Below, one piece after another: positions 1 through 64,000 of a DNA stretch of 64,000 nt. Under the pieces are notes generated by a model. That model had not been told where the DNA came from. It saw nothing but the letters and a program-made list of their open reading frames with translations, and did no database searches. How positions within the stretch are numbered: position 1 is the first letter of the stretch; every line of letters begins with the position of its first letter. This DNA is from Microtetraspora sp. NBRC 16547 (GTDB lineage Bacteria; Actinomycetota; Actinomycetes; Streptosporangiales; Streptosporangiaceae): NCBI RefSeq assembly GCF_030268965.1, contig NZ_BSSE01000002.1, forward strand, positions 434,001-498,000, given 5' to 3'. A program made the translations under genes and the position numbers.

Positions 1-1
1 G

Positions 2-350
2 TATCCGTCACAGCTTGCGGGGACGGTGCTTTCTGTGGGCCCCGGACGCCGGTCGCTCGGCCGAGGGCATGCCGCCGATCTACGACTCGACGACCCTCAC
101 CTCAGTTCCATCCACGCCGCGCTGAGCCAGGCGGGTGGTCAGACCAGCGTGGAGGACCTGGGATCGCGCAACGGCACGTTGGTCAACGGCGAACCGGTGC
201 GGCGACCGCGGGTGCTGCACGATGGCGACGTGGTCCAGTTCGGCATGGTCCGCGCGCGGTACGAGGTGCCTGGTAGCACCGGCATGATGCCGCCCGCCCG
301 GCCCGCGCAGGAGCGCCCGATCCGCTTCGACGTCGACCGGCAGACAGGCG
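2..350 (+). repeat. Inverted repeat arm 1 (FHA segment)
   Basis: This segment is nearly identical to the reverse complement of 2486-2833. It covers the FHA domain up to the RQTG codons, after which the two proteins diverge completely. The match starts at the window edge and probably continues beyond it. Confidence 0.8.
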
Positions 351-733
351 GCCAGATCAACAATGTGGGCCGCGACCAGTACAACCACTACTCCCAGCAG
401 CGGGAGAGCTTCCTGCGGGAGGTCGCGGCGGCTCGCACCCGGGCGCGCCACTTGATCTGGCTGAGCGTGGTCATGTCGTTTGGCGGGGGCCTCGTCGCTG
501 CCTGGGATTTCTCCAACACTCTCAAGAGAGCGGCCGAAGGCGAGCCGTTCGAGAGCCCCTTCAGCCCAGTCTTGATGACTTCGCTGGCCGTCGGCGTGGC
601 GGGCAGCGTGCTCCTCTGGATCGCGTTGATCATGCACATCGTCACCGCCGCGCGCGGCAAGAAAGTGGACAGCGACCCCCGCCACGGCTGGAACGCCCCG
701 GTCCACCGCGGACGAGTTGGAGGATGGGATTGA
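2..733 (+). CDS. FHA-domain membrane protein, 5' end outside window
   Basis: The open frame continues to the left edge. Its first visible residues match residues 15 onward of the FHA protein encoded at 2000-2872 on the other strand, so the real start lies before the window and the internal GTG at 26 is not the start. An FHA domain (phosphothreonine-binding fold) covers roughly the first 85 visible residues and shows the GRG, SSIHA and GSRNGTLVNG signature. After a proline-rich linker comes INNVGRDQYN, a short motif shared with the next gene. Two hydrophobic segments near the C-terminus (LIWLSVVMSFGGGL and LAVGVAGSVLLWIALI) suggest membrane anchoring with the FHA domain in the cytosol. The next gene overlaps its end, so the two are probably translated together. 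The molecular role is unknown. Confidence 0.8.
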   Translation, partial: YPSQLAGTVLSVGPGRRSLGRGHAADLRLDDPHLSSIHAALSQAGGQTSVEDLGSRNGTLVNGEPVRRPRVLHDGDVVQFGMVRARYEVPGSTGMMPPARPAQERPIRFDVDRQTGGQINNVGRDQYNHYSQQRESFLREVAAARTRARHLIWLSVVMSFGGGLVAAWDFSNTLKRAAEGEPFESPFSPVLMTSLAVGVAGSVLLWIALIMHIVTAARGKKVDSDPRHGWNAPVHRGRVGGWD

Positions 734-1101
734 CGTTCAACATCGGCAACCAGCAAGCCGTCAACATCAACAACGTGGGCGGCGACCAGACTATCCAGGG
801 CGGCCAGCAGGGCACGTTCCTCGGCGGGGAGCCCAGTGAGTGGGCCGCGTCGCTGGTGACCCGGCTCCATGCTCTCAGCCTGCCGTCCGAAGCGGCCGAG
901 GCAGAGGCCGTACAGACCGAACTGAACCGCGCGCGACCCGATCGCCAGAGCATCGCCACCCGCCTGACCCGGCTGACCGAGGTACTGAGTTCGGCGGGGG
1001 CGATCGCCGCGGCGGGAGAGTCCTTGCGCGGGCCGCTGATGGCTCTGGCGGGCTGGCTGGGGGCGCTCGGAGCTCCCATCATGCGCATGCTCACGGGCTG
1101 A
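724..1101 (+). CDS. Small protein with INNVGGDQ motif
   Basis: This 125-residue protein begins with a short Asn/Gly-rich stretch (NINNVGGDQTIQGG) followed by predicted helices and a C-terminal hydrophobic segment (LMALAGWLGALGAPIM). The same NNVG-x-DQ motif occurs in the upstream FHA protein, which this gene overlaps by 10 bp. The GGAGG at 719-723 directly abuts the ATG at 724, which is too close for a normal ribosome site. The TTG at 730 has a six-base spacing and may be the real start. Similar Asn/Gly/Asp-Gln motifs are seen in actinobacterial signalling proteins of unknown role. No enzyme motif is visible. Confidence 0.6.
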   Translation: MGLTFNIGNQQAVNINNVGGDQTIQGGQQGTFLGGEPSEWAASLVTRLHALSLPSEAAEAEAVQTELNRARPDRQSIATRLTRLTEVLSSAGAIAAAGESLRGPLMALAGWLGALGAPIMRMLTG

Positions 1102-1157
1102 GCCAGGCAGGAGGACGATCCCCCGCGCGCTGCCATCCTCCCCCAGAACCGCCTCCG

Positions 1158-1175
1158 GGGCGGCTCTCGCCGCCC
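1158..1175 (+). terminator. Possible hairpin terminator
   Basis: A GGGCGGC stem, TCTC loop and GCCGCCC stem lie about 55 bases after the stop of the small NNVGGDQ gene. The stem is strong and there is no T-tract, as is usual in actinomycetes. Confidence 0.4.
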
Positions 1176-1245
1176 TGCAGGCGGGATTGAAGATAAACGG
1201 GTCTGTCGCATAACTGACGAGGGTTGATCGGTTGGGGTCCACGGA

Positions 1246-1709
1246 TGGGCCAACCGCCGCCGGCTGCTCCTCGCCCGCGAACTCCTGTCCGACCGCAGTT
1301 TTAAATGTGGAACGACCTGATCGACCACGAGCCGACCGGGCAGATCCTCACCACCTGAATCGCCAAGGAGGAGCTCCGCTCGCTGCTGGTGTGTGCCCGT
1401 CAGCAGGCTCCGCGCTCGGCGATCTCCCACCGGCTGTTCTGCTTCTACTCCTGGTGTGCGAACTCCGACATCCCCGAGCTGTCCAGGCTGGCGGAGACCA
1501 TCTCCGAGTGGTGGACCGAGACACTCGCGTTCATCACCACGGGCGTCACCAACGCCCGTACCGAAGGGGCGAATCGGCTCATCAAGAACACCACCCGCGT
1601 GGCGTTCGGCTTCCACAACCTCGACAACCAGCGCCGCCCGCGTACGGTTGGCGTGCACACATCACGTGATCAAACCAGCGACATGAGGGCGAGCATCCCC
1701 CTCAATTGA
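1246..1709 (+). pseudogene. ISL3-family transposase remnant (C-terminal part)
   Basis: Only the C-terminal third of an ISL3-family DDE transposase remains. The stretch ITTGVTNARTEGANRLIK followed by FGFHNLDNQRR is typical of that family. The reading frame is broken at least three times: a frameshift near 1303 after a piece reading LLLARELLSDRSF, a TGA at 1356-1358 where the family has Trp, and a one-base insertion near 1640 after NQRR. The N-terminal half is absent and no intact terminal repeat was recognised. The remnant lies between the two inverted FHA copies and may be what is left of the event that rearranged them. Confidence 0.8.
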
Positions 1710-1999
1710 TGAGCCCGGATCGGACGGGACCTGAGCACCACCAGACCACCTACGACCTGCAGCGACGCATTTCTGAACGGGTGTAGCTCGATTGCAGGGA
1801 TGGTTTGACCTGGGACGTTTATGGTCTTCTCGCCGTGGGCGGGCTCGTCCCTGCCGTAGTTGGTCGACGGCGGGGAGCTGGCCAACGCGGGTCCGACCAG
1901 ACAACCAGCCATCGCAGCGTGTCGCCGAGAACATCGGCCTCCCCTTCGAGCGCGACGCGTCCCCGGTCGGGCCTCCCTGTCCGCATTTACGCCGCATCT
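1710..1999. other. Gene-free gap, probable decayed IS DNA
   Basis: No credible gene is visible. Short frames occur on both strands without a ribosome site or family resemblance. Its lower GC content and its place next to the ISL3 remnant suggest degraded mobile-element flank. Confidence 0.4.
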
Positions 2000-2872
2000 C
2001 TATGACGGCCAGGCGCGCTCGGCCAAGCGTCGCCGCCGCCGGTCGTTCTCCCTCTCCGTCTGCAGATATAGGACGAGGAAGAGAGCAAGAAGAAGACCGT
2101 CTGGGAGAGCCTGGTACCCGTCCGGGAGCCGGACATGCCGGGGGCGGCTGCCGCGCCTGTCATAGGAGATGGGCAGCGGCCCGATCGTACGTACTCTGTC
2201 GCCGAGCTTGTAGTGGCCCACCTTGTACGGGCCGATGCGTCGTGGCTGCCCTGACCAGCGGTGGTACTCCACCTCCCACGTTCCGAGCATCTTCGGCCGG
2301 CTGCTCCACCGCTTATACGCGATCTCGATGTCACCGATCTTCCGCAACCGGCTGCCGAACCAGTCGTACTCCAGCAGCCACCGCCCGAGCGTGCGGGGCC
2401 TGCTACCCCACCGGTCGTACGTGATCCTGGCGTCGCCGATGGCGCAGAGGCGATTGCCGTGCCTGTCATAGCTGAGTTGGAGTTCGCCTGTCTGCCGGTC
2501 GATGTCGAAGCGGACCGGGCGCTTCTGCCTGCGTCGGGCGGGCGGCATCATGCCGGCGCTCCCAGGCACCTCGTACCGCGCGCGGACCATGCCGAACTGG
2601 ACCACGTCGCCATCGTGCAGCACTCGCGGTCGCCGCACCGGTTCGCCATTGACCAACGTGCCGTTGCGCGATCCCAGGTCCTCGACGCTGGTCTGGCCGC
2701 GCGCCTGGCTCAGCGCGGCGTGGATGGAACTGAGGTGAGGGTCGTGGAGTCGTAGATCGGCGGTGTGCCCTCGGCCGAGGGATCGGCGTCCGGGGCGTAC
2801 AGGAAGCACTGTCCCCGCGAGCTGTGACGGGTGGATGACGACGAGTCGGGGATCCTTTGATGACCTTGCCAT
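2000..2872 (-). CDS. FHA protein with seven 17-residue YDRxGSRPR repeats
   Basis: This 290-residue protein starts at an ATG preceded by AGGAGA. An FHA domain (about residues 25-100, with SSIHA and GSRNGTLVNG) is followed by a linker. From residue 135 to about 247 come seven repeats of exactly 17 residues, each opening near Tyr-Asp-Arg and carrying a GSRPR and a Leu/Ile-Gly; examples are YDRWGSRPRTLGRWLLE and YDWFGSRLRKIGDIEIA. Repeat positions 135, 152, 169, 186, 203, 220 and 237 keep perfect register. A hydrophobic stretch (about 257-271, LLLALFLVLYL) precedes a highly charged C-terminus, suggesting a membrane anchor. Regular spacing with alternating aromatic and basic residues predicts a beta-hairpin solenoid. 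The period differs from classical RHS/YD repeats. The function is unknown; phosphopeptide recognition by the FHA domain is inferred from the family. Confidence 0.85.
   Translation of the reverse strand: MARSSKDPRLVVIHPSQLAGTVLPVRPGRRSLGRGHTADLRLHDPHLSSIHAALSQARGQTSVEDLGSRNGTLVNGEPVRRPRVLHDGDVVQFGMVRARYEVPGSAGMMPPARRRQKRPVRFDIDRQTGELQLSYDRHGNRLCAIGDARITYDRWGSRPRTLGRWLLEYDWFGSRLRKIGDIEIAYKRWSSRPKMLGTWEVEYHRWSGQPRRIGPYKVGHYKLGDRVRTIGPLPISYDRRGSRPRHVRLPDGYQALPDGLLLALFLVLYLQTERENDRRRRRLAERAWPS
2486..2833 (-). repeat. Inverted repeat arm 2 (FHA segment)
   Basis: Partner of the repeat at 2-350, in inverted orientation. The similarity stops sharply at the RQTG codons at the end of the FHA domain, so the N-terminal module was duplicated or exchanged while the C-terminal modules differ. 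Confidence 0.8.
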
Positions 2873-2939
2873 GTCGTCTCCTCTGGTGCCTTCGGCCCCT
2901 TTCCATGGTGCGCCGCCAGGATTAACTCCACCAGCCTTT

Positions 2940-3158
2940 TCAGACTCGGTTTCGCGAGGAGTCCGGCTCGGTTTGGCGTTGCCGGAGAAAGAGCTCTTTC
3001 AAAAAGAGGCGGACCGGCTCGCCGCAATTAACCTCGGCGACGCATTGCTCGACAAGCTTGGCCACCAGTTCCCGATCCGAGGCCTGCGGCTCTTTATGCG
3101 CCACCGCGGCGTCCTCCAGGCCATCCGTCGCTTGTGATGCCTGGATCACAGTAGCCAT
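2940..3158 (-). CDS. Hypothetical 72-residue protein
   Basis: A short frame with an ATG and a good AAGGAG ten bases upstream, lying 67 bases before the repeat-containing FHA gene on the same strand and possibly in one transcript. The stretch SDRELVAKLVEQ loosely resembles the N-terminus of IS256-type transposases, but nothing after it matches, so this may be a decayed fragment rather than a functional gene. Confidence 0.4.
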   Translation of the reverse strand: MATVIQASQATDGLEDAAVAHKEPQASDRELVAKLVEQCVAEVNCGEPVRLFLKELFLRQRQTEPDSSRNRV

Positions 3159-3328
3159 CGAGTGTCTTCTCCTTGATCAGGAGTTACACCGAAGACCGTG
3201 CAGTCCCGAACGATCTCCCGTTGAGCGTTCTTTAGACGTAAAGTCGAAAGAGCGCTCCACGACGAGGAGTGCCTGCCGCAACAGCGGCTGAGGTGTGGCG
3301 ACTCTGAAGCGGTCATGGGGAGGTCTGC

Positions 3329-4228
3329 ATGGAACGGGCCTATCTCGAGGTTTACCGTGATGACGACCCTATATTGGTAGAGCTCGACGGCAACCTGCTC
3401 ACCATAGGTCGCGCGAGGACCGATGGAGTGTCGTTTCCGTCAGATGCGACGGCCTCGAGGGAACACGCCCTCCTTGAGCGACTCGACCACGGGTGGTGCC
3501 TCCGCGACACGGGATCGTCCAATGGCACCTTCGTCAACGGGCAAAGGGTCACCACCCAGTTCTTTCTCCGGCCTGAGGACGAGATAGCGGCCGGCGGGAA
3601 CCGGATCGTATTCATGGTTCGCGGAGCGAACATCGATTCACCGGTGTCGTTGCGCAACCGGGCTGGTCATCGCGCACCACCGCGGTTTCCCCAGGACCTG
3701 TCAGCGGCATCAGCCGAGTTCGACTGGCTGGTGGACGATGTCACAATCGTCCACCATGCATCCGGCACAGGCGCCCGCAGCTTCACGTCCTGCCGCGCGA
3801 AGCGGCCTCCGCCTGTGAGGCGGCAGTTCGCCGACCGGGGCTCTTCACAGCCCGGGCACGCCACTGTCGTGGGTCAGGCGCGCGGCATTCAGCAGCGTAG
3901 TGAGAGGTATGGGGATGGCGGGAAAACCGTCCTGGCGTTCAGGGTTGAGCGGTACGACAATTCTGGAAACCGGCTTCGGCCGGTGCCCGTGCAACTGCGG
4001 GCGACCTGGTTCGATGGATCGCTCTGCGAGGGGGACGAGGTCAGGGTCACCGGTCGATGGAAGAATGGCACGCTCCACACGGATCGGGTGGAGAACATGA
4101 CGACGGGCGCGGCCATAATGGTCCCGTCTTCAAAAGGGTGCCTAGGGTGCCTGATGGTCTTCCTCGTTGTCGTCGCCCTCGTGGCGATCCTGTTCGTCGT
4201 CTTTTTCGCGAGTTCCAATTTCCAGTAA
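3329..4228 (+). CDS. FHA-domain protein with OB-like domain and C-terminal membrane anchor
   Basis: This 299-residue protein has a GGGGAGG ribosome site before the ATG. An N-terminal FHA domain (about residues 20-95) shows GRAR, ASREHA and GSSNGTFVNG. A poorly conserved linker (about 100-195) follows. A beta-rich OB-like domain (about 198-262) contains EGDEVRVTGRWKNGTLHTDR. A single transmembrane helix at 272-292 sits at the extreme C-terminus, so the protein is probably tail-anchored with both domains in the cytosol. It faces away from the repeat FHA gene, so this locus holds three membrane-linked FHA proteins. No kinase or secretion gene is visible nearby to indicate the partner. Confidence 0.8.
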   Translation: MERAYLEVYRDDDPILVELDGNLLTIGRARTDGVSFPSDATASREHALLERLDHGWCLRDTGSSNGTFVNGQRVTTQFFLRPEDEIAAGGNRIVFMVRGANIDSPVSLRNRAGHRAPPRFPQDLSAASAEFDWLVDDVTIVHHASGTGARSFTSCRAKRPPPVRRQFADRGSSQPGHATVVGQARGIQQRSERYGDGGKTVLAFRVERYDNSGNRLRPVPVQLRATWFDGSLCEGDEVRVTGRWKNGTLHTDRVENMTTGAAIMVPSSKGCLGCLMVFLVVVALVAILFVVFFASSNFQ

Positions 4229-4247
4229 TACTCAGGGTGAGCCGGAC

Positions 4248-4397
4248 ATGAGCCGGGGAATGCCCAGGAGCAGGTGGATCAGAGTGAGCGGGAGTTTCGG
4301 GAGCGGGCAGATCGGAATAAGCGGGAATCCGATGAGAAGGTACTACATCCGTAGATCGTCCTCGGGTTTGACGGACGCAGCGGCATCGGATGCGTGA
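4248..4397 (+). CDS. Possible small basic protein (49 residues)
   Basis: A short frame 20 bases after the FHA/OB gene, rich in Arg, Ser and Gly (RWIRVSGSFGSG, RRYYIRRSSSG). The ribosome site is weak (AGGGTGA). It could be a downstream member of the FHA transcript or a chance frame. Confidence 0.3.
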   Translation: MSRGMPRSRWIRVSGSFGSGQIGISGNPMRRYYIRRSSSGLTDAAASDA

Positions 4398-4767
4398 TGG
4401 TCTGCGAGTGTCCTTACTCGCCTACGAGATGTATCTTAAGGAGAAATTCAGCCGGGACTTCTGGCGCTCTTAAGAGGCCTGGCGAATATATTTTCGACTC
4501 AGCCGCTGACGGGCTTCCAGTGCCAGGTGTTGCTGGGGTATCGGACGCACTTGTAGCGCTTGGTGTGAGCGGCGGCCCGCATGGAGTATCCGTAATCGTT
4601 GTACTGACGTTTTCTCACCGAGATCGACTCGGACATCAGGGCTTTCCCCGGCAGGAACAGGCACGCTCGTGCAGATACACGGATGAATATCAGGAACCCC
4701 AAAAAGAACGTGGAGCCGCCGGTAGAAGGGGTCTCACCACAAGATCCTCACACCGAGAAAGCTCCAC
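4398..4767. other. Gap before IS5-type element
   Basis: No convincing gene. A minus-strand frame of about 45 codons at 4499-4636 (starting MSESISVRKRQYND) has only a weak purine-rich leader. Just before the transposase start, GTGGAGC near 4709 is mirrored by GCTCCAC near 4761, which may belong to the end of the element. Confidence 0.3.
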
Positions 4768-5577
4768 GTGATCGCCTATCCTGCCATGCTCGACGTCTCC
4801 CGTGAACTGATCCGCTACGTCGGCCGCCTGCTACACACCGAACGCCGCCACCGCGGAACGCCCAAGAGGTCTCGGCGCCTGACCTGCTTCTCCCAGGCAC
4901 TGTTCGCCCTGGCCTGGTTCCGCTCCAAGCCCAACCTCCGCCTGCACGGCATCGCGTTCGGACTGTCCCAGGCCACCGCCTACCGCTACCTACACGAGGC
5001 CATCGACGTCCTGGCCGATCAAGCCCCCGACCTGCACGAAGCCTTGGAACACGCCGCCGACCGCGTCCCCCACCTCATCCTCGACGGCAAAATCTTCGAC
5101 ACCGACCGCTGCCGCATGAAGACCACCAGCGTGAAAGGCGAAACCATCGACGCCTTGGTTCTCCGGCAAGACCGGCGACTTCGGCGGCAATGTCCAAGCC
5201 CTGTGCGAACCCGACGGCTTCCCCATCTGGACCAGCGACGTCGAACCCGGCGGTGTCGTCGACATCGAAGCCGCTCGCCGTCACGTGCTTCCTGCCGTCT
5301 ACCCGTACGCCAAGGCCATGCCCGTACTGGCCGACCCCGGCTATCAAGGTGCAGGTCACGGCATCGTCGTGCCGTTCAAGCAACCCGCCGATGGCACCAT
5401 GCTCAGCGTCGACAACCGCGACCGCAACGCCCTACAACGAGCGCTACGCAGCCTCGGCGAACGCGGCTTCGCCCTCCTCACCGAACGCTGGACGGCCCTG
5501 CAGCACACCACGCTCAGCCCCTAGCCGGATCGGCGAGCTTGTCCGCGCTGCACTCGTCCTCAGCCGGGTCTTCCTGA
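4768..5577 (+). pseudogene. IS5-family transposase, frameshifted
   Basis: The start reads as an IS5-family (DDE_Tnp_4 type) transposase. It has an N-terminal helix-turn-helix region (FGLSQATAYRYLHEAIDVL) and the first catalytic block LILDGKIFDTDR. A one-base insertion near 5155 shifts the frame; the protein continues in the next frame as FSGKTGDFGGNVQALCEPDG and LADPGYQGAGHGIVVPFKQ. A second shift near 5520 moves the last residues (SRIGELVRAALVLSR) to a third frame. The element is inactive unless programmed frameshifting is assumed, and two shifts make that unlikely. Confidence 0.8.
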
Positions 5578-5637
5578 TGGAGATCGCCGCTCGGACTCCC
5601 GGCGACGGCCTGCTGGCCCTCTACCACCTCTCGACGG

Positions 5638-8621
5638 GTGGAGAAGGTGTTCTTCCTCGATGACGCGGATCGCAGGCTGGTGAAGAGGTGCAGGGGTCCG
5701 CACAACCGGCTCGGCTATGCCGTTCAACTCACGACGGTCCGTTATGTCGGCAGGTTCCTGACGGATCCGTTGGACGGGGTGCCGACCGAGGTGATCGACT
5801 GCCTGGCCGAGCAGCTGGGGATCCAGGACGCGTCCTGCCTGAAGAAGTACGCGCAGCGGGAGGAGGCGCACCGCGAGCACGCCGGCCAGATCCAAAAGAT
5901 CTTCGGGTTGAAGGACTTCGCGGACTGCGAGGGAGAGTTCGTGGCGTCGTTGGCGGCGCACGCGTGGAACTCCGGGGACGGGCCGACGGCGCTGTTCCAG
6001 TGGTCGGTGCGCTGGCTGCGGGAGAACGATGTGCTGTTGCCGGGGGTCACGACGTTGACGCGGTTGGTGGCACGGGAACGTGACGCGGCGACGCAGCGCC
6101 TGTACGACATCCTCGCCACGGGGCCGACGGACGAGCAGGTCCGCGGCATGGAAAGCCTGTTGGAGGTTCCGCCGGGCAAGAAGGTGTCGGAGTGAGAGCG
6201 GTGGCGGACCGGCCCGTCCAAGGCGTCCGGGCCCGGTCTGGTGAAGGCGTTGGCGCTGGTGGAGGAGATCCTCGCCTCGGGGCTGGGCCGATTGGAGCTG
6301 GATCCGTCGGTGCCGCAGCGGCGGCTGGTGGACCTGGCCAGGTACGGGCTGGGCGCCCGGTCGGCACAGATGAAGCGGCACCCGCATCAGCGGCGTATCG
6401 CCACGCTGGTGGCATCGGTGCGGCGGTTGGAGACCAAGACGATCGACGACGCGCTGGAGCTGCTGGATCTGCTGATGGTGACCGAACTGCTGGGCAAGGC
6501 GCAGCGGGAGGCCGACAAGCAGAAGGTGAGGCGGCATCCGAAGCTGGCCAAGGCCTCGGCCCGGTTGGCACTGGCGGTCGAGGTGCTGCTGGAGGCGGCC
6601 GAGATCGGGGACGAAGTCCGGCTGTTCGAGGTGTGGGAGATGATCGAAACCCAGATCCCGCGCAGGGAGCTGCGGGACGCGGTGGAGACCGTGAACGAGC
6701 TGGTGCCGCCGCCGGACGCCGACGATGACGGCGGATGGCGGGCGGAGATGGCCTCGCGGTATGCGACGGTGTCGGGGTTCGTGAAGGTGCTGACCGAGGT
6801 GATCGAGTTCGGCGCCAACCCCGAGGGCGGACGCGTCCTGGCCGCGATGACAGCGCTGCCGAAGGCGCTGGCTCACAAGCCGAAAGATCATTCAGCAATG
6901 CTGCTGTCCATGCGCTTCGTCGACGCCGAAGTGGTGACGGGCGTGTGGAAGCGCCTGGTGTTCGGGCACCCGGCCCGCAAAGACGGCCTGGCCGACCGCA
7001 ACGCCTACGTCTTCTGTGTGCTGGAACAGTTCCACCGCAGGCTGAAGCGCCGTGAGATCTACGCGCCGGGCTCTTCCCGCTGGCGGGACCCCACCGCCCA
7101 GCTGCTGGAGGGCGATCGGTGGGAGGCGGTCAAGGACAGCGTGCTCACCGACCTGGGCCTGCCGGACGATCCCGCCGACCATCTGACCGAACTTGAGGAC
7201 GTCCTGGACCAGACCTACCGGGTGGTGCGCGCGGGGCTGGCCGCCAACGATTCGGTGACCATCGACGACGCCGGGAAGATCCATGTCGCGAGTGTGAAGG
7301 CGATCGAGGAACCACCCAGCCTGGTGGACCTGCGCAAGCGCATCGAGGCGATGATGCCGCGGGTGGACGTCTCCGAGGCGATCCTGGAGGTCCTGCAGTG
7401 GTGCCCGAAGTTCCTGACCTCGCTGACCTCTCTGGCGGGCGGTCACTCGCACTTGGCCGACGTCGACGTGTCGGTGGCGGCCTGCCTGACCGCGCAGGCC
7501 CTGAACATCACCTACACACCGATCGCGGTCAAGGGGGTGCCGGCGCTGGAGCGACACCGGCTCGGCCATGTCGACCACACCTACCTGCGCGCGGAGAACT
7601 ACGCCGCCGCCAACCCCTTTCTGGTCGCCAAGCAGGAGAAGATCGGCTTCGCCAAGGCCTTGGGTGGCGGGCTGGTCGCCGCGATCGACGGGATGCGGTT
7701 CGTAGTCCCGGTCCCGTCGGCCTACGCCCGGCCCAACCGCAAGTACTTCGGCCCGAAACGCGGCGTCACCTGGCTGAACATGATCAACGATCAGGCGTTC
7801 GGGATCGCGGCGAAGGTCGTGTCCGGCACCGACCGGGACTGCCTGCACGCCCTGGACGTCATCTTCTCCTCCGGCGAGGGCCGCCGCGCGGACGTCATCG
7901 TGACCGACACCGGCTCATACAGCGATCTTGTTTTCGGGCTGGCGCATCTGCTGGACCGTGAATACCGGCCGGCGCTGGCGGACCTACCGGACCAGAAGCT
8001 GTGGAAGACCTACTCCGACGTCGACTACGGGGCGCTGAACTCCCTGGCCCGCGGGGTGCTGGATCTGCGCAAGGTCCGCAAGCACTGGCCGGACATCATC
8101 CGGCTGGTGGCCTCGATTTACACCAGCGCGGTCAGCCCGTACGACGTGGTCCGGATGCTGCAGCGCGACGGGCACCCCACCGCGCTCGGTGAGGCCATCA
8201 ACACCTACGGCCGCATCTTCAAGTCCCTCCACGTCCTGGCCCTGATCGATGACGAGGAACTCAGGAGAGACATCAAGGGCATCCGCAACCTGCAGGAAGG
8301 CCGCCACGCCCTGGCCGAGCGGGTCTTCCACGGCCGCAAGGGCCAGCTGTTCCACCGCTACTACGAGGGCCTCGAAGATCAGCTGGGAGCTCTCGGCATA
8401 ACTGCCTCGTTCTGTGGAATACGACCTATATCGACGACGCTCTGACCCAGCTGCGCGAGCAGGGCTACCCGGTGAAGGACGAGGACGTCGCCCGGCTATC
8501 CCCGTTCATCTGCAAGCACATCAACGTCCACGGCCGCTACTCCTTCTACAAGCACGACTTGGCCGGCGGGCGCCGCCCCCTGCGCGACCCTGACCTGACA
8601 GACGACCAGGAGGACGAATGA
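5638..8621 (+). pseudogene. tnpA: Tn3-family transposase TnpA, disrupted
   Basis: This stretch encodes most of a roughly 1000-residue Tn3-family transposase, from the N-terminal DUF4158-like region through the DDE catalytic domain. Recognisable blocks are VTDTGSYSDLVFGLAHLL, RGVLDLRKVRKHWPDI and YYEGLEDQLGALG with the catalytic Glu. There are three defects. The first ~50 residues are missing here and lie in opposite orientation at 12921-13070. A TGA at 6193-6195 interrupts the frame, which resumes unchanged (ERWRTGPSKASGPG). A small deletion near 8398 shifts the frame, so the C-terminus (WNTTYIDDALTQLREQGYPV) is read in another frame up to the TGA at 8619-8621. It converges on a tyrosine recombinase 13 bases away. 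Confidence 0.9.
5639..5712 (+). repeat. 74-bp perfect inverted repeat, copy 1
   Basis: Identical in all 74 bases to the reverse complement of 12921-12994. It encodes the segment EKVFFLDDADRRLVKRCRG plus a few following codons of a Tn3-family transposase. The frame continues as transposase only on the right-hand side here. Confidence 0.95.
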
Positions 8622-8633
8622 GGGAGCGAGAGG

Positions 8634-9599
8634 TCAGCGAGGTTTGCGGCGTGCGGCGGGGTCGGCGTCGGCGGTGACCTGGGCGGAGGTCTGTTCGCCG
8701 AGTTGGACGTAGCGGCCGAGGCTGGCGAGGTGCTGGTGGCGGGATTTGGCTTGGAGCTCGGGGGCGGTGCGACCGTCGGCGGCCAGATGCTGGAGCGCGC
8801 TGTGCCGCAGTTGGTGGAGCGTCCAGCCGTTCTTGTGCGGATCGAGGGCGGCGGTCGCCGTCTTGAACAGGTACTCGGCCCGCGGGTAGGACAGCCGGCC
8901 GCGACCGGTCTCGCCGCAGATGTCGGCAGCCGCCGGGGCTCGCGGCCCGGAGGCGGGGGCACGCCGATCGGCGAGGAAAAGCGGTCCGCAGGTGCGGCCG
9001 CGCAGCAGCCGGGGCAGGAGACGGGCGGTGCCGGTGGCCCAGTGGACGTACTCGATCGCGCCGCCCTTGGAGCGAACACGGCCGCGCCGGAACTCCAGGT
9101 CCAGGTCCTCGATGTCGAGGGACAGGAGTTCCTCGGCGCGGGCGGCGGTCTCGTACAGCATCCGCCACAGCACCCGCTCGCGCAGGCCGTGCCGGTCGTC
9201 GGTGAACAGCTTGTCCAGCCGGGCGCGCGGGATCGAGCGGTCACCACGGCGGACGGGCTTACGGCGCTCCAGGCGGCGGGCGGGGTTGGTGGCGAGGATC
9301 TCCTGTCGCCCGGCCCAGGCGGTGAACGACGTCAGTGCCGACAGGTGCCGGTTCCAGGTCGCGGCCGCCGCACCGTCCCACCGGTCCATCACCGCGGCGT
9401 AGTCCTCGGCCGTCAGCACGGCGGCGGGCTCGTTCCCGGCGAGCGCCGTGAGGCGTGCGAGGGTCTCGGCGTAGCTGTCACGGGTGGTCTTGGTCTGGAT
9501 GGAGTCGAGGTAGCGGTCAACGGCGGCTGCGACGCTCTCGCCGCCGACGGCACTGCGGCCCGGTTCGGCGGGCGGGGCGGGGAACTCGAGGATCGACAC
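8634..9599 (-). CDS. Tyrosine recombinase/integrase (TnpI-like)
   Basis: A site-specific recombinase of about 321 residues. An N-terminal SAM-like core-binding domain precedes the catalytic domain. The catalytic set is visible: Arg in ETAARAEELLSLDIEDLD, HxxR in LHQLRHSALQHLA, and His and the nucleophilic Tyr in RHQHLASLGRYV. I chose the GTG at 9599 because GGGAGG lies six bases before it; an upstream GTG at 9626 lacks a ribosome site. It is convergent with the Tn3 transposase. Some Tn3-family elements (Tn4430 is the known case) use a tyrosine recombinase, TnpI, to resolve cointegrates, and that is the likely role here. Direct and inverted TGTGACA boxes lie just upstream. Confidence 0.85.
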   Translation of the reverse strand: MSILEFPAPPAEPGRSAVGGESVAAAVDRYLDSIQTKTTRDSYAETLARLTALAGNEPAAVLTAEDYAAVMDRWDGAAAATWNRHLSALTSFTAWAGRQEILATNPARRLERRKPVRRGDRSIPRARLDKLFTDDRHGLRERVLWRMLYETAARAEELLSLDIEDLDLEFRRGRVRSKGGAIEYVHWATGTARLLPRLLRGRTCGPLFLADRRAPASGPRAPAAADICGETGRGRLSYPRAEYLFKTATAALDPHKNGWTLHQLRHSALQHLAADGRTAPELQAKSRHQHLASLGRYVQLGEQTSAQVTADADPAARRKPR

Positions 9600-9618
9600 T
9601 CGGGGCCTCCCTTGCCGA

Positions 9619-9725
9619 TGTGACACATAACGTTGCCGAGTCGGGTCCGCCCCGGCGGCCGGCGAGCTGGGCGTTCGTCCGGCCCGCGAGGTCAGTGTGA
9701 CAGGTAATCCAAATTCTATGTCGCA
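9619..9725. promoter_or_regulatory. Candidate recombinase binding/resolution site
   Basis: Three related boxes lie upstream of the recombinase: TGTGACACATA at 9619-9629, TGTGACAGGTA at 9696-9706, and TATGTCGCA at 9717-9725, whose complement reads TGCGACATA. The last two form an inverted pair with a ten-base centre, like a recombination core; the first is a direct-repeat accessory box. The arrangement recalls the internal resolution site of TnpI-type transposons. Assignment is by pattern and position only. Confidence 0.45.
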
Positions 9726-9730
9726 GTGCG

Positions 9731-9868
9731 GATGTGCAGCTACCGTGGCCGGCGTGGATTCTCCACCCCGGCGGGCAAGGACCTCGCCACGAACGTGTGG
9801 TGCGTGCTGGACGCAGCCGGACTGGGCGGCCTGGATCTTCGGGTGCGGAGCGGCATCCTGCAGCAGTG
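9731..9868 (+). CDS. Possible 45-residue ORF beside the resolution site
   Basis: A short frame opening MCSYRGRRGFSTPAGK directly after the candidate recombination site. There is no clear ribosome site and no family I recognise. It may be transposon passenger debris. Confidence 0.2.
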
Positions 9869-9928
9869 AGCTATGACGTAGGCGGTCACGAGAGAATCCC
9901 CGTCACGGGTCCTCCTCTTGCTATGACG

Positions 9929-9968
9929 AACCCGCGGGCGCCGCTGTGACCGGCGCCGCCCGCGGGTT
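9929..9968 (-). terminator. Hairpin terminator of the SGNH hydrolase gene
   Basis: A perfect 12-bp stem, AACCCGCGGGCG paired with CGCCCGCGGGTT, with a 16-base centre, lies seven bases after the SGNH hydrolase stop codon on the minus strand. Confidence 0.7.
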
Positions 9969-9974
9969 GATGGC

Positions 9975-11210
9975 TCATCGCAGATGTGCGAGATCCACGG
10001 CATCGGCCATCGCACGGTATCCCGCATCGCTGGGGTGCAGATGGTCGCCGCTGTCGTAGGCGGGGTCGAGCTGATCCTCGTCGGCGGGCGAGGCTAGTGC
10101 GCGGTCGAAGTCGGCCACCGCGTCGTACTCGCCGTTTCTGCGGATCCAGGTGTTGACCTCGTCGCGCTTGGCCTCGCTGAGCGGTGTGTAGTACCGCGAG
10201 CCCTTCATGGGCGGGATCGTCCCGCCGATGACGCGCAGGCCCTTGGCATGTGCCCGGCGGATCAGCTCGCGGTGTGCGGCGATGATCTCGGCGGCCGAGA
10301 CCTCGGTGTGCGGTGCGGCCATGGGCTGACGCGCCACGCTCATGCCGATGTCGTTGACGCCCAGCAGGACGATCACCGTGCTCACGCCGGTGCCGAGGAC
10401 ATCACGGTCAAACCGGGTGGTGGCCTTGTCACCGAGCCAGGCGGAGTCGACGGTCAGGCGGTTGCCGCCGATGCCCTGATTCAGTACGGCACGCGGCCGG
10501 CGGGCAGCCACCAGCCGTTCTGCGAGCTCGTCGGGGTAGCGGTTGTCGGCACCGGGAGTGGAGCCGTAGCCGTCGGTGAGCGAGTCCCCGAACAGCGCTA
10601 CGCCGTCGCGGCCCCGTGAGGCGCCCAGAACGTCGACGCCGGACAGGTAGTACCAGGACACGCTGGATTCGGTGAAGGCCGCTGAGCCCTGGTCGGCCAC
10701 GTGGTTCCCCTCGGCGCGGAAGCTCGCGGCCATCGCCTGGGCGTGGTAGGTCGCCGGCCCGGTCGGCTTGGCGAAGTGCAGCGTGACCGTGAGCCGTTCC
10801 AGTGCCGAGACCGGCAGGGCCACCGGGTCGCTGACTAGCTCCGCGCCGGCCGGGATGGTGAAACTCGCCGCGCGTCCGGACGTCAGGCGCCGGAGCGATC
10901 CCGTCTTCACGGCGCCGCCGGCGAAGCTGCGGGCCACGGTGGCGGCGCTGACCGTCAGTGGGGCGGTGCCGTACGCGTTGGTCAGTCGGATCCGGATGGC
11001 GGCGCCGGGGACGGTGGTCCGCACCACCTGCCGGAGGGTCTGGCCCGCGAAGCCCTGCTCGGACCAGTTGGGGGTGAAGTTGGCGCCCGGGCGCTGGGGC
11101 GCGGCCGACCAGGCGGCTTTCCAGCCGAGCCCCGGCTCTGCCGAGGCGGGCTGCTGGGCGCCCAGTGTCGTGGCGAGGACCAGCGCCACGAGGATCCTGA
11201 CGAAACGCAC
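9975..11210 (-). CDS. Secreted SGNH/GDSL hydrolase
   Basis: A secreted esterase/lipase-type enzyme of about 411 residues. A signal peptide (FVRILVALVLATTLGAQQ, then ASA) is followed by a beta-rich N-terminal domain and an SGNH hydrolase domain. Block I is LFGDSLTDGYGS with the nucleophilic Ser, the block with GVND supplies the Asn, and HLHPSDAGY supplies Asp and His. I chose the GTG at 11210, seven bases after GAGGAG; it overlaps the stop of the DUF1772-like gene, so the two are translationally coupled. Extending the frame to 11750 would only add residues read through the neighbouring gene in the wrong frame. The substrate is not predictable; family members act on acetyl-xylan, phospholipid or other esters. 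Confidence 0.85.
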   Translation of the reverse strand: MRFVRILVALVLATTLGAQQPASAEPGLGWKAAWSAAPQRPGANFTPNWSEQGFAGQTLRQVVRTTVPGAAIRIRLTNAYGTAPLTVSAATVARSFAGGAVKTGSLRRLTSGRAASFTIPAGAELVSDPVALPVSALERLTVTLHFAKPTGPATYHAQAMAASFRAEGNHVADQGSAAFTESSVSWYYLSGVDVLGASRGRDGVALFGDSLTDGYGSTPGADNRYPDELAERLVAARRPRAVLNQGIGGNRLTVDSAWLGDKATTRFDRDVLGTGVSTVIVLLGVNDIGMSVARQPMAAPHTEVSAAEIIAAHRELIRRAHAKGLRVIGGTIPPMKGSRYYTPLSEAKRDEVNTWIRRNGEYDAVADFDRALASPADEDQLDPAYDSGDHLHPSDAGYRAMADAVDLAHLR

Positions 11211-11683
11211 TAGCGATCTCCTCGTTGAGCTCGAACGGTGAGGGTGATGATCAGGACGAAGGCGAGGAAGGCCGTAAGCGTGCGGATGATGTTGAACATC
11301 TCCCACCGCTGGAGGATCTCGGCGTAGTCGGCCGGGGGCGTGCCGACGGCCCACACCTTGATCTGGCCGTTGATCGGCACGTTGCCGAACCGGGTGATCA
11401 GGAACGACAGCACGGCCAGCACGCTCGCCACCCCGGCCAGATAGCGCCGAGCAAGCAGGGCCAGGGCCAGCGAGCTCAGGGCGGCCAGCGCCATGATGGT
11501 CTGCATGACGGGGCCGTTCATGCGCATGAGGGCGGAGTGGAAGGTCAGCCGCACGTCGAGCGGCACCGCGTTGAAGGTGGTCGCGACGTTGACGGCGCCG
11601 TAGCCGAAGGCGCCCGCGAGCAGGCCGGTGGACAGCAGACAGAGTGCGGTGACGAGGCGGATCACCATGTCCGGGGCTCTCAT
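11210..11683 (-). CDS. DUF1772 (anthrone oxygenase-like) membrane protein
   Basis: A small integral membrane protein of about 157 residues with four hydrophobic helices (VIRLVTALCLLSTGLLAGAF, LAALSSLALALLARRYLAGV, VLAVLSFLITRF and LTAFLAFVLIITLTV). The conserved NVPINGQIKVW motif is typical of DUF1772. Related proteins include anthrone oxygenases, but most are uncharacterised. Its ATG overlaps the stop of the chimeric hydrolase gene (ATGA), and its stop overlaps the SGNH start, giving a tight three-gene transcript. Confidence 0.75.
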   Translation of the reverse strand: MRAPDMVIRLVTALCLLSTGLLAGAFGYGAVNVATTFNAVPLDVRLTFHSALMRMNGPVMQTIMALAALSSLALALLARRYLAGVASVLAVLSFLITRFGNVPINGQIKVWAVGTPPADYAEILQRWEMFNIIRTLTAFLAFVLIITLTVRAQRGDR

Positions 11684-12759
11684 GCGGCGGCAGCGCTCTC
11701 GATCTCGGCGAGCATCCGGGCCCGCTGCTCCATGGAGATGACGCGGCCACGGGTCACCACGGTGTGGATGCGGGTGGTGTTGCGGATGTCGGCCAGCGGG
11801 TCGGCGTCCAGGACCACCAGATCGGCGGCCTTGCCGGGCGCGACGGTGCCGATCGAGTCGTCCAGTCCGAGCAGCCGTGCCGGTTCCAGGGTGGCGGCCC
11901 GCAGCGCGCGCAGCGGCGACAGGCCGGAGCGCACGAGGTTGACCAGCTCGTCGTGCAGGCTGAAGCCGGGTACGACGAACGGCACGTCGCCGCCGTCCGT
12001 CCCCGCGACCACCGGCACTCCGGCCTCCTCCAGCTCGTTCACGAACGCCTTGCGGCGCTCGAACAGCGCGTATCGCTGGGCGGTGACCTCGGGCGTACGG
12101 CCCGCCTTGATGATGTTGGCCAGCGCCCACCGCCAGCCTTCGGCCACGGCGGCAGGCACGTACTTGAGCCGCCCGTCGTCCAGCACCTCGTCCGGCCGGT
12201 CCAGCACCTGGTAGACCGTCAGGGTCGGCACGACCCGGGTCCGGTTGCGCGCCAGCGTGGCCGGACGAACGACCGTCGCCCTGATCCCCTTGCGGATCAT
12301 CGCATCCGAACGCCTCGACCACAGGAGCGGGCCCAACGGCGGGGCCAGCAGCACCCGGAGGGTGAACGGCTGCCGGAGGAGAGCATCCAGACTCGGGCCG
12401 CTACTGATCAACGCAAGCGAACCCACGAGGTCGGGACGTTGCTCGGCAAGCGCGGTGGCGACATAGCCGCCGCTGGAGTGCCCGGCCGCGGCGACGTGAC
12501 GAAGCCCGAGGTCATCCAGCAGCGCCGCCACCTGGCCCGCCTGCGCGGGCACGTCATACGACGGCGCGGGCGGGGACTGACCGCAACCCGGCAGGTCAAC
12601 GCGGATGACGTGATGGTGGCCGGCCAGCGCCGGGACCACCGGGCCCCAGAAGCCGCCCGAGGCCCCCGACCCGTGGATGAGCAACAACGGCGGCGCCTGC
12701 CGCGGGCCGTCATGGACCACGTGCATCCCATGCGAGTGCTCAATGTCGTATTCACTCAT
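11680..12759 (-). CDS. Chimera: alpha/beta-hydrolase N-half fused to amidohydrolase C-half
   Basis: A continuous 359-residue frame made of two unrelated halves. Residues 1 to about 158 are an alpha/beta-hydrolase: HGSG oxyanion region at 29-32 and nucleophile elbow GHSSGG with Ser95. Residues from about 165 are the C-terminal half of an imidazolonepropionase-like amidohydrolase: RVVPTLTVYQ, AGTDGG with the metal-binding Asp, and the closing GTVAPGKAADLVVLDADP and TRGRVI. The hydrolase lacks its catalytic Asp and His. The amidohydrolase lacks its HxH and the other metal ligands. An in-frame deletion joining two neighbouring genes is the simplest explanation, so it is probably non-functional although open. 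The ATG at 12757-12759 was chosen because upstream codons run into the transposase remnant. Confidence 0.75.
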   Translation of the reverse strand: MSEYDIEHSHGMHVVHDGPRQAPPLLLIHGSGASGGFWGPVVPALAGHHHVIRVDLPGCGQSPPAPSYDVPAQAGQVAALLDDLGLRHVAAAGHSSGGYVATALAEQRPDLVGSLALISSGPSLDALLRQPFTLRVLLAPPLGPLLWSRRSDAMIRKGIRATVVRPATLARNRTRVVPTLTVYQVLDRPDEVLDDGRLKYVPAAVAEGWRWALANIIKAGRTPEVTAQRYALFERRKAFVNELEEAGVPVVAGTDGGDVPFVVPGFSLHDELVNLVRSGLSPLRALRAATLEPARLLGLDDSIGTVAPGKAADLVVLDADPLADIRNTTRIHTVVTRGRVISMEQRARMLAEIESAAAA

Positions 12760-12920
12760 GCGGAGACTATGCACGGGCGGCCGAGCGTCAGTCTTGGACA
12801 AATGTTCCCGCGGAGTCGAAGGCCGACGGCCCGCCACCATCGTCTGGATCGACCCGGCCGACGCGCACGACAGCGACCTGACCCCCGAGTCGGCTCAGAC
12901 CATCCACGCTTGGCTCCGGC

Positions 12921-12994
12921 GAGCCGGTTGTGCGGACCCCTGCACCTCTTCACCAGCCTGCGATCCGCGTCATCGAGGAAGAACACCTTCTCCA
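12921..12994 (-). repeat. 74-bp perfect inverted repeat, copy 2
   Basis: Exact reverse complement of 5639-5712. Here the transposase reading continues on the N-terminal side (toward 13070), and unrelated DNA begins immediately after the repeat at 12920. Confidence 0.95.
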
Positions 12995-13070
12995 GCTCAG
13001 CTCGCGACGGCGCCCCGCAGAACCGCCCATACCTCGCCGCCTCGCCATCACTCAAGAAACCCTCGACCAC
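12921..13070 (-). pseudogene. Displaced N-terminus of the Tn3-family transposase
   Basis: On the minus strand this reads FLSDGEAARYGRF, then APSRAELEKVFFLDDADRR and on to RGPHNRL, the normal first ~50 residues of a Tn3-family transposase. After the 74-bp repeat the similarity ends abruptly. Joining this piece across the repeat to 5713 would restore the missing N-terminus of the transposase at 5.6-8.6 kb in frame. Confidence 0.85.
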
Positions 13071-13097
13071 CCGCCCGGCGTCCTGAAGGACGTCAAC

Positions 13098-13349
13098 GTG
13101 AACTGGCCCGGTGTCACCGCCGAGTGGACCCCCGAAGGCGACTTCTGGCCGACTCCACGCCCCGGCGGCGCGGACGACGGGCCCGCGCTTCGGAGCGTGC
13201 TCGTGCTGAAGGAGTCCGGCAGCGTGCTCGGCGCGCTCCGCGAGTCTGACGACCGGGCCGTCACTTCCCTGTGCGACGCCCGGACGCCCGAGGAACTGGA
13301 CGAGGTGGAGCGACGCGCCCGTGCCGCGATCTCCCTCTCGATCGGGTGA
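13098..13349 (+). CDS. Hypothetical 83-residue protein
   Basis: An open frame with a GTG start six bases after AAGGAC, containing NWPGVTAEWTPEGDFWP and DARTPEELDEVERRA. I do not recognise a domain. The frame is open further left to the edge of the transposase fragment, so it may be the 3' end of a gene cut by the transposon. A strong hairpin follows the stop. Confidence 0.45.
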   Translation: MNWPGVTAEWTPEGDFWPTPRPGGADDGPALRSVLVLKESGSVLGALRESDDRAVTSLCDARTPEELDEVERRARAAISLSIG

Positions 13350-13357
13350 ACGCCGGA

Positions 13358-13384
13358 GTCCGGCCCGCCAGGAGCGGGCCGGAC
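13358..13384. terminator. Bidirectional hairpin terminator
   Basis: A perfect 10-bp stem GTCCGGCCCG/CGGGCCGGAC with a seven-base loop sits between two convergent genes ending at 13349 and 13393. Confidence 0.75.
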
Positions 13385-13392
13385 CCCGATCG

Positions 13393-13659
13393 TCACGGCA
13401 GGATGGGCGTCCACTCCCGCAGTGACGCGATCTCGTACGCGTCGACCGCGGTGTAGGGGTCCGCTTTAAGGATCTCGCGGAGCTCCGCCTCGTCCGCCAC
13501 CTCGTAGATGTGCAGCGCTCCGGTGTCGTCGGCCCACGGCCCCGCCGTGATCAGCCGCCCCTCGTCGAGCAACCTCTGAAGATGCCGGCGGTGCTCCGGT
13601 CGCACCTCCAGCCGCCTGGTCTCGTTCTTGAACGCCATCTCCAGCACGTATCTCGCCAT
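13393..13659 (-). CDS. YciI-like protein
   Basis: An 88-residue protein of the YCII family (ferredoxin-like dimeric alpha/beta barrel). It shows the usual order: MARYVLEMAF first strand, a His-containing helix (RPEHRRHLQRLLDEGRL), AGPWADDTGALHIYEV, and DPYTAVDAYEIASLREW near the end. Length and motif spacing match the family. Members are small cytosolic proteins, often of unknown substrate. Confidence 0.85.
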   Translation of the reverse strand: MARYVLEMAFKNETRRLEVRPEHRRHLQRLLDEGRLITAGPWADDTGALHIYEVADEAELREILKADPYTAVDAYEIASLREWTPILP

Positions 13660-13818
13660 GCCGAGTACTTTAAGGAGCGAGTCCCGGCCGGCGCCGCTCA
13701 CTCGCCGCGTCCGCCCCCGTCCCGCGCGGCCCGTCCTCGCCGGAAGAATCGGCGCAATTGCTTGTATCCGGCTCCCAGCGCGTGCAATCCTTTCCACCTG
13801 AACGGGAGGTGAAGCGCG

Positions 13819-14076
13819 TTGGTCGACACGGTTTCGCGCATCCAGGAGTTCGCGTCCGCGGCTCGCGCGCACATCGACCTCTCGGTCCGGGTGGTCGGCG
13901 ACATGCCTCCCCGGGTCCAGGCGCGCAACCGGTTCAGCGAGACGCTCCGCGAGACCGTGACCTGCTCCGACGACGGCGCGTTCCTCACTTCGTGGGGATA
14001 CCGGCTTGGCACGGTGGAGTGCGTCGAGTCCGCCGCCGCCCGGCTCGCCTACCTCCTGGCCGCCCTCCCCGCCTGA
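13819..14076 (+). CDS. Hypothetical 85-residue protein
   Basis: A TTG-started frame with a strong GGGAGGT eight bases upstream. The protein is mainly helical (VSRIQEFASAARAHIDLSVRV and ESAAARLAYLLAALPA) with a central VTCSDDGAFLTSWGYRLG. No domain is recognised. Confidence 0.5.
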   Translation: MVDTVSRIQEFASAARAHIDLSVRVVGDMPPRVQARNRFSETLRETVTCSDDGAFLTSWGYRLGTVECVESAAARLAYLLAALPA

Positions 14077-14268
14077 CAGCGGCCCACGGGTCCCCGCTGG
14101 GATTCGGGCCCGCGTTACCAGCCGTCGCGTGGAGCCTCAGTCGTAAGGGTGAGCGATCCCCCCGGCAAGGTCGTCCACGTCGATGCACCTGCGGTGGCGA
14201 CCCGCCCGAGGCGTTCACGACCTCGAGCGGGACAGATGGTCAGAAGCCGTACGGGCCGGGGCAGGCGG

Positions 14269-14559
14269 TCAGATCTCGGCCAGGACCTCGATGTCTTCCG
14301 CCGTGACGTCGCGGGCCAACGCGAACGCCGCGACGGCCGCGGGGGTGCCGGGCGCGGCCTGGCGTGCCGCCTGGAGGCTGGCGGCGGAATCCCAGCGCCA
14401 GACGCCGACCCACGTCTCGTCGTCGAGCCGGCCGAGGCGCGCCTCGGTGAGTCCGGGGTGCACGGATCTGATCGCGGAGACCAAAGCGGCGTGCCGGGCC
14501 TGAACCTGCTCGGCGTCGGCGGGATCGGCCTGGAAGCGGGTGACGCTGATGATCGGCAT
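14269..14559 (-). CDS. Antibiotic biosynthesis monooxygenase (ABM)-domain protein
   Basis: A 96-residue ferredoxin-like protein: MPIISVTRFQADPADAEQVQ as first strand and helix, then HPGLTEARLGRLDDETWVGVWRWDS, the usual ABM core. Such proteins are small cofactor-less oxygenases or stress proteins, usually dimeric. It is divergent from a TetR gene 61 bases away, with two palindromic boxes between, so it is the likely target of that repressor. Confidence 0.75.
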   Translation of the reverse strand: MPIISVTRFQADPADAEQVQARHAALVSAIRSVHPGLTEARLGRLDDETWVGVWRWDSAASLQAARQAAPGTPAAVAAFALARDVTAEDIEVLAEI

Positions 14560-14576
14560 TAGCTGGACCTTCTCTC

Positions 14577-14617
14577 TAGAGTTGACTTCTATCGAATGAA
14601 TCTAGAGATAGACTCTA
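14577..14617. promoter_or_regulatory. Candidate TetR operator pair
   Basis: Two 15-base imperfect palindromes, TAGAGTTGACTTCTA at 14577-14591 and TAGAGATAGACTCTA at 14603-14617, lie in the 61-base gap between the divergent ABM and TetR genes. The first contains a TTGACT that could act as a -35 element for the TetR gene. Autoregulation and control of the ABM gene are inferred. Confidence 0.5.
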
Positions 14618-14620
14618 GCC

Positions 14621-15265
14621 ATGAGCGATGTCAAGCGGCCGAACAAACGAGCGCAGAAAGCCGGGGAGACGCGCCGGCGCATCCTCGCGGCGGCGCTGGA
14701 ACTGTTCGTGCAGGACGGATACGGCGCGACGAACCTGCAGGACGTCGCGGACAAGGCCGGGGTGGCGGTGCAGACGATCTACTTCGTCTTCGGCAACAAG
14801 CGCGCCCTGCTCAAGGAACTGGTCGACGTCACGATCGCCGGAGATGACGAGCCGGTGGCCACGATGGACCGGCCGTGGTACGTCGACGCGCTGGCCGCCG
14901 GCACCGCCCAGGACATGCTGCGCGCTTATGTCGCGGGCACAACCTCGGTCCTGGAACGGGTCGCGCCGATCAGCAAGGTGCTGGCCGGGGCGGTCGCGAG
15001 CGACCCCGAGGTCGCCGCGCTGTGGGCCCACGACGTCGATCCCCGGTACGTCGTCCAGCAGGGCGCGGCCAAGGCGCTTGCCGGCAAACCCGGCGTGCGA
15101 GCCGAGGTGCCCATGGAGGAGGCCGCCGACCTGCTGTACGGCCTGCTCAGCCCCGAGCTGTACCTGCTGTTCGTCCGCGAGCGCGGGTGGACGCGCGAGC
15201 GCTGGGAGCGATGGGCCGGCGAGACCCTCCGTGTCCAGCTCTGCTCCATGCGAGGTGACGCATGA
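14621..15265 (+). CDS. TetR-family transcriptional regulator
   Basis: A 214-residue repressor. The N-terminal helix-turn-helix is clear: TRRRILAAALELFVQDGYGA, TNLQDVADKAGVAVQTIYFV, FGNKRALLKELV. The C-terminal ligand-binding region is helical and unlike the other TetR proteins here. Palindromic boxes lie immediately upstream. Its last codons overlap the trmO start by four bases. Confidence 0.9.
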   Translation: MSDVKRPNKRAQKAGETRRRILAAALELFVQDGYGATNLQDVADKAGVAVQTIYFVFGNKRALLKELVDVTIAGDDEPVATMDRPWYVDALAAGTAQDMLRAYVAGTTSVLERVAPISKVLAGAVASDPEVAALWAHDVDPRYVVQQGAAKALAGKPGVRAEVPMEEAADLLYGLLSPELYLLFVRERGWTRERWERWAGETLRVQLCSMRGDA

Positions 15266-15732
15266 TGGACGGCGCCATCCTGAGCCCCGTCGCCCGCGTC
15301 CTCGGAGGGCGGCCTGAGATGTACGAGGACAACTGGTACGACGTCAAGGCCGTCATCCGACTGGAGGACCGCTTCGAGCCGTCGGCCCTGCAGGGCTTAC
15401 AGGAGTTCTCCCACCTGGAGATCGTCTTCCAATTCGACCGGATCGACGAGGCGGCGGTGCAGAGCCGCCCCCGGCCGCCGCGCAAGAACCCCGACGGCCC
15501 GCTCGTGGGCGTCTTCGCGCACCGCGGGCCGTACCGGCCCAACCGGCTCGGCGTCTCGGTGTGCCGGCTGCTGGCCGTCGATGGCCGCGACCTGCATGTG
15601 GCCGACCTGGACGCGCTGGACGGCACCCCTGTGCTGGACATCAAGCCCTATCTGGTCGAGTTCGCGCCCACCGACCCGGTCCGGCAGCCGGCCTGGGCCA
15701 CCCATCTCATGCGCGAGTACTACAAGGCTTGA
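15262..15732 (+). CDS. trmO: tRNA methyltransferase TrmO (TsaA family)
   Basis: A 156-residue TsaA-like beta-barrel methyltransferase that, in characterised homologues, transfers a methyl group from S-adenosylmethionine to t6A37 of threonine tRNAs. Family hallmarks are FSHLEIVFQFDRI, GVFAHRGPYRPNRLGVSVC and VLDIKPYLVEFAP. It lacks the C-terminal extension of the E. coli protein, as is common in shorter bacterial members. Its ATG overlaps the TetR stop (ATGATGA), so it is translationally coupled to the regulator. Confidence 0.85.
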   Translation: MMDGAILSPVARVLGGRPEMYEDNWYDVKAVIRLEDRFEPSALQGLQEFSHLEIVFQFDRIDEAAVQSRPRPPRKNPDGPLVGVFAHRGPYRPNRLGVSVCRLLAVDGRDLHVADLDALDGTPVLDIKPYLVEFAPTDPVRQPAWATHLMREYYKA

Positions 15733-15819
15733 TCAGGCTCGGCCGGCAGTACCTGCCGCAGCTCGGTGGCCAGCTCGACCAGGTGCCGCGCCGCCTCACC
15801 CTCGGCTCCCATCACCGTT

Positions 15820-17388
15820 TCACGATATCCGCGCCTGATGAGAGGTCGATGAGAACAGGACGGCCATCGCGGCGTTGTGACCGGGGATCCCGCTGACGCC
15901 TCCGCCGCGCCGGGCGCCCGCGCCGCACAGGAGGATCCGCTCGTGCCGCGTCTCCACGCCCCACGGCCCGTCCTGCGGGGACTCGGCGAACGGCCACGAC
16001 AGGTCGCGGTGGAAGATGTGCCCGCCGGGAAGCCCGGCATCGCCCTCCAGGTCGAGCGGGGTCCGCACCTCCAGGCACGGCTCGCCCGACGGGGTCCGGA
16101 GCAGGCACTCCTCGAGCGGCTCGGCGAGCACCGCGTCGACTGACGCGAGCGTACGGCGCAACGCCTCCTCACGCGCGGCGTTCCGGGCTCCGTCGTCCGC
16201 CCCGGTGAACAGCCTGGCCGGCATGTGCAGGCCGAACAGCGTCATCGTGTGCGCGCCGGACTCCCGTAGCTCCGGCCCGAGGATCGACGGGTCCGTCAGC
16301 GAGTGGCAGTACGTCTCGGCCGGCGGCAGGTCGGGGATCCGGCCCGCCGCGGCCTGCGCGCGGGCGGCGGCGAGTTGCCCAGCCCCCTCGTTGACGTGGA
16401 AGGTGCCGCTGAACGCCTCCGCCGGATCCACGGAGGCGTCCCTGAGCCGGGGCAGCCGGGACAGCACCATGTTGATCTTCAGTTGGGAGCCCTCCGGGTG
16501 CTCCGGGGTCTCGCCCAGCAGCCGGGCCAGCACGGCGGGCGGCAGCGCGGCCAGGACGCGCCCGCCGGTGACCGTGTGCTCGGCGCCGTCGGGGTCGCGG
16601 AAGGTCACCTCGCCCGAAGGGTCGATCGCGAGCACCTCGGCGCCGCACCGGATCTCGGCTCCGGCGCTCCTGGCGGCGTCCGCGAGGGCGTCCGTGACGG
16701 CTCCCATGCCGCCGACCGGGACGTTCCAGTCGCCGGTCCCGTCGCCGATGACGTGATACAGGAAGCACCGGTTGGCCAGCAGGTCCGTGGCCGGGTCGGC
16801 GAAGGTGCCGATCAGGGCGTCGGTGAGGACCACCCCGCGCACCGTGTCGTCGTCGAAGCGCTCGCCGACCACCTCGCCGATGGGGCGTTCGAACAGGTCC
16901 CGCCACGCTTCCTCGTCGCCGACGATGTCACGCAGCGCCGTACGGCCCGGGAGGGGGTCGAGGAGGGTGGGCGCGACGCGCCGGGCGACGTGGGCGGTCA
17001 TCGCGTAGAAGCGGCGCCACGCGTCGTGGTCCTTCGTCCCGCCGGTGACGGCGGCGAACGACGCCGCGGTGCGGCCCGCGTCCTCGCCGTCGACGAGGAG
17101 CCCGGTGTCCCCGGCCGGGGTGTACGAGGCGAAGCGGCGCCGCCGGAGCTCCACCCGGACGCCGAGCTCCTTGACGATCTTTCCGGGCAGCAGGCTGACC
17201 AGGTAGGAGTAGCGCGACAGCCGGGCGTCCACGCCGGGGAAGGCCACGGTGGAGATCGCGAGACCGCCGACGTGGTCGAGGCGTTCGAGGACGAGGACGC
17301 GGCGTCCCGCCCGGGCCAGATAGGCTGCGGCGACCAGGCCGTTGTGCCCGCCGCCGGCGACGACCACGTCATAGCGCGAGTGAGCCAT
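15820..17388 (-). CDS. FAD-dependent oxidoreductase, CrtI/PYROXD2-like
   Basis: A 522-residue flavoprotein of the phytoene desaturase/PYROXD2 type. An N-terminal dinucleotide-binding fold (VVVAGGGHNGLVAAAYLARA, then VLERLDHVGG) binds FAD. The C-terminal motif GARRGGGVSGIPGHNAA completes the FAD site. I chose the ATG at 17386-17388, preceded by GGAG; upstream codons are GC-rich non-family sequence. No carotenoid genes lie nearby, so a general amine/alkene oxidoreductase role is more likely than carotenoid synthesis. Confidence 0.85.
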   Translation of the reverse strand: MAHSRYDVVVAGGGHNGLVAAAYLARAGRRVLVLERLDHVGGLAISTVAFPGVDARLSRYSYLVSLLPGKIVKELGVRVELRRRRFASYTPAGDTGLLVDGEDAGRTAASFAAVTGGTKDHDAWRRFYAMTAHVARRVAPTLLDPLPGRTALRDIVGDEEAWRDLFERPIGEVVGERFDDDTVRGVVLTDALIGTFADPATDLLANRCFLYHVIGDGTGDWNVPVGGMGAVTDALADAARSAGAEIRCGAEVLAIDPSGEVTFRDPDGAEHTVTGGRVLAALPPAVLARLLGETPEHPEGSQLKINMVLSRLPRLRDASVDPAEAFSGTFHVNEGAGQLAAARAQAAAGRIPDLPPAETYCHSLTDPSILGPELRESGAHTMTLFGLHMPARLFTGADDGARNAAREEALRRTLASVDAVLAEPLEECLLRTPSGEPCLEVRTPLDLEGDAGLPGGHIFHRDLSWPFAESPQDGPWGVETRHERILLCGAGARRGGGVSGIPGHNAAMAVLFSSTSHQARIS

Positions 17389-17630
17389 CGTTCTCCAGGT
17401 ATCGGCCGCCGGCCGGAGCCGGTGGGGTGCCGGACGCGGCGGATGGCGGGACACCTGCTCGCCGCGTGGCCGCACGTGAGGGGCACACTATCCGGGAGAG
17501 GCCACCGCGGCCACGTCGCCCGTGCCCACTTTCCCGCGGTTTCGTTGGCTGATCATGCGGTGGACGACCATGAGTGATACGTATAGGTTTGTCCATTTGT
17601 AACCTTTTCAAGAAACTACTCGGGAGAGTC

Positions 17631-18545
17631 ATGCTCAAGGTCGTGCCGTCGGAGGAAGTCGCCGAAGCCCTGGCAGACGGAAGGCCCGTCGTTGCGCTGG
17701 AGTCGACGATCATCTCCCACGGGCTGCCGCAGCCCCGCAACCTGGAGGTCGCGCTCGAGCTCGAGGAGATCGTGCGGGGCACGGGGGCCGTTCCGGCGAC
17801 GGTCGCGGTTCTCGACGGTGTGCCGCGCGCCGGGCTGGACCGTGCGGGCCTGGAGCGGATCGCGACCGAGCCCGGCCTGCGCAAGCTCGGCTTCCGCGAC
17901 CTCGCCCCGGCCGCCACGCTGAAGGTCAGCGGCGCCACGACCGTGTCCGGGACCTCGTTCCTGGCCGCCAGGGCGGGCATCCGTGTGTTCGCGACCGGCG
18001 GGCTCGGCGGCGTCCACCGCGGCTGGACCACCGTCCAGGACGAGTCGGCCGACCTCGACACGCTGAGCCGTACCAGGATCACGGTCGTCTGCGCGGGCGT
18101 GAAGTCCATCCTGGACGTGCCGGCCACGCTGCAGCGGCTGGAGACCCGGCAGGTCACGGTCGTCGGATACCGGACCGACGAGTTCCCCGGCTTCTACCTG
18201 CACACCTCGGGCGAGCCCGTCGACTGGCGGATCGAGACCGCCGCCGAGGCCGCCGGCATCATGCGGGCGCAGGACCTGCTCGGCGGCCCGGAGACGGCGC
18301 TGATCGTGGCGAACCCGGTGCCGGTCGCCGACCAGCTCGACCCCGCGCTGCACGACCGCGTGCTCGCCGAGGCGCTCCGGGCCGCCGACGGGCAGGACGT
18401 CACCGGACAGGCCATCACGCCGTTCCTGCTGGAGTACCTGGTCAACGGGACCGAGGGCGCCTCCCTGGAGGCGAATCTGGCCGCTGTGCGCGGAAACGCC
18501 CGTCTCGCCGGCGAGATCGCGGCATCCTGGTCCCGGGAGGACTGA
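17631..18545 (+). CDS. psuG: Pseudouridine-5'-phosphate glycosidase
   Basis: A 304-residue PsuG that reversibly splits pseudouridine 5'-phosphate into uracil and ribose 5-phosphate. Conserved blocks are VALESTIISHGLPQPRNLE, TVSGTSFLAARAGIRVFATG, GLGGVHRG, CAGVKSILDVPATLQ and GYRTDEFPGFY. The ATG at 17631 has GGGAG six bases upstream; the frame is open a little further but the added residues are not family-like. It is followed one base later by a PfkB kinase, the usual psuG-psuK pair. Confidence 0.92.
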   Translation: MLKVVPSEEVAEALADGRPVVALESTIISHGLPQPRNLEVALELEEIVRGTGAVPATVAVLDGVPRAGLDRAGLERIATEPGLRKLGFRDLAPAATLKVSGATTVSGTSFLAARAGIRVFATGGLGGVHRGWTTVQDESADLDTLSRTRITVVCAGVKSILDVPATLQRLETRQVTVVGYRTDEFPGFYLHTSGEPVDWRIETAAEAAGIMRAQDLLGGPETALIVANPVPVADQLDPALHDRVLAEALRAADGQDVTGQAITPFLLEYLVNGTEGASLEANLAAVRGNARLAGEIAASWSRED

Positions 18546-18546
18546 C

Positions 18547-19491
18547 GTGGGAGGCCTACTGGTGATCGGCGACGTCGTCACCGACGTCGTGGCACTGCAC
18601 GGGCAGCCGGTCGCCACCGGCACCGACACCGCGGCCGACATCGTGCTGCGTCCGGGCGGCTCCGGGGCCAACACGGCCTGCTGGGCCGCCCGTCTGGGCG
18701 CGGACACGCGGCTGCTGGCCCGGGCCGGATACGACACCGGCGAATGGCACCGCGCCGAGCTGGTCAAGGCGGGGGTGCGGCCGCATCTCCGGATCGACCC
18801 GGAGCGGCCGACCGCCGTGGTCATCGCCATGGTCGACCTGAGCGGCGAGCGCTCCATGCTCACCAACCGGGGCGCGGGCCGACACATCGGCCCCGCGGAC
18901 TGGTCGCCGGCCCTCCTCGAGGGTGTCACGCACCTGCACCTGTCGGGGTACACGCTGTTCGAGCGGCCGGGCCTCGAACTCGCCGGGCTCGCCATGCGCG
19001 AGGCCGCCGGGCGCGGCGTGGCCGTCAGCATCGACGCCGCGTCGACCGGTTTCCTGCGCGACTTCGGGCCGGACCGCTTCATCCGGGAGACCGCCACCGC
19101 GCGGATCATCATCCCGAACCTCGACGAGGCGCTGCTGCTCACCGGTGAGACCGTCCCGGAGCGGGCGGCCACGGCCCTCAGCACCGCGTACGGCACCGCC
19201 GTGGTGAAGCTGGGGGCGAAGGGAGCCCTCCTCGCCAGGAACGGCGAGATCGTCGCGAGGGCCCCCGCGATCCGGGCCGAGGCGGTCGACTCGACGGGCG
19301 CGGGCGACGCGTTCGCCGCCGGATTCCTCGCCGCGCTGCTGTCCGGGCTCGCCCCCGAGACGGCGCTGGAAAATGGTTGCCGGGCTGGTGCCGCGGCGGT
19401 CGCGCAGGTCGGCGGCCGTCCCCCGGTCGCGGAAGGGACCGGCCGGGCGACCGGTATCGCCCAGGAGCTTTACCCTATTGACGCCGATTGA
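18547..19491 (+). CDS. psuK: PfkB-family kinase, probable pseudouridine kinase
   Basis: A 314-residue ribokinase-family sugar kinase. It has the N-terminal glycine motif ([17 protein letters not shown]) and the C-terminal anion hole and catalytic base ([18 protein letters not shown]). The GTG start is preceded by GGGAGG and lies one base after psuG. Pairing with psuG implies phosphorylation of pseudouridine to its 5'-phosphate. Other PfkB substrates cannot be excluded from sequence alone. Confidence 0.85.
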
Positions 19492-19556
19492 TAGCTTGCG
19501 GCGTAAGCTGCACCATTAGCAACATGCGTCACTCTCGGGAGGGTGCGGTCATACCG

Positions 19557-21452
19557 ATGGACGCCGAGTCAACGATCTGCCTGAGTGATCTGGTTCCCGC
19601 CCTTCGCTGGACCCGTGCCCAGCAGGTCGCCGAAGTTCTGGCCGACCCTCGCCTGCCCGCGGGCTGGTGGGGCTCCGTCGCGCTCGGCCGAGCCCTCGGC
19701 GTGACCGGAGTGGACTGGCTCTGCGAGCGGCTGGCCCGGCTCGCCGCGAGCCGCTGGGATCATCTCGCGCTGACCGACTTGCTTCCCGCGATCCAGGTCC
19801 ACTCCGTCGATCCCACCCTCCCCGGTTGGCAGGAACCCGCCCGCTCGGCGGTCACCGGGTTGGGCGGCTGGCACCGTCTCCGCCGGCTCACGCCGGGGGA
19901 CCTGCAGAGTCCCTCGGCGCCCGCCTCTCCCGAGGCCGTCCTCGCGGTCGTCTTCCGCGAGATCTTCACCCATCTCCAGCTCCCGGTGACCGCCGCCGAT
20001 ACCGCCGCGCCCGTCCCGCCGTCCGCACCGGCGCCGGACGCGGCGGCCGCATCGGTGCCCGCACCGGCCTCCACGGCAGCGGCTCCGGCGGCTCCGGGCC
20101 AGCCGACGCCGGGCCAGCCGACGCCGAGCCAGGCGGCACCGGGCCACGCGGGGGCACCCGCGCCGGCGGCGGCCGAGCGGGCCGCGCAGACCAGCCCCTC
20201 ACCCGCGCTTCCCGGTCCCCTGCCCGCGCCAACTCCTGGGCCGACTCCCGGGCCCACCCCCGGGATGTCCGCCCCTCCCGCACTGCCACTGCCCGCCCGG
20301 CAGGCTCCGGGGGCCCAGGGGGCGCCCGCCGGCGCTCCGACCGCGCCCGCCGCCCAACCCGCCGCCCAACCCGCCGCGGCGCCTCCCCCCGCGCCCGCGC
20401 CGAGCGACTACCCCATGGTCGGTCTCGTGGAGCAGCTCTTCAGGGACTGGGACCCGCTCTCCAAGGCCGTCGCCGCCGAGCGGCTGTTCGCGGCCGAGCC
20501 GGTCAGCCTCCGAGCGCTCGCCCACCGTCTCAACGTGGACCGCGAGATCCTCTCCCAGGCCCAGCGGGCCGTGGAGGAGCGGGTGCTCATGTGGCTGCGC
20601 TCCCCCGACTCCGCCGCGCTGACCGGCCACATGTTCGGTCTCACCGAATGGCTGGGCACCGCCGCGACCCAGGAGCAGCTGATCGCCGCGGACCCCGCCC
20701 ACCCCATCGAGGTTCCCTCGCTGGGCACGCCTCTCTGGCGGGTGCTGGTCACGCTGATGCCCGACCGCCGCCTCCAGGAAGGCTGGCTCGTCGTCGGCGA
20801 CCTCGGCGGCCTGCGGGACAGGACCCGGCAGCTTCTCGCGGCCAGGACCGCGGACACCGACGTCGTCGAGCTGCTCGGCCAGCTCGGCATCCGCCCGCAC
20901 TCGGCCAAGGCGTGGCTGGACGCGCTCCCCAAGGAGCAGCCGCGTCCTGAGCAGCGGCCCGCGCCCGCCGCGCCGAGCGAGCCCAAGCCGCTCCCCCGCC
21001 GCACTCCCGGCGCGAACCACCACCAGCGGGGCGGGGTCCCGGTGCCCTCGCAGGCCGGCAACGGGCCCGACCCGGCGACCGCCCTGGCCGCGCTCAACGC
21101 GCTCACCGGCGCCGCCGCGCCGCGCCCGCACCTGGTGCCGAGCCCGCGCAGCACGCCCACCAGCCCGTCCTCCGACCCGCGCCGCTGGCAGCGCATCGAC
21201 GTGACGAGCGGCCACCTGCGCGGCGAGCCCGTCGCCGTTCCCGAGGGGTACGCCGCCCAGCTCGGCATGCGCCCGGGCACCCTGCTGTCGGTCACCGGCC
21301 CCGGCGACAACGCCGTGGTGCTGGTCTGGCGCGACCAGCAGCCGGTCTTCGACTCGCTCCAGCCCGTGCTGATGCGGCTGAACGCGCGGCCGGGGGACTC
21401 GGTCTACGTGACCGTGGACGGCTACCGCCTGGACGCCCAGCTCACGTCGTGA
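19557..21452 (+). CDS. Hypothetical protein with long Pro/Ala linker and HTH-like core
   Basis: About 631 residues in three parts. The N-terminal ~140 residues are helical with many Trp and Leu (LPAGWWGSVALGRALGVTGV). A proline/alanine-rich disordered linker (about residues 145-285) contains short tandem repeats such as GQPTPGQPTPSQ and PTPGPTPGPTPG. A helical core (about 285-480) includes VSLRALAHRLNVDREILSQAQ, which looks like a helix-turn-helix of the sigma region 4 kind. A C-terminal beta-rich domain (RIDVTSGHLRGEPVAVPEGY) ends the protein. It follows psuK by 65 bases. The function is unknown; DNA binding is only a guess from the helix-turn-helix pattern. Confidence 0.7.
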   Translation: MDAESTICLSDLVPALRWTRAQQVAEVLADPRLPAGWWGSVALGRALGVTGVDWLCERLARLAASRWDHLALTDLLPAIQVHSVDPTLPGWQEPARSAVTGLGGWHRLRRLTPGDLQSPSAPASPEAVLAVVFREIFTHLQLPVTAADTAAPVPPSAPAPDAAAASVPAPASTAAAPAAPGQPTPGQPTPSQAAPGHAGAPAPAAAERAAQTSPSPALPGPLPAPTPGPTPGPTPGMSAPPALPLPARQAPGAQGAPAGAPTAPAAQPAAQPAAAPPPAPAPSDYPMVGLVEQLFRDWDPLSKAVAAERLFAAEPVSLRALAHRLNVDREILSQAQRAVEERVLMWLRSPDSAALTGHMFGLTEWLGTAATQEQLIAADPAHPIEVPSLGTPLWRVLVTLMPDRRLQEGWLVVGDLGGLRDRTRQLLAARTADTDVVELLGQLGIRPHSAKAWLDALPKEQPRPEQRPAPAAPSEPKPLPRRTPGANHHQRGGVPVPSQAGNGPDPATALAALNALTGAAAPRPHLVPSPRSTPTSPSSDPRRWQRIDVTSGHLRGEPVAVPEGYAAQLGMRPGTLLSVTGPGDNAVVLVWRDQQPVFDSLQPVLMRLNARPGDSVYVTVDGYRLDAQLTS

Positions 21453-21513
21453 TGTCCCGCCTCGCCGCCGCGACGCTCGCACCCGCGACCGTCCGGACGT
21501 TCTGAGCGGCCCC

Positions 21514-22176
21514 TCACGCCCGGGATGGCGCGCAGGCGCCCGGGAGGCGGCAGATCTTCGCCGCCATCGCGCGGGCGTCCTTCACGAGCGGACGGAAGCG
21601 CGAGGGCAGGAGGCGTTTGGTCGCGTCACCGGTCCGGACGTAGGTCGCGAGCGCCGCGCCCTTCCTGACGACGACGTAACGGACACTGCCCTCGGCGAAC
21701 CAGGCGCCCCCGCGGAGCCCCTCGTCCCCGATCCTCGTGCTCACCGCCCGGTAGGAGTAGGCGGTGAGGTGCTTGCCGCCCGCGGCGCATCGCTTGAGAT
21801 CGGCGCGCAGCGTCCGCATGGCGGCGCGGGCGGACTTCTCATCGCGGTAGAGCACGACCTGTTCGGACAGGGAGTTGTTCTCCATCGAGTAGGTGATGGT
21901 CCGGGCCGCGGCGCGGTTCGCGGCGCCCGGCTTCCCGGCGCAGGGGTTCAGCTCCAGGGGCGCGCTGAGGTCGTCGCTGATCTCCCATTTCTGCCACGGC
22001 ATGGCCGGCTTCTTGGCCTTCGCCTCGTACAGGAGGAAGCCGCTGGGAAGGCCCGCCGCTGCCGCCGCTGCCGCCGCGGCGCCCGCTCCACCGACTCCAC
22101 CGACTCCACCGGTTCCGACGGCGAGACCGGCCGTCATGACCGCACCCAGTGTCACCGTGGTTAACATTCGTCGCAT
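21514..22176 (-). CDS. Secreted protein, PknH-sensor-like
   Basis: A 220-residue exported protein. A signal peptide (MLTTVTLGAVMTAGLAVGTG) is followed by a Gly/Ala-rich spacer and a mature domain with paired cysteines (LELNPCAGKP, LKRCAAGG, ICRLPGAC). SLSEQVVLYRDEKSARAAM and RYVVVRKGAALATYVRTGD resemble the extracellular sensor domain of mycobacterial PknH and stand-alone relatives. The assignment is tentative. An AT-richer stretch upstream (about 22180-22200) is the likely promoter. Confidence 0.65.
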   Translation of the reverse strand: MRRMLTTVTLGAVMTAGLAVGTGGVGGVGGAGAAAAAAAAAGLPSGFLLYEAKAKKPAMPWQKWEISDDLSAPLELNPCAGKPGAANRAAARTITYSMENNSLSEQVVLYRDEKSARAAMRTLRADLKRCAAGGKHLTAYSYRAVSTRIGDEGLRGGAWFAEGSVRYVVVRKGAALATYVRTGDATKRLLPSRFRPLVKDARAMAAKICRLPGACAPSRA

Positions 22177-22218
22177 TTGATCATTTTACTGAAATGACCA
22201 GTTTGCAAGGAGGTGCGA

Positions 22219-22665
22219 TCATCCGCGCGGGGGCGTGAGCATCTTCCGGTAGTACGTGGCCGAGACGTCGAAGCCGAGCGCGCTGAAGAATCCCGCGGCG
22301 CGGCGGGTGGCGAGCGCCATGTATCCGGCCCCGCGCGAGCGGGCCCAGGTCTCGAACTCCTCGAGGAGCCTGCGGCCGATGCCGTGGCGGCGGTAGTTCC
22401 GTTCGATGATCGCCTCCTCCGCCCAGGCGACCGGCCCGTTGGCGAAGAGCGTGAGATGCGTGAAGCCGAGGAGATAGCCGCGGACCGTCCCGTCCACGGT
22501 GGCGACCAGGAGCAGCGCGTCCTCGTTCCGGAGCAGCTGCGGCAGCGCCGCGTCGAAGGCGGCACGTTCCGGGCGGAACGACAGCGCGAACTCGCGCGCG
22601 AGCGCGAAGATCTCGTCCGCGTCGCTCTCTTCCGCCTTCCGGAGCCGGAGATCACCAGACGTCAT
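22219..22665 (-). CDS. GNAT-family N-acetyltransferase
   Basis: A 148-residue acetyltransferase. The acetyl-CoA-binding motif A is RNYRRHGIGRRLLEEFETWA, and the closing AAGFFSALGFDVSATYYRKML is typical of the family. The start MTSGDLRLRKAEESDADEIF fits the usual first strand. The substrate is unknown. Confidence 0.85.
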   Translation of the reverse strand: MTSGDLRLRKAEESDADEIFALAREFALSFRPERAAFDAALPQLLRNEDALLLVATVDGTVRGYLLGFTHLTLFANGPVAWAEEAIIERNYRRHGIGRRLLEEFETWARSRGAGYMALATRRAAGFFSALGFDVSATYYRKMLTPPRG

Positions 22666-22749
22666 GGGTAGGACTCTAGATTTACCGGGGCGAATACGTC
22701 CATCGCCCAGTCAAACCCGACGATCATCCGGTCTCGCCGGAGCGCCGGC

Positions 22750-22783
22750 CCGGCCCGGCCCGGAGAACCACGGGCCGGGCCGG
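22750..22783 (-). terminator. Hairpin terminator of the Rieske gene
   Basis: A perfect 13-bp stem, CCGGCCCGGCCCG paired with CGGGCCGGGCCGG, with an eight-base loop, ends nine bases before the Rieske stop codon when read on the minus strand. Confidence 0.7.
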
Positions 22784-22791
22784 AACGGCAC

Positions 22792-23298
22792 TCAGGCCAG
22801 GGTGATGGTGTCGCCCTCGGAGGAGATGGCGACCTCGGTGAGGGCCTTCCTCGCCGGGCCGCTCTTGGGAGAGCCGTCCGCGATGGCGAATTTCGAGTTG
22901 TGGCAGGGGCACACGATCATGCCGTCCCTGACCCGCTTCACCGGGCACCCCTCGTGGGTGCAGATGGCGCTGTACGCCTTGAAGGTCCCGGCCTCGGGCT
23001 GGACGACCACGACCTTCTCGGCGCTGACGATCACGCCGCCACCGACCGGGATGTCTGACTTCTTGGCCAGCGCACCGGCCGGCGCCGGGTTCGCCTCCCC
23101 GGCGCCCGCCGCCTTTTCACCGGCCGCCGCGCTTCCACCGGTCGCCGCACTTCCACCGCCCGCGGCCTTTTCGCCGACCGCGGGCGCACCGCCGGAGGCC
23201 GTATCGGTGCCGGAGGACGAGCACGCCGCGACCGCGGCGCCCACCCCCGCGAGGGCGGCCGCGCTCAGGGCGTGACGGCGAGTGACGTTCTTGTCCAA
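22792..23298 (-). CDS. Rieske [2Fe-2S] lipoprotein
   Basis: An exported iron-sulfur protein of about 168 residues. The N-terminus combines a twin-arginine (TRRHALSAAALAG) with a lipobox (AVAAC), so Tat export and lipid anchoring are likely. An Ala/Gly-rich spacer with GGSAATGGSAAAGEKAAG precedes the Rieske domain, whose cluster ligands are CTHEGCP and CPCHNSKF. I favour the TTG at 23298 with GAAAGG seven bases upstream; a GTG at 23328 is possible. It stands alone rather than beside cytochrome bc genes, so it is probably an accessory electron carrier. Confidence 0.85.
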   Translation of the reverse strand: MDKNVTRRHALSAAALAGVGAAVAACSSSGTDTASGGAPAVGEKAAGGGSAATGGSAAAGEKAAGAGEANPAPAGALAKKSDIPVGGGVIVSAEKVVVVQPEAGTFKAYSAICTHEGCPVKRVRDGMIVCPCHNSKFAIADGSPKSGPARKALTEVAISSEGDTITLA

Positions 23299-23426
23299 GG
23301 TGCTGCCTTTCTCGGGTCGGGTCTCCACCCAACCAGTACCACCAGGTCAAATCCGTCACCCCGGAGGCTTTTCTAAGAATTTATTAAGCACCTGGAGTGA
23401 CAACCGGCGGCACCGCCGCGCCGAGC

Positions 23427-24587
23427 TCAGGACCCGGGGATGCCCAGCTCGCGGGCGATGAGCATCCGCTGAACCTCGCTGGTGCCCTCGCCGATCTCCA
23501 GGATCTTGGCATCCCGGTAGAAGCGGCCGACGGGGTACTCGTTCATGAAACCGTACCCGCCGAAGATCTGGGTGGCGTCGCGCGCGTTGTCCATGGCGGC
23601 GTTCGAGGAGACCAGCTTCGCGATCGCCGCCTCCTTCTTGAACGGCTGCCCGGCGAGCATCCGCTCGGCCGCGTGATAGTACGCGAGCCGCGCGGTGTGC
23701 GTGCGCGCCTCCATGTCAGCGATCTTGAACTGGATGGCCTGGTACCGGTTGATGGCCCGGCCGAACGCGACCCGCTCCCCGGCGTAGCGCAGGGACTCGT
23801 CCACGCAGCCCTGGGCGAGCCCGACCGACAGCGCGGCGATGGCCACCCGGCCCTCGTCGAGCGTCTGGAGGAACTGGGCGTAGCCCCGGCCGCGCTCTCC
23901 CAGGAGGTTCTCCTCGGGGACCCGGCAGTCGCTGAAGGACAGCTCGCGGGTGTCGCTGGCCGACCAGCCGACTTTGGAGTACTTCTTCGACACGGTGAAC
24001 CCGGGCGTCCCCGACGGCACGAGGATGGTGCTGATCTCGGGCACGACCTTCCCGCCGCGCTCACGGTGGCCGGTGATCGCGGCGACGCCCACGACACCGG
24101 TGATGTCGGTCCCCGAGTTCGTGATGAACGCCTTGGTCCCGTTGATCACCCACTCGCCGCCGTCCAGCGTCGCCGTCGTGCGCATCCCGCCCGGCACGTC
24201 CGACCCGCCGCCCGGCTCGGTGAGGCCGAACGCGCCCAGCATCTCGCCCGTGGCCAGCCTCGGCAGCCACCGGGCCTTCTGCTCGTCCGTGCCGAACCGC
24301 AGGATCGGCATCGCTCCCAGCGACACCGCGGCCTCCAGCGTGATCGCCACGGAGGAGTCCACCCGCGCCAGTTCCTCCAGCGCGAGGCACAGGGCGAAGT
24401 AGTCGCCGCCCATGCCGCCGTACTCCTCCGGGATCGGCAGCCCGAACAGCCCCATCGCGCCCATCTTGGCGACGATGTCGTACGGGAACTCGCACCGTTC
24501 GTAGTAGTCGCCGATGACCGGGGCGACCACCTCACGGGCGAACTGCCCGACCGACTCGCGCAACTGCGCGTACTCATCCTTGAGCAT
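23427..24587 (-). CDS. Acyl-CoA dehydrogenase (isovaleryl/branched-chain type)
   Basis: A 386-residue FAD enzyme that introduces the alpha,beta double bond in an acyl-CoA. Family signatures are AFGLTEPGGGSDVPGGM, INGTKAFITNSG, QIFGGYGFMNEYPVGRFYRD and the closing LEIGEGTSEVQRMLIAREL. The ATG at 24585-24587 has AAGGAG six bases upstream. It is the last gene of a run with HMG-CoA lyase and both methylcrotonyl-CoA carboxylase-type subunits, so isovaleryl-CoA is the likely substrate (leucine catabolism). A related short-chain acyl-CoA is possible. Confidence 0.88.
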   Translation of the reverse strand: MLKDEYAQLRESVGQFAREVVAPVIGDYYERCEFPYDIVAKMGAMGLFGLPIPEEYGGMGGDYFALCLALEELARVDSSVAITLEAAVSLGAMPILRFGTDEQKARWLPRLATGEMLGAFGLTEPGGGSDVPGGMRTTATLDGGEWVINGTKAFITNSGTDITGVVGVAAITGHRERGGKVVPEISTILVPSGTPGFTVSKKYSKVGWSASDTRELSFSDCRVPEENLLGERGRGYAQFLQTLDEGRVAIAALSVGLAQGCVDESLRYAGERVAFGRAINRYQAIQFKIADMEARTHTARLAYYHAAERMLAGQPFKKEAAIAKLVSSNAAMDNARDATQIFGGYGFMNEYPVGRFYRDAKILEIGEGTSEVQRMLIARELGIPGS

Positions 24588-24628
24588 CTCGCACTCCTTC
24601 TCACGCCTACTGATCGCGGTCGCCGCTT

Positions 24629-25617
24629 CTACCTGGGCCCCAGGGCCTGGACGACGCGGGACGCGCTCGGACGGCCGAGCCTCCCCGCGAGCCAGACGCT
24701 GGTCTCCACCAGGGACGTGAGATCCACGCCCGTCTCCACGCCAAGGCCGTCCAGCATCCACACCAGGTCCTCGGTGGCGAGGTTCCCCGTGGCGCTCTCG
24801 GCGTACGGGCAGCCGCCCAGGCCGCCCGCCGAGGCGTCCACCACCGTGATCCCCTTGGTGAGCGCCGCGAAGGTGTTCGCCAGCGCCTGGCCGTACGTGT
24901 CGTGGAAGTGCACGGCGAGCCGCTCCGGCCCCACCCCGGCCGCCGCGAAGCCGTCGAGCAGCGCCGCGACGTGGCCGGGGGTGGCGACCCCGATCGTGTC
25001 GCCGAGCGACAGCTCGAAGCAGCCGAGGCCGAGAAGCCGGACGCCCGCCCGCACGACCTGCTCGACCGGGACCGCGCCCTCCCAGGGGTCGCCGAAGCAC
25101 ATCGAGAGGTACGCCCTGACCCGCAGCCCGTGGTCGAGCGCGCGCTCGACCACGGGGGCGAACATGTCGAACTGCGACTCCATCCCCTGGTTGAGGTTCC
25201 GCCGGGCGAACGTCTCGGTCGCGCTGCCGAAGATCGCTATCTCGGTCACGCCGCGCTCCAGCGCCCGGTCCAGCCCCCTCTCGTTGGGCACGAGAACGGG
25301 GTAGCGGACGCCGGGCGCCGGCTCCAGGAGGTCCAGCAGCTCCGCCGCGTCGGCGAGCTGGGGCACCCACTTCGGGTGCACAAAGCTGGTGGTCTCGATC
25401 CTGGTCAGGCCCGCACGGGCGAGCCGGGCGACGAACTCCGCCTTGACCTCGACCGGGACGATCGTCGCCTCGTTCTGCAGCCCGTCCCGCGGGCCCACCT
25501 CATGGACGGCGACCCGGGCGGGCAGCCCGTCCAGGGCGTACGTCCCGTATCCCGCCGCGTCTCTTCCTGCGCCTCTTTCTGCGCCGCTTCCCGGGGCTCT
25601 TCGCGCCGATCCCGCCG

Positions 25618-25621
<4 letters not shown>
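24629..25621 (-). CDS. Hydroxymethylglutaryl-CoA lyase
   Basis: A 330-residue TIM-barrel lyase splitting HMG-CoA into acetoacetate and acetyl-CoA. Motifs are [11 protein letters not shown] (substrate and metal), [17 protein letters not shown], the [12 protein letters not shown] metal site and the active-site cysteine loop GGLGGCPYA. The first ~25 residues are an Arg/Gly/Ala-rich extension not needed by the fold, so a later start is possible. It overlaps the upstream carboxylase gene by four bases. Confidence 0.9.
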
Positions 25622-27705
<2,084 letters not shown>

Positions 27706-27774
27706 CCCGTCACCTCCTCTTCACGATCTCTTCACGATCACCCGAATCACCCGAGCTCTTCACGATCACGCGGC

Positions 27775-29349
27775 TCACATCCGGAAGACGCCGTAGCCGA
27801 CGGGGTCGAGCGGGGCCCCCGCCGCCGCGGACAGGGCCAGGCCGAGGACCGTGCGGGTGTCGACCGGGTCGATCACCCCGTCGTCCCAGAGCCTGGCGGT
27901 GGAGTAGTAGGGGTTCCCCTGGCGCTCGTACTGGGCGCGGATCGCGTCCTGGTCGGCGTCTCCCACGGTCGAGAGCACGTTCGCCGCCTGTTCGCCGCCC
28001 ATGACAGAGATGCGGGCGTTCGGCCACATCCACAGGAAGCGCGGCGAGTACGCCCGCCCGGCCATGGCGTAGTTGCCCGCGCCGAACGACCCGCCGATGA
28101 TCACGGTGAACTTCGGCACCCGCGCGCAGGCGACGGCGGTGACCATCTTCGCGCCGTGCTTGGCGATGCCGCCCGCCTCGTACGCCCGGCCGACCATGAA
28201 GCCGCTGATGTTCTGCAGGAACACGAGCGGGATCGACCTGCGGTCGCAGAGCTCGATGAAGTGCGCGCCCTTCAGCGCCGACTCGGAGAACAGGACGCCG
28301 TTGTTCGCGACGATCCCCACGGGATGCCCGTGGATGCGGGCGAACCCCGTGACCAGCGTGGAGCCGTACTCCGCCTTGAACTCGAGGAACCGGCTGCCGT
28401 CCACGATCCGCGCGACGACCTCCCGCACGTCGTACGGCGTCCGCGTGTCCTGCGGGACGATGCCGTACAGCTCCCGGGGGTCGCAGGCGGGCGGCTCGGC
28501 GGGGGCGGTCTCCCAGGACCTGGCCGTGCGCGGCGGCAGCGTGGCGACGATGTCGCGGACGATGCGCAGCGCGTGGGCGTCGTCCTCGGCGAGGTGGTCG
28601 GTCACGCCGCTGGTCCTGGCGTGGACCTCGCCGCCTCCGAGCTCTTCCGCGGTGACGGTCTCACCGGTCGCGGCCTTCACCAGCGGCGGCCCGCCCAGGA
28701 AGATCGTGCCCTGGTTCCTGACGATCACTGCCTCGTCGCTCATCGCCGGGACGTACGCGCCACCCGCCGTGCAGGACCCGAGGACGGCCGCGATCTGCGC
28801 GATGCCGCGCGCGGACATGGTGGCCTGGTTGTAGAAGATCCGCCCGAAGTGCTCGCGGTCGGGGAACACCTCGTCCTGCTTCGGGAGGAAGGCGCCGCCC
28901 GAGTCGACGAGGTAGACGCACGGCAGGTGGTTGTCGAGGGCGACCTCCTGGGCCCGCAGGTGCTTCTTGACGGTGACGGGGTAGTACGTCCCGCCCTTCA
29001 CCGTCGCGTCGTTGGCGACGACGACCACCTCGCGGCCGGACACCCGCCCGATGCCGGTGATGATGCCCGCGGCGGGCGCCTGCCCGTCGTAGAGGCCGTC
29101 GGCCGCGAGCGGCGACAGTTCGAGGAACCTGCCGCCCGGGTCGAGCAGCGCGTCCACCCGGTCTCTGGGCAGCAGCTTGCCCCGGGCCACGTGTCGCTCC
29201 CTGGCGCGCGGCGGTCCGCCCTCCGCGGCGACGGCCAGCCGTTGCCGCAACTCGGCGGCGAGCCGCTCGCCCGCCTCCGCGTTGCGCTTGTACGGCTCGC
29301 CGCCCGGATCACAGGCGCTCCGCAGCACCGGCCACGGGTTCGGCTCCAT
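27775..29349 (-). CDS. Acyl-CoA carboxylase beta chain (carboxyltransferase)
   Basis: A 524-residue carboxyltransferase of the methylcrotonyl-CoA carboxylase beta type. Signatures are [75 protein letters not shown] and [16 protein letters not shown]. It partners with the biotin-bearing subunit downstream. I chose the ATG at 29347-29349 (GGAGG eight bases upstream). The ATG further up at 29388 would place codons inside the palindromic operator. Confidence 0.9.
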
Positions 29350-29367
29350 GCCGACCACCTCCGGCGA

Positions 29368-29412
29368 GTTAATGCCCACTAACATCACCCCCGGATGTTA
29401 GTCATCATTAAC
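29368..29412. promoter_or_regulatory. Large palindromic operator between carboxylase operon and TetR gene
   Basis: Two 19-base arms, GTTAATGCCCACTAACATC at 29368-29386 and its near mirror at 29394-29412 (complement GTTAATGATGACTAACATC), match at 16 of 19 positions around a seven-base centre. It is much more AT-rich than its surroundings and sits in the divergent gap, so it is the likely binding site of the TetR protein encoded next to it. Confidence 0.75.
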
Positions 29413-29435
29413 CGGCTCGTCTACCATTGCGTCTC

Positions 29436-30062
29436 GTGACGGCTCCCCGTACCCCTACCCGCAACAGGCGCGCCGAGATACTCCGGGCGGCGGCCGAACT
29501 TTTCGCGGCGCGCGGGTTCCACGGGGTGTCCATCGAGGACATCGGCTCCGCCGTCGGCGTCTCGGGCCCCGCGATCTACCGCCACTTCAGCGGCAAGGAG
29601 GCCCTGCTCAGCGAGATCCTGATCGACATCAGCGAACGGCTGCGCGAGCAGGGCGCCCGCCTGGTCACCACGTCCGCCCCCTCTCCACCGGACGGCCCCG
29701 CCGGAGACGGTCCCCCCGAGAGCGCGTACGCCACGGCCGCACTGGACGCGTTGCTCCGCGGTCACATCGACTTCGCGCTGACCAATCCGGCGCTCATCCG
29801 GGTCCACGAGCGGGAGCTGGACAACGTGCCCGAGTCGGCCCGCCGCCGGATCCGCCGCCTCCAGCGGCTCTACGTCGAGGAGTGGGTGACGGTGCTCAGC
29901 GAGCTCTACCCCACCTGCCCTCCGGCCCGGCTGCGCGCCGCCACCCACGCTGTCTTCGGGCTGCTCAACTCCACCCCGCGCAGCGCGGGCGAGCTGCCGC
30001 CGGACGCCATGGCCCCGCTGCTGCGCGGCATGGCCGTCGCCTCCCTGGCCGTGCTGGGGTGA
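29436..30062 (+). CDS. TetR-family regulator of the carboxylase/leucine operon
   Basis: A repressor of about 208 residues. The DNA-binding domain is clear: RRAEILRAAAELFAARGFHG, VSIEDIGSAVGVSGPAIYRHF, SGKEALLSEIL. The rest is helical. The GTG at 29436 fits the family start; a TTG nine bases earlier is also possible. No ribosome site is seen and the palindrome ends 23 bases upstream, so the mRNA may be leaderless. By position it should control the divergent carboxylase-lyase-dehydrogenase genes, as LiuQ-type TetR proteins do in other bacteria. Confidence 0.85.
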   Translation: MTAPRTPTRNRRAEILRAAAELFAARGFHGVSIEDIGSAVGVSGPAIYRHFSGKEALLSEILIDISERLREQGARLVTTSAPSPPDGPAGDGPPESAYATAALDALLRGHIDFALTNPALIRVHERELDNVPESARRRIRRLQRLYVEEWVTVLSELYPTCPPARLRAATHAVFGLLNSTPRSAGELPPDAMAPLLRGMAVASLAVLG

Positions 30063-30068
30063 CGCCGG

Positions 30069-32282
<2,214 letters not shown>

Positions 32283-32492
32283 AGGCCGATTATGTCGCCA
32301 GGATGCCCGCGCCGTCCGCAACAGTGGTGACTATGTTGACGTCTTGTTGTCGGAATCCCCCGAACAACACCAAACGATAACGACTCGCTCCATTACTCAA
32401 CCATGGACAGGGTTTGACCGTCTACTGGTAAAGAAAGACGTGGCACCCTCAAGCCGCGTTCGACTCCACCGGGGAAGGATGGATCACCCGAG

Positions 32493-33821
32493 ATGTTGAA
32501 ACGCATCAGCGCCGTCGCCGCGGCGTTGGCGCTGGGTGGCGTGGCGTTCGTCGCCGCGCCGGCCGGCGCGACCACGGCACCGGCGGCACCCACCGCACTC
32601 CAGGCGTCCCCCGATCCCGTCGTCGTGAGCGACGGCGGAGGCAGGACGGCGACGTTCGGCTTCAGCGTCGGCGAAGGCACGGGCTCGGCCACGCTCGTGG
32701 ACCCCAACGGCAAGAACGTCCCCCTGACCGTGAGCGGCGGCCCCAGCTACACCGCGAACTACACGTTCAAGTTCTCCGACGAGCCTGGCGCGTGGAAGCT
32801 GGTCGCCACGGCGACCAAGGACGGCGCCACCGCCGAGTCGACCAAGGGGTTCGCGGTCCACCGGATCACGAACCTCGACTTCTCCGCCTCTCCCGACGTC
32901 GTCGACAGCGGCGGCCGGGTCTGGCTGAGCGGCGCCCTGACCTACAAGGAGAACGGCGGCTGGAAGGGCTACGGCAGGCAGCCCGTGCAGATCTCCTTCA
33001 AGCCGGTCGACGGCTCCTACGGCGCGGTCAGGACGGTCACGACCGACGACCAGGGCCGGTTCCGCGTCCAGCAGAACGTGGACAGGTCCGGCTGGTGGCG
33101 GGCCGAGTACGCCGGCTCCACCCAGACCGAGGGAACGGTCAGCGACAGCGACCGCGTCGACGTCAGGCAGCGGGCCCAGACCTCCCGCGTCTCGTTCGAC
33201 GCCTCCCCCGATCCGGTGAACGCGGGCGGCACGCTGCGCCTGCGCGGCAAGGTCGAGGCGGGCGCCTGGAACATCTGGGACCCGGTCAAGGACGCCAAGG
33301 TCAACCTGCTGTTCAAGGCGGACGGCTCCTACTCGTGGCGATACGTGACCTCGGCCTGGACCGGCCGTGACGGCAGGTTCGCCGCCGACGTCACCGCGAA
33401 CGCGTCGGGCTGGTGGCGCGCGGAGTACGCCGGCGCCGCGGGCCTGCGGGGATCGTACGCGGACGACCACGTGGACGTGGTCCGGCCGCAGCCGAAGCCC
33501 CCGGTTTCGCTGGACACTCGCGTGATCTCGTTCGACGCCTACCCCGAGCCGGTGAAGTACGGCAAGTACCTCTCCTTCAAGGGCAAGCTGCAGGCGTGGG
33601 ACGGCGGCTGGACCGGATACGGCCACCAGAAGGTGACCGTGTGGTTCAAGACGAAGTACGGCTCCTGGAAGTACGTGAAGAGCACCTGGACCAACGGTTC
33701 CGGCAAGTTCTGGACCAAGACCAAGGCGACGAAGTCCGGTTACTGGAAGGTCGTCTTCGCCGGCAACAACAAGGCCGACGGTTCCTCCAGCGCCTGGGAC
33801 TGGGTCCGGGTCAAGCGCTGA
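32493..33821 (+). CDS. Secreted protein with three Ig-like tandem repeats
   Basis: A 442-residue exported protein. A Sec signal peptide (LKRISAVAAALALGGVAFVA, then APAGA) is followed by an N-terminal beta domain and three related ~105-residue beta-sandwich repeats. Each begins F(S/D)A-SPDxV and carries conserved blocks: WLSGALTYKENGGWKGYG, LRLRGKVEAG and LSFKGKLQAWDGGWTGYG. Each closes with an SGWWRAEYAG-type strand. The pattern matches extracellular Ig-like repeats of unknown ligand common in actinomycetes. No cell-wall sorting motif or transmembrane end is present. A strong terminator follows. Confidence 0.75.
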   Translation: MLKRISAVAAALALGGVAFVAAPAGATTAPAAPTALQASPDPVVVSDGGGRTATFGFSVGEGTGSATLVDPNGKNVPLTVSGGPSYTANYTFKFSDEPGAWKLVATATKDGATAESTKGFAVHRITNLDFSASPDVVDSGGRVWLSGALTYKENGGWKGYGRQPVQISFKPVDGSYGAVRTVTTDDQGRFRVQQNVDRSGWWRAEYAGSTQTEGTVSDSDRVDVRQRAQTSRVSFDASPDPVNAGGTLRLRGKVEAGAWNIWDPVKDAKVNLLFKADGSYSWRYVTSAWTGRDGRFAADVTANASGWWRAEYAGAAGLRGSYADDHVDVVRPQPKPPVSLDTRVISFDAYPEPVKYGKYLSFKGKLQAWDGGWTGYGHQKVTVWFKTKYGSWKYVKSTWTNGSGKFWTKTKATKSGYWKVVFAGNNKADGSSSAWDWVRVKR

Positions 33822-33889
33822 CGTCCGAGCGCTCGAACGTCTAACGCTGACGTCCGGGCGCTGAAGATCCGGGATTCGGAATGACACGG

Positions 33890-33917
33890 CGGCCCGGGGC
33901 GGTGACGCCCCGGGCCG
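33890..33917 (+). terminator. Hairpin terminator after the secreted repeat protein
   Basis: A perfect 12-bp stem, CGGCCCGGGGCG paired with CGCCCCGGGCCG, with a GTGA loop, lies in the gap between convergent genes ending at 33821 and 34009 and can serve both. Confidence 0.8.
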
Positions 33918-34008
33918 TCGCGTCTTCGTCTCGGCTTCGTCTCGGCCACCTGCCGATCGTCGGCCTGGCCGGCACAGCAAGGCTTCCGGAGGCGGCGGAC
34001 GGCCCGGC

Positions 34009-35148
34009 TCAGAGCCAGTCGCGGCGCTTGAAGACCAGGTAGAGGGTGACGCAGACCATGGCCATCAGGGCCACCGCGAACGGGTAACCGAACAGCCAGT
34101 GCAACTCGGGCATGTGGTCGAAGTTCATGCCGTAGATCGTGCCGACCAGCGTGGGCGCGAACAGGATGGCCGCCCAGGAGGAGATCTTCTTGACCTCGTT
34201 GCCCTGCGCGATGCTGGCCGCGGTGAGCTTGGTCATCTCCTCGTTCTGGGCCTGGCTGACCAGGGTCGAGTTGACGATGAGGATGTCCTGGAGCATCTCG
34301 CGGAACCCGGCGACGCGCTCGGTGACCGTGATGGCGTGGTCGGCGACGTCGCGCAGGTATCGCTGGAGCTCCTCGTCCACGCCGTACTTGGGCGCGTGGA
34401 CGATGAAACCGTCGAGCATGGCGACCAGCGGCTTGGTCGCCCGCTGGAACTCGATCACCTCGCGGGACAGCGCGTAGATTCGCCGGGGCGCCGCCGGGTC
34501 GCCACCGAAGACCTGCACCTCGATCTCGTCGATGTCGTTCTGCAGCCCCGCGACGACGGGCGCGTAGCCGTCCACCACCGCGTCGAGGATCGCGTACAGC
34601 ACGGCCTGTGGCCCCTGGCGGAGCAGGTCGGGGTCGGACTCCATCCGGCCGCGCACCTTCGACAGGTCGGGCGCTTCGCTGTGCCGTACGGTGAGGACGA
34701 AGTCGGGGCCGACGAAGACGTGCAGCTCGCCGAAGGCGACCTTCTCCGCCTTGTCGAGATACTGCGCGGCGCGGAGCACGACGAAGAGCGTGTCGTCGTA
34801 GCGGTCCGCCTTCGGCCGCTGGTGGGCGACGATGGCGTCCTCGACCGCGAGGTCGTGCAGCCCGAACTCCTGGGCGGCGGCGGTCAGCTCCTCCTCACCC
34901 GGGCGGTAGAGCCCTATCCACGCCATCGCTCCGGGCCTGGAACGCAGGGAGGCGATCGCGTCGGCCAGTGACACCGGCGAGTCGACCCGCTTGCCGTCCT
35001 CGTAGATGGCGTTGTCGACGACGCTGCCCCGCGCCGGCCACGCGGCGGTGGAGGCGTCACCGGACAGCGGGTCCATCGACTCCTCGGGAGCGGCATCCCG
35101 CTTCGTTCGGACGAGTCCCCGCAAACCGCGCATTCGACGCTCAGCCAC
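34009..35148 (-). CDS. corA: CorA-family magnesium/cobalt transporter
   Basis: About 379 residues with a large N-terminal cytosolic domain, a long stalk helix and two C-terminal transmembrane helices. The signature YGMNF(DHMPELHW) follows the first helix (ISSWAAILFAPTLVGTI) and the second is PFAVALMAMVCVTLYLVF, ending with basic residues. Family members form pentameric Mg2+ channels. The GTG at 35148 is my choice; an ATG at 35133 is also possible. Confidence 0.9.
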   Translation of the reverse strand: MAERRMRGLRGLVRTKRDAAPEESMDPLSGDASTAAWPARGSVVDNAIYEDGKRVDSPVSLADAIASLRSRPGAMAWIGLYRPGEEELTAAAQEFGLHDLAVEDAIVAHQRPKADRYDDTLFVVLRAAQYLDKAEKVAFGELHVFVGPDFVLTVRHSEAPDLSKVRGRMESDPDLLRQGPQAVLYAILDAVVDGYAPVVAGLQNDIDEIEVQVFGGDPAAPRRIYALSREVIEFQRATKPLVAMLDGFIVHAPKYGVDEELQRYLRDVADHAITVTERVAGFREMLQDILIVNSTLVSQAQNEEMTKLTAASIAQGNEVKKISSWAAILFAPTLVGTIYGMNFDHMPELHWLFGYPFAVALMAMVCVTLYLVFKRRDWL

Positions 35149-35320
35149 ACATAGACCGTAGAACCTTTTCACGGCACGCCGGCACCCCGAGGTGTCTGCC
35201 CCCGCTCTGCCGGGCCGCCTCGCGACGCCTCGCGACGCCTCCGGCGGCGGCCGGGCGATCACAAGGCCGCGGTGGGTTTACATCGCGTCGATCTCCCTGG
35301 CCGTACGCTGTCTCCCGGAG

Positions 35321-36061
35321 GTGGCCCCCCTGAAAGCACTCTGGAACCATCTGATCGCGACGCAGGACGCGCCGCCGACGTGGCTGATCGTCCTGGCCGG
35401 GCTCGCCGCGCTCGCCGCCGTCGCCTATCCCCCGTCGTGGCACCTGGCGCGCGGCCTGATCACCATCGCGCACGAGGGCGGTCACGCGCTCGCGGCCGTG
35501 CTGACCAGGCGCAGGCTCCACGGCATCCGGCTGCACTCCGACACCTCGGGGGTGACCCTCACCAGGGGGAACCCGCGCGGCCTCGGCATGATCGTCACGG
35601 CGGGCTCCGGCTACGTGGCGCCGTCGCTGCTCGGGTTCGGCGCGGCCTGGCTGACTTCGGCCGGCCACATCACGCTGCTGCTGTGGAGCGTGCTCGCGCT
35701 GCTCGCCTGCATGCTGCTGATGATCCGGAACATTTTCGGCGCGGTCTCGCTGCTCGTCACGGGCGGGGCCGTCTTCGCGATCTCGTCCTTCACCAAGCCG
35801 GAGGTCCAGGCGGTCGTCGCCTACGCCGCGGTCTGGTTCCTCCTGCTCGGCGGCGTACGGCCGATCGTCGAACTGCAGAGCAAGCGCCGGCGCGGCCAGG
35901 CGCCCGACTCAGACGCCGACCAGTTGGCCCGGCTGACCCGGATACCGGGCACGTTCTGGGTTGTGCTCTTCCTGCTGGTCTCCGCCGCCGCGCTGGCCGC
36001 AGGAGCCTGGCTGCTGGTCGACCTGCCCGCCCTCCTGCCCGCCGCCTTCGGCTCAGCCTGA
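35321..36061 (+). CDS. M50-like membrane metalloprotease
   Basis: An integral membrane protein of about 246 residues with an HEGGH zinc motif (LITIAHEGGHALAAVL) near the end of its first hydrophobic segment and five or six further helices (WLTSAGHITLLLWSVLALLA, VLFLLVSAAALAAGAWLLV). This is the arrangement of the compact M50B family; the substrate is unknown. The start is uncertain: the GTG at 35321 directly abuts a GGAG, while a CTG at 35330 has ideal spacing from GGAGG. Confidence 0.75.
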   Translation: MAPLKALWNHLIATQDAPPTWLIVLAGLAALAAVAYPPSWHLARGLITIAHEGGHALAAVLTRRRLHGIRLHSDTSGVTLTRGNPRGLGMIVTAGSGYVAPSLLGFGAAWLTSAGHITLLLWSVLALLACMLLMIRNIFGAVSLLVTGGAVFAISSFTKPEVQAVVAYAAVWFLLLGGVRPIVELQSKRRRGQAPDSDADQLARLTRIPGTFWVVLFLLVSAAALAAGAWLLVDLPALLPAAFGSA

Positions 36062-36088
36062 GCTCCAGCCACGGGATCATGGCCGGGA

Positions 36089-36116
36089 TTGTCGCCGGCA
36101 AGCCGTACGGTATAGC
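36089..36116 (+). promoter_or_regulatory. Candidate promoter of the SMC-like operon (leaderless)
   Basis: TTGTCG at 36089-36094 and TATAGC at 36111-36116 are separated by 16 bases. Transcription would begin at or very near the GTG at 36119, and no ribosome site precedes that codon, so a leaderless mRNA is likely. Confidence 0.5.
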
Positions 36117-36118
36117 GC

Positions 36119-37414
36119 GTGCCTCAGCAGATCTCACCAGGGAGACGACCCGCGCCGCAGCGGGACTCACAGCGGGACGCACGCCGGGAGACCCGGCGTG
36201 ATCCCGGCCCGGAGGCGTTGCCCGAGACGCTGGACGCCGCCCTCACCGATGAGGCCGTGCTCGCGACGTACCGGCGGATGTTCGCCGCGCTCGCGCGGGA
36301 CAGCGGCGCGGTCGTGGACGATCCCGCCCTGGTCGACATCGCCGAGACGCTGTTCGACGCGTTCGCCGAGGCGGGCGAGGAGTGGCTCACCCATGAGCAG
36401 ATGCGGCACGCCTGCCGGACCCACCCCACCGACCAGTTCGAGAACCGGCTGCGCGTGCTGAGGGGACTCGGCGCGATCCGCGAGGTCTTCCCCAAGCCCA
36501 ACCAGCTGCGTTACCGGGCGTCGTTCACCAGCGTCGTCGGGCTGATGTTCATCCGCCGGATGATGGACGACGGCGGCCAGTCCGAGATGCACCGCCTGCT
36601 CGCGCTGGAGGATCTCAACGTCGCCGACCCGAGCACGACCATGGAAGAGGCCCGCCAGTCCGCGGGGAACCTCGCCCGCGCGTTCCGGCTGTGGGCCCTC
36701 GAACTGATCACCTTGACCAACGGGACGATCGAGGAGCTGCGCGAGCAGGCGCCCAAGCTCTGGGGCACCGAGGAGATCGCGCGGCGGGCGCAGAGCCTGC
36801 ACGGGACGATCCTGCGCAGGTGGCCCGGCCTTGACCGCACCTGCACCGAGCTGCGGGCCGCGATCTACGCCTACAGCGACGCCTCGCGCCGCGCCGCCGG
36901 ACGGCTCGCCGACTCCGCGGGGACGACCCGCAACCTGACCCTGCTGCCCGCCGAGACGTGGCGCACATTCGCCCAGACCGCGTCGAAGGAGCGGCTGGCG
37001 GCCGTGCTCGACGGCTTCGTCTTCGACGCGCCCGCGCCCTGGCACGATCCCGCCGCCATCGCCACGGCGGTGGACGAGGCCCCGCGCCCGGCGCCGGTCC
37101 GGCCCGCTCCCCCGCGCTCGCCGCTCCCGGACACTGGGCCGGTCGATTACGCGGACGGAGGCGTGGCCGGGCTCGACCGGCTCACCGCGGTGGCGGAGTC
37201 CGCGCTCGGCGGCCGAGCGGCAGTGGCGCTGGCCGAGGTGCTGACCGGTGACTGGGCCTCCATGCGCCGCGTGCTCGCCGACCTCGCGTCCGCGGATCTG
37301 CGTCCAGAGCTGCCCTACCGGCTGTGCTGGTCCGACGCCCTCAGCGCCGACCCCGGCGGCCATCCGAGCTGGCGGTCCGACGGCACGCTCGAACGGGTGA
37401 CGACCGATGGCTGA
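36119..37414 (+). CDS. MksF/JetA-like subunit candidate (kleisin position)
   Basis: A 431-residue protein of a family I do not recognise directly. After a basic disordered N-terminus, residues about 40-140 look like a winged helix (LTHEQMRHACRTHPTDQFEN, then LRVLRGLGAIREVFPKPNQL). A long helical region follows (FIRRMMDDGGQSEMHRLLAL, SAGNLARAFRLWALELITL). A proline-rich linker and a short helical C-terminus end the protein. It is the first gene of a three-gene operon ending in an SMC-like ATPase, the place held by the kleisin-type subunit in Mks and Wadjet operons. The next gene overlaps it by eight bases. The kleisin role is inferred from gene order and fold pattern only. Confidence 0.65.
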   Translation: MPQQISPGRRPAPQRDSQRDARRETRRDPGPEALPETLDAALTDEAVLATYRRMFAALARDSGAVVDDPALVDIAETLFDAFAEAGEEWLTHEQMRHACRTHPTDQFENRLRVLRGLGAIREVFPKPNQLRYRASFTSVVGLMFIRRMMDDGGQSEMHRLLALEDLNVADPSTTMEEARQSAGNLARAFRLWALELITLTNGTIEELREQAPKLWGTEEIARRAQSLHGTILRRWPGLDRTCTELRAAIYAYSDASRRAAGRLADSAGTTRNLTLLPAETWRTFAQTASKERLAAVLDGFVFDAPAPWHDPAAIATAVDEAPRPAPVRPAPPRSPLPDTGPVDYADGGVAGLDRLTAVAESALGGRAAVALAEVLTGDWASMRRVLADLASADLRPELPYRLCWSDALSADPGGHPSWRSDGTLERVTTDG

Positions 37415-38915
37415 GATTCCCGGCACCCAGAACCCCGGCACCCAGAACCCCGGCATCGAGACCCCCGGCACCGAGAACCCCAATACCAAGAACCCCGGTG
37501 CCGAGGTCGACCCGGGCGGCGCGGCCGCGCTGGAGCACGCGCGGGCCCGGGCGCACGGGCCGCTCGCACTGCGGCTCGCCGAGCCCGCCCCTCCCGGTTT
37601 CGTCCGGCTCTCCGGCGGCGACGCCACGCCGGTCGCAGGCGAAGGCGCGGCCGGGCCAGGGGCCGCATCCACGCGCACGCCGGTGGTCGCGCTCCCCGTC
37701 TGGCCGGACGGCGTGACACCGTCCGTCCTCGACGAGTACGGCCTGGCACCCGTCCCGGTGGAACGCTCCGGAGAGACCCGCCGGGTGCTCGCGGCCTGCC
37801 TGCGGGCGTGCTGGACGGACCTGGCCGCCGAGCCGTGGCCGGGCGCACCCGCGTCGATCTCCGACGTGCTCGCCTGCTATCGCGCGCTGACCGGGCGGGG
37901 CGACGACATGACGCGCAGCTGGGCCGTGGGCGCGCTGCGCCGCCTGGCCGACACCGGGTGGATCATCAGGTCCGGCGACGTCGTGCGGCTCGGCCCCCGG
38001 TGCGCGACCTGGCCGCCGGAGTCGCACGCCGTCCTGCGCGAGCTGGTGCGCCGCCTGCCCGGCCCGCAGCCCGCGGACGGCCCCGCGACGCTTTCGTTGG
38101 AGGAGTCCGGATCCGGCGACCCGGCGCCTTCCGACTTGGCACCTTCTGAGACAGCGACTTCCGGCCCGGTGCTTTCTGACACAGCGTCTTCCGTCACAGC
38201 GTCTTCCGTCGCAGCGCCTTCCGTCACAGGGCCTTCCGACCACCGGCCGGTGAGCGCCGGGCGCGACGAGACGAGCCCGGATTTCGACGGGCTGCTCTCC
38301 CCCTATGACGAACGCCGAAGGGCCGAGCTGGTGGCGGCCCTCATGGCGGTCGAGCACGCGGCCGAGCCGGTCCACGAGGCCAGATTCGCCGCCCTGCGCG
38401 ATCCCGCGCTGCGCCGTACGCTCGCGGAGATGCTGGCGCGGCGCGGTCGGACCCTGATCCAACGCCGCGACACGTGGATCTCCGGGTACGACGACGCCGT
38501 GGCCGCCCGGCTCATCGGCGCCTCCAGAAGGACGGCGGGCGCGAGGCCGGGGCTGACGGAGGGCGAGCGGGCGGTCCTCACGCTGGTGCTGGTCCACTCG
38601 GTCGCCATCCCCCGGGCCGATGGGTTGCTGTCCGAGGACACCTGGCTCTCGCCGTACCCCGTGGCGGTGGAGGAGCTGCGCCGCCGCACCCTGCTGCCGA
38701 TCGGCGAGCTGGAGTCCGCGCTGCGGACGCTGCGCCAGGTGGGCCTGCTGACCCAGGTCAAGGCCGTCTCGGAGGAGGCGCCAGGCGGGTACGTTCCCGG
38801 CCCGCAGTTCCACCGGCTCACGGCGGCGGCCCGCCGCCGTCTCCAGGAGGAGCTGATCCTGGCGGCCGGACCGCAGACGCCGCTCGCCACCGCGATCAGA
38901 TCGCGGCGAGCGTGA
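37407..38915 (+). CDS. MksE/JetB-like winged-helix subunit candidate
   Basis: A 502-residue protein. The N-terminus is a low-complexity run (PGTQNPGTQNPG, then TENPNTKNPG) from 15-base repeats. A first winged-helix-like region (about residues 105-200) contains RSWAVGALRRLADTGWIIRS. A second low-complexity linker (about 230-290) is rich in Ser, Thr, Ala and Pro. A second winged-helix-like region (about 370-470) contains VAVEELRRRTLLPIGELESA and LRTLRQVGLLTQVKAV. Two winged helices suit a KITE-type accessory subunit of an SMC complex, which is also what its middle position suggests. It is larger than typical MksE because of the linkers. Function is inferred from context. Confidence 0.6.
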   Translation: MAEIPGTQNPGTQNPGIETPGTENPNTKNPGAEVDPGGAAALEHARARAHGPLALRLAEPAPPGFVRLSGGDATPVAGEGAAGPGAASTRTPVVALPVWPDGVTPSVLDEYGLAPVPVERSGETRRVLAACLRACWTDLAAEPWPGAPASISDVLACYRALTGRGDDMTRSWAVGALRRLADTGWIIRSGDVVRLGPRCATWPPESHAVLRELVRRLPGPQPADGPATLSLEESGSGDPAPSDLAPSETATSGPVLSDTASSVTASSVAAPSVTGPSDHRPVSAGRDETSPDFDGLLSPYDERRRAELVAALMAVEHAAEPVHEARFAALRDPALRRTLAEMLARRGRTLIQRRDTWISGYDDAVAARLIGASRRTAGARPGLTEGERAVLTLVLVHSVAIPRADGLLSEDTWLSPYPVAVEELRRRTLLPIGELESALRTLRQVGLLTQVKAVSEEAPGGYVPGPQFHRLTAAARRRLQEELILAAGPQTPLATAIRSRRA

Positions 38916-38960
38916 CCGGGAAAGACGGGCCTGGGAAAGACGAGCCCGGGAAAGACGAGC
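38916..38960 (+). repeat. Three 15-bp tandem repeats before the SMC-like gene
   Basis: Three head-to-tail units of CCGGGAAAGACGAGC or one-to-two-base variants begin directly after the stop of the preceding gene and end 19 bases before the TTG start of the ATPase gene. They are purine-rich and could influence ribosome access. Confidence 0.85.
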
Positions 38961-38979
38961 GAGGAAAGGAAGCAGCGGC

Positions 38980-41937
38980 TTGACGCAGACCGAGAACGTC
39001 GTCGGGGACCGGGTGCTGGTCGCCGTGCAGGCGATCAACATCTCCCGGCTGTCGACGCATCCGGTGCCGACCGTGCCGGGGACGCTGATCGTGGTCGCCG
39101 GCGCGGGTCCCAAGGACTCCAACGGCGCGGGCAAGTCGTCGTTCATCGCGGCGATCACCGCGCTGCTCGGCGACGAGCAGTGGCGGTTCGCGTCCGGGGC
39201 CAAGGCCGTCTCCGAGCTGCTGTTCAACGCCGAGCTCGCCGCGCACGGCGACCAGCAGTGGGCCAGTGCCGACCATGGCTACATCGTCGGCGTGTTCGAC
39301 GTGCCGTCGGCCGGCCTGCCGATGACCGTGTGGCTGCGGGTCAACCGCGAGGCGCCATACCTGGAGATCAGGTGGACGGAGGGCGTGCGCCTGGCCGGAG
39401 GCGCTTCGGAGGCCGACCGCGTCACCCGGTCTGACGAGGTGTGGGCCCAGCTCCCGCGCAGCGCCGGGCGCCGTGATGTCGTGGCCCGCGACCTCACCCG
39501 GGTCCTGTACGGCGACCGCGTCCGGTGCGTGTCGTTCCTTTCCACGTCGGTCCGGAGCAAGGTCGCCACAAACCTGCTCTCCCAGCCGCTCAACGAGATC
39601 TCCCCCGAGCGGATCTTCGAGGCGATCGCGGCGCTGACCGGCCTCGACGCCGAGCTGGACCAGGAGCGCGAAGCCAGGCGGGACGAGCACGCCAAGCGGG
39701 TCAGGGCGGCGGAGGCGGCCGACCGGCTGCACGAGTTCGAGACCGAGTCGCAGGCGCTGCTCGCCGCCTTCGACCGGCGCGACCAGGCGCGCGTCCAGCT
39801 CGCGAGCGCGCTGCGCTGCTGGCGCGGGAGGCTGGCCCGGCGGCTGGTCGACGCCGCCGCCCGGGACGAGGAGCTCGACGCGGAACTCGCCACGTGCGAA
39901 GAGGCCGCGGAGTCGGCGTCGGACGCGATCGCCACGCTGCGCGAGGAGATCGCCGCCCTGAAGGACGACTCGCTCGACCGCGCCCTCGCCTCCGCCCGGC
40001 GCGAGCTGGCTCAGATCCAGGCGCGGGCGGCCAAGTTGGAGGCCGACCGGGCGGTGGCCCAGAGCACCGTCGACGGGCTGCGGTCCCAGACGCCCGCGCT
40101 CGAAGACCTGCGGCGGCAGGCCGACGGGCGGGACGTGGCCACCGCCGAGCGTGAGAAGGCCGCCGCGCGCGCCCGGGTGGACGAGGCGCTCAAGGCGCTG
40201 GGTGTGGCCGACAGCGAGGCCGAGACGGCGCGGGCGGCCCTCGACGACGCGGAGAACGGTCCCGCGGCCGCCCAGCTCGCGGCCCTGGCCGGGCGGGGCG
40301 TCGCCGCCGCCAGCCTGCTGGACGCGGTCGACGTCGCCGAGCAGGCACGGGACGCGTCCGCCGGTGGTCCCGCGGCTGAGCTGGTCGCGACCAGGGCCTG
40401 GCCGCACGAGCACGCGGTGATCGTGGACGGCGCCGACCTGGCCGCGGCGGCGAAGGCGCTCGCCGACCTGCCGGGATCCGTGCTGGTCAGCTCCACGGGT
40501 GTCACGGTCGTCGGCGCCTTCGAGAGCGCGGTGACCGGGCGGGAGGCCCGGGTCAAGGCCGCCGAGCAGCGCCTGAACCGGGCCCGCGACGCGCAGGATC
40601 GGGCCGCCGAAGTGGTGCGGCAGGCGGAGGCCGAGATGGCCGAGGCGGTCCGGCGGGCCGACGGCGCCCGGGCGGCGGTCCGCCTGGAGGACGTCCGTAC
40701 CCGCCTGGAGGCTCAGCGGGAGCTGCTGACCGGGCTGCACGCGGCGGCCGACAAGCTGGCACCGGCGCTCGACGCGTCGGAGGAGAGCGTGAGCGCCCTC
40801 GACTTCAGGGCGCGCACCCGCGACATGGAGATCGAGCGGTTGGAGGGCCGCCGGGCGCGGTTCGAGGCGGATCGCGACCGGGCCCGGGAGCAGGCCGCCC
40901 GGACGACCGCCGAGCGGCGGGCACTCGACCTCGGCGGACTCACCGAGGAGTGGTGCGGCACGGTCGAGGAGGCGCGCGGGTGGCTCGCGGCGGAGGAGCC
41001 GCTGACCGCCGACGAGTGGTGGCGCGGCGCCGAGCGGCATCTCGACGCGGCCCTGCGCGGCGGGTTCGGCGACTCCGCGGAGACGGGCGACGAGATGCCG
41101 GAGGAGCTGGCCTTCCTCGTCAACGAGCGGCGGAGCGGCCGGTCGGCCGAGGAGCTGGCCACGTTCCCCGCGGTGTGCGCCGCTCTCGGCTCCTATCTCC
41201 GCGGCCAGGAGGAGTACGAACGCCACCGCCGCCAGCAGATCGAGACCCAGCTCTCCTCACGCCGGCGCGACCTGGAGACGGCGAACCGCGGCGCGGAGGA
41301 CGCGGCGCAGTCCACGGCCGTGCACCGGGCGGCGCTCACCGAGGCGATCAGGGCCCGCCTGGCCCGGGTCGCCGAGGAGTTCGAGAAGCTCGACGTGGGA
41401 TACGGCGGCTACGGCGCGACGCTGGACTTCCCGGTGCCCGCCGCGCCCGCCGATCCCGAGCAGCGCTGGTCGTGGCGGGTCGTGCCCAAGTGGCGGCGGG
41501 GTGACGGCCAGGGGTTCGTGCCCTACAACCGGCGGGCGAACACGGCGCTCATGGACGAGAAGGCGGTCAAGCTCGTCTGCGCCGCCGCGATCGCGTCCTC
41601 GGGAGGCGGCCACCTGACGCTGGTCCTCGACGAGCTCGGCCGCAACCTCGGCAAGGAGCACCGCAGGGAGGCCGTGGCGCTGTTCCGCAAGATCGGCGAG
41701 ATGCACGGCATCACGGTCATCGGCGCCCTGCAGGACGACATGGAGCCCTACGCCATCGACGCCTGCGGGCAGTACGTGAAGCTGCGCCGCTCCTCGGACG
41801 CCATGCCGTACAACGAGCCGCCGGTCATCGTGGGGCACGACCGGCACGCCGAGAGGGTGCGCATGCTCGCGGACTGGGTCGCCCGCCCGCGAGCCGCGTC
41901 ACCGGCGGGTCCCGGCGGCGTCGCCGCCGGGACGTAG
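38980..41937 (+). CDS. SMC-like coiled-coil ATPase (MksB/JetC-like)
   Basis: A 985-residue ATPase with SMC architecture. The N-terminal head has a Walker A (GPKDSNGAGKSS, residues 43-54). Long Ala/Glu/Arg-rich coiled coils at about 225-425 and 515-660 flank a globular middle (about 430-515, with WPHEHAVIVDGADLAAAAKA) in the hinge position. The C-terminal head has a Walker B (LTLVLDE, Asp884-Glu885) and D-loop-like GRNLGKEH. I see no standard LSGG signature; the equivalent place reads NTALMDEKAVKLVCAAAIA. The TTG start follows AGGAAAGGA. With two winged-helix genes upstream it matches the MksFEB or JetABC order. DNA loop extrusion or plasmid restriction is inferred from those relatives. Confidence 0.8.
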   Translation: MTQTENVVGDRVLVAVQAINISRLSTHPVPTVPGTLIVVAGAGPKDSNGAGKSSFIAAITALLGDEQWRFASGAKAVSELLFNAELAAHGDQQWASADHGYIVGVFDVPSAGLPMTVWLRVNREAPYLEIRWTEGVRLAGGASEADRVTRSDEVWAQLPRSAGRRDVVARDLTRVLYGDRVRCVSFLSTSVRSKVATNLLSQPLNEISPERIFEAIAALTGLDAELDQEREARRDEHAKRVRAAEAADRLHEFETESQALLAAFDRRDQARVQLASALRCWRGRLARRLVDAAARDEELDAELATCEEAAESASDAIATLREEIAALKDDSLDRALASARRELAQIQARAAKLEADRAVAQSTVDGLRSQTPALEDLRRQADGRDVATAEREKAAARARVDEALKALGVADSEAETARAALDDAENGPAAAQLAALAGRGVAAASLLDAVDVAEQARDASAGGPAAELVATRAWPHEHAVIVDGADLAAAAKALADLPGSVLVSSTGVTVVGAFESAVTGREARVKAAEQRLNRARDAQDRAAEVVRQAEAEMAEAVRRADGARAAVRLEDVRTRLEAQRELLTGLHAAADKLAPALDASEESVSALDFRARTRDMEIERLEGRRARFEADRDRAREQAARTTAERRALDLGGLTEEWCGTVEEARGWLAAEEPLTADEWWRGAERHLDAALRGGFGDSAETGDEMPEELAFLVNERRSGRSAEELATFPAVCAALGSYLRGQEEYERHRRQQIETQLSSRRRDLETANRGAEDAAQSTAVHRAALTEAIRARLARVAEEFEKLDVGYGGYGATLDFPVPAAPADPEQRWSWRVVPKWRRGDGQGFVPYNRRANTALMDEKAVKLVCAAAIASSGGGHLTLVLDELGRNLGKEHRREAVALFRKIGEMHGITVIGALQDDMEPYAIDACGQYVKLRRSSDAMPYNEPPVIVGHDRHAERVRMLADWVARPRAASPAGPGGVAAGT

Positions 41938-41953
41938 CCCCGCCGCGGAGGCG

Positions 41954-43387
41954 TCAGGACATTTCCGCGAAGTCGGTCTCGGTGGTGCCGATCGTCTGCG
42001 CCACCGAGGGCCGCACCGCCCTGAGATAGCCGTACCACCCGAGCGCCACGGCGAAGGTGACCAGGAACGCGCAGATCACGAAGTTCAGCGGCCAGGCGGG
42101 CCACGGCACGACGTTGACGTAGAAGACGTACGCCATGCCGATCACCGAGATCGCCACGCACGGCCAGATCAGCGAGGCCCTCACACCCTCGCGGCGCAGG
42201 AAGATCGGCGCGGCGAGCGCGACCACGGCGTAGGCCACCATGTAGCCGAAGGTGCCGTACGTGTCGACGAGCACGGTGATCTCCATGCCGTCCACATTGA
42301 GGGCGTAGAGCGTCGCGGTCAGCAGCACCGCGAGCGGCGCGATCGCGAGGATGGCGCGGTGCGGGGTCTGCTGAGTCCGGTGCGTACGGCCGAGCGAGGC
42401 GGGCAGCACGCCCTCCTTGCCCATCACGAAGGCGATGCGCCCGAGCACGTTGACCGGCGCGACCACCACGGCGAAGAACGAGGCCGTGATGCCGAGGCTG
42501 ACCACCGGGCGGAACCAGCCGGGCATGCCGGCGGCGACCGCCAGCTCGTCGAGGGGGTTGCCGCTCGCGCCGAGGTCGCCGAGCACCCGGTAGCCGGACA
42601 CCTGGACGTAGGACGCGAAGATGTACAGCACGCCGACGCCGGCCGCGCTCCACATGATCGCCCGCGGGATCGCCTTGAACGGGTTGCGCGCCTCACGGCC
42701 GAGCGCGTCGGAGCTGGAGAAGCCGACGAAGCCGAGGATGGCCAGCACCATGCCGACCGCGATGCCGTGCGGGGTCGCGCCGCTGAGCGAGAACTGGTCG
42801 GCGTCGAAGACGGGGCCGTCGCCGGCGACCAGCACGATCACCAGCATGATCGTGATGATGGCGATGGAGATGACCTCGAGGATCAGCGAGATCCGCGCGG
42901 ACATCCGGATGCCCCACACGGTGAACAGGATGGCCAGCCCGCCGATCACCAGCGCGAGGAAGACGTTCCACGCCGTGTTCTCGATCGTCAGCCCGATGGA
43001 GGACAGGAAGGCGTTGAAGTGGTAGACGGCGCCGCCGAGGGAGCCGGAGGCGATGCCGAAGCAGCCGATGATCAGCGTGATGCCGGTGACGTACGCGCCG
43101 AGGGGGCCGAGGCCCTGGGCCGCGTAATTGTAAAGGGAGCCGGCCGAGGCGCGGCGCTTGGCGAACTGGGAGATGCAGTAGCCCACCGCGAGGATCACGA
43201 TCGTGGCGAGGGCGAACGACAGCCACGAGGCGTTCCCGGCGCTGGCGAAGATCCCGGCCACGGAGAACGCGATGACGGCGCTGGGGGCGATGTTGGCGAT
43301 GGCCTGGGCGACGACCTCGCCGCCCGACATCGCCCCTCGCCGTAGCCCGTGATCAGCCGACGAGGGGCGGGCGCTGGTCTGGGTCAT
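41954..43387 (-). CDS. APC-superfamily amino acid permease
   Basis: A 477-residue secondary transporter with about 12 hydrophobic helices. The N-terminal segment AQAIANIAPSAVIAFSVAG and GFVGFSSSDALGREARNP are typical of APC permeases for amino acids or amines. The ATG at 43385-43387 has AGGAACT upstream. It lies 11 bases downstream of a zinc alcohol dehydrogenase gene on the same strand and probably shares its transcript; together they suggest uptake and oxidation of an amino alcohol or amine. Confidence 0.85.
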   Translation of the reverse strand: MTQTSARPSSADHGLRRGAMSGGEVVAQAIANIAPSAVIAFSVAGIFASAGNASWLSFALATIVILAVGYCISQFAKRRASAGSLYNYAAQGLGPLGAYVTGITLIIGCFGIASGSLGGAVYHFNAFLSSIGLTIENTAWNVFLALVIGGLAILFTVWGIRMSARISLILEVISIAIITIMLVIVLVAGDGPVFDADQFSLSGATPHGIAVGMVLAILGFVGFSSSDALGREARNPFKAIPRAIMWSAAGVGVLYIFASYVQVSGYRVLGDLGASGNPLDELAVAAGMPGWFRPVVSLGITASFFAVVVAPVNVLGRIAFVMGKEGVLPASLGRTHRTQQTPHRAILAIAPLAVLLTATLYALNVDGMEITVLVDTYGTFGYMVAYAVVALAAPIFLRREGVRASLIWPCVAISVIGMAYVFYVNVVPWPAWPLNFVICAFLVTFAVALGWYGYLRAVRPSVAQTIGTTETDFAEMS

Positions 43388-43398
43388 TGGGGAGTTCC

Positions 43399-44496
43399 TT
43401 AGGGGATCAGTAGGGTGCGCAGCGCCTCGCCGCTGGCCAGGGCGTCGAGGGCGGGACCGGCCTCGTCGAGGGAGGTCCGGCGGCTGACGAGCTGGTCGAG
43501 CTGGAGGTGGCCGTCCATGTAGCGGTCGACCAGTGCGGGGATGTCGATCGCCGGGCGGACGCTGCCGTAGTTCGAGCCGAGGATCCGCTGGTCGGCCTCG
43601 GCGAGAACGAGGGGATCGAACCGGGCGAGGGTCCCCTGGGGCGGCAGCCCGACCGCGACGGCCGCGCCGCCCAGGCCGAGGATCTGGATGGCCGATTCGA
43701 GCGTGGCCTGGTGTCCCACCGCGTCGAAGGCGTAGTCGACGCCGTCGGGCAGCAGGTCGCGGAGCGCCTCGGTCACGTCGACCCCGGCGCCGGAGATCTG
43801 GTCGGTGGCGCCGAGCGTCACCGCGAGGGCGGTCTTCTCCGGACGGGTGTCGATCGCGATGATCCGCTCGGCCCCGGCGAGCTTGGCTCCCTGGACGACG
43901 GACAGCCCGACGCCGCCGCAGCCGATGACCGCGACCGTGCTGCCGGGCAGGACGGCGGCGGTGTTCGTCACCGCGCCGACCCCGGTGGCCACGGCGCAGC
44001 CGACGAGGGCCACGGTGTCGAGCGGCGCGTCCTCGCGGATCTTGATCGCGCCGGAGGCGGGCACCACGGCCTCTTCCGCGAACGACGACACGCCCAGGTA
44101 GTGGTACACCGACTCGCCGCCCCGGCTGAGCCGGCTGGTGCCGTCCTGGAGCACGCCGCCCGGGGCGACGACGGTGGCGGCGACCTGGCAGCGGGCCTCG
44201 TGCCCGGCGCGGCAGTAGCGGCACTGGCCGCAGGGGGCGACCCAGGAGAGGACGACGTGGTCGCCCTCGGCGAGGCTGGTCACGCCCGGCCCGAGCGCGG
44301 TGACGACACCCGAGCCCTCGTGGCCCATGACGAGCGGCAGCGGCACGTCCCACTCCCCGCGGCGTACGTGCAGGTCGGATCCGCAGACCCCGGCTGCGGC
44401 GATCTTGACCCGGACCTCACCGGGTCCCGGCGGAGCCAGTTCGACCTGCTCGACCCTGACGGGCTTGTCGGGTGACTCGAAAACCGCGGCGCGCAT
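43399..44496 (-). CDS. Zinc-dependent alcohol dehydrogenase
   Basis: A 365-residue medium-chain dehydrogenase. Catalytic zinc ligands are in AAGVCGSDLH and GHEGSGVV. A structural zinc site is formed by PCGQCRYCRAGHEARC. The Rossmann motif is VAVIGCGGVGLSVVQGAKLA with a following acidic residue favouring NAD. It is cotranscribed with the permease and divergent from a PucR regulator. The substrate is unknown. Confidence 0.88.
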   Translation of the reverse strand: MRAAVFESPDKPVRVEQVELAPPGPGEVRVKIAAAGVCGSDLHVRRGEWDVPLPLVMGHEGSGVVTALGPGVTSLAEGDHVVLSWVAPCGQCRYCRAGHEARCQVAATVVAPGGVLQDGTSRLSRGGESVYHYLGVSSFAEEAVVPASGAIKIREDAPLDTVALVGCAVATGVGAVTNTAAVLPGSTVAVIGCGGVGLSVVQGAKLAGAERIIAIDTRPEKTALAVTLGATDQISGAGVDVTEALRDLLPDGVDYAFDAVGHQATLESAIQILGLGGAAVAVGLPPQGTLARFDPLVLAEADQRILGSNYGSVRPAIDIPALVDRYMDGHLQLDQLVSRRTSLDEAGPALDALASGEALRTLLIP

Positions 44497-44793
44497 ACCG
44501 CCCCTTCCGCTCGGCCGGGGAACAGCGCAGCCGTCACCCGGTGTTACTGGAACGGGGTTAAGGGTAGGTTTGCGTGCTTTCTTCCCGCATGTAGCCAAAT
44601 GTCCATCGACCTGTGCCGAGGACGCCGATCCGATATTTCCCCCCGCGCCCGGCCTCGTGTCACGGTGACCCAGCGTTGATCCGTGTACGGCCCGGCAGGT
44701 TCGGCCGGCCTGCGTCCCGGCGGGCGGCCCGGCAGGCGGCGCGGCGGAGGCGATTCGCGGAACAGCCGAAGAGGAGCAGAGAAGGAGTGCGCC
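44497..44793. other. Divergent control region (ADH/permease vs PucR)
   Basis: No gene is seen in these 297 bases. The left third, near 44550-44620, is AT-richer and should hold the promoters of both divergent units. I could not define a convincing palindrome. Confidence 0.4.
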
Positions 44794-46278
44794 GTGCTGG
44801 AGACAGTGGGCGATGTCGCGCAGCGGTTCCGATTGCGCGTCCCGACCGGATCCGCCGGGCTGGACCGCCCCATCCGGTGGACGCACATCTCGGAGCTGGC
44901 CGACCCCACGCCGTGGCTGCGCGGCGGTGAGATGCTCCTCACCCTGGGCCTCCAGCTCGACCGGATGGCCACGCCGGAGGCGCTCACCGCGTACACCGCG
45001 AGACTGGCCGAGGCCGGGGTCGCCGCCCTCGGGTTCGGCGTCGGGCTCCGGCACCCGTCCGTGCCGGAGGCGCTGGTGGCCGGAGCCGCCGCGCACGGCA
45101 TGGCGGTGCTGGAGATCCCCTCCGGCGTGGCCTTCCAGGACATCACCTACCAACTCAACGGCGACCTGCTCCGGACCGGGGCCGCGGAGTCGCGGCTGAT
45201 CGCGGAGGGCGTCTCCAGCATGACCAGGGTGGCCCGCAGCGCCGGGCCGGAGGGCATCGTCGCCACCCTCGCCGCCAGGATCGACAGCTGGGCGGTGCTG
45301 ATGGACCGGCACGGGAAGACGCACGCGGCGGTCGGCGCGGCGCGGGTGCACCTGGACGACGCCCGTGCCGCCGCGCTCGGCCAGCGCTCCCGCATCCGGC
45401 ATCCTGGCCTGACCGTGTACGGCGTCGGCGACCCGGTGCGTCCCCGCGCCCACCTGGTGGTGGCTCCCCGCCCGGACCGGATCAGCCTCACCAGGGAGCT
45501 GGCCCAGCACGCGGCCCTGCTGCTCGACCTCGCGCTCAACCCGCTGAGCGGCGGCGACACCTGGGGGCTCGCCCGGGCCGACGCCGTGGACGCGCTGATG
45601 TCCGGTGACCCCGCGCTCATCCAGCGGGTCTCGGCCCGGTGGAACCTCCTCGCCGGGAACATCGCCGTCGCGCTCCTGCGCTCCCGGTCGCGTGCCGTCC
45701 CGCTGGAGGAGAACGTCCTGGAGTGGTGCGCGGAACTGGACGTGCCGCCGCTCGTCAGCTCCGAGTCCTCCATGGTCACGGTGCTCCTGCCCGAGGACGA
45801 GCTGGGGCGGTGGACCGCGCGGGTGTGCGAGGCGGTCGAGCGCGAGGGCGTTCCGGCCCGATGCGGCGTCGGTACGGCCCAGCCGCCGTCCGCGTCCCTG
45901 CTCAGCCGCCGCCAGGCGGAGCAGGCGCTGGAAGTGGCGGTCGCGGACGCCCGGCCGGTCGTCGAGTTCGCCGGCCTGCCGACCCAGCGGCTGATCCTCC
46001 AGCATCTCGACCCCGCCGCGCGCACCGCGCTCACCTCGCCGCTGCTGCCGCTCTTGGAGAACGACTCCACCCGGATCCTGCTCCGGTCGCTGCGGGTCTT
46101 CCTCGGCGAGAACAACAACTGGGAGGCGGCGTCATCGCAGCTCGGCATCCATCGGCACACCCTCCGCCAGCGGATGGGACGCGTCGAGGAGCTCACCGGG
46201 CTGTCGGTCGCCGTCACCGAGGACCGGGTCATCGCCTGGCTGGCCCTGCAGGCCCTCCACGTCGACGACACCGTCTGA
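44794..46278 (+). CDS. PucR-family transcriptional regulator
   Basis: A 494-residue activator. It has an N-terminal PucR sensor domain (TVGDVAQRFRLRVPTGSAGL, then WTHISELADPTPWLRGGEML), a middle GGDEF-like region and a C-terminal PucR helix-turn-helix (RVFLGENNNWEAASSQLGIH, then RHTLRQRMGRVEEL). The GTG at 44794 has AAGGAG upstream. Family members control purine, GABA or amino-alcohol catabolism. The divergent permease and dehydrogenase are the obvious targets. Confidence 0.9.
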   Translation: MLETVGDVAQRFRLRVPTGSAGLDRPIRWTHISELADPTPWLRGGEMLLTLGLQLDRMATPEALTAYTARLAEAGVAALGFGVGLRHPSVPEALVAGAAAHGMAVLEIPSGVAFQDITYQLNGDLLRTGAAESRLIAEGVSSMTRVARSAGPEGIVATLAARIDSWAVLMDRHGKTHAAVGAARVHLDDARAAALGQRSRIRHPGLTVYGVGDPVRPRAHLVVAPRPDRISLTRELAQHAALLLDLALNPLSGGDTWGLARADAVDALMSGDPALIQRVSARWNLLAGNIAVALLRSRSRAVPLEENVLEWCAELDVPPLVSSESSMVTVLLPEDELGRWTARVCEAVEREGVPARCGVGTAQPPSASLLSRRQAEQALEVAVADARPVVEFAGLPTQRLILQHLDPAARTALTSPLLPLLENDSTRILLRSLRVFLGENNNWEAASSQLGIHRHTLRQRMGRVEELTGLSVAVTEDRVIAWLALQALHVDDTV

Positions 46279-46324
46279 TCGCCCGGAGCACCGGGTCAGA
46301 CCAGCGAAGATCAGGCCAGCTCAG

Positions 46325-46399
46325 GGCCAGGCCAGGCCGACCCAGGCCAGGCCGACCCAGGCCAGGCCGACCCAGGCCAGGCTGACCCAGGTCAGGCGA
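46325..46399. repeat. 15-bp tandem repeat array
   Basis: Five head-to-tail copies of CCCAGGCCAGGCCGA with small changes in the outer copies lie between the convergent PucR and sbcC genes. There are no spacers, so this is a minisatellite and not a CRISPR array. Confidence 0.9.
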
Positions 46400-46473
46400 G
46401 GTCGCTGTCAGATGATGAGCCAGACCCCACCGGGAAACGTTCGCCTACATCCTCACTGCCAGGCGACGTCGGG

Positions 46474-49400
46474 TCAGGCCAGGGAGAGCGTCGAGCCGCC
46501 CCGGCCCTTGCGCACCCGGATCTGGGCGGGGATGCGGGTCCGCAGCTCGGCCACGTGGCTGACGATGCCGACGGCCCGGCCTCCCTCGCGCAGACCGTCG
46601 AGGATGTCCAGGACGTCGTCGAGCGTGTCCTCGTCGAGCGTGCCGAACCCCTCGTCCACGAACAGGCTGCCGATCTCGGGACCGCCGGCCTCGGCCGTGA
46701 CCACGTCCGCCAGGCCGAGAGCCAGCGCCAACGAGGTGATGAAGCTCTCGCCGCCGGAGAGGGTCGCGGGGTCGCGATCCACGCCGGTCCAGCCGTCGAG
46801 GACCCGCAGCCCCAGCCCGCCGCCGGATCTGCCCCGGTCGCCCGCCGCCTTCTTCTGGTCGTGCCGGAGCAGGTAGCGCCCGCCGGACATCCGGTCGAGC
46901 CGCTCGTTCGCGGCGTCCACGACCTGGCGGAGCCGCTCCCCCAGCACGTAGGCCGAGAGCCGGATGCTGAACGGGTTGTCCGTCGAGGTCCCGCCCGCGA
47001 GTTCGGCCAGCCGGCGGGCGAGGCGGTGCCGCTCGGCCGCCGGGCCGTAGCGCCCGTGCGCGTCCTCCAGCTCGGCGGCGAGCCCGGTGAGCTGCTCCAG
47101 CCGGCTCCTGACATGGTCTCGGGCCGAGGTCCGATCCGAGGCCTCCCGCTCCGCCCGCTCGTGCTCCGCCTCCAGCGCCGCCAGATCCGGCTCGGGCACG
47201 GCCGCCGCCGCGACCAGCTCCGGATCGGCGAGCTGCGCCTCCACGGCGGCCTCCTCGGCGGCGAACCGCCGCAGCCGCTCGGCCATCTCCTCGCGCTCGG
47301 CCTCGGCGCGCACCGCCGCGCGGGCGTCGTCCAGCGTCGCGAACCCGGCCTCGGCGGCGGCTCCGGCCGCCGCCGAGCGGGCCGCCGCGCTCTCGCTCTC
47401 GGCGCTCTCCGACGCGTGCACCGCCTCAGCGGCATCGCAGAGCAGCGCGGCGTCCGCCGCGAGCCGTTCCAGCCTGGCCTCCAGGGAGGCGTCGCCGCCG
47501 CGCGCCTCGTCGAGCAGCACGGCCAGCCTGCCCTCCTCCCCGGCGAGCTGCGCGCGCCGGGTCCGGGTCTCGGCGGCGTCCAGCTCCAGGGATCGCGAAC
47601 GCTCCTCGGCCTCGGCGAGCTCGGCGGCCAGTCTTCGCACCTCCGCCAGGAGGCCGGGCTCGCCCTCCGCCGCATCGCACGCCTCCCGCAGGGCGCGTTC
47701 CGCCTCCGCGAGGACCGCGACCATCGCGTGCTCGGTCGGTTCCGTGTCGCCGGTCGGCCCGGTAGGCCTGGCGTCGTCGGCCGGCGCGACATCGCCGGTC
47801 GGCCCGGCATCCTGGGTCGGCGCGGCATCCTGGGTCGGCGCGGCATCGCCGGGCGCCGCCTCGGCTTCGGTCGGAACGGTCAGCTCCGCGACGGCGGCCC
47901 GCGCCTGGTCGTACGCGGCCCGCGTCTCGGCGGCCAGGGCGACGGCCTCGGCGGCGGCGGTGAGCAGCCGCGCCCCCGCCGCGAACCTGGCGTGTCTGGC
48001 CCGGACGTCGGCGTCCTCTCCCCGGGCGGCGGCGAGGCGGCCGGTGAGGCGGCCGCGCTCGGCCAGGAGCTCGGCCTCACCCGTCCGGTGCCCGGCCAGC
48101 GCGCGGCCCGCCTCGTCGGCCTGGTCACGCAGCGCCTCCGACTCCGCGGTGAGCCGCTCGGCCTCGGCGGCGGCGTCTGGCTCCCCGGCCGCGGCGTCCC
48201 GTGCCCCGGCGAGATCGGATTCGGCGGCGGCGAGGCGTGCCTCCGCGTCCTCCTGGGAGAGGTCCTCCGCCCGCCGGGTGACCTCGTCCAGCCGGGAGGC
48301 CAGCGCGGCGACCCGGCTCTCCGCGGCCTCCCGGCCCTGCCTGGCGGTCTCGAAAGCGTCCTGCGCCGCCTGCTCGTCGTCGGCCGTCGGCGCCGCCGAC
48401 GACGGAGCGGCGGGTGCCGGATGCTCGGCGGAACCGCACACCGCGCACGGCTCTCCGGGAACGAGTGACCGGGCCAGCTCGGCGGCCATGCCCTCGATGC
48501 GGGCCGACCGCACGCCCTGGAGCCGGTCGCGCGCGTCCTGCGCGTGGTCCACCGCCGCCAGCCGCTCCCGCTCCGCCTCCGCCAGCTCGGCGGTCAGCGC
48601 GTCACGCTGGGCGGCGGCGGCGCGCCGGTCGCGGGCCGCGCCGACGGCGGCCTCGAGCGCCGGGATCCGCGCGGCGGCGGCACGGGCCCGCGCCAGCCGC
48701 TCGTCCGCCTCCTCGAGCGCCGCCGGCAGGGACGCGAGACCCGCGAGCGCGGCCGCCTCCCGCTCCGCCGCCTCCACGATGTCGGCGCGCACCCCGGCCA
48801 GCCGGTCTGTGACGTCGGCCAGCCGCTCCTCCTCCCCCGCCAGCAGCTCCAGCCTGGCCAGCTCGTCCCGCCAGGCCCGCTCCAACTCCGCCAGGACGCG
48901 GCCGGTGTCGCCGTCCGGCGGCGTGAGCCGTACCGGCCGGAGGTCGGGGGTGTCGGGCAGCGCCGCGAGGGCGGCGGCCCGCGCCTCCGTGGCGGAGGCC
49001 AGCTCGGCGGCGAGGGCGTCGCGGCGGCGCACCGCCGCGAGGTCGCGGTCGGCGCCGTCACAGGCGGCCTGGAGACCGGCGACGGCGGCGGCGGCCAGCC
49101 GCGCGGCCTCCAGCCGCTCCTCGGCCAGGGCCAGCTCCCCGGGCAGCGTGGCGAGACGCTCGCCGAGATCGGCCCGCAGCCCCGCCAGCTCGGCCAGCCG
49201 CTCGCCGGCCAGGCCGAGTTCCGCACTGACCTGTGTCAGCCGGGACTCCTCGGGGCGAAGCTGCTCCAGGCGGGCGACCTCGTCACGCCGCTCCCGCTCC
49301 CGCTCGCGCAGCGCGGCCACGTCGGGCCAGGCCCCGTCGACCGGGGCACCGATGATCGGCAGCGCCCTGGCCACGGCGTCCACGGCCAGCCGCCGCGCCT

Positions 49401-50460
49401 TGGCAGCCGTCTCGACCCGCTGACCGGCCTGGCGGATCAGCGGCAGCACACGGTCGGCCCTGGCTGCCTCGTCGAGCATGGCCTCCAGATCGGACCGCTC
49501 GTCCGCGGCCAGCGCCAGCTCCTCACGGCGGGCCAGCGCGGAGGCGTGGCGTCGCCGCCGGTCGGCCAGCGCCCGGCCGTCGTCCAGGCGGGAACGGGCG
49601 GACGCCAGCGCGGCGGCGGCCGTCGCGTGCTCCTCGCCGCCCTTCGCGACCACGTCGGCGGCGGCCGCGAGCACTGCGGCGGACCAGCCGAGCGGGTCCT
49701 CCGCCGGATCGGGGAGCGACTCGGGCTCGAGGGGCGTCTCAGGCTCGAGGGGCGTCTCAGGCTCGAGGGGCGTCTCCGCCAGGCCGGGACCGGCGGCGCC
49801 GCGCATCCGGTTCACGACGGAGTCGACCTCCTGGCGCAGCTCCTGCTGCGCGCGGCCGGTCCGGGTGCGGTGCTCGGCGAGCCACTTCTCGACCTCGGTG
49901 TAGACCTTCACCGAGAACAGCCGCTCCAGGAGCTTGCGACGGTCGTCGCCGTCCGCGCGCAGGAAGCGGGCGAAGTCCCCTTGGGGGAGCATCGCGACCT
50001 GCCAGAACTGGTCGGCGTTCATCCCGACGAGCTCGCCGATCAGGTGGCCAGCCTCGTCGCTGCGCGTGCTGCGGGCCGTCCACGCGCCGGTCGCCGCGTC
50101 CAGCTCCTCGACGAGGGCCTTGGCCTTCTCCTCCACCAGGCCGGTGCCGCGGAGCTTGGGCCGCATCCAGGCGGGTGACCTCGTGATCCGGAATCGGCGG
50201 TTCCTGATCGTGGCCTCCAGCGTCACCGCGGGGCCCCGCCCGGCGGGGGCGTGGTCGCAGCGCAGGGTGCGGGCGCTGTCGCGCTGCCCGGGCACCCGGC
50301 CGTACAGCGCGTAGCAGACGGCGTCGAGCACCGTGGTCTTGCCCGCGCCGGTCGGGCCGTGGATGAGGAACAGCCCGGCCTCGCCGAGTGCGTCGAAGTC
50401 GATCTCCTCCGTGCCGGGGAAGGAGCCGAAGGCGGTCAGCCTCAGCCGGTGCAGCCTCAT
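46474..50460 (-). CDS. sbcC: Exonuclease SbcCD subunit C (SMC-type ATPase)
   Basis: A 1328-residue Rad50/SbcC ATPase that, with SbcD, cleaves DNA hairpins and ends. The N-terminus MRLHRLRLTAFGSFPGTEEI leads to Walker A (IHGPTGAGKTTVLDAV). LPQGDFARFLRADGDDRRKL is the Q-loop region. The coiled coil carries a zinc hook (GEPCAVCGSAEHP). The C-terminus has the signature LSGGESFITSLALALG and Walker B LFVDEGFGTLDEDT. Two low-complexity inserts, TPLEPE in three copies and QDAAPTQDAGPTGD, lie in the arms. The start overlaps the sbcD stop by four bases. Extension to 50868 would only read sbcD out of frame. Confidence 0.93.
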   Translation of the reverse strand: MRLHRLRLTAFGSFPGTEEIDFDALGEAGLFLIHGPTGAGKTTVLDAVCYALYGRVPGQRDSARTLRCDHAPAGRGPAVTLEATIRNRRFRITRSPAWMRPKLRGTGLVEEKAKALVEELDAATGAWTARSTRSDEAGHLIGELVGMNADQFWQVAMLPQGDFARFLRADGDDRRKLLERLFSVKVYTEVEKWLAEHRTRTGRAQQELRQEVDSVVNRMRGAAGPGLAETPLEPETPLEPETPLEPESLPDPAEDPLGWSAAVLAAAADVVAKGGEEHATAAAALASARSRLDDGRALADRRRRHASALARREELALAADERSDLEAMLDEAARADRVLPLIRQAGQRVETAAKARRLAVDAVARALPIIGAPVDGAWPDVAALRERERERRDEVARLEQLRPEESRLTQVSAELGLAGERLAELAGLRADLGERLATLPGELALAEERLEAARLAAAAVAGLQAACDGADRDLAAVRRRDALAAELASATEARAAALAALPDTPDLRPVRLTPPDGDTGRVLAELERAWRDELARLELLAGEEERLADVTDRLAGVRADIVEAAEREAAALAGLASLPAALEEADERLARARAAAARIPALEAAVGAARDRRAAAAQRDALTAELAEAERERLAAVDHAQDARDRLQGVRSARIEGMAAELARSLVPGEPCAVCGSAEHPAPAAPSSAAPTADDEQAAQDAFETARQGREAAESRVAALASRLDEVTRRAEDLSQEDAEARLAAAESDLAGARDAAAGEPDAAAEAERLTAESEALRDQADEAGRALAGHRTGEAELLAERGRLTGRLAAARGEDADVRARHARFAAGARLLTAAAEAVALAAETRAAYDQARAAVAELTVPTEAEAAPGDAAPTQDAAPTQDAGPTGDVAPADDARPTGPTGDTEPTEHAMVAVLAEAERALREACDAAEGEPGLLAEVRRLAAELAEAEERSRSLELDAAETRTRRAQLAGEEGRLAVLLDEARGGDASLEARLERLAADAALLCDAAEAVHASESAESESAAARSAAAGAAAEAGFATLDDARAAVRAEAEREEMAERLRRFAAEEAAVEAQLADPELVAAAAVPEPDLAALEAEHERAEREASDRTSARDHVRSRLEQLTGLAAELEDAHGRYGPAAERHRLARRLAELAGGTSTDNPFSIRLSAYVLGERLRQVVDAANERLDRMSGGRYLLRHDQKKAAGDRGRSGGGLGLRVLDGWTGVDRDPATLSGGESFITSLALALGLADVVTAEAGGPEIGSLFVDEGFGTLDEDTLDDVLDILDGLREGGRAVGIVSHVAELRTRIPAQIRVRKGRGGSTLSLA
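49724..49777 (-). repeat. 18-bp tandem repeat inside sbcC
   Basis: Three near-identical 18-base units encode TPLEPE three times, in the first coiled-coil arm of SbcC just before SLPDPAEDP. Confidence 0.85.
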
Positions 50461-51578
50461 GAGACCTCCTTGATCCGGCACTCTTCCACGGCCCGCTCCA
50501 GCAGCCGTCTCTCCCCGTCGTCGGCGGGCTCGCCGCGCACGTCCCGGACGAAGTCGAGCGCGACCTCGATCTCGGCGCGACCGGCGATCCGCCGCGGAGC
50601 CACGGGCGCGCCGGCCGTACCGTCCGGTTCGAAGGCCAGCGCCAGCGTGTGGGGGAAGCGGCCGCGCAGCCGCTCCATGGCCTCCTTGGGCCGCACCGGG
50701 TCGGTCAACGTCACATGCAGCCAGTGGTCGGCGCGGTCGGCGTACCTCTCCGCGGTCAGCAGGTCGTCGATGCGGCCGCGCAGCCGGCCGAGCCTCCGGG
50801 GCACAGGGGCGGGCACGAACTCGGCTCGTACGCCGCCGGGCCCCGGGCCGAGATCGACGAGCCAGCACCCCTTGACATGGTCGGCCTCCGAGAACGAATA
50901 GGCGAGCGGCGATCCGGAGTAGCGGACGGTCTCGCTCATGGTCTGCCGCCCGTGCAGGTGGCCGAGCGCGGCATAGTCCACGCCGTCGAAGGCGCTCAGC
51001 GGCACGTGCGCGACCCCGCCGACGGTGATGTCGCGCTCGCTGTCACTGGCCTCTCCCCCGGTGACGAAGGCGTGGGCCAGCACGACGGAGCGCCCGCCGC
51101 GCGCCGCGGCGTCCGTCCTGATCGCGGTCATGGCGTGGCCGATCGCCGCGCTGTGGCTGCGCTCCGGGAGCTCCCACGGCTCCCTGACCAACTCGGGCTC
51201 GAGGTACGGGATGCCGTAGAACGCGGTGTCGTCGATCACGACCGGCTCCCAAGCGCGGGCCGGGTCCGTGCGCAGGTGCACCCGCTCCATCAGGTCGGCG
51301 CCGAACCCGAGCCGCACGGCGGAGTCGTGGTTGCCGCTGATCAGCACGGAGTGCGCGCCCAGCGCGGCCAGCCGGCGCAGGGCGTCGTCGAAGAGCGCGA
51401 CCGCGTCCACCGGCGGCAGCGCGCGGTCGTAGACGTCGCCCGCGACGACCACGACGTCCACCCGCTCGGCCCGGACGGTCTCCACGAGATGGTCGACGAA
51501 CGCTCCCTGAGCGGCCAAGAGGCTCTCTCGATGGAACGAACGGCCCAGGTGCCAGTCGGAGGTGTGCAAGACCCGCAT
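50457..51578 (-). CDS. sbcD: Exonuclease SbcCD subunit D (Mre11-type nuclease)
   Basis: A 373-residue calcineurin-like phosphoesterase. Metal-binding motifs appear in order: TSDWHLGRSFH, VVAGDVYDRALPP, ISGNHDSAVRLGFG and LGHLHGRQTM. The ATG at 51576-51578 begins the first strand (MRVLHTSDWHLG); the frame is open upstream but those residues are not conserved. It is followed by sbcC with a four-base overlap. Confidence 0.93.
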   Translation of the reverse strand: MRVLHTSDWHLGRSFHRESLLAAQGAFVDHLVETVRAERVDVVVVAGDVYDRALPPVDAVALFDDALRRLAALGAHSVLISGNHDSAVRLGFGADLMERVHLRTDPARAWEPVVIDDTAFYGIPYLEPELVREPWELPERSHSAAIGHAMTAIRTDAAARGGRSVVLAHAFVTGGEASDSERDITVGGVAHVPLSAFDGVDYAALGHLHGRQTMSETVRYSGSPLAYSFSEADHVKGCWLVDLGPGPGGVRAEFVPAPVPRRLGRLRGRIDDLLTAERYADRADHWLHVTLTDPVRPKEAMERLRGRFPHTLALAFEPDGTAGAPVAPRRIAGRAEIEVALDFVRDVRGEPADDGERRLLERAVEECRIKEVS

Positions 51579-51725
51579 GTCGCAGGAAGTTAACAGGTCC
51601 CCCTGACAAATGCGTCCTCCTCCGCATCTCAAGTTTCACGTAATGACTTAACCCGCCGATCAGTGGGCAAAGGTAAAGAGCAGGGCGCGGCGGAGTACAG
51701 GATTCGTCACTCGGGGAGCCGTCTC

Positions 51726-53219
51726 ATGAACATCGGCCGAGGCACGCTGGCCGCAACGGCCACCGTCGTGGCAGTCGCGCTCGCCATGGTCGGATACGTG
51801 CTCTCGCCCCCGTCGTTCGACCCGGCTCCACTGCCCGCGTCCGAGGAGTTCCACTCGCTTCCGGCCCAGCCGGCCGCGGAGTCCCGTACGGTGCCGGTCG
51901 AGAGCGGCTTCTCGACCGAGCGGGTCACGGTCCACGCGCGAGGAGAGGATCTGAGGGCCACGATCCGGGCGCCCCTCTCCCCGGGACGGCATCCGGCGAT
52001 GGTGTTCGTGCAGGGTTCGGGTTCGGGCACGGGTACCGAGTTCACCTCGCAGGCGAAGTGGCTCGCCGAACGGGGCGTCGTGACCGTCGCCTACGACAAG
52101 CGCACCGTGGGGTACTCCTTCCGCGACCGCGACTTCGGGCTGCTGGCCGACGACGCGCTGCGGATGATCGAGCTCCTGCGGGCCAGGCCCGACGTGGATC
52201 CGGCGCGTACCGGCCTGTGGGGCGTCAGCGAAGGGGGCTGGGTGGTGCCGATAGCGGCGGCGCGCAGCGCCGACGTGCGGTACGTCGTGCTGGTGTCCTC
52301 GCCGAACGTCTCGCCCCTCCGGCAGGTCGCCTGGGCGCTGAACGAGCAGCTGCTGCGGCTGCACGCCCCGACGGGGGCGCGCGACCTGCTGACCCGCGCG
52401 ATGGGCGGCGTGGGCTTCGACTTCCTGCGCTACGACGGCGTCCCGTCGCTGACGAAGATCACCCAGCCCGTCCTCGCGCTGTACGGCACCATGGATCCGT
52501 CGATCCCGTTCGTCGAGAGCACCCGGACCCTGACCTCGGCGCTCGCCGCCGGCGGCAACGGCGACTACACGATCCGGTTCCTCGCCGGGGCCGACCACGC
52601 GATGCGGATCAACGGCGGGCAGTTCGTCTCCGACTACCTGCCGACCCTCGCGAACTGGATCAAGGGTCTGCCGGGCACGGCCGGGCAGGGGCCGCCGATC
52701 GCGGGCGCGACGCCGGTCCAGCGGTTCCAGGCCACCGACGTCCCCGCGGCCCCCTGGTACGGCGGCACCACCTTCCTGTGGCTCACGATCTGCCTGGCCG
52801 CCGTCGGCTATGTCTCCGCCCCGGTCACCGAGATGGTCGTCCGGCTCCGCGGCCGCGACCTGAGGCTCGCGGCCAACGCGCAGGCGTGGTCCGGGATCCG
52901 GCGCAGGGTCAGGCGGATGGCCTGGACCGGGCTCGGCATGCTGGCCGCGGCCCTCGCGTTCATCATCCTGATCGTGCTGTTCTCGGTGAACCAGGCCGGG
53001 GCCTGGCCGGCCGTGCAGTCCGGGTGGCTGGTCGTACGGCTGCTGGCGGTGCTGATGCTCGCGCAGGAGGTCGCCATGACGGCGGCGGTGATCGGCGCCC
53101 TGCGCGACGGGTGGGAGCCCACCCGCTGGCAGTCGTTCACGCTGGCCTGCGTGCTCGGCGGCACCGGCCTGCTGTTGCTCACCGCCGCCTACTTCGGGCT
53201 GTTCGCATTCCCCTGGTGA
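51726..53219 (+). CDS. Membrane-anchored alpha/beta hydrolase
   Basis: A 497-residue protein. An N-terminal signal anchor (TLAATATVVAVALAMVGYVL) is followed by an external alpha/beta-hydrolase domain with nucleophile elbow GLWGVSEGGW, acid in YGTMDPSIP and His in GADHAM. Three or four transmembrane helices close the protein (TFLWLTICLAAVGYVSA, AALAFIILIVLFSV, VLGGTGLLLLTAAYFGLF). The ATG has GGGGAG seven bases upstream. It is divergent from sbcD. The hydrolase resembles dienelactone/peptidase S9-like enzymes; the substrate is unknown. Confidence 0.8.
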   Translation: MNIGRGTLAATATVVAVALAMVGYVLSPPSFDPAPLPASEEFHSLPAQPAAESRTVPVESGFSTERVTVHARGEDLRATIRAPLSPGRHPAMVFVQGSGSGTGTEFTSQAKWLAERGVVTVAYDKRTVGYSFRDRDFGLLADDALRMIELLRARPDVDPARTGLWGVSEGGWVVPIAAARSADVRYVVLVSSPNVSPLRQVAWALNEQLLRLHAPTGARDLLTRAMGGVGFDFLRYDGVPSLTKITQPVLALYGTMDPSIPFVESTRTLTSALAAGGNGDYTIRFLAGADHAMRINGGQFVSDYLPTLANWIKGLPGTAGQGPPIAGATPVQRFQATDVPAAPWYGGTTFLWLTICLAAVGYVSAPVTEMVVRLRGRDLRLAANAQAWSGIRRRVRRMAWTGLGMLAAALAFIILIVLFSVNQAGAWPAVQSGWLVVRLLAVLMLAQEVAMTAAVIGALRDGWEPTRWQSFTLACVLGGTGLLLLTAAYFGLFAFPW

Positions 53220-53284
53220 CCCCGTGACCGCCGGACGAATGCTGCAGTCCTAGTGTCCTGCGCCTGAAATTCGTCGGCAAAATC

Positions 53285-53635
53285 GTGCGACTCGCCAGCT
53301 CTGACGCCCCGCCGTCAGGCCGAAACATCCGGCATGAGCGAGCAAGACGGCTGTGCCTTGAACGCCTACTCTTCGAACTCGACGCGAAGGGCATCGCGAA
53401 GGTGGTCCTGGAGAGCCGCTACACCGAAGACCCGCTCGACAGAAGCCTTCTGACCAGCCTGCGCCGATCGCTCCGCGTATCGCTGACCATGGAAGTGAGC
53501 TGGGCATCGCCCTATGACAAGCCGCTGTTGTGGACGGCGGATGCCGTGGTCGGCGCCACGACCTGGTGGCTTGACGGGCAACCAGGATATTTCGAGGTGC
53601 TTGCCGACCAGATCCGGGTGATCTGCCTGGAATGA
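53285..53635 (+). pseudogene. Truncated gene remnant, DUF3800-like C-terminus
   Basis: The frame reads RRLCLERLLFELDAKGI, VVLESRYTEDPLDRSLLTSL and PYDKPLLWTADAVVGATTWW. This resembles the C-terminal half of RNase H-like hypothetical proteins frequent in actinomycete accessory DNA. The N-terminal catalytic half is missing and no ribosome site precedes the first GTG, so it is most likely a 5'-truncated relic. Confidence 0.5.
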
Positions 53636-53648
53636 GGTGACAACGCGA

Positions 53649-53685
53649 AGGCCGGGCACCCGATATCCCTCGGTAGTCCCGGCCT
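53649..53685 (+). terminator. Hairpin after the DUF3800-like remnant
   Basis: AGGCCGGG at 53649-53656 pairs with CCCGGCCT at 53678-53685 around a 21-base centre, 13 bases after the stop codon. Confidence 0.5.
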
Positions 53686-53938
53686 CACTTCCGCACTCCC
53701 AGGGGCGCGACGTGACCAGCTTGCCTCACTGGAAGTGATCAGGCAAGCGCATTGTGCCATGAAGTTCGCGTTCGGGAGATGGTGTGGGAGCGATCTAGGC
53801 CTGGTGCCAGCGCCCAGGTCGACCGCCGTCCCGAGCCAGCCGCCGTATGCGTCCATGCTCTCCGGGCCGCGCAGCGGTGTACCGGGGAGGCCGCGTGCGC
53901 CGCAGCTTGCGGATCGGTGAAGCTCACCCCCGCGGAGC
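53686..53938. other. Gene-free gap
   Basis: Short frames on both strands lack ribosome sites and any family resemblance. Together with the truncated gene to the left this looks like decayed accessory DNA. Confidence 0.4.
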
Positions 53939-54556
53939 TCACCCGCGAGCGTCGTCACTGAACAGCGTGCGCAGCAGGCTCTCCATCATCAGGTCGATGG
54001 CGTGGTCCTGGTCCAGCCCGAACTGCGGCACCAGCGCGGACCAGGACGCGAACCCGGTGGCGCAGTAGGTGAGTGCGACCGCATCGCGTAGCGGAACGCG
54101 CAACAGACCCTGCTCATCCGCCCGGTCGAGGATCGCGGTGATGCGGTCGATCCGCAGGTTGCGCGCCTCGATGAGAGACGCGCCGAGCTCCTCGGAGTCG
54201 TGGATGGCCAGCATCGCGTCGAGCTTGTCCGCATCGACGGCGAACAGGTTGTACCAGTCGCGGATCAGCCGCCGGAAGGCCTCTCGCGGTGGGGTGTCGG
54301 AGGTGTCGACGGCGTCCGGCTGCAACTGCGCGAACTCTTCGGTGATGGTCGCCATCGCGGCGCCGAGTAGCTCCCCTGTGGAGGCGAAGTGGTTGTAGGC
54401 GGTGCGGATGGAGACCTCCGCACGTTCCGCTATCTCCGCCATCTGCACCGCCGTGGACCGGCGCTCGATGATCAGCGCGTGCACGGCTCCGATCAGCCTG
54501 CTGCGAGTCTGCTCACGCTGGACGGCACGACGATCCATTGAGTACGCGCGGGCCAC
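53939..54556 (-). CDS. TetR-family regulator of the ABC transporter operon
   Basis: A repressor of about 205 residues. The helix-turn-helix region reads QTRSRLIGAVHALIIERRST, AVQMAEIAERAEVSIRTAYN, HFASTGELLGAAM. The GTG at 54556 has GAGGAG four bases upstream; an ATG at 54538 or the longer frame are alternatives. It is divergent from the solute-binding protein gene and the gap contains a TGCATGC palindrome, so control of the transporter-amidohydrolase operon is inferred. Confidence 0.85.
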   Translation of the reverse strand: MARAYSMDRRAVQREQTRSRLIGAVHALIIERRSTAVQMAEIAERAEVSIRTAYNHFASTGELLGAAMATITEEFAQLQPDAVDTSDTPPREAFRRLIRDWYNLFAVDADKLDAMLAIHDSEELGASLIEARNLRIDRITAILDRADEQGLLRVPLRDAVALTYCATGFASWSALVPQFGLDQDHAIDLMMESLLRTLFSDDARG

Positions 54557-54624
54557 AGTGCTCCTCGTGTCGCTGGTCGTGTCGCCGTGCCATGACGGCT
54601 CGGGGACATTGATCATTCTGCCTT

Positions 54625-54677
54625 TTGCCAGGCTGTCTCCACACTGTAACAAAATTGCGTGCATGCTTGCATGCAAT
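54625..54677 (+). promoter_or_regulatory. Candidate promoter and TGCATGC palindrome
   Basis: TTGCCA at 54625-54630 and TAACAA at 54647-54652 are 16 bases apart and could drive the transporter operon. Directly downstream, TGCATGC and GCATGCA (54660-54675) form a perfect palindrome with a two-base centre, extended by ATTGC and CAAT on the flanks, a plausible operator for the divergent TetR. Confidence 0.5.
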
Positions 54678-54757
54678 CTATTGGGATGAATACCCTCATC
54701 CCCGAACAAGGGCCAAGCAACGGACCGGAACTTCGCAGTTCCGGAGCTGGAGGCATC

Positions 54758-55801
54758 ATGCGGGCACATCGATCCCTGGCCGCGGCGGTGGCGGGCATTC
54801 TCGGCCTGACGACCCTGGCCGCGTGCGGATCCGACTCCGCCGGCGACGGCAAGTCGCTGACGTTCGTCGCGTACGGCGGCGTCACCCAGGACGTGATGGT
54901 CAAGCAGTGGCTGGAGCCCTGGGGCAAGACCGAAGGCGTCACGGTCTCCCAGGACTCGCCGACCGACTACGCCAAGCTCGCCACCATGGTCGAAGCCGGG
55001 AAGGTCACCTGGGACCTGGTGGACACCGAACCCTTCTACCCGATCCAGGAATGCGGCAAGTCCGTGGTCAAGCTCGATCACACCGGCATCGACGTCGACA
55101 AGCTGCCCAAGGGCACCGTGAGCGACTGCGCGCTCCCGATATGGGGATACTCCCTGCTGCTTGCCTACAACAAGGACAAGTACGGTGCCAACCCGCCCAC
55201 GTCCTTCGCCGACTTCTTCGACCTGGCGAAGTTCCCCGGCACCCGCGCGGCCCCCGCCAACGTCACGGCCGGGCCCCTGGAAGTCGGACTGCTGGCCGAC
55301 GGTGTGGAACCGTCTGCACTGTATCCGCTGGACATCCCGCGGGCGCTGAAGAAGTGGGACGCGCTCAAGGGCAAGGTGAACCTGTGGAAGACCTCTTCGG
55401 TCAGCCAGCAGCAGTTGGAGGCCAAGCAGGCGGACATGGCGCTCGTCTGGTCGGGCCGGGCCGCCGAGGCCGTGAAGAACGGCGCTCCGTACGCCCCCGT
55501 GTGGAAGCAGAACCTGTTCAGCTGGGCCTCGGTGGTCATCCCCAAAGGCAGCGCGCACGTGAAGGAGGCCCAGTCGGCCATCCGTAGCCTGCTCACCCCG
55601 GAGACGCAGGCCAAGCTGGCGGAGAACATCGCCTACGCGCCGGTCAACTCCGCCGCCGACCCCAAGCTCGACCAGGTGTACGCGGCCTACAACGTCACCA
55701 GTCCCACGATCTCCGAGCAGTCGGTGTCACAGGACGCCGTGTGGTGGGCTGAGAATCAGCAGCAGGCGGTCACCCAATGGACGGCCTGGACCACGTCATG
55801 A
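54758..55801 (+). CDS. ABC transporter solute-binding lipoprotein (polyamine type)
   Basis: A 347-residue lipoprotein. The N-terminus RSLAAAVAGILGLTTLAAC is a lipoprotein signal. The mature protein is a PotD/PotF-type binding protein (SLTFVAYGGVTQDVMVKQWL, TWDLVDTEPFYP, LPIWGYSLLLAYNKDKYG, DMALVWSGRAAEAVKNG). The ATG at 54758 has GGAGG upstream; the longer frame from 54659 runs across the operator. It is first in a chain of six genes on one strand, with four-base overlaps linking the first five. A cationic or amide-bearing solute is likely. Confidence 0.9.
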   Translation: MRAHRSLAAAVAGILGLTTLAACGSDSAGDGKSLTFVAYGGVTQDVMVKQWLEPWGKTEGVTVSQDSPTDYAKLATMVEAGKVTWDLVDTEPFYPIQECGKSVVKLDHTGIDVDKLPKGTVSDCALPIWGYSLLLAYNKDKYGANPPTSFADFFDLAKFPGTRAAPANVTAGPLEVGLLADGVEPSALYPLDIPRALKKWDALKGKVNLWKTSSVSQQQLEAKQADMALVWSGRAAEAVKNGAPYAPVWKQNLFSWASVVIPKGSAHVKEAQSAIRSLLTPETQAKLAENIAYAPVNSAADPKLDQVYAAYNVTSPTISEQSVSQDAVWWAENQQQAVTQWTAWTTS

Positions 55802-56640
55802 GACTCCCCGACCGGCTCCGGCCGGATCCGGCGCTCGGGCTGCTCGCGCCAGCGCTGCTGGCGCTCGCCGTGTTCTTCCTCTATCCGGCGATCTCCCTGA
55901 TCTGGCGTAGTTTCACCGAGCCCTCCCTCGGCCTCGCCCAGTACGGCGACCTGCTCGGCGACGGGGTCACGCTCGGCGTCCTGGCCCGCACGCTGTGGGT
56001 GTCCGCCCTGGTCAGCGTCGTCACACTGATCATCGCCTACCCCTACGCGTATCTGATGACCACGACCGGACCGCGGGTCCGCGCCGTGCTCGTGGCGCTC
56101 GCGTTGCTGCCGTTCTGGCTGAGCTTGATGGCCCGTACCTTCGCCTGGGTCGTCCTGTTGCAGCGCGGTGGTCCGATCAGTTGGCTGCTCGAACAGTTCG
56201 GGCTGCACGATGTGACACTCGTCGGCACCCTCCCCGGTGTCGTGATCGGCATGGTCCAGGTGCTGCTGCCGTTCATGGTGCTGCCGCTCTACAGCACGAT
56301 GCAGGGCATCGACAGACGGCTGGTGACCGCGGCCAGGAGTCTGGGCGCGGGACCGGCCACCACCTTCCGCACGGTCGTCCTGCCGCTGTCGATGCCGGGC
56401 GTGGTCGCCGGGCTGTCGCTGGTGTTCGTCGTGGCGCTTGGTTTCTACGTCACCCCGGTGCTGCTCGGCTCACCGCAGAACGCGCTGATCGCGCAGCTCA
56501 TCGGAATCAAGGTCGAGCAACTGCGTGACTTCCCCGCGGCCGGGGCGATGGCCGTGCTCATGCTGGTGGCCACCGCAGTCGTGCTCGCGGCGGCGACCAG
56601 GATGGTCCGGCTGGGCGACATGTTCGGCGGGGCCCGATGA
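55798..56640 (+). CDS. ABC transporter permease (PotB type)
   Basis: A 280-residue inner-membrane permease with six helices and the EAA-like loop TAARSLGAGPATTFRTVVLP. The ATG at 55798 overlaps the stop of the binding-protein gene (ATGA). It forms the translocation path with the next permease. Confidence 0.88.
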   Translation: MRLPDRLRPDPALGLLAPALLALAVFFLYPAISLIWRSFTEPSLGLAQYGDLLGDGVTLGVLARTLWVSALVSVVTLIIAYPYAYLMTTTGPRVRAVLVALALLPFWLSLMARTFAWVVLLQRGGPISWLLEQFGLHDVTLVGTLPGVVIGMVQVLLPFMVLPLYSTMQGIDRRLVTAARSLGAGPATTFRTVVLPLSMPGVVAGLSLVFVVALGFYVTPVLLGSPQNALIAQLIGIKVEQLRDFPAAGAMAVLMLVATAVVLAAATRMVRLGDMFGGAR

Positions 56641-57455
56641 GCGGTCGGATGGAACGTGACATCAATCGCCCGGCGACCTGGCTGTGGGTGTGGGCCGCGG
56701 CCACCGCGCTGCTGCTGCTCGCGCCGACGCTGGTGGTCGTGCCGCTGAGCTTCGCGGGGGAGGCATCCTTCGTGATGCCGCCGAAGAGCTGGTCGCTGCG
56801 TTGGTACGAGGAGTTCTTCACCAACCCCCGCTGGCGTGATGCGCTGTCGGCCTCGCTGCGGGTGGCCCTGCTAACCACTGTGACGGCGACCGCGCTTGGA
56901 ACGGCCGCCGCCTACGGTCTGGCCCGGCTGCGCGGCCGGGCGGCCGCCTTGCTCAGCGGACTGCTGCTCAGCCCGTTGATCATGCCGCAGATCGTCACCG
57001 CGGTCGCGGTTCTCGCGGTCTACCTGCGCTGGCAGCTCAACGGCACGATGGCCGGCTTCGTCGCCGCGCACACCATGCTGGCGATGCCGTACGTGGTGGT
57101 CACCGTGCGCGCCGCGCTGAGCGACTACGACCGGTCACTCGATCTGGCCGCGTCCAGCCTGGGCGCGGGCCCGTGGACCCGGTTCCGAACGGTGACCCTG
57201 CCACTGCTGGCGCGCGGCATCGTGAGCGGCGCGGTGTTCGCGTTCGTGATCTCGCTGGACGACGTGGTCATCGCCCTGTACCTGCAGACCCCGCTGCTTC
57301 GGACGCTCCCGGTGCAGATGTACGACAGCATCACCGTCGACGTCGACCCCACCATCGCGGCAGCCGCCACGCTCATCCTCGCGGTCACCACCGCGGTGCT
57401 CCTGCTCCCGTCGCTGATCCGCAGCAAGAAGCTCAAGAAGGTGAGTGTCCCGTGA
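56637..57455 (+). CDS. ABC transporter permease (PotC type)
   Basis: A 272-residue permease with six helices and the EAA-like loop LAASSLGAGPWTRFRTVTLP. The segment LSPLIMPQIVTAVAVLAVYL is typical of PotC. It overlaps the genes on both sides by four bases. Confidence 0.88.
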   Translation: MSGRMERDINRPATWLWVWAAATALLLLAPTLVVVPLSFAGEASFVMPPKSWSLRWYEEFFTNPRWRDALSASLRVALLTTVTATALGTAAAYGLARLRGRAAALLSGLLLSPLIMPQIVTAVAVLAVYLRWQLNGTMAGFVAAHTMLAMPYVVVTVRAALSDYDRSLDLAASSLGAGPWTRFRTVTLPLLARGIVSGAVFAFVISLDDVVIALYLQTPLLRTLPVQMYDSITVDVDPTIAAAATLILAVTTAVLLLPSLIRSKKLKKVSVP

Positions 57456-58576
57456 CCCCAATGGAAGCGCGAGGCGCATCGCTGCGGCTCGACCGGCTCG
57501 TCAAACGCTTCGGCGGCCAGAAGAACGCCGCCGTGGACGAGGTGACCCTGGAGGTGGAGGCGGGCGAGTTCGTCGCCTTCCTCGGGCCCAGCGGCTCGGG
57601 CAAGACCACCACGCTGAACATGATCGCGGGGTTCACCCCGATCACCTCGGGCCGCGTCCTGGTCGACGGAGTCGACGTCGCCGCCTTGCCCGCCAACCGC
57701 CGTGACCTGGGCTTCGTTTTCCAGCACTACGCCCTGTTCCCGCACATGACGGTGGCGCGGAACATCGCCTACCCGCTGCGCCGTCGTGGAGTCGGCCGTG
57801 CGGAAACGGACCGCCTCGTCCAGCAGGCCCTGGAACTGGTACGGCTGGAGGGCCTGGAGGGCCGCAGACCCGCCGAGCTGTCCGGAGGCCAGCAGCAGCG
57901 GGTCGCCCTGGCCAGAGCGCTGGTCTACCGGCCGCGCGTACTGCTGCTCGACGAGCCGCTCGGCGCGTTGGACCGGCAGTTGCGCGAGTGGTTGCAGCGC
58001 GAACTCAAGCGCTTGCACAGGGAGCTCGGCATCACCTTCGTCTGCGTGACGCACGATCAGGACGAAGCCCTGTCAATGGCCGACCGCATCGCCCTCTTCG
58101 ACGGGGGGCGGCTGCGTCAGGTGGGCACGCCCGCGGAGCTGTACCGCACTCCGAATTCGCTGTTCGTGGCCCGCTTCCTGGGCGAGTCCACCGTCCTGCG
58201 CGAATGCGTGCCGAGCGGCGAGGGGAGCGTCACCTACGGCGGGATCCGCCTGGAGATGCCCAAGGAGGCCGCACCAGGCGCGCACGACCGGATCGCTCTG
58301 GTGCTCCGCCCGGAGTCGCTCGCCCTGGCCAGGCGCGACGGTGACGCGCCCCCCGGTGCGAACGCCGTCCCGGTCGAGATCACCGACGTGACCTACCTCG
58401 GCAACACGCGCCGGATCGCCATCCGCCTGCCGGACGGCGCCGAGGGCGCGGTGGCGCAGCCGGTGGACGACCCCGCCGACTGGCGCCCCGGCGAGCCCGC
58501 CTGGATGACCTGGAATCCCAGACATGGCAGTGCCGTACCCGAAGAGACACCCACGACCGAACGGAGCCATCCTTGA
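57452..58576 (+). CDS. ABC transporter ATP-binding protein (PotA type)
   Basis: A 374-residue ATPase. It has Walker A (FLGPSGSGKTTTLNMIAG), Q-loop (FVFQHYALFPHMTVA), signature (LSGGQQQRVALARAL), Walker B (LLLDEPLGALD) and switch His (CVTHDQDEA), then a C-terminal TOBE domain (ITDVTYLGNTRRIAIRLPDG). The GTG at 57452 overlaps the PotC stop. It powers the permease pair. Confidence 0.92.
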   Translation: MTPMEARGASLRLDRLVKRFGGQKNAAVDEVTLEVEAGEFVAFLGPSGSGKTTTLNMIAGFTPITSGRVLVDGVDVAALPANRRDLGFVFQHYALFPHMTVARNIAYPLRRRGVGRAETDRLVQQALELVRLEGLEGRRPAELSGGQQQRVALARALVYRPRVLLLDEPLGALDRQLREWLQRELKRLHRELGITFVCVTHDQDEALSMADRIALFDGGRLRQVGTPAELYRTPNSLFVARFLGESTVLRECVPSGEGSVTYGGIRLEMPKEAAPGAHDRIALVLRPESLALARRDGDAPPGANAVPVEITDVTYLGNTRRIAIRLPDGAEGAVAQPVDDPADWRPGEPAWMTWNPRHGSAVPEETPTTERSHP

Positions 58577-59832
58577 CTGCTCAGACCAAACTGACCAATG
58601 CCGTCCTGTGGTCGCCCGACCTTCCGGAACCCCTCGACGGCGCCGACATCCTGGTGGAAGGCGGACTGATCGCCGACATCGTGCCCGCGGGCACGGGCGG
58701 CGCAGCCGAGACCGTGATCGACTGCGACGGCCGCTGGGTAATACCCGGCATGATCGACAGCCATATGCACTCGTGGGGCGCTCGCTCCTCCAACCCCGTG
58801 CACTGGGTGGTCGGGCAGTCGCCGCTGTCGTGGTTCCGGGCCGTGGGCGACCTGCGCAGGATCCTCGAAGCCGGGTTCACCACTGTCCGCGAGGCCGGCG
58901 GCCCGCTCGGGCCTGGCCTGCGCGACGCGATCAACGAAGGAGAGATCACCGGTCCTCGCGTCTTCCCGGCCCACCTCGGCATCTCCCGCACCGGCGGGCA
59001 CGGCGACTGCCACAGCCTGCCGATCTCCTGGGTCACCGAGCAGCCATACATGGCCAGGATCGCCGACGGCGCCGACGAGGTACGTACCGCGGTGCGGGCC
59101 GCGGCCCGCGACGGCGGCGAGTGGGTGAAGATCTGGGCCAGCGGCGCCATCGCCCTGTCGGACAACGACTCCCCCGAGCACCTGCACTTCAGCGTCGAGG
59201 AGCTCGAGGTCATCTGTCGCGAGGCGCACGCGCTGGGCATGACGGTCGGCGCGCACGTGGAGTTCCCGAGCGCGATCAAGGCGTGCGTGCTCGCCGGCGT
59301 CGACGTAATCGAGCATGGATTCATTCTCGACGAGGAGACGTGCCTGCTGATGGCCAAGCGGCAGGTGCCCGTCGTCAGCACCATGGCGTTGCTCCATCGC
59401 TACCTGCGCTGGGACGGACCGGAGATTACCCAGGCTCAGGTCGACCTGGCCCGCGAGCTCCTGCCGTCGGTCCACGCCAGCGCGCTGCTCGCCTACCGCA
59501 GCGGAGTGACGGTGGCGATCGGCTCCGACAGTTTCGCCGAACCGCTCACCCCGTTCGGCGCCAACGCCGAGGAACTGCTCGCGCTGCACGAGGCCGGACT
59601 GCCCGCCGTCGCGTGCCTGGAGGCGGCCACGATCAACGGTGCCAAGGTGATGGGCAAGGAGAAGCAGCTCGGCAGCGTCACCGTCGGCAAGATCGCCGAC
59701 CTGATCGTCACCGGCCGCACCAGCCCCTTGGACGACCTGAACACCGTGGTCGGCGCCGACAAGATCACCCTGGTTCTGCGCGACGGCGTGCCCGTGGCCG
59801 GCACCGGTCTGCGCCGGACTCTGAGCCTGTAA
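58573..59832 (+). CDS. Amidohydrolase 1 (imidazolonepropionase/prolidase-like)
   Basis: A 419-residue metal-dependent hydrolase of the amidohydrolase superfamily. Metal ligands are DSHMH, a Lys in WVKIWASG, His in GAHVEF and VIEHGF, and Asp in AIGSDSFAEP. The conserved RTGGHGDCHSLP loop is shared with its downstream paralogue. The TTG start overlaps the ABC ATPase stop (TTGA), so it is made with the transporter and probably acts on the imported solute in the cytosol, splitting an amide or cyclic amide bond. Confidence 0.85.
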   Translation: MTAQTKLTNAVLWSPDLPEPLDGADILVEGGLIADIVPAGTGGAAETVIDCDGRWVIPGMIDSHMHSWGARSSNPVHWVVGQSPLSWFRAVGDLRRILEAGFTTVREAGGPLGPGLRDAINEGEITGPRVFPAHLGISRTGGHGDCHSLPISWVTEQPYMARIADGADEVRTAVRAAARDGGEWVKIWASGAIALSDNDSPEHLHFSVEELEVICREAHALGMTVGAHVEFPSAIKACVLAGVDVIEHGFILDEETCLLMAKRQVPVVSTMALLHRYLRWDGPEITQAQVDLARELLPSVHASALLAYRSGVTVAIGSDSFAEPLTPFGANAEELLALHEAGLPAVACLEAATINGAKVMGKEKQLGSVTVGKIADLIVTGRTSPLDDLNTVVGADKITLVLRDGVPVAGTGLRRTLSL

Positions 59833-59849
59833 GGAGAACCCCCGAAATC

Positions 59850-61064
59850 ATGAGCGCCATCAACGGCATCGCCAACGTCAATATCTGGACCGGTGACGGC
59901 CACGTTGTCCGTGACACCGGAGTCAGCGTGTTCGGCGGCCGCGTCTCCGCGATCGGCCCGCTGTCTCCCGACGTTCCCGGCGTCCTGGACGGCCAGGGCG
60001 GCTGGGTCATGCCCGGCATGATCGACTCCCACGTCCACCTGTGGGGCGCCCGCACCCCGCACCCGGTGCACTGGGTGGTGGACCCGCGCCTGCCCAACGC
60101 GCTGCGTTCCGTCGCCGACATTGGCAAGATCCTTCGTTCCGGCTTCACCACCGTACGCGAGGCCGGCGGCCCGCTCGGTCCCAGCCTGCGGCAGGTCATC
60201 GACGCCGGCGAGATCGAGGGCCCCCGTGTGGTGCCCGCCTACCTCGGCCTGTCTCGCACCGGCGGGCACGGCGACTGTCACACGCTACCGGTGTCCTGGG
60301 TGCGGGAGCAGCCGTTCATGGCGCTGGTCGTGGACGGCCCGAACAACCTGCGCAAGGCCGTACGGACCGTGTCCCGCGAGGGCGGACGCTGGGTGAAGGT
60401 CTGGGCCAGCGGCGGAGTCCTGTCCGAACGCGACAGCCCCGAGCACATGCACTTCGGCCCGGACGAGCTGGCCGCGATCGTGGAGGAGGCGCACGCCATC
60501 GACCTGCCAGTTGGCGCTCACTGCGAGTCTCTGGCCGCGACGTACGCCGCCGTCGAGGCCGGTGTCGACGCGATCGAGCACGGCTTCCAGCTTGACAACG
60601 ACGTATGCGAGGCGATGCGGGAGCGGGACGTCACGCTGGTCAGCACGCTGTCGGTGCTGCAGCGCTACGCCCGGTGGAGCGGCCCCGAAATCACCGCCGA
60701 CCAGCGTGACGACGCCAAGCGGCTGCTGGCGAAGGCCGAGGAGAGCCTCGCCACCGCCGTACGGCACGGCGTACGCGTCGCGATGGGCTCCGACTGCTTC
60801 GCCGAACCGATGACGCCGTTCGGGCGCAGCGCCGACGAGCTGGGCTACATGCGCGACGTCGGGGTCGACGCCGACACCATCCTGCGCAGCGCCACCAGCG
60901 TCGCGGCCCGCCTCGTCGGCATGGAGTCGAAGATCGGCACAGTGGCCGAGGGAGCGTACGCCGACCTGCTGCTGCTGCCCGCCGACCCGCGCGCCGACCT
61001 GGACGTCGTCATCAACTCCTCACGGATCACCGCGGTGATCAAGGAAGGCCGCCGTATCGCCTGA
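59850..61064 (+). CDS. Amidohydrolase 2 (tandem paralogue)
   Basis: A 404-residue paralogue of the preceding gene with the same motif order: DSHVH, RTGGHGDCHTLP, WVKVWASGG, GAHCES, AIEHGF, MGSDCFAEPMTPFG. It starts 18 bases after amidohydrolase 1; AAGGAG is present but rather far from the ATG. Two related but clearly diverged hydrolases suggest two steps or two substrates of one pathway. Confidence 0.85.
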   Translation: MSAINGIANVNIWTGDGHVVRDTGVSVFGGRVSAIGPLSPDVPGVLDGQGGWVMPGMIDSHVHLWGARTPHPVHWVVDPRLPNALRSVADIGKILRSGFTTVREAGGPLGPSLRQVIDAGEIEGPRVVPAYLGLSRTGGHGDCHTLPVSWVREQPFMALVVDGPNNLRKAVRTVSREGGRWVKVWASGGVLSERDSPEHMHFGPDELAAIVEEAHAIDLPVGAHCESLAATYAAVEAGVDAIEHGFQLDNDVCEAMRERDVTLVSTLSVLQRYARWSGPEITADQRDDAKRLLAKAEESLATAVRHGVRVAMGSDCFAEPMTPFGRSADELGYMRDVGVDADTILRSATSVAARLVGMESKIGTVAEGAYADLLLLPADPRADLDVVINSSRITAVIKEGRRIA

Positions 61065-61107
61065 GAACGTGGTCGGCCGCACGGTTGACGGCGACGGGCC
61101 ACGGTAT

Positions 61108-61130
61108 GGGGGGCGGGGATCCCGCCCCCC
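61108..61130. terminator. Bidirectional hairpin terminator
   Basis: A perfect 10-bp stem, GGGGGGCGGG paired with CCCGCCCCCC, with a three-base loop, lies between the convergent amidohydrolase and lysophospholipase genes. Confidence 0.8.
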
Positions 61131-61146
61131 AGCGATCAACGGACGA

Positions 61147-62115
61147 CTAGGTGGGGTCCCGGTCCGGCCGCGGATCGGGGCGGACGTAGGCCAGCCAGCG
61201 GTCGATCTCGGCGAGCACCTGCTTGCGCACCGGCTCGGCCGACAGCAGCAGATCGTGCATCCCGCCCGGGATCCGCACGCAGGTCACGTGCGGCCCGATC
61301 CTGGTCGACCACCGGGCGATGTGCTCGGCGTCGAGGACCACGTCGGCCGCGTGCGCCTCGGGGACGAAGTCCCGCACCCGCAGGCTGCGGTCCGAGCACA
61401 GCACCAGCACGGGGACGTCGACCCGGAGGCCGGCGTGCAGTCGCCGGTGCGCCCGGCGGATCGCCGCCAGCCACACCGCGTGCACCGGGAAGCCCGCCAG
61501 CGGCTTCCACTCCAGGTCGTACTCCCACTCCCCGCTGTGGTCGCGGTGCAGGCTCGCGCCGTACGCGGTGGCGATGCCGAGGGGCAGGACGGCCGTCGCG
61601 GGCAGCCGGGCCAGGACGCCCCCGAGCACGTCGGCGGCCCCCCTGACCAGGGCGGGCACGTTGAGGTCGAGGAAGGGGCTGTTGAGGACGAGGGCGTCCA
61701 CGAGCCCCCGGCCACGCACGCGGTCGGCCCACAGGGCCGCGATGAGGCCGCCGGTCGAGTGCGCGCTGATCGTGAGCTCGTCGTGGTCCGCACGGATGAT
61801 CCGGACGGCCTCGTCGATCTCGGGGAAGTGCTCGGTGACGCTGCCGATCAGGCCCCTCGTCTGGTGCTCCAGCAGGGACCGGCCGTACTTGCGCAGGTCC
61901 AGGGCGTAGAAGCTGACGCCCTGGGCGATGTAGTGGTCGGCCACGTGGGTCTGGAAGAAGTAGTCGGTGAAGCCGTGGATGTAGAGGATGGCCCGCCGGG
62001 ACCCGGCCACGCGGCGCCGTACGAGCGTGGCGACGACCTCGCCCTCGGCGTCGCGGCCCATCGGCAGGACGACGGCCTCGTAGCCGGCTCCGAGGATGTC
62101 GGGGACGGCGATCAC
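61147..62115 (-). CDS. Alpha/beta hydrolase, lysophospholipase-like
   Basis: A 322-residue serine hydrolase of the monoglyceride lipase/lysophospholipase (Hydrolase_4) type. It has LYIHGFTDYFFQ near the oxyanion site, LDLRKYGRS, nucleophile elbow ISAHSTGGLIAAL, acid near VLVLCSDRS and the final His in IPGGMHDLLLS. The nucleophile elbow has Ala-His-Ser-Thr-Gly rather than the canonical Gly first. The GTG start has GGAG upstream. Confidence 0.85.
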   Translation of the reverse strand: MIAVPDILGAGYEAVVLPMGRDAEGEVVATLVRRRVAGSRRAILYIHGFTDYFFQTHVADHYIAQGVSFYALDLRKYGRSLLEHQTRGLIGSVTEHFPEIDEAVRIIRADHDELTISAHSTGGLIAALWADRVRGRGLVDALVLNSPFLDLNVPALVRGAADVLGGVLARLPATAVLPLGIATAYGASLHRDHSGEWEYDLEWKPLAGFPVHAVWLAAIRRAHRRLHAGLRVDVPVLVLCSDRSLRVRDFVPEAHAADVVLDAEHIARWSTRIGPHVTCVRIPGGMHDLLLSAEPVRKQVLAEIDRWLAYVRPDPRPDRDPT

Positions 62116-62354
62116 GGCAGCTCCAGAGGGTGAACCGGCCGGGATGGGACGCCGACCCTCTCGGGTCGCAAACCCACCTGCCCCGACCGGTAAGGGGCCT
62201 GGTCTGGACAGGCGCGATGGGCATTGACCAGGTCAAATACCAGTATCAACTCGCCACGGCTCGCGGGGGCACCGGTGCGGTACGGGCCTCTCCGGGCCAG
62301 TGTGATCACGGCCACATTCCTGACCGCGCGGTTCTCGATCTCGTCGAAAGCCAT
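62112..62354 (-). CDS. Possible small ORF before the lysophospholipase gene
   Basis: An 80-codon frame starting MAFDEIENRAVRNVAV whose stop overlaps the lysophospholipase start (GTGA). The second half is rich in Pro and Arg and looks non-coding. It may be leader DNA rather than a gene. Confidence 0.25.
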   Translation of the reverse strand: MAFDEIENRAVRNVAVITLARRGPYRTGAPASRGELILVFDLVNAHRACPDQAPYRSGQVGLRPERVGVPSRPVHPLELP

Positions 62355-62404
62355 GAGCCGAACTCTATTCAGTTCTGTGCGGATACGTTCCTTGGGGTGA
62401 GTAC

Positions 62405-63835
62405 GTGCCCTTCGCTCGTCCGATATCTGACTGCGAGCCGGTACACGCGCGAAAGCCCGTCGGCGCGGCGGCGCTGATCGGCTGGACGGCGCTGTCCGTC
62501 GTGCTGCCGGGCGCCGCGCATCTCCGCGCCGGATGGCGGCGCACCGGATTTGCGCTGCTCGGCGCGTACGGGGTGATCTTGGTCGCCCTGGGTCTGGTCG
62601 CGCTGAACGCGGACGCCCACCTGGCCGGCCGGGCGCTCAACTGGCTCGGCCTGATCATGACGGCCACCGCGCTCGCGGGCGTCCTCTGGTTCGCGCTGGT
62701 GATCCACTCGTTCGTGGTGCTGCGACCGCAGGGCCTCCCGAGGGCCGCGCAGGTGGTCACCGGGCTGATCGCCGGTGGGCTGTCGGTCGCCGTCGCGCTC
62801 CCCTTCGCGGTCGCCGCGCAGTACGTGGCGGAGTCCGAGCGGACCATCGACAAGGTGTTCGCCGCGTCGGCCGGCCCCCTGGCCCCCGTGGTCCCGGGCG
62901 GGCGGCTCGCCGCCAGCGATCCGTGGGGCGGCCGGGACCGGATCAACGTGCTGCTGCTGGGAGGCGACTGGGGCAACGACAGGACCGGGATGCGGACCGA
63001 CAGCCTGAACGTCGCCAGCGTGGACGTCCACACCGGCAACACGGTGCTGCTCGGCCTGCCGAGGAACCTGGAGCACGTCCCGTTCCCGCCGGGCAGTCCC
63101 ATGGCGCGCCGCTTTCCCACCGGGTTCACGCTCCCGGAGTACCGCCCCGGCTGGCGGGACGACCTCCTGTTCGGCGTCTGGCAGTACGCCGAGGACCACC
63201 CCGAGCTCTTCGGCGGGCGCCGGCACATGGGGGCCGAGACGCTGAAGGAGACGGTCGGCTACATCCTCGGCATCCGGATCGACTGGTACACGCTGGTCAA
63301 CATCTGGGGCTTCGCCAAGATCGTCGACGCTCTGGGCGGCCTCGTCCTCACGGTGGACAGCGACATCGTGTACGGAAAGTACGACGAGGGCCTGATCAAG
63401 GCGGGCACCCGCAAGCTGAACGGAGCCGACGCGCTGTGGTTCGCGCGGTCCCGCACCAACAGCGACGACTTCACCCGGATGCGCCGCCAGCGGTGCGTGT
63501 TCAGCGCGCTGCTCAATCAGATGGATCCCGCGACCGTGCTCGCCCGGTTCACCAAGATCGCCGCGGCCACCCGCAAGATCCTCCGCACCGACATCCCGCG
63601 GTCGATGCTGGAGGAGATCGTGCCACTGGCCGTGGAGGCCAAGAACGCCCGCGTCACCAGCGTGCAGTTCATGCCGCCGCTGATCAGCACGAGCGTCCCC
63701 GACTGGGCGCAGATCCGGCTCCTCACCGCGAACGCGATCGCGAAGTCCTCCGCTCCCAAGCGGCGGGGTGCCAGGCACGCGCTGGCCACTCCGGGCGCGC
63801 CGAGCCCGATCGGCCAAGGATGCACCGCCGTCTGA
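62405..63835 (+). CDS. LCP (LytR-CpsA-Psr) family cell-wall ligase
   Basis: A 476-residue membrane protein. Four hydrophobic helices occupy the N-terminal ~135 residues. An extracellular LCP domain follows (about 175-400): DRINVLLLGGDWGNDRTGMR, TDSLNVASVDVHTGNTVLLG, LPRNLEHVPFPPGSP, LNGADALWFARSRTNSDDFT and RMRRQRCVFSALLNQ. LCP enzymes transfer phospho-linked glycopolymers to peptidoglycan. The GTG start follows GGGGTGA. The region with four helices is longer than the single anchor of classic LytR, as in some actinomycete members. Confidence 0.88.
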   Translation: MPFARPISDCEPVHARKPVGAAALIGWTALSVVLPGAAHLRAGWRRTGFALLGAYGVILVALGLVALNADAHLAGRALNWLGLIMTATALAGVLWFALVIHSFVVLRPQGLPRAAQVVTGLIAGGLSVAVALPFAVAAQYVAESERTIDKVFAASAGPLAPVVPGGRLAASDPWGGRDRINVLLLGGDWGNDRTGMRTDSLNVASVDVHTGNTVLLGLPRNLEHVPFPPGSPMARRFPTGFTLPEYRPGWRDDLLFGVWQYAEDHPELFGGRRHMGAETLKETVGYILGIRIDWYTLVNIWGFAKIVDALGGLVLTVDSDIVYGKYDEGLIKAGTRKLNGADALWFARSRTNSDDFTRMRRQRCVFSALLNQMDPATVLARFTKIAAATRKILRTDIPRSMLEEIVPLAVEAKNARVTSVQFMPPLISTSVPDWAQIRLLTANAIAKSSAPKRRGARHALATPGAPSPIGQGCTAV

Positions 63836-63959
63836 CCGCCCTGCTTCAGGCCCGTCTCGGGCTCGGTCTCAGGGGCCGGTCTCTCGGCCAGATCGCGCGC
63901 GGCCGCGTCGTCGCGGTCCGCAAACCCGCTATCACGATCTTGAGGGGCCCCACCGGTTC

Positions 63960-64000
63960 TCAGGGAAGGAGCACGCCCCAGTAGGCCGCCCACGGCACGA
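63960..64000 (-). CDS. Possible 3' end of a gene leaving the window
   Basis: On the minus strand the last codons read VPWAAYWGVLLP then TGA, the kind of end seen in membrane proteins. Only 13 codons are inside the window, so this is a guess. Confidence 0.2.
   Translation of the reverse strand, partial: VPWAAYWGVLLP

What the first reader, a model, noticed from the sequence alone, without database searches (positions are those of the whole stretch)
36119..41937. Compact three-gene SMC-like operon resembling Mks/Wadjet but without a nuclease gene
Seen: a leaderless-looking promoter, then a winged-helix/helical protein, a double winged-helix protein (eight-base overlap) and a 985-residue coiled-coil ATPase with Walker A GPKDSNGAGKSS, a hinge-like middle and Walker B LTLVLDE. 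Known: MksF-MksE-MksB and JetA-JetB-JetC have this order, and JetD or MksG is the plasmid-cleaving partner. Inference: an actinomycete variant that either lacks cleavage, recruits a nuclease elsewhere, or does chromosome organisation. Neither small protein is a family I could name, so it may be an undescribed branch.
Basis: partly seen in the sequence, partly recalled or inferred. Interest (0 to 1): 0.82.

Follow-up and report, generated by a model that had tools for sequence, protein, structure and literature searches.

The report
Wadjet-like DNA machine without its cutter
These soil actinobacteria carry an unnamed relative of a DNA-handling machine that normally destroys plasmids; their version has no DNA-cutting gene beside it, while some distant relatives do, so it may be a defence machine turned to housekeeping.

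Summary
The three genes are real (A 36119-37414, B 37407-38915, C 38980-41937) and form a module: in 78 of 78 loci with enough upstream DNA, A-B-C keep order and strand. B is two subunits, separate genes B1 and B2 in 35 of 87 loci and fused in 52 including the window. C has split ABC-ATPase motifs around coiled coils. The B model's top PDB hits are ScpB-type entries; the weak A model's are mostly MukEF/MukBEF entries. Most likely it is a KITE-type SMC complex, not recognised by the Jet profiles.

No JetD nuclease was found in the window or 92 core loci; 6 of 16 carrier genomes lack both JetD families. Two of three deep-branch clusters do have a JetD gene beside them. In family f21 presence follows genus (12/12, 2/2, 0/5). 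The plasmid, phage and viral sets gave nothing but one chromosome-sized record.

Best reading: a Wadjet-related complex without nuclease, probably acting on chromosomes; function and complex are inferred. A new variant, not a new kind.

The parts
36119..37414 (+). Gene A, 431 aa: proposed kleisin. My reading of the model: N-terminal winged helix (residues about 44-134), helical bundle (136-269), Pro-rich linker, C-terminal winged helix (349-426)
   Evidence: ORF; model, mean pLDDT 61, pTM 0.35, weak; 7 of the first 13 Foldseek hits are from MukBEF or MukE-MukF entries, E 0.035-0.60, none at or below 0.001; alignment
37407..38915 (+). Gene B, 502 aa: fusion of B1 and B2, proposed KITE subunits
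37512..38081 (+). B1 half (B residues about 36-225): separate gene in 35 of 87 loci; one winged helix plus a beta-containing N-terminal part in the model
38082..38261 (+). Low-complexity linker between B1 and B2 (residues about 226-285), poorly conserved, low pLDDT at 228-272
38262..38912 (+). B2 half (B residues about 286-502): two consecutive winged helices in the model, the KITE architecture
38980..41937 (+). Gene C, 985 aa: SMC-like ABC ATPase with coiled-coil arms
39106..39141 (+). Walker A, GPKDSNGAGKSS (C residues 43-54); Asp where the first Gly of GxxxxGK[ST] is usual
40267..40539 (+). Hinge-like middle segment (C residues about 430-520)
   Evidence: conserved Gly/Pro pattern; fold not tested
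41539..41550 (+). Likely position of the ABC signature: N-T-A-L here, N-[TSG]-A-[QL] in the 14 diverse sequences, in place of SGG-type; exact register uncertain
41614..41634 (+). Walker B, LTLVLDE (C residues 879-885)
36073..36121 (+). Conserved upstream stretch reaching the GTG start of A, with a -10-like sequence
   Evidence: four Microtetraspora loci; no consensus promoter found

Best explanation
A KITE-type SMC complex related to Wadjet/MukBEF. C dimers are the ATP-driven, ring-forming motor; A is the kleisin that closes the ring; B (B1+B2) is the KITE element on the kleisin. It would bind, clamp or extrude DNA loops as other SMC complexes do. The window form has no nuclease gene beside it, so it should handle DNA (most likely chromosome organisation or segregation, in addition to the genome's own Smc-ScpAB) and not cut it. 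The family is wider: two of three deep-branch relatives found keep a JetD-type nuclease gene beside the same genes and may still restrict circular DNA. The core form in the window's family and a second family has lost it, or never had it. Shown: the conserved four-part module, the motifs, where JetD was and was not found, the distribution in the samples searched. Supported by models: the KITE fold of B and, weakly, the kleisin fold of A. Inferred: complex formation, loop extrusion, chromosomal role, direction of change.
For: Order and strand kept in 78 of 78 core loci with 3.5 kb or more upstream of C, of 91 core loci. Identity matrices of A, B2 and C over 14 loci agree (A-C r 0.99, B2-C 0.97, A-B2 0.98; 0 of 2000 permutations as high). 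B model (pLDDT 80.7, pTM 0.75): 9 of the 10 best PDB hits are titled ScpB or ScpAB, and a Wadjet-II JetABC chain (9qe0_D) is 16th. A model: 7 of the first 13 hits are from MukBEF or MukE-MukF entries. No JetD homologue in 92 core loci or the window. Neither JetD family in 6 of 16 carriers. JetD beside 2 of 3 deep-branch clusters. ScpB in 36 of 38 genomes including the window's. In family f21, genus g77 12/12, g98 2/2, g104 0/5. Plasmid searches with four queries, a phage search with A only, and a viral-contig scan gave nothing but one 11.85-Mb Nonomuraea record.
Against: No Pfam or NCBIfam model reaches its cut-off on A, B or C; PADLOC gives only weak hits to C (LmuB 2e-6, mad3 4e-5), and the same two models also hit a real JetC. 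Profile searches of the PDB: none for A, nothing SMC-like for B1, only winged-helix regulators and unrelated chains at E 0.14 or worse for B2; for C mostly coiled coils, with an SMC3 fusion first (3.7e-4, over the coil) and ABC-transporter ATPases at E 0.06-0.3 over the C-lobe. Head-only comparison of C with JetC and MukB is weak. The A model is poor (pLDDT 61). For B only one hit has E of 0.001 or less and the ten best have TM-scores of 0.34-0.51 by target. The ABC signature is unusual, so ATPase behaviour is uncertain. Nothing here shows a chromosomal function. Distribution over the window's family is partial (61 of 150 genomes, 25 of 68 genera).
Confidence: 0.6

Rival explanations
1. It is still a plasmid-defence system that works without its own nuclease gene: it blocks or silences circular DNA by clamping, or uses a nuclease encoded elsewhere, such as the JetD of the genome's separate type II Wadjet.
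For: Two of three deep-branch relatives have JetD. The own genome has DUF2397 and DUF2399 genes (type II Wadjet) on another contig. 10 of 16 carriers have a DUF2399 gene and 1 of 16 a JetD_C gene somewhere.
Against: 6 of 16 carriers have neither JetD family at E 0.001. In f21 presence follows genus (12/12, 2/2, 0/5), which from general knowledge is unlike most defence systems. Neighbours scanned in the window are an M50B peptidase, CorA and an amino-acid permease.
Confidence: 0.2
2. C is a RecN/SbcC-like repair or structural coiled-coil ATPase, and A and B are DNA-binding regulators rather than kleisin and KITE.
For: Profiles do not place C near JetC/MukB heads; Pfam's weak matches include the general SMC_N/RecF/RecN model; winged helices are common in regulators, and MarR-type chains fill many lower ranks for B and B2's PDB profile hits.
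Against: B's ten best fold hits are ScpB-type entries, not regulators; A's are mostly MukEF/MukBEF entries; A, B and C go strictly together; a JetD-family gene accompanies two of three deep-branch clusters.
Confidence: 0.1
3. On direction only (it can hold together with the best explanation): the deep branch gained JetD, and the nuclease-free form is ancestral.
For: The trees are unrooted; only three deep-branch loci are known, and one (L197) has no JetD in 58 kb. JetD sits differently in L196 (upstream, same strand) and L198 (downstream, convergent).
Against: The two JetD proteins are alike (39% over 442 residues); a degraded remnant in L126 also has a C tail followed by a DUF2399-like stretch.
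Confidence: 0.3

Closest known systems
Wadjet (JetABCD), types I-III
   Same: Gene order kleisin-KITE-SMC; coiled-coil ABC ATPase of about 1000 aa; JetD-family nuclease gene beside 2 of 3 deep-branch relatives
   Different: No JetD found beside the core form; the window's A and B match no Jet profile while JetA, JetB and JetC from L152 and JetA and JetC from L161 match at E 2e-94 to 0. Deep-branch proteins give only weak Jet matches: JetC models at 2e-4 or worse over coiled coil, JetB1 at 0.005 for L196. KITE part is two genes; signature motif altered
MukBEF / MksBEF
   Same: Kleisin, KITE and SMC genes in the same order; MukBEF has no nuclease; A model nearest to MukEF/MukBEF entries
   Different: No detectable sequence relation of A or B (a test without power); C is 985 aa against 1486 for E. 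coli MukB; split KITE
Smc-ScpAB
   Same: B model folds most like ScpB
   Different: The genome has its own ScpB as well; B matches no Pfam model; A, B and C lie in one operon
Smc5/6 (Nse1/Nse3 KITE pair)
   Same: Two different KITE-like proteins, if B1 is one
   Different: B1 shows only one clear winged helix; the only structural link is a rank-49 hit, 7tve_F

Membership tests
KITE-type SMC complex | ABC ATPase with Walker A and B at opposite ends of a coiled-coil protein | tested here: met
   Walker A in 80 of 80 loci, Walker B LVLDE in 81 of 81 rows, Pro-poor arms between
KITE-type SMC complex | Hinge dimerisation domain | tested here: inconclusive
   Gly/Pro-rich conserved middle; no hinge model among the Pfam matches listed; fold not predicted
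KITE-type SMC complex | Kleisin subunit | tested here: inconclusive
   A: two winged helices around a helical bundle, best hits MukBEF/MukEF entries, but a weak model
KITE-type SMC complex | KITE subunit (tandem winged helices) | tested here: met
   By model only: B2 tandem winged helix; ScpB-type entries at the top of the PDB search
KITE-type SMC complex | SGG-type ABC signature | tested here: not met
   ANTALMDEK in 81 of 81 rows; N-[TSG]-A-[QL] in the wider set; register uncertain
Wadjet (JetABCD) | JetD nuclease gene in the operon | tested here: not met
   None in 92 core loci or the window; present beside deep-branch L196 and L198 only
Wadjet (JetABCD) | Match to JetA/B/C profiles of types I-III | tested here: not met
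   Window proteins. Deep branch: weak coiled-coil and winged-helix matches only. Positive controls
Wadjet (JetABCD) | Restricts circular plasmids | not testable with these tools
   Needs a transformation assay
MukBEF / MksBEF | Sequence relation of MukF/E/B to A/B/C | tested here: inconclusive
   hhalign near zero for A and B, but the controls fail too: JetA-I vs JetA-II 0.6%, JetB-I vs MukE 27%
Smc-ScpAB | PF04079 ScpB family membership | tested here: not met
   B has no Pfam match up to E 1; the genome's ScpB is on another contig

The most novel reading that the evidence does not exclude
A domesticated Wadjet-type system: a plasmid-cutting SMC machine, still found with its JetD nuclease in deep-branch relatives, lost the nuclease and became a genus-wide chromosome-handling complex in the window's family (Streptosporangiaceae-type genera) and a second actinobacterial family, with a two-protein (in some lineages fused) KITE element and a changed ATPase signature.
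Probability: 0.4. Interest if true: 0.85.

Novelty: new variant of a known kind. Interest (0 to 1): 0.68.

Why it matters
[quoted passage not shown] A family with both nuclease-bearing and nuclease-free members makes that testable. It also adds an SMC-like family that the profile libraries searched here do not recognise, a KITE part split into two genes, and a natural variant of the ABC signature.

Tried and rejected
Sequence routes that led nowhere: Pfam, NCBIfam and PADLOC on A, B and C, PDB searches, hhalign of A and B against JetA/B and MukEF (the controls fail too, so this says little). High full-length hhalign scores of C (JetC-I 95.7% and 93.2%, JetC-II 51.8% and 93.2%) were not counted as evidence: three of the four run along coiled coil only, and the fourth (JetC-II, C profile positions 55-342) spans N-lobe and coil but falls to 5.9% on the N-lobe alone.

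A fourth conserved operon gene was looked for and not found: after A, B and C the commonest neighbour family occurs in 24 loci of the 93 stretches clustered. A same-strand gene within 150 nt after C occurs in 22 of 76, of several families. A HEAT-repeat-like gene follows C in some Actinomadura only.

A possible frameshift in 13 Nonomuraea C genes was an artefact of my start choice; Walker A is in frame in 80 of 80. In 10 of these 80 the aligned span includes one stop, which matches the end of the C ORF listed. I first aligned T855 with the signature Ser; the deep branch favours N854, so the register is uncertain.

The phylum search (only the own genome of 396) is a weak negative, as four candidates at most were scored per genome. 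The viral-contig scan rested on two short patterns. Phages were searched with A only. The JetD HMM's five positive controls include four of its own members; only L126's JetD is independent.

Full report
What is there. No Pfam or NCBIfam model reaches its cut-off. C gives weak hits to SMC_prok_B (8e-5, residues 222-426) and, in PADLOC, to LmuB (2e-6, 208-408) and mad3 (4e-5, 47-331). LmuB and mad3 also hit a real JetC from L152, so they do not single out a family.

Conservation. A genome-contig scan with C alone found 138 relatives and kept 80. Their titles are Microtetraspora, Nonomuraea, Herbidospora, Planobispora, Streptosporangium, Actinomadura, Thermomonospora and similar genera, plus two MAGs. 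The nearest are Microtetraspora (87-93%), so the window is probably that genus (inference). In all 78 with at least 3.5 kb upstream of C, A and B are present in the same order and strand; the other 13 are short on that side. Identity matrices of A, B2 and C over 14 loci correlate at 0.97-0.99.

B is two proteins. In 35 of 87 stretches where both halves were found, B1 and B2 lie in different frames, overlapping by 4 or 8 nt in 33 of the 35 (11 and 58 nt in the others). In 52, including the window, they are fused by a variable linker. Six loci were set aside: five lack B1 close to a contig end, and L126 lacks both. The deep-branch locus L196 also has one long ORF covering B2 with a B1-like N-terminal part, by my reading of the alignment; the B1 profile itself gave no hit there. 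That would be a second fusion. Repeated fusion would suggest that B1 and B2 touch (inference).

Folds. The B model (67-row alignment A8, pLDDT 80.7, pTM 0.75) shows, by my reading of its secondary structure, one winged helix in B1 and two in B2. Among 350,542 PDB chains nine of its ten best hits are titled ScpB or ScpAB; the tenth, 1t6s, is titled a conserved hypothetical protein (I recall it as ScpB). A Wadjet-II JetABC chain, 9qe0_D, is 16th over 452 columns and SMC5/6 7tve_F is 49th. One hit has E of 0.001 or less, and TM-scores of the ten are 0.34-0.51 by target. The A model is weaker (pLDDT 61, pTM 0.35), with the order winged helix, helical bundle, winged helix. Seven of its first 13 hits come from MukBEF or MukE-MukF entries, E 0.035 to 0.60.

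C. In the 14 diverse sequences of A9, Walker A is DSN[GE][AS]GK[ST], with Asp where the first Gly is usual, and Walker B is followed by DELG.[NS]LG. At the signature, ANTALMDEK is identical in 81 of 81 rows; the second family has NTAQ and the deep branch N[SGT]AQ; N854 and A856 are invariant in A9. The register against SGG is uncertain. Heads alone against JetC-I give 77% over 28 Walker A residues and 12% for the C-lobe; against JetC-II 1.0% and 0.3%; against MukB 52% and 0.6%. With the wider alignment they give 72/15%, 6/9% and 29/1%. Of six JetC/MukB control comparisons five gave 88-98% and one 38%. So C is SMC-like by architecture and company, not by a strong sequence link.

Nuclease. An HMM built from nine JetD sequences finds none in 92 core loci (1.55 Mb; the one hit, E 0.099, is a 60-residue stretch overlapping B2 in L077) and none in the window. 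It finds five JetD genes in the control loci, four of which are in the model and one (L126) is not. 75 of 91 loci have at least 1.5 kb beyond both ends. Among 60 relatives 16 have C. Of these 1 has JetD_C and 10 have DUF2399; six (G001, G008, G012, G015, G028, G036; each 99-100% complete) have neither. The own genome's single DUF2399 gene, C25:62410, lies about 7 kb from its JetA-II gene at C25:69126.

Deep branch. The search of 150 genomes of the window's family with A found three divergent clusters: L196 (G596), L197 (G664) and L198 (G668, a second copy; that genome is flagged 8% contaminated). Each has A, B2 and C in the family order, C at 27-31% identity to the window's; B1 has a direct hit in L197 and L198. 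In L198 a gene with JetD_C (3.4e-12) and DUF2399 (1.7e-6) ends 7 nt from the end of C, convergent. In L196 a JetD homologue (39% over 442 residues to that of L198; PF09983 5.7e-17; PADLOC JetD1 3e-13) overlaps the start of A by 4 nt on the same strand. Both hold VVEN and DLDADG, which I recall as Toprim acidic motifs. L197 has none in 58 kb. In L126 a 407-aa ORF carries the last 82 or so residues of C, followed in frame by a DUF2399-like stretch (25.8 bits against a cut-off of 23.4; not found by my own JetD HMM), next to a type II-like JetC and JetD; it looks degraded.

Distribution. Window's family: 61 of 150 genomes and 25 of 68 genera, including G596 and G664, which have only the deep-branch form. 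None of the 20 listed negatives belongs to a positive genus, but 69 negatives are not listed. Family f21 (unnamed): g77 12/12, g98 2/2, g104 0/5, three further genera 0/3. Class sample with C: 17 of 197, one of them the L126 fragment. ScpB: 36 of 38 relatives. Plasmids, searched with the window's C, the C of L198 and of L196 and the A of L196: only an 11.85-Mb Nonomuraea record. Phages, searched with A: none. Viral contigs: none.

How it most likely works. By analogy with KITE-type SMC complexes (PMC10512200, passages read; PMC10586767, passages and section 7 read), C dimers would use ATP to engage heads and move DNA, A would close the ring, and B1/B2 would sit on A. Without JetD the motor has no known executor, so a DNA-organising role is favoured. 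Presence by genus in f21, coexistence with ScpB and no sign of mobility in the sets searched fit that. Defence without cleavage is not excluded.

Literature. Searches on these genera with Wadjet or SMC/kleisin, on nuclease-free Mks or JetABC, and on Wadjet types showed no paper on this family in the titles and abstract beginnings listed (10 of 254, 12 of 22, all matches in the others). PMC10123090 was read in passages. Most subscription papers and all preprints are outside that library.

Noticed in passing
L073:5617-8937, also L075, L082, L087, L089, L094, L097 (Actinomadura and near relatives): A large protein family of mostly about 1100 aa starts within about 50 nt after C in these seven loci (ten loci have a member), often followed by a Ser/Thr kinase-like gene. 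The L073 protein has weak HEAT-repeat similarity, below Pfam's cut-off. A HEAT protein beside an SMC operon recalls eukaryotic HAWK subunits, but it is clade-restricted.
   Followed up: partly
   Followed up: partly
L167 (own genome, contig C25, 61000-71500): The window's genome also has DUF2397 and DUF2399 genes of a type II Wadjet on another contig.
   Followed up: partly
Nonomuraea loci L059-L069, L072, L098, C residues about 107-115: C is matched in two pieces in one frame, with a large insertion of variable length inside the N-lobe.
   Followed up: partly
window 34009-35262 (-) and 35192-36061 (+): A CorA-type and an M50B-peptidase gene lie divergently upstream, their longest ORFs overlapping; their families recur near the operon in 17 and 21 loci.
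   Followed up: no
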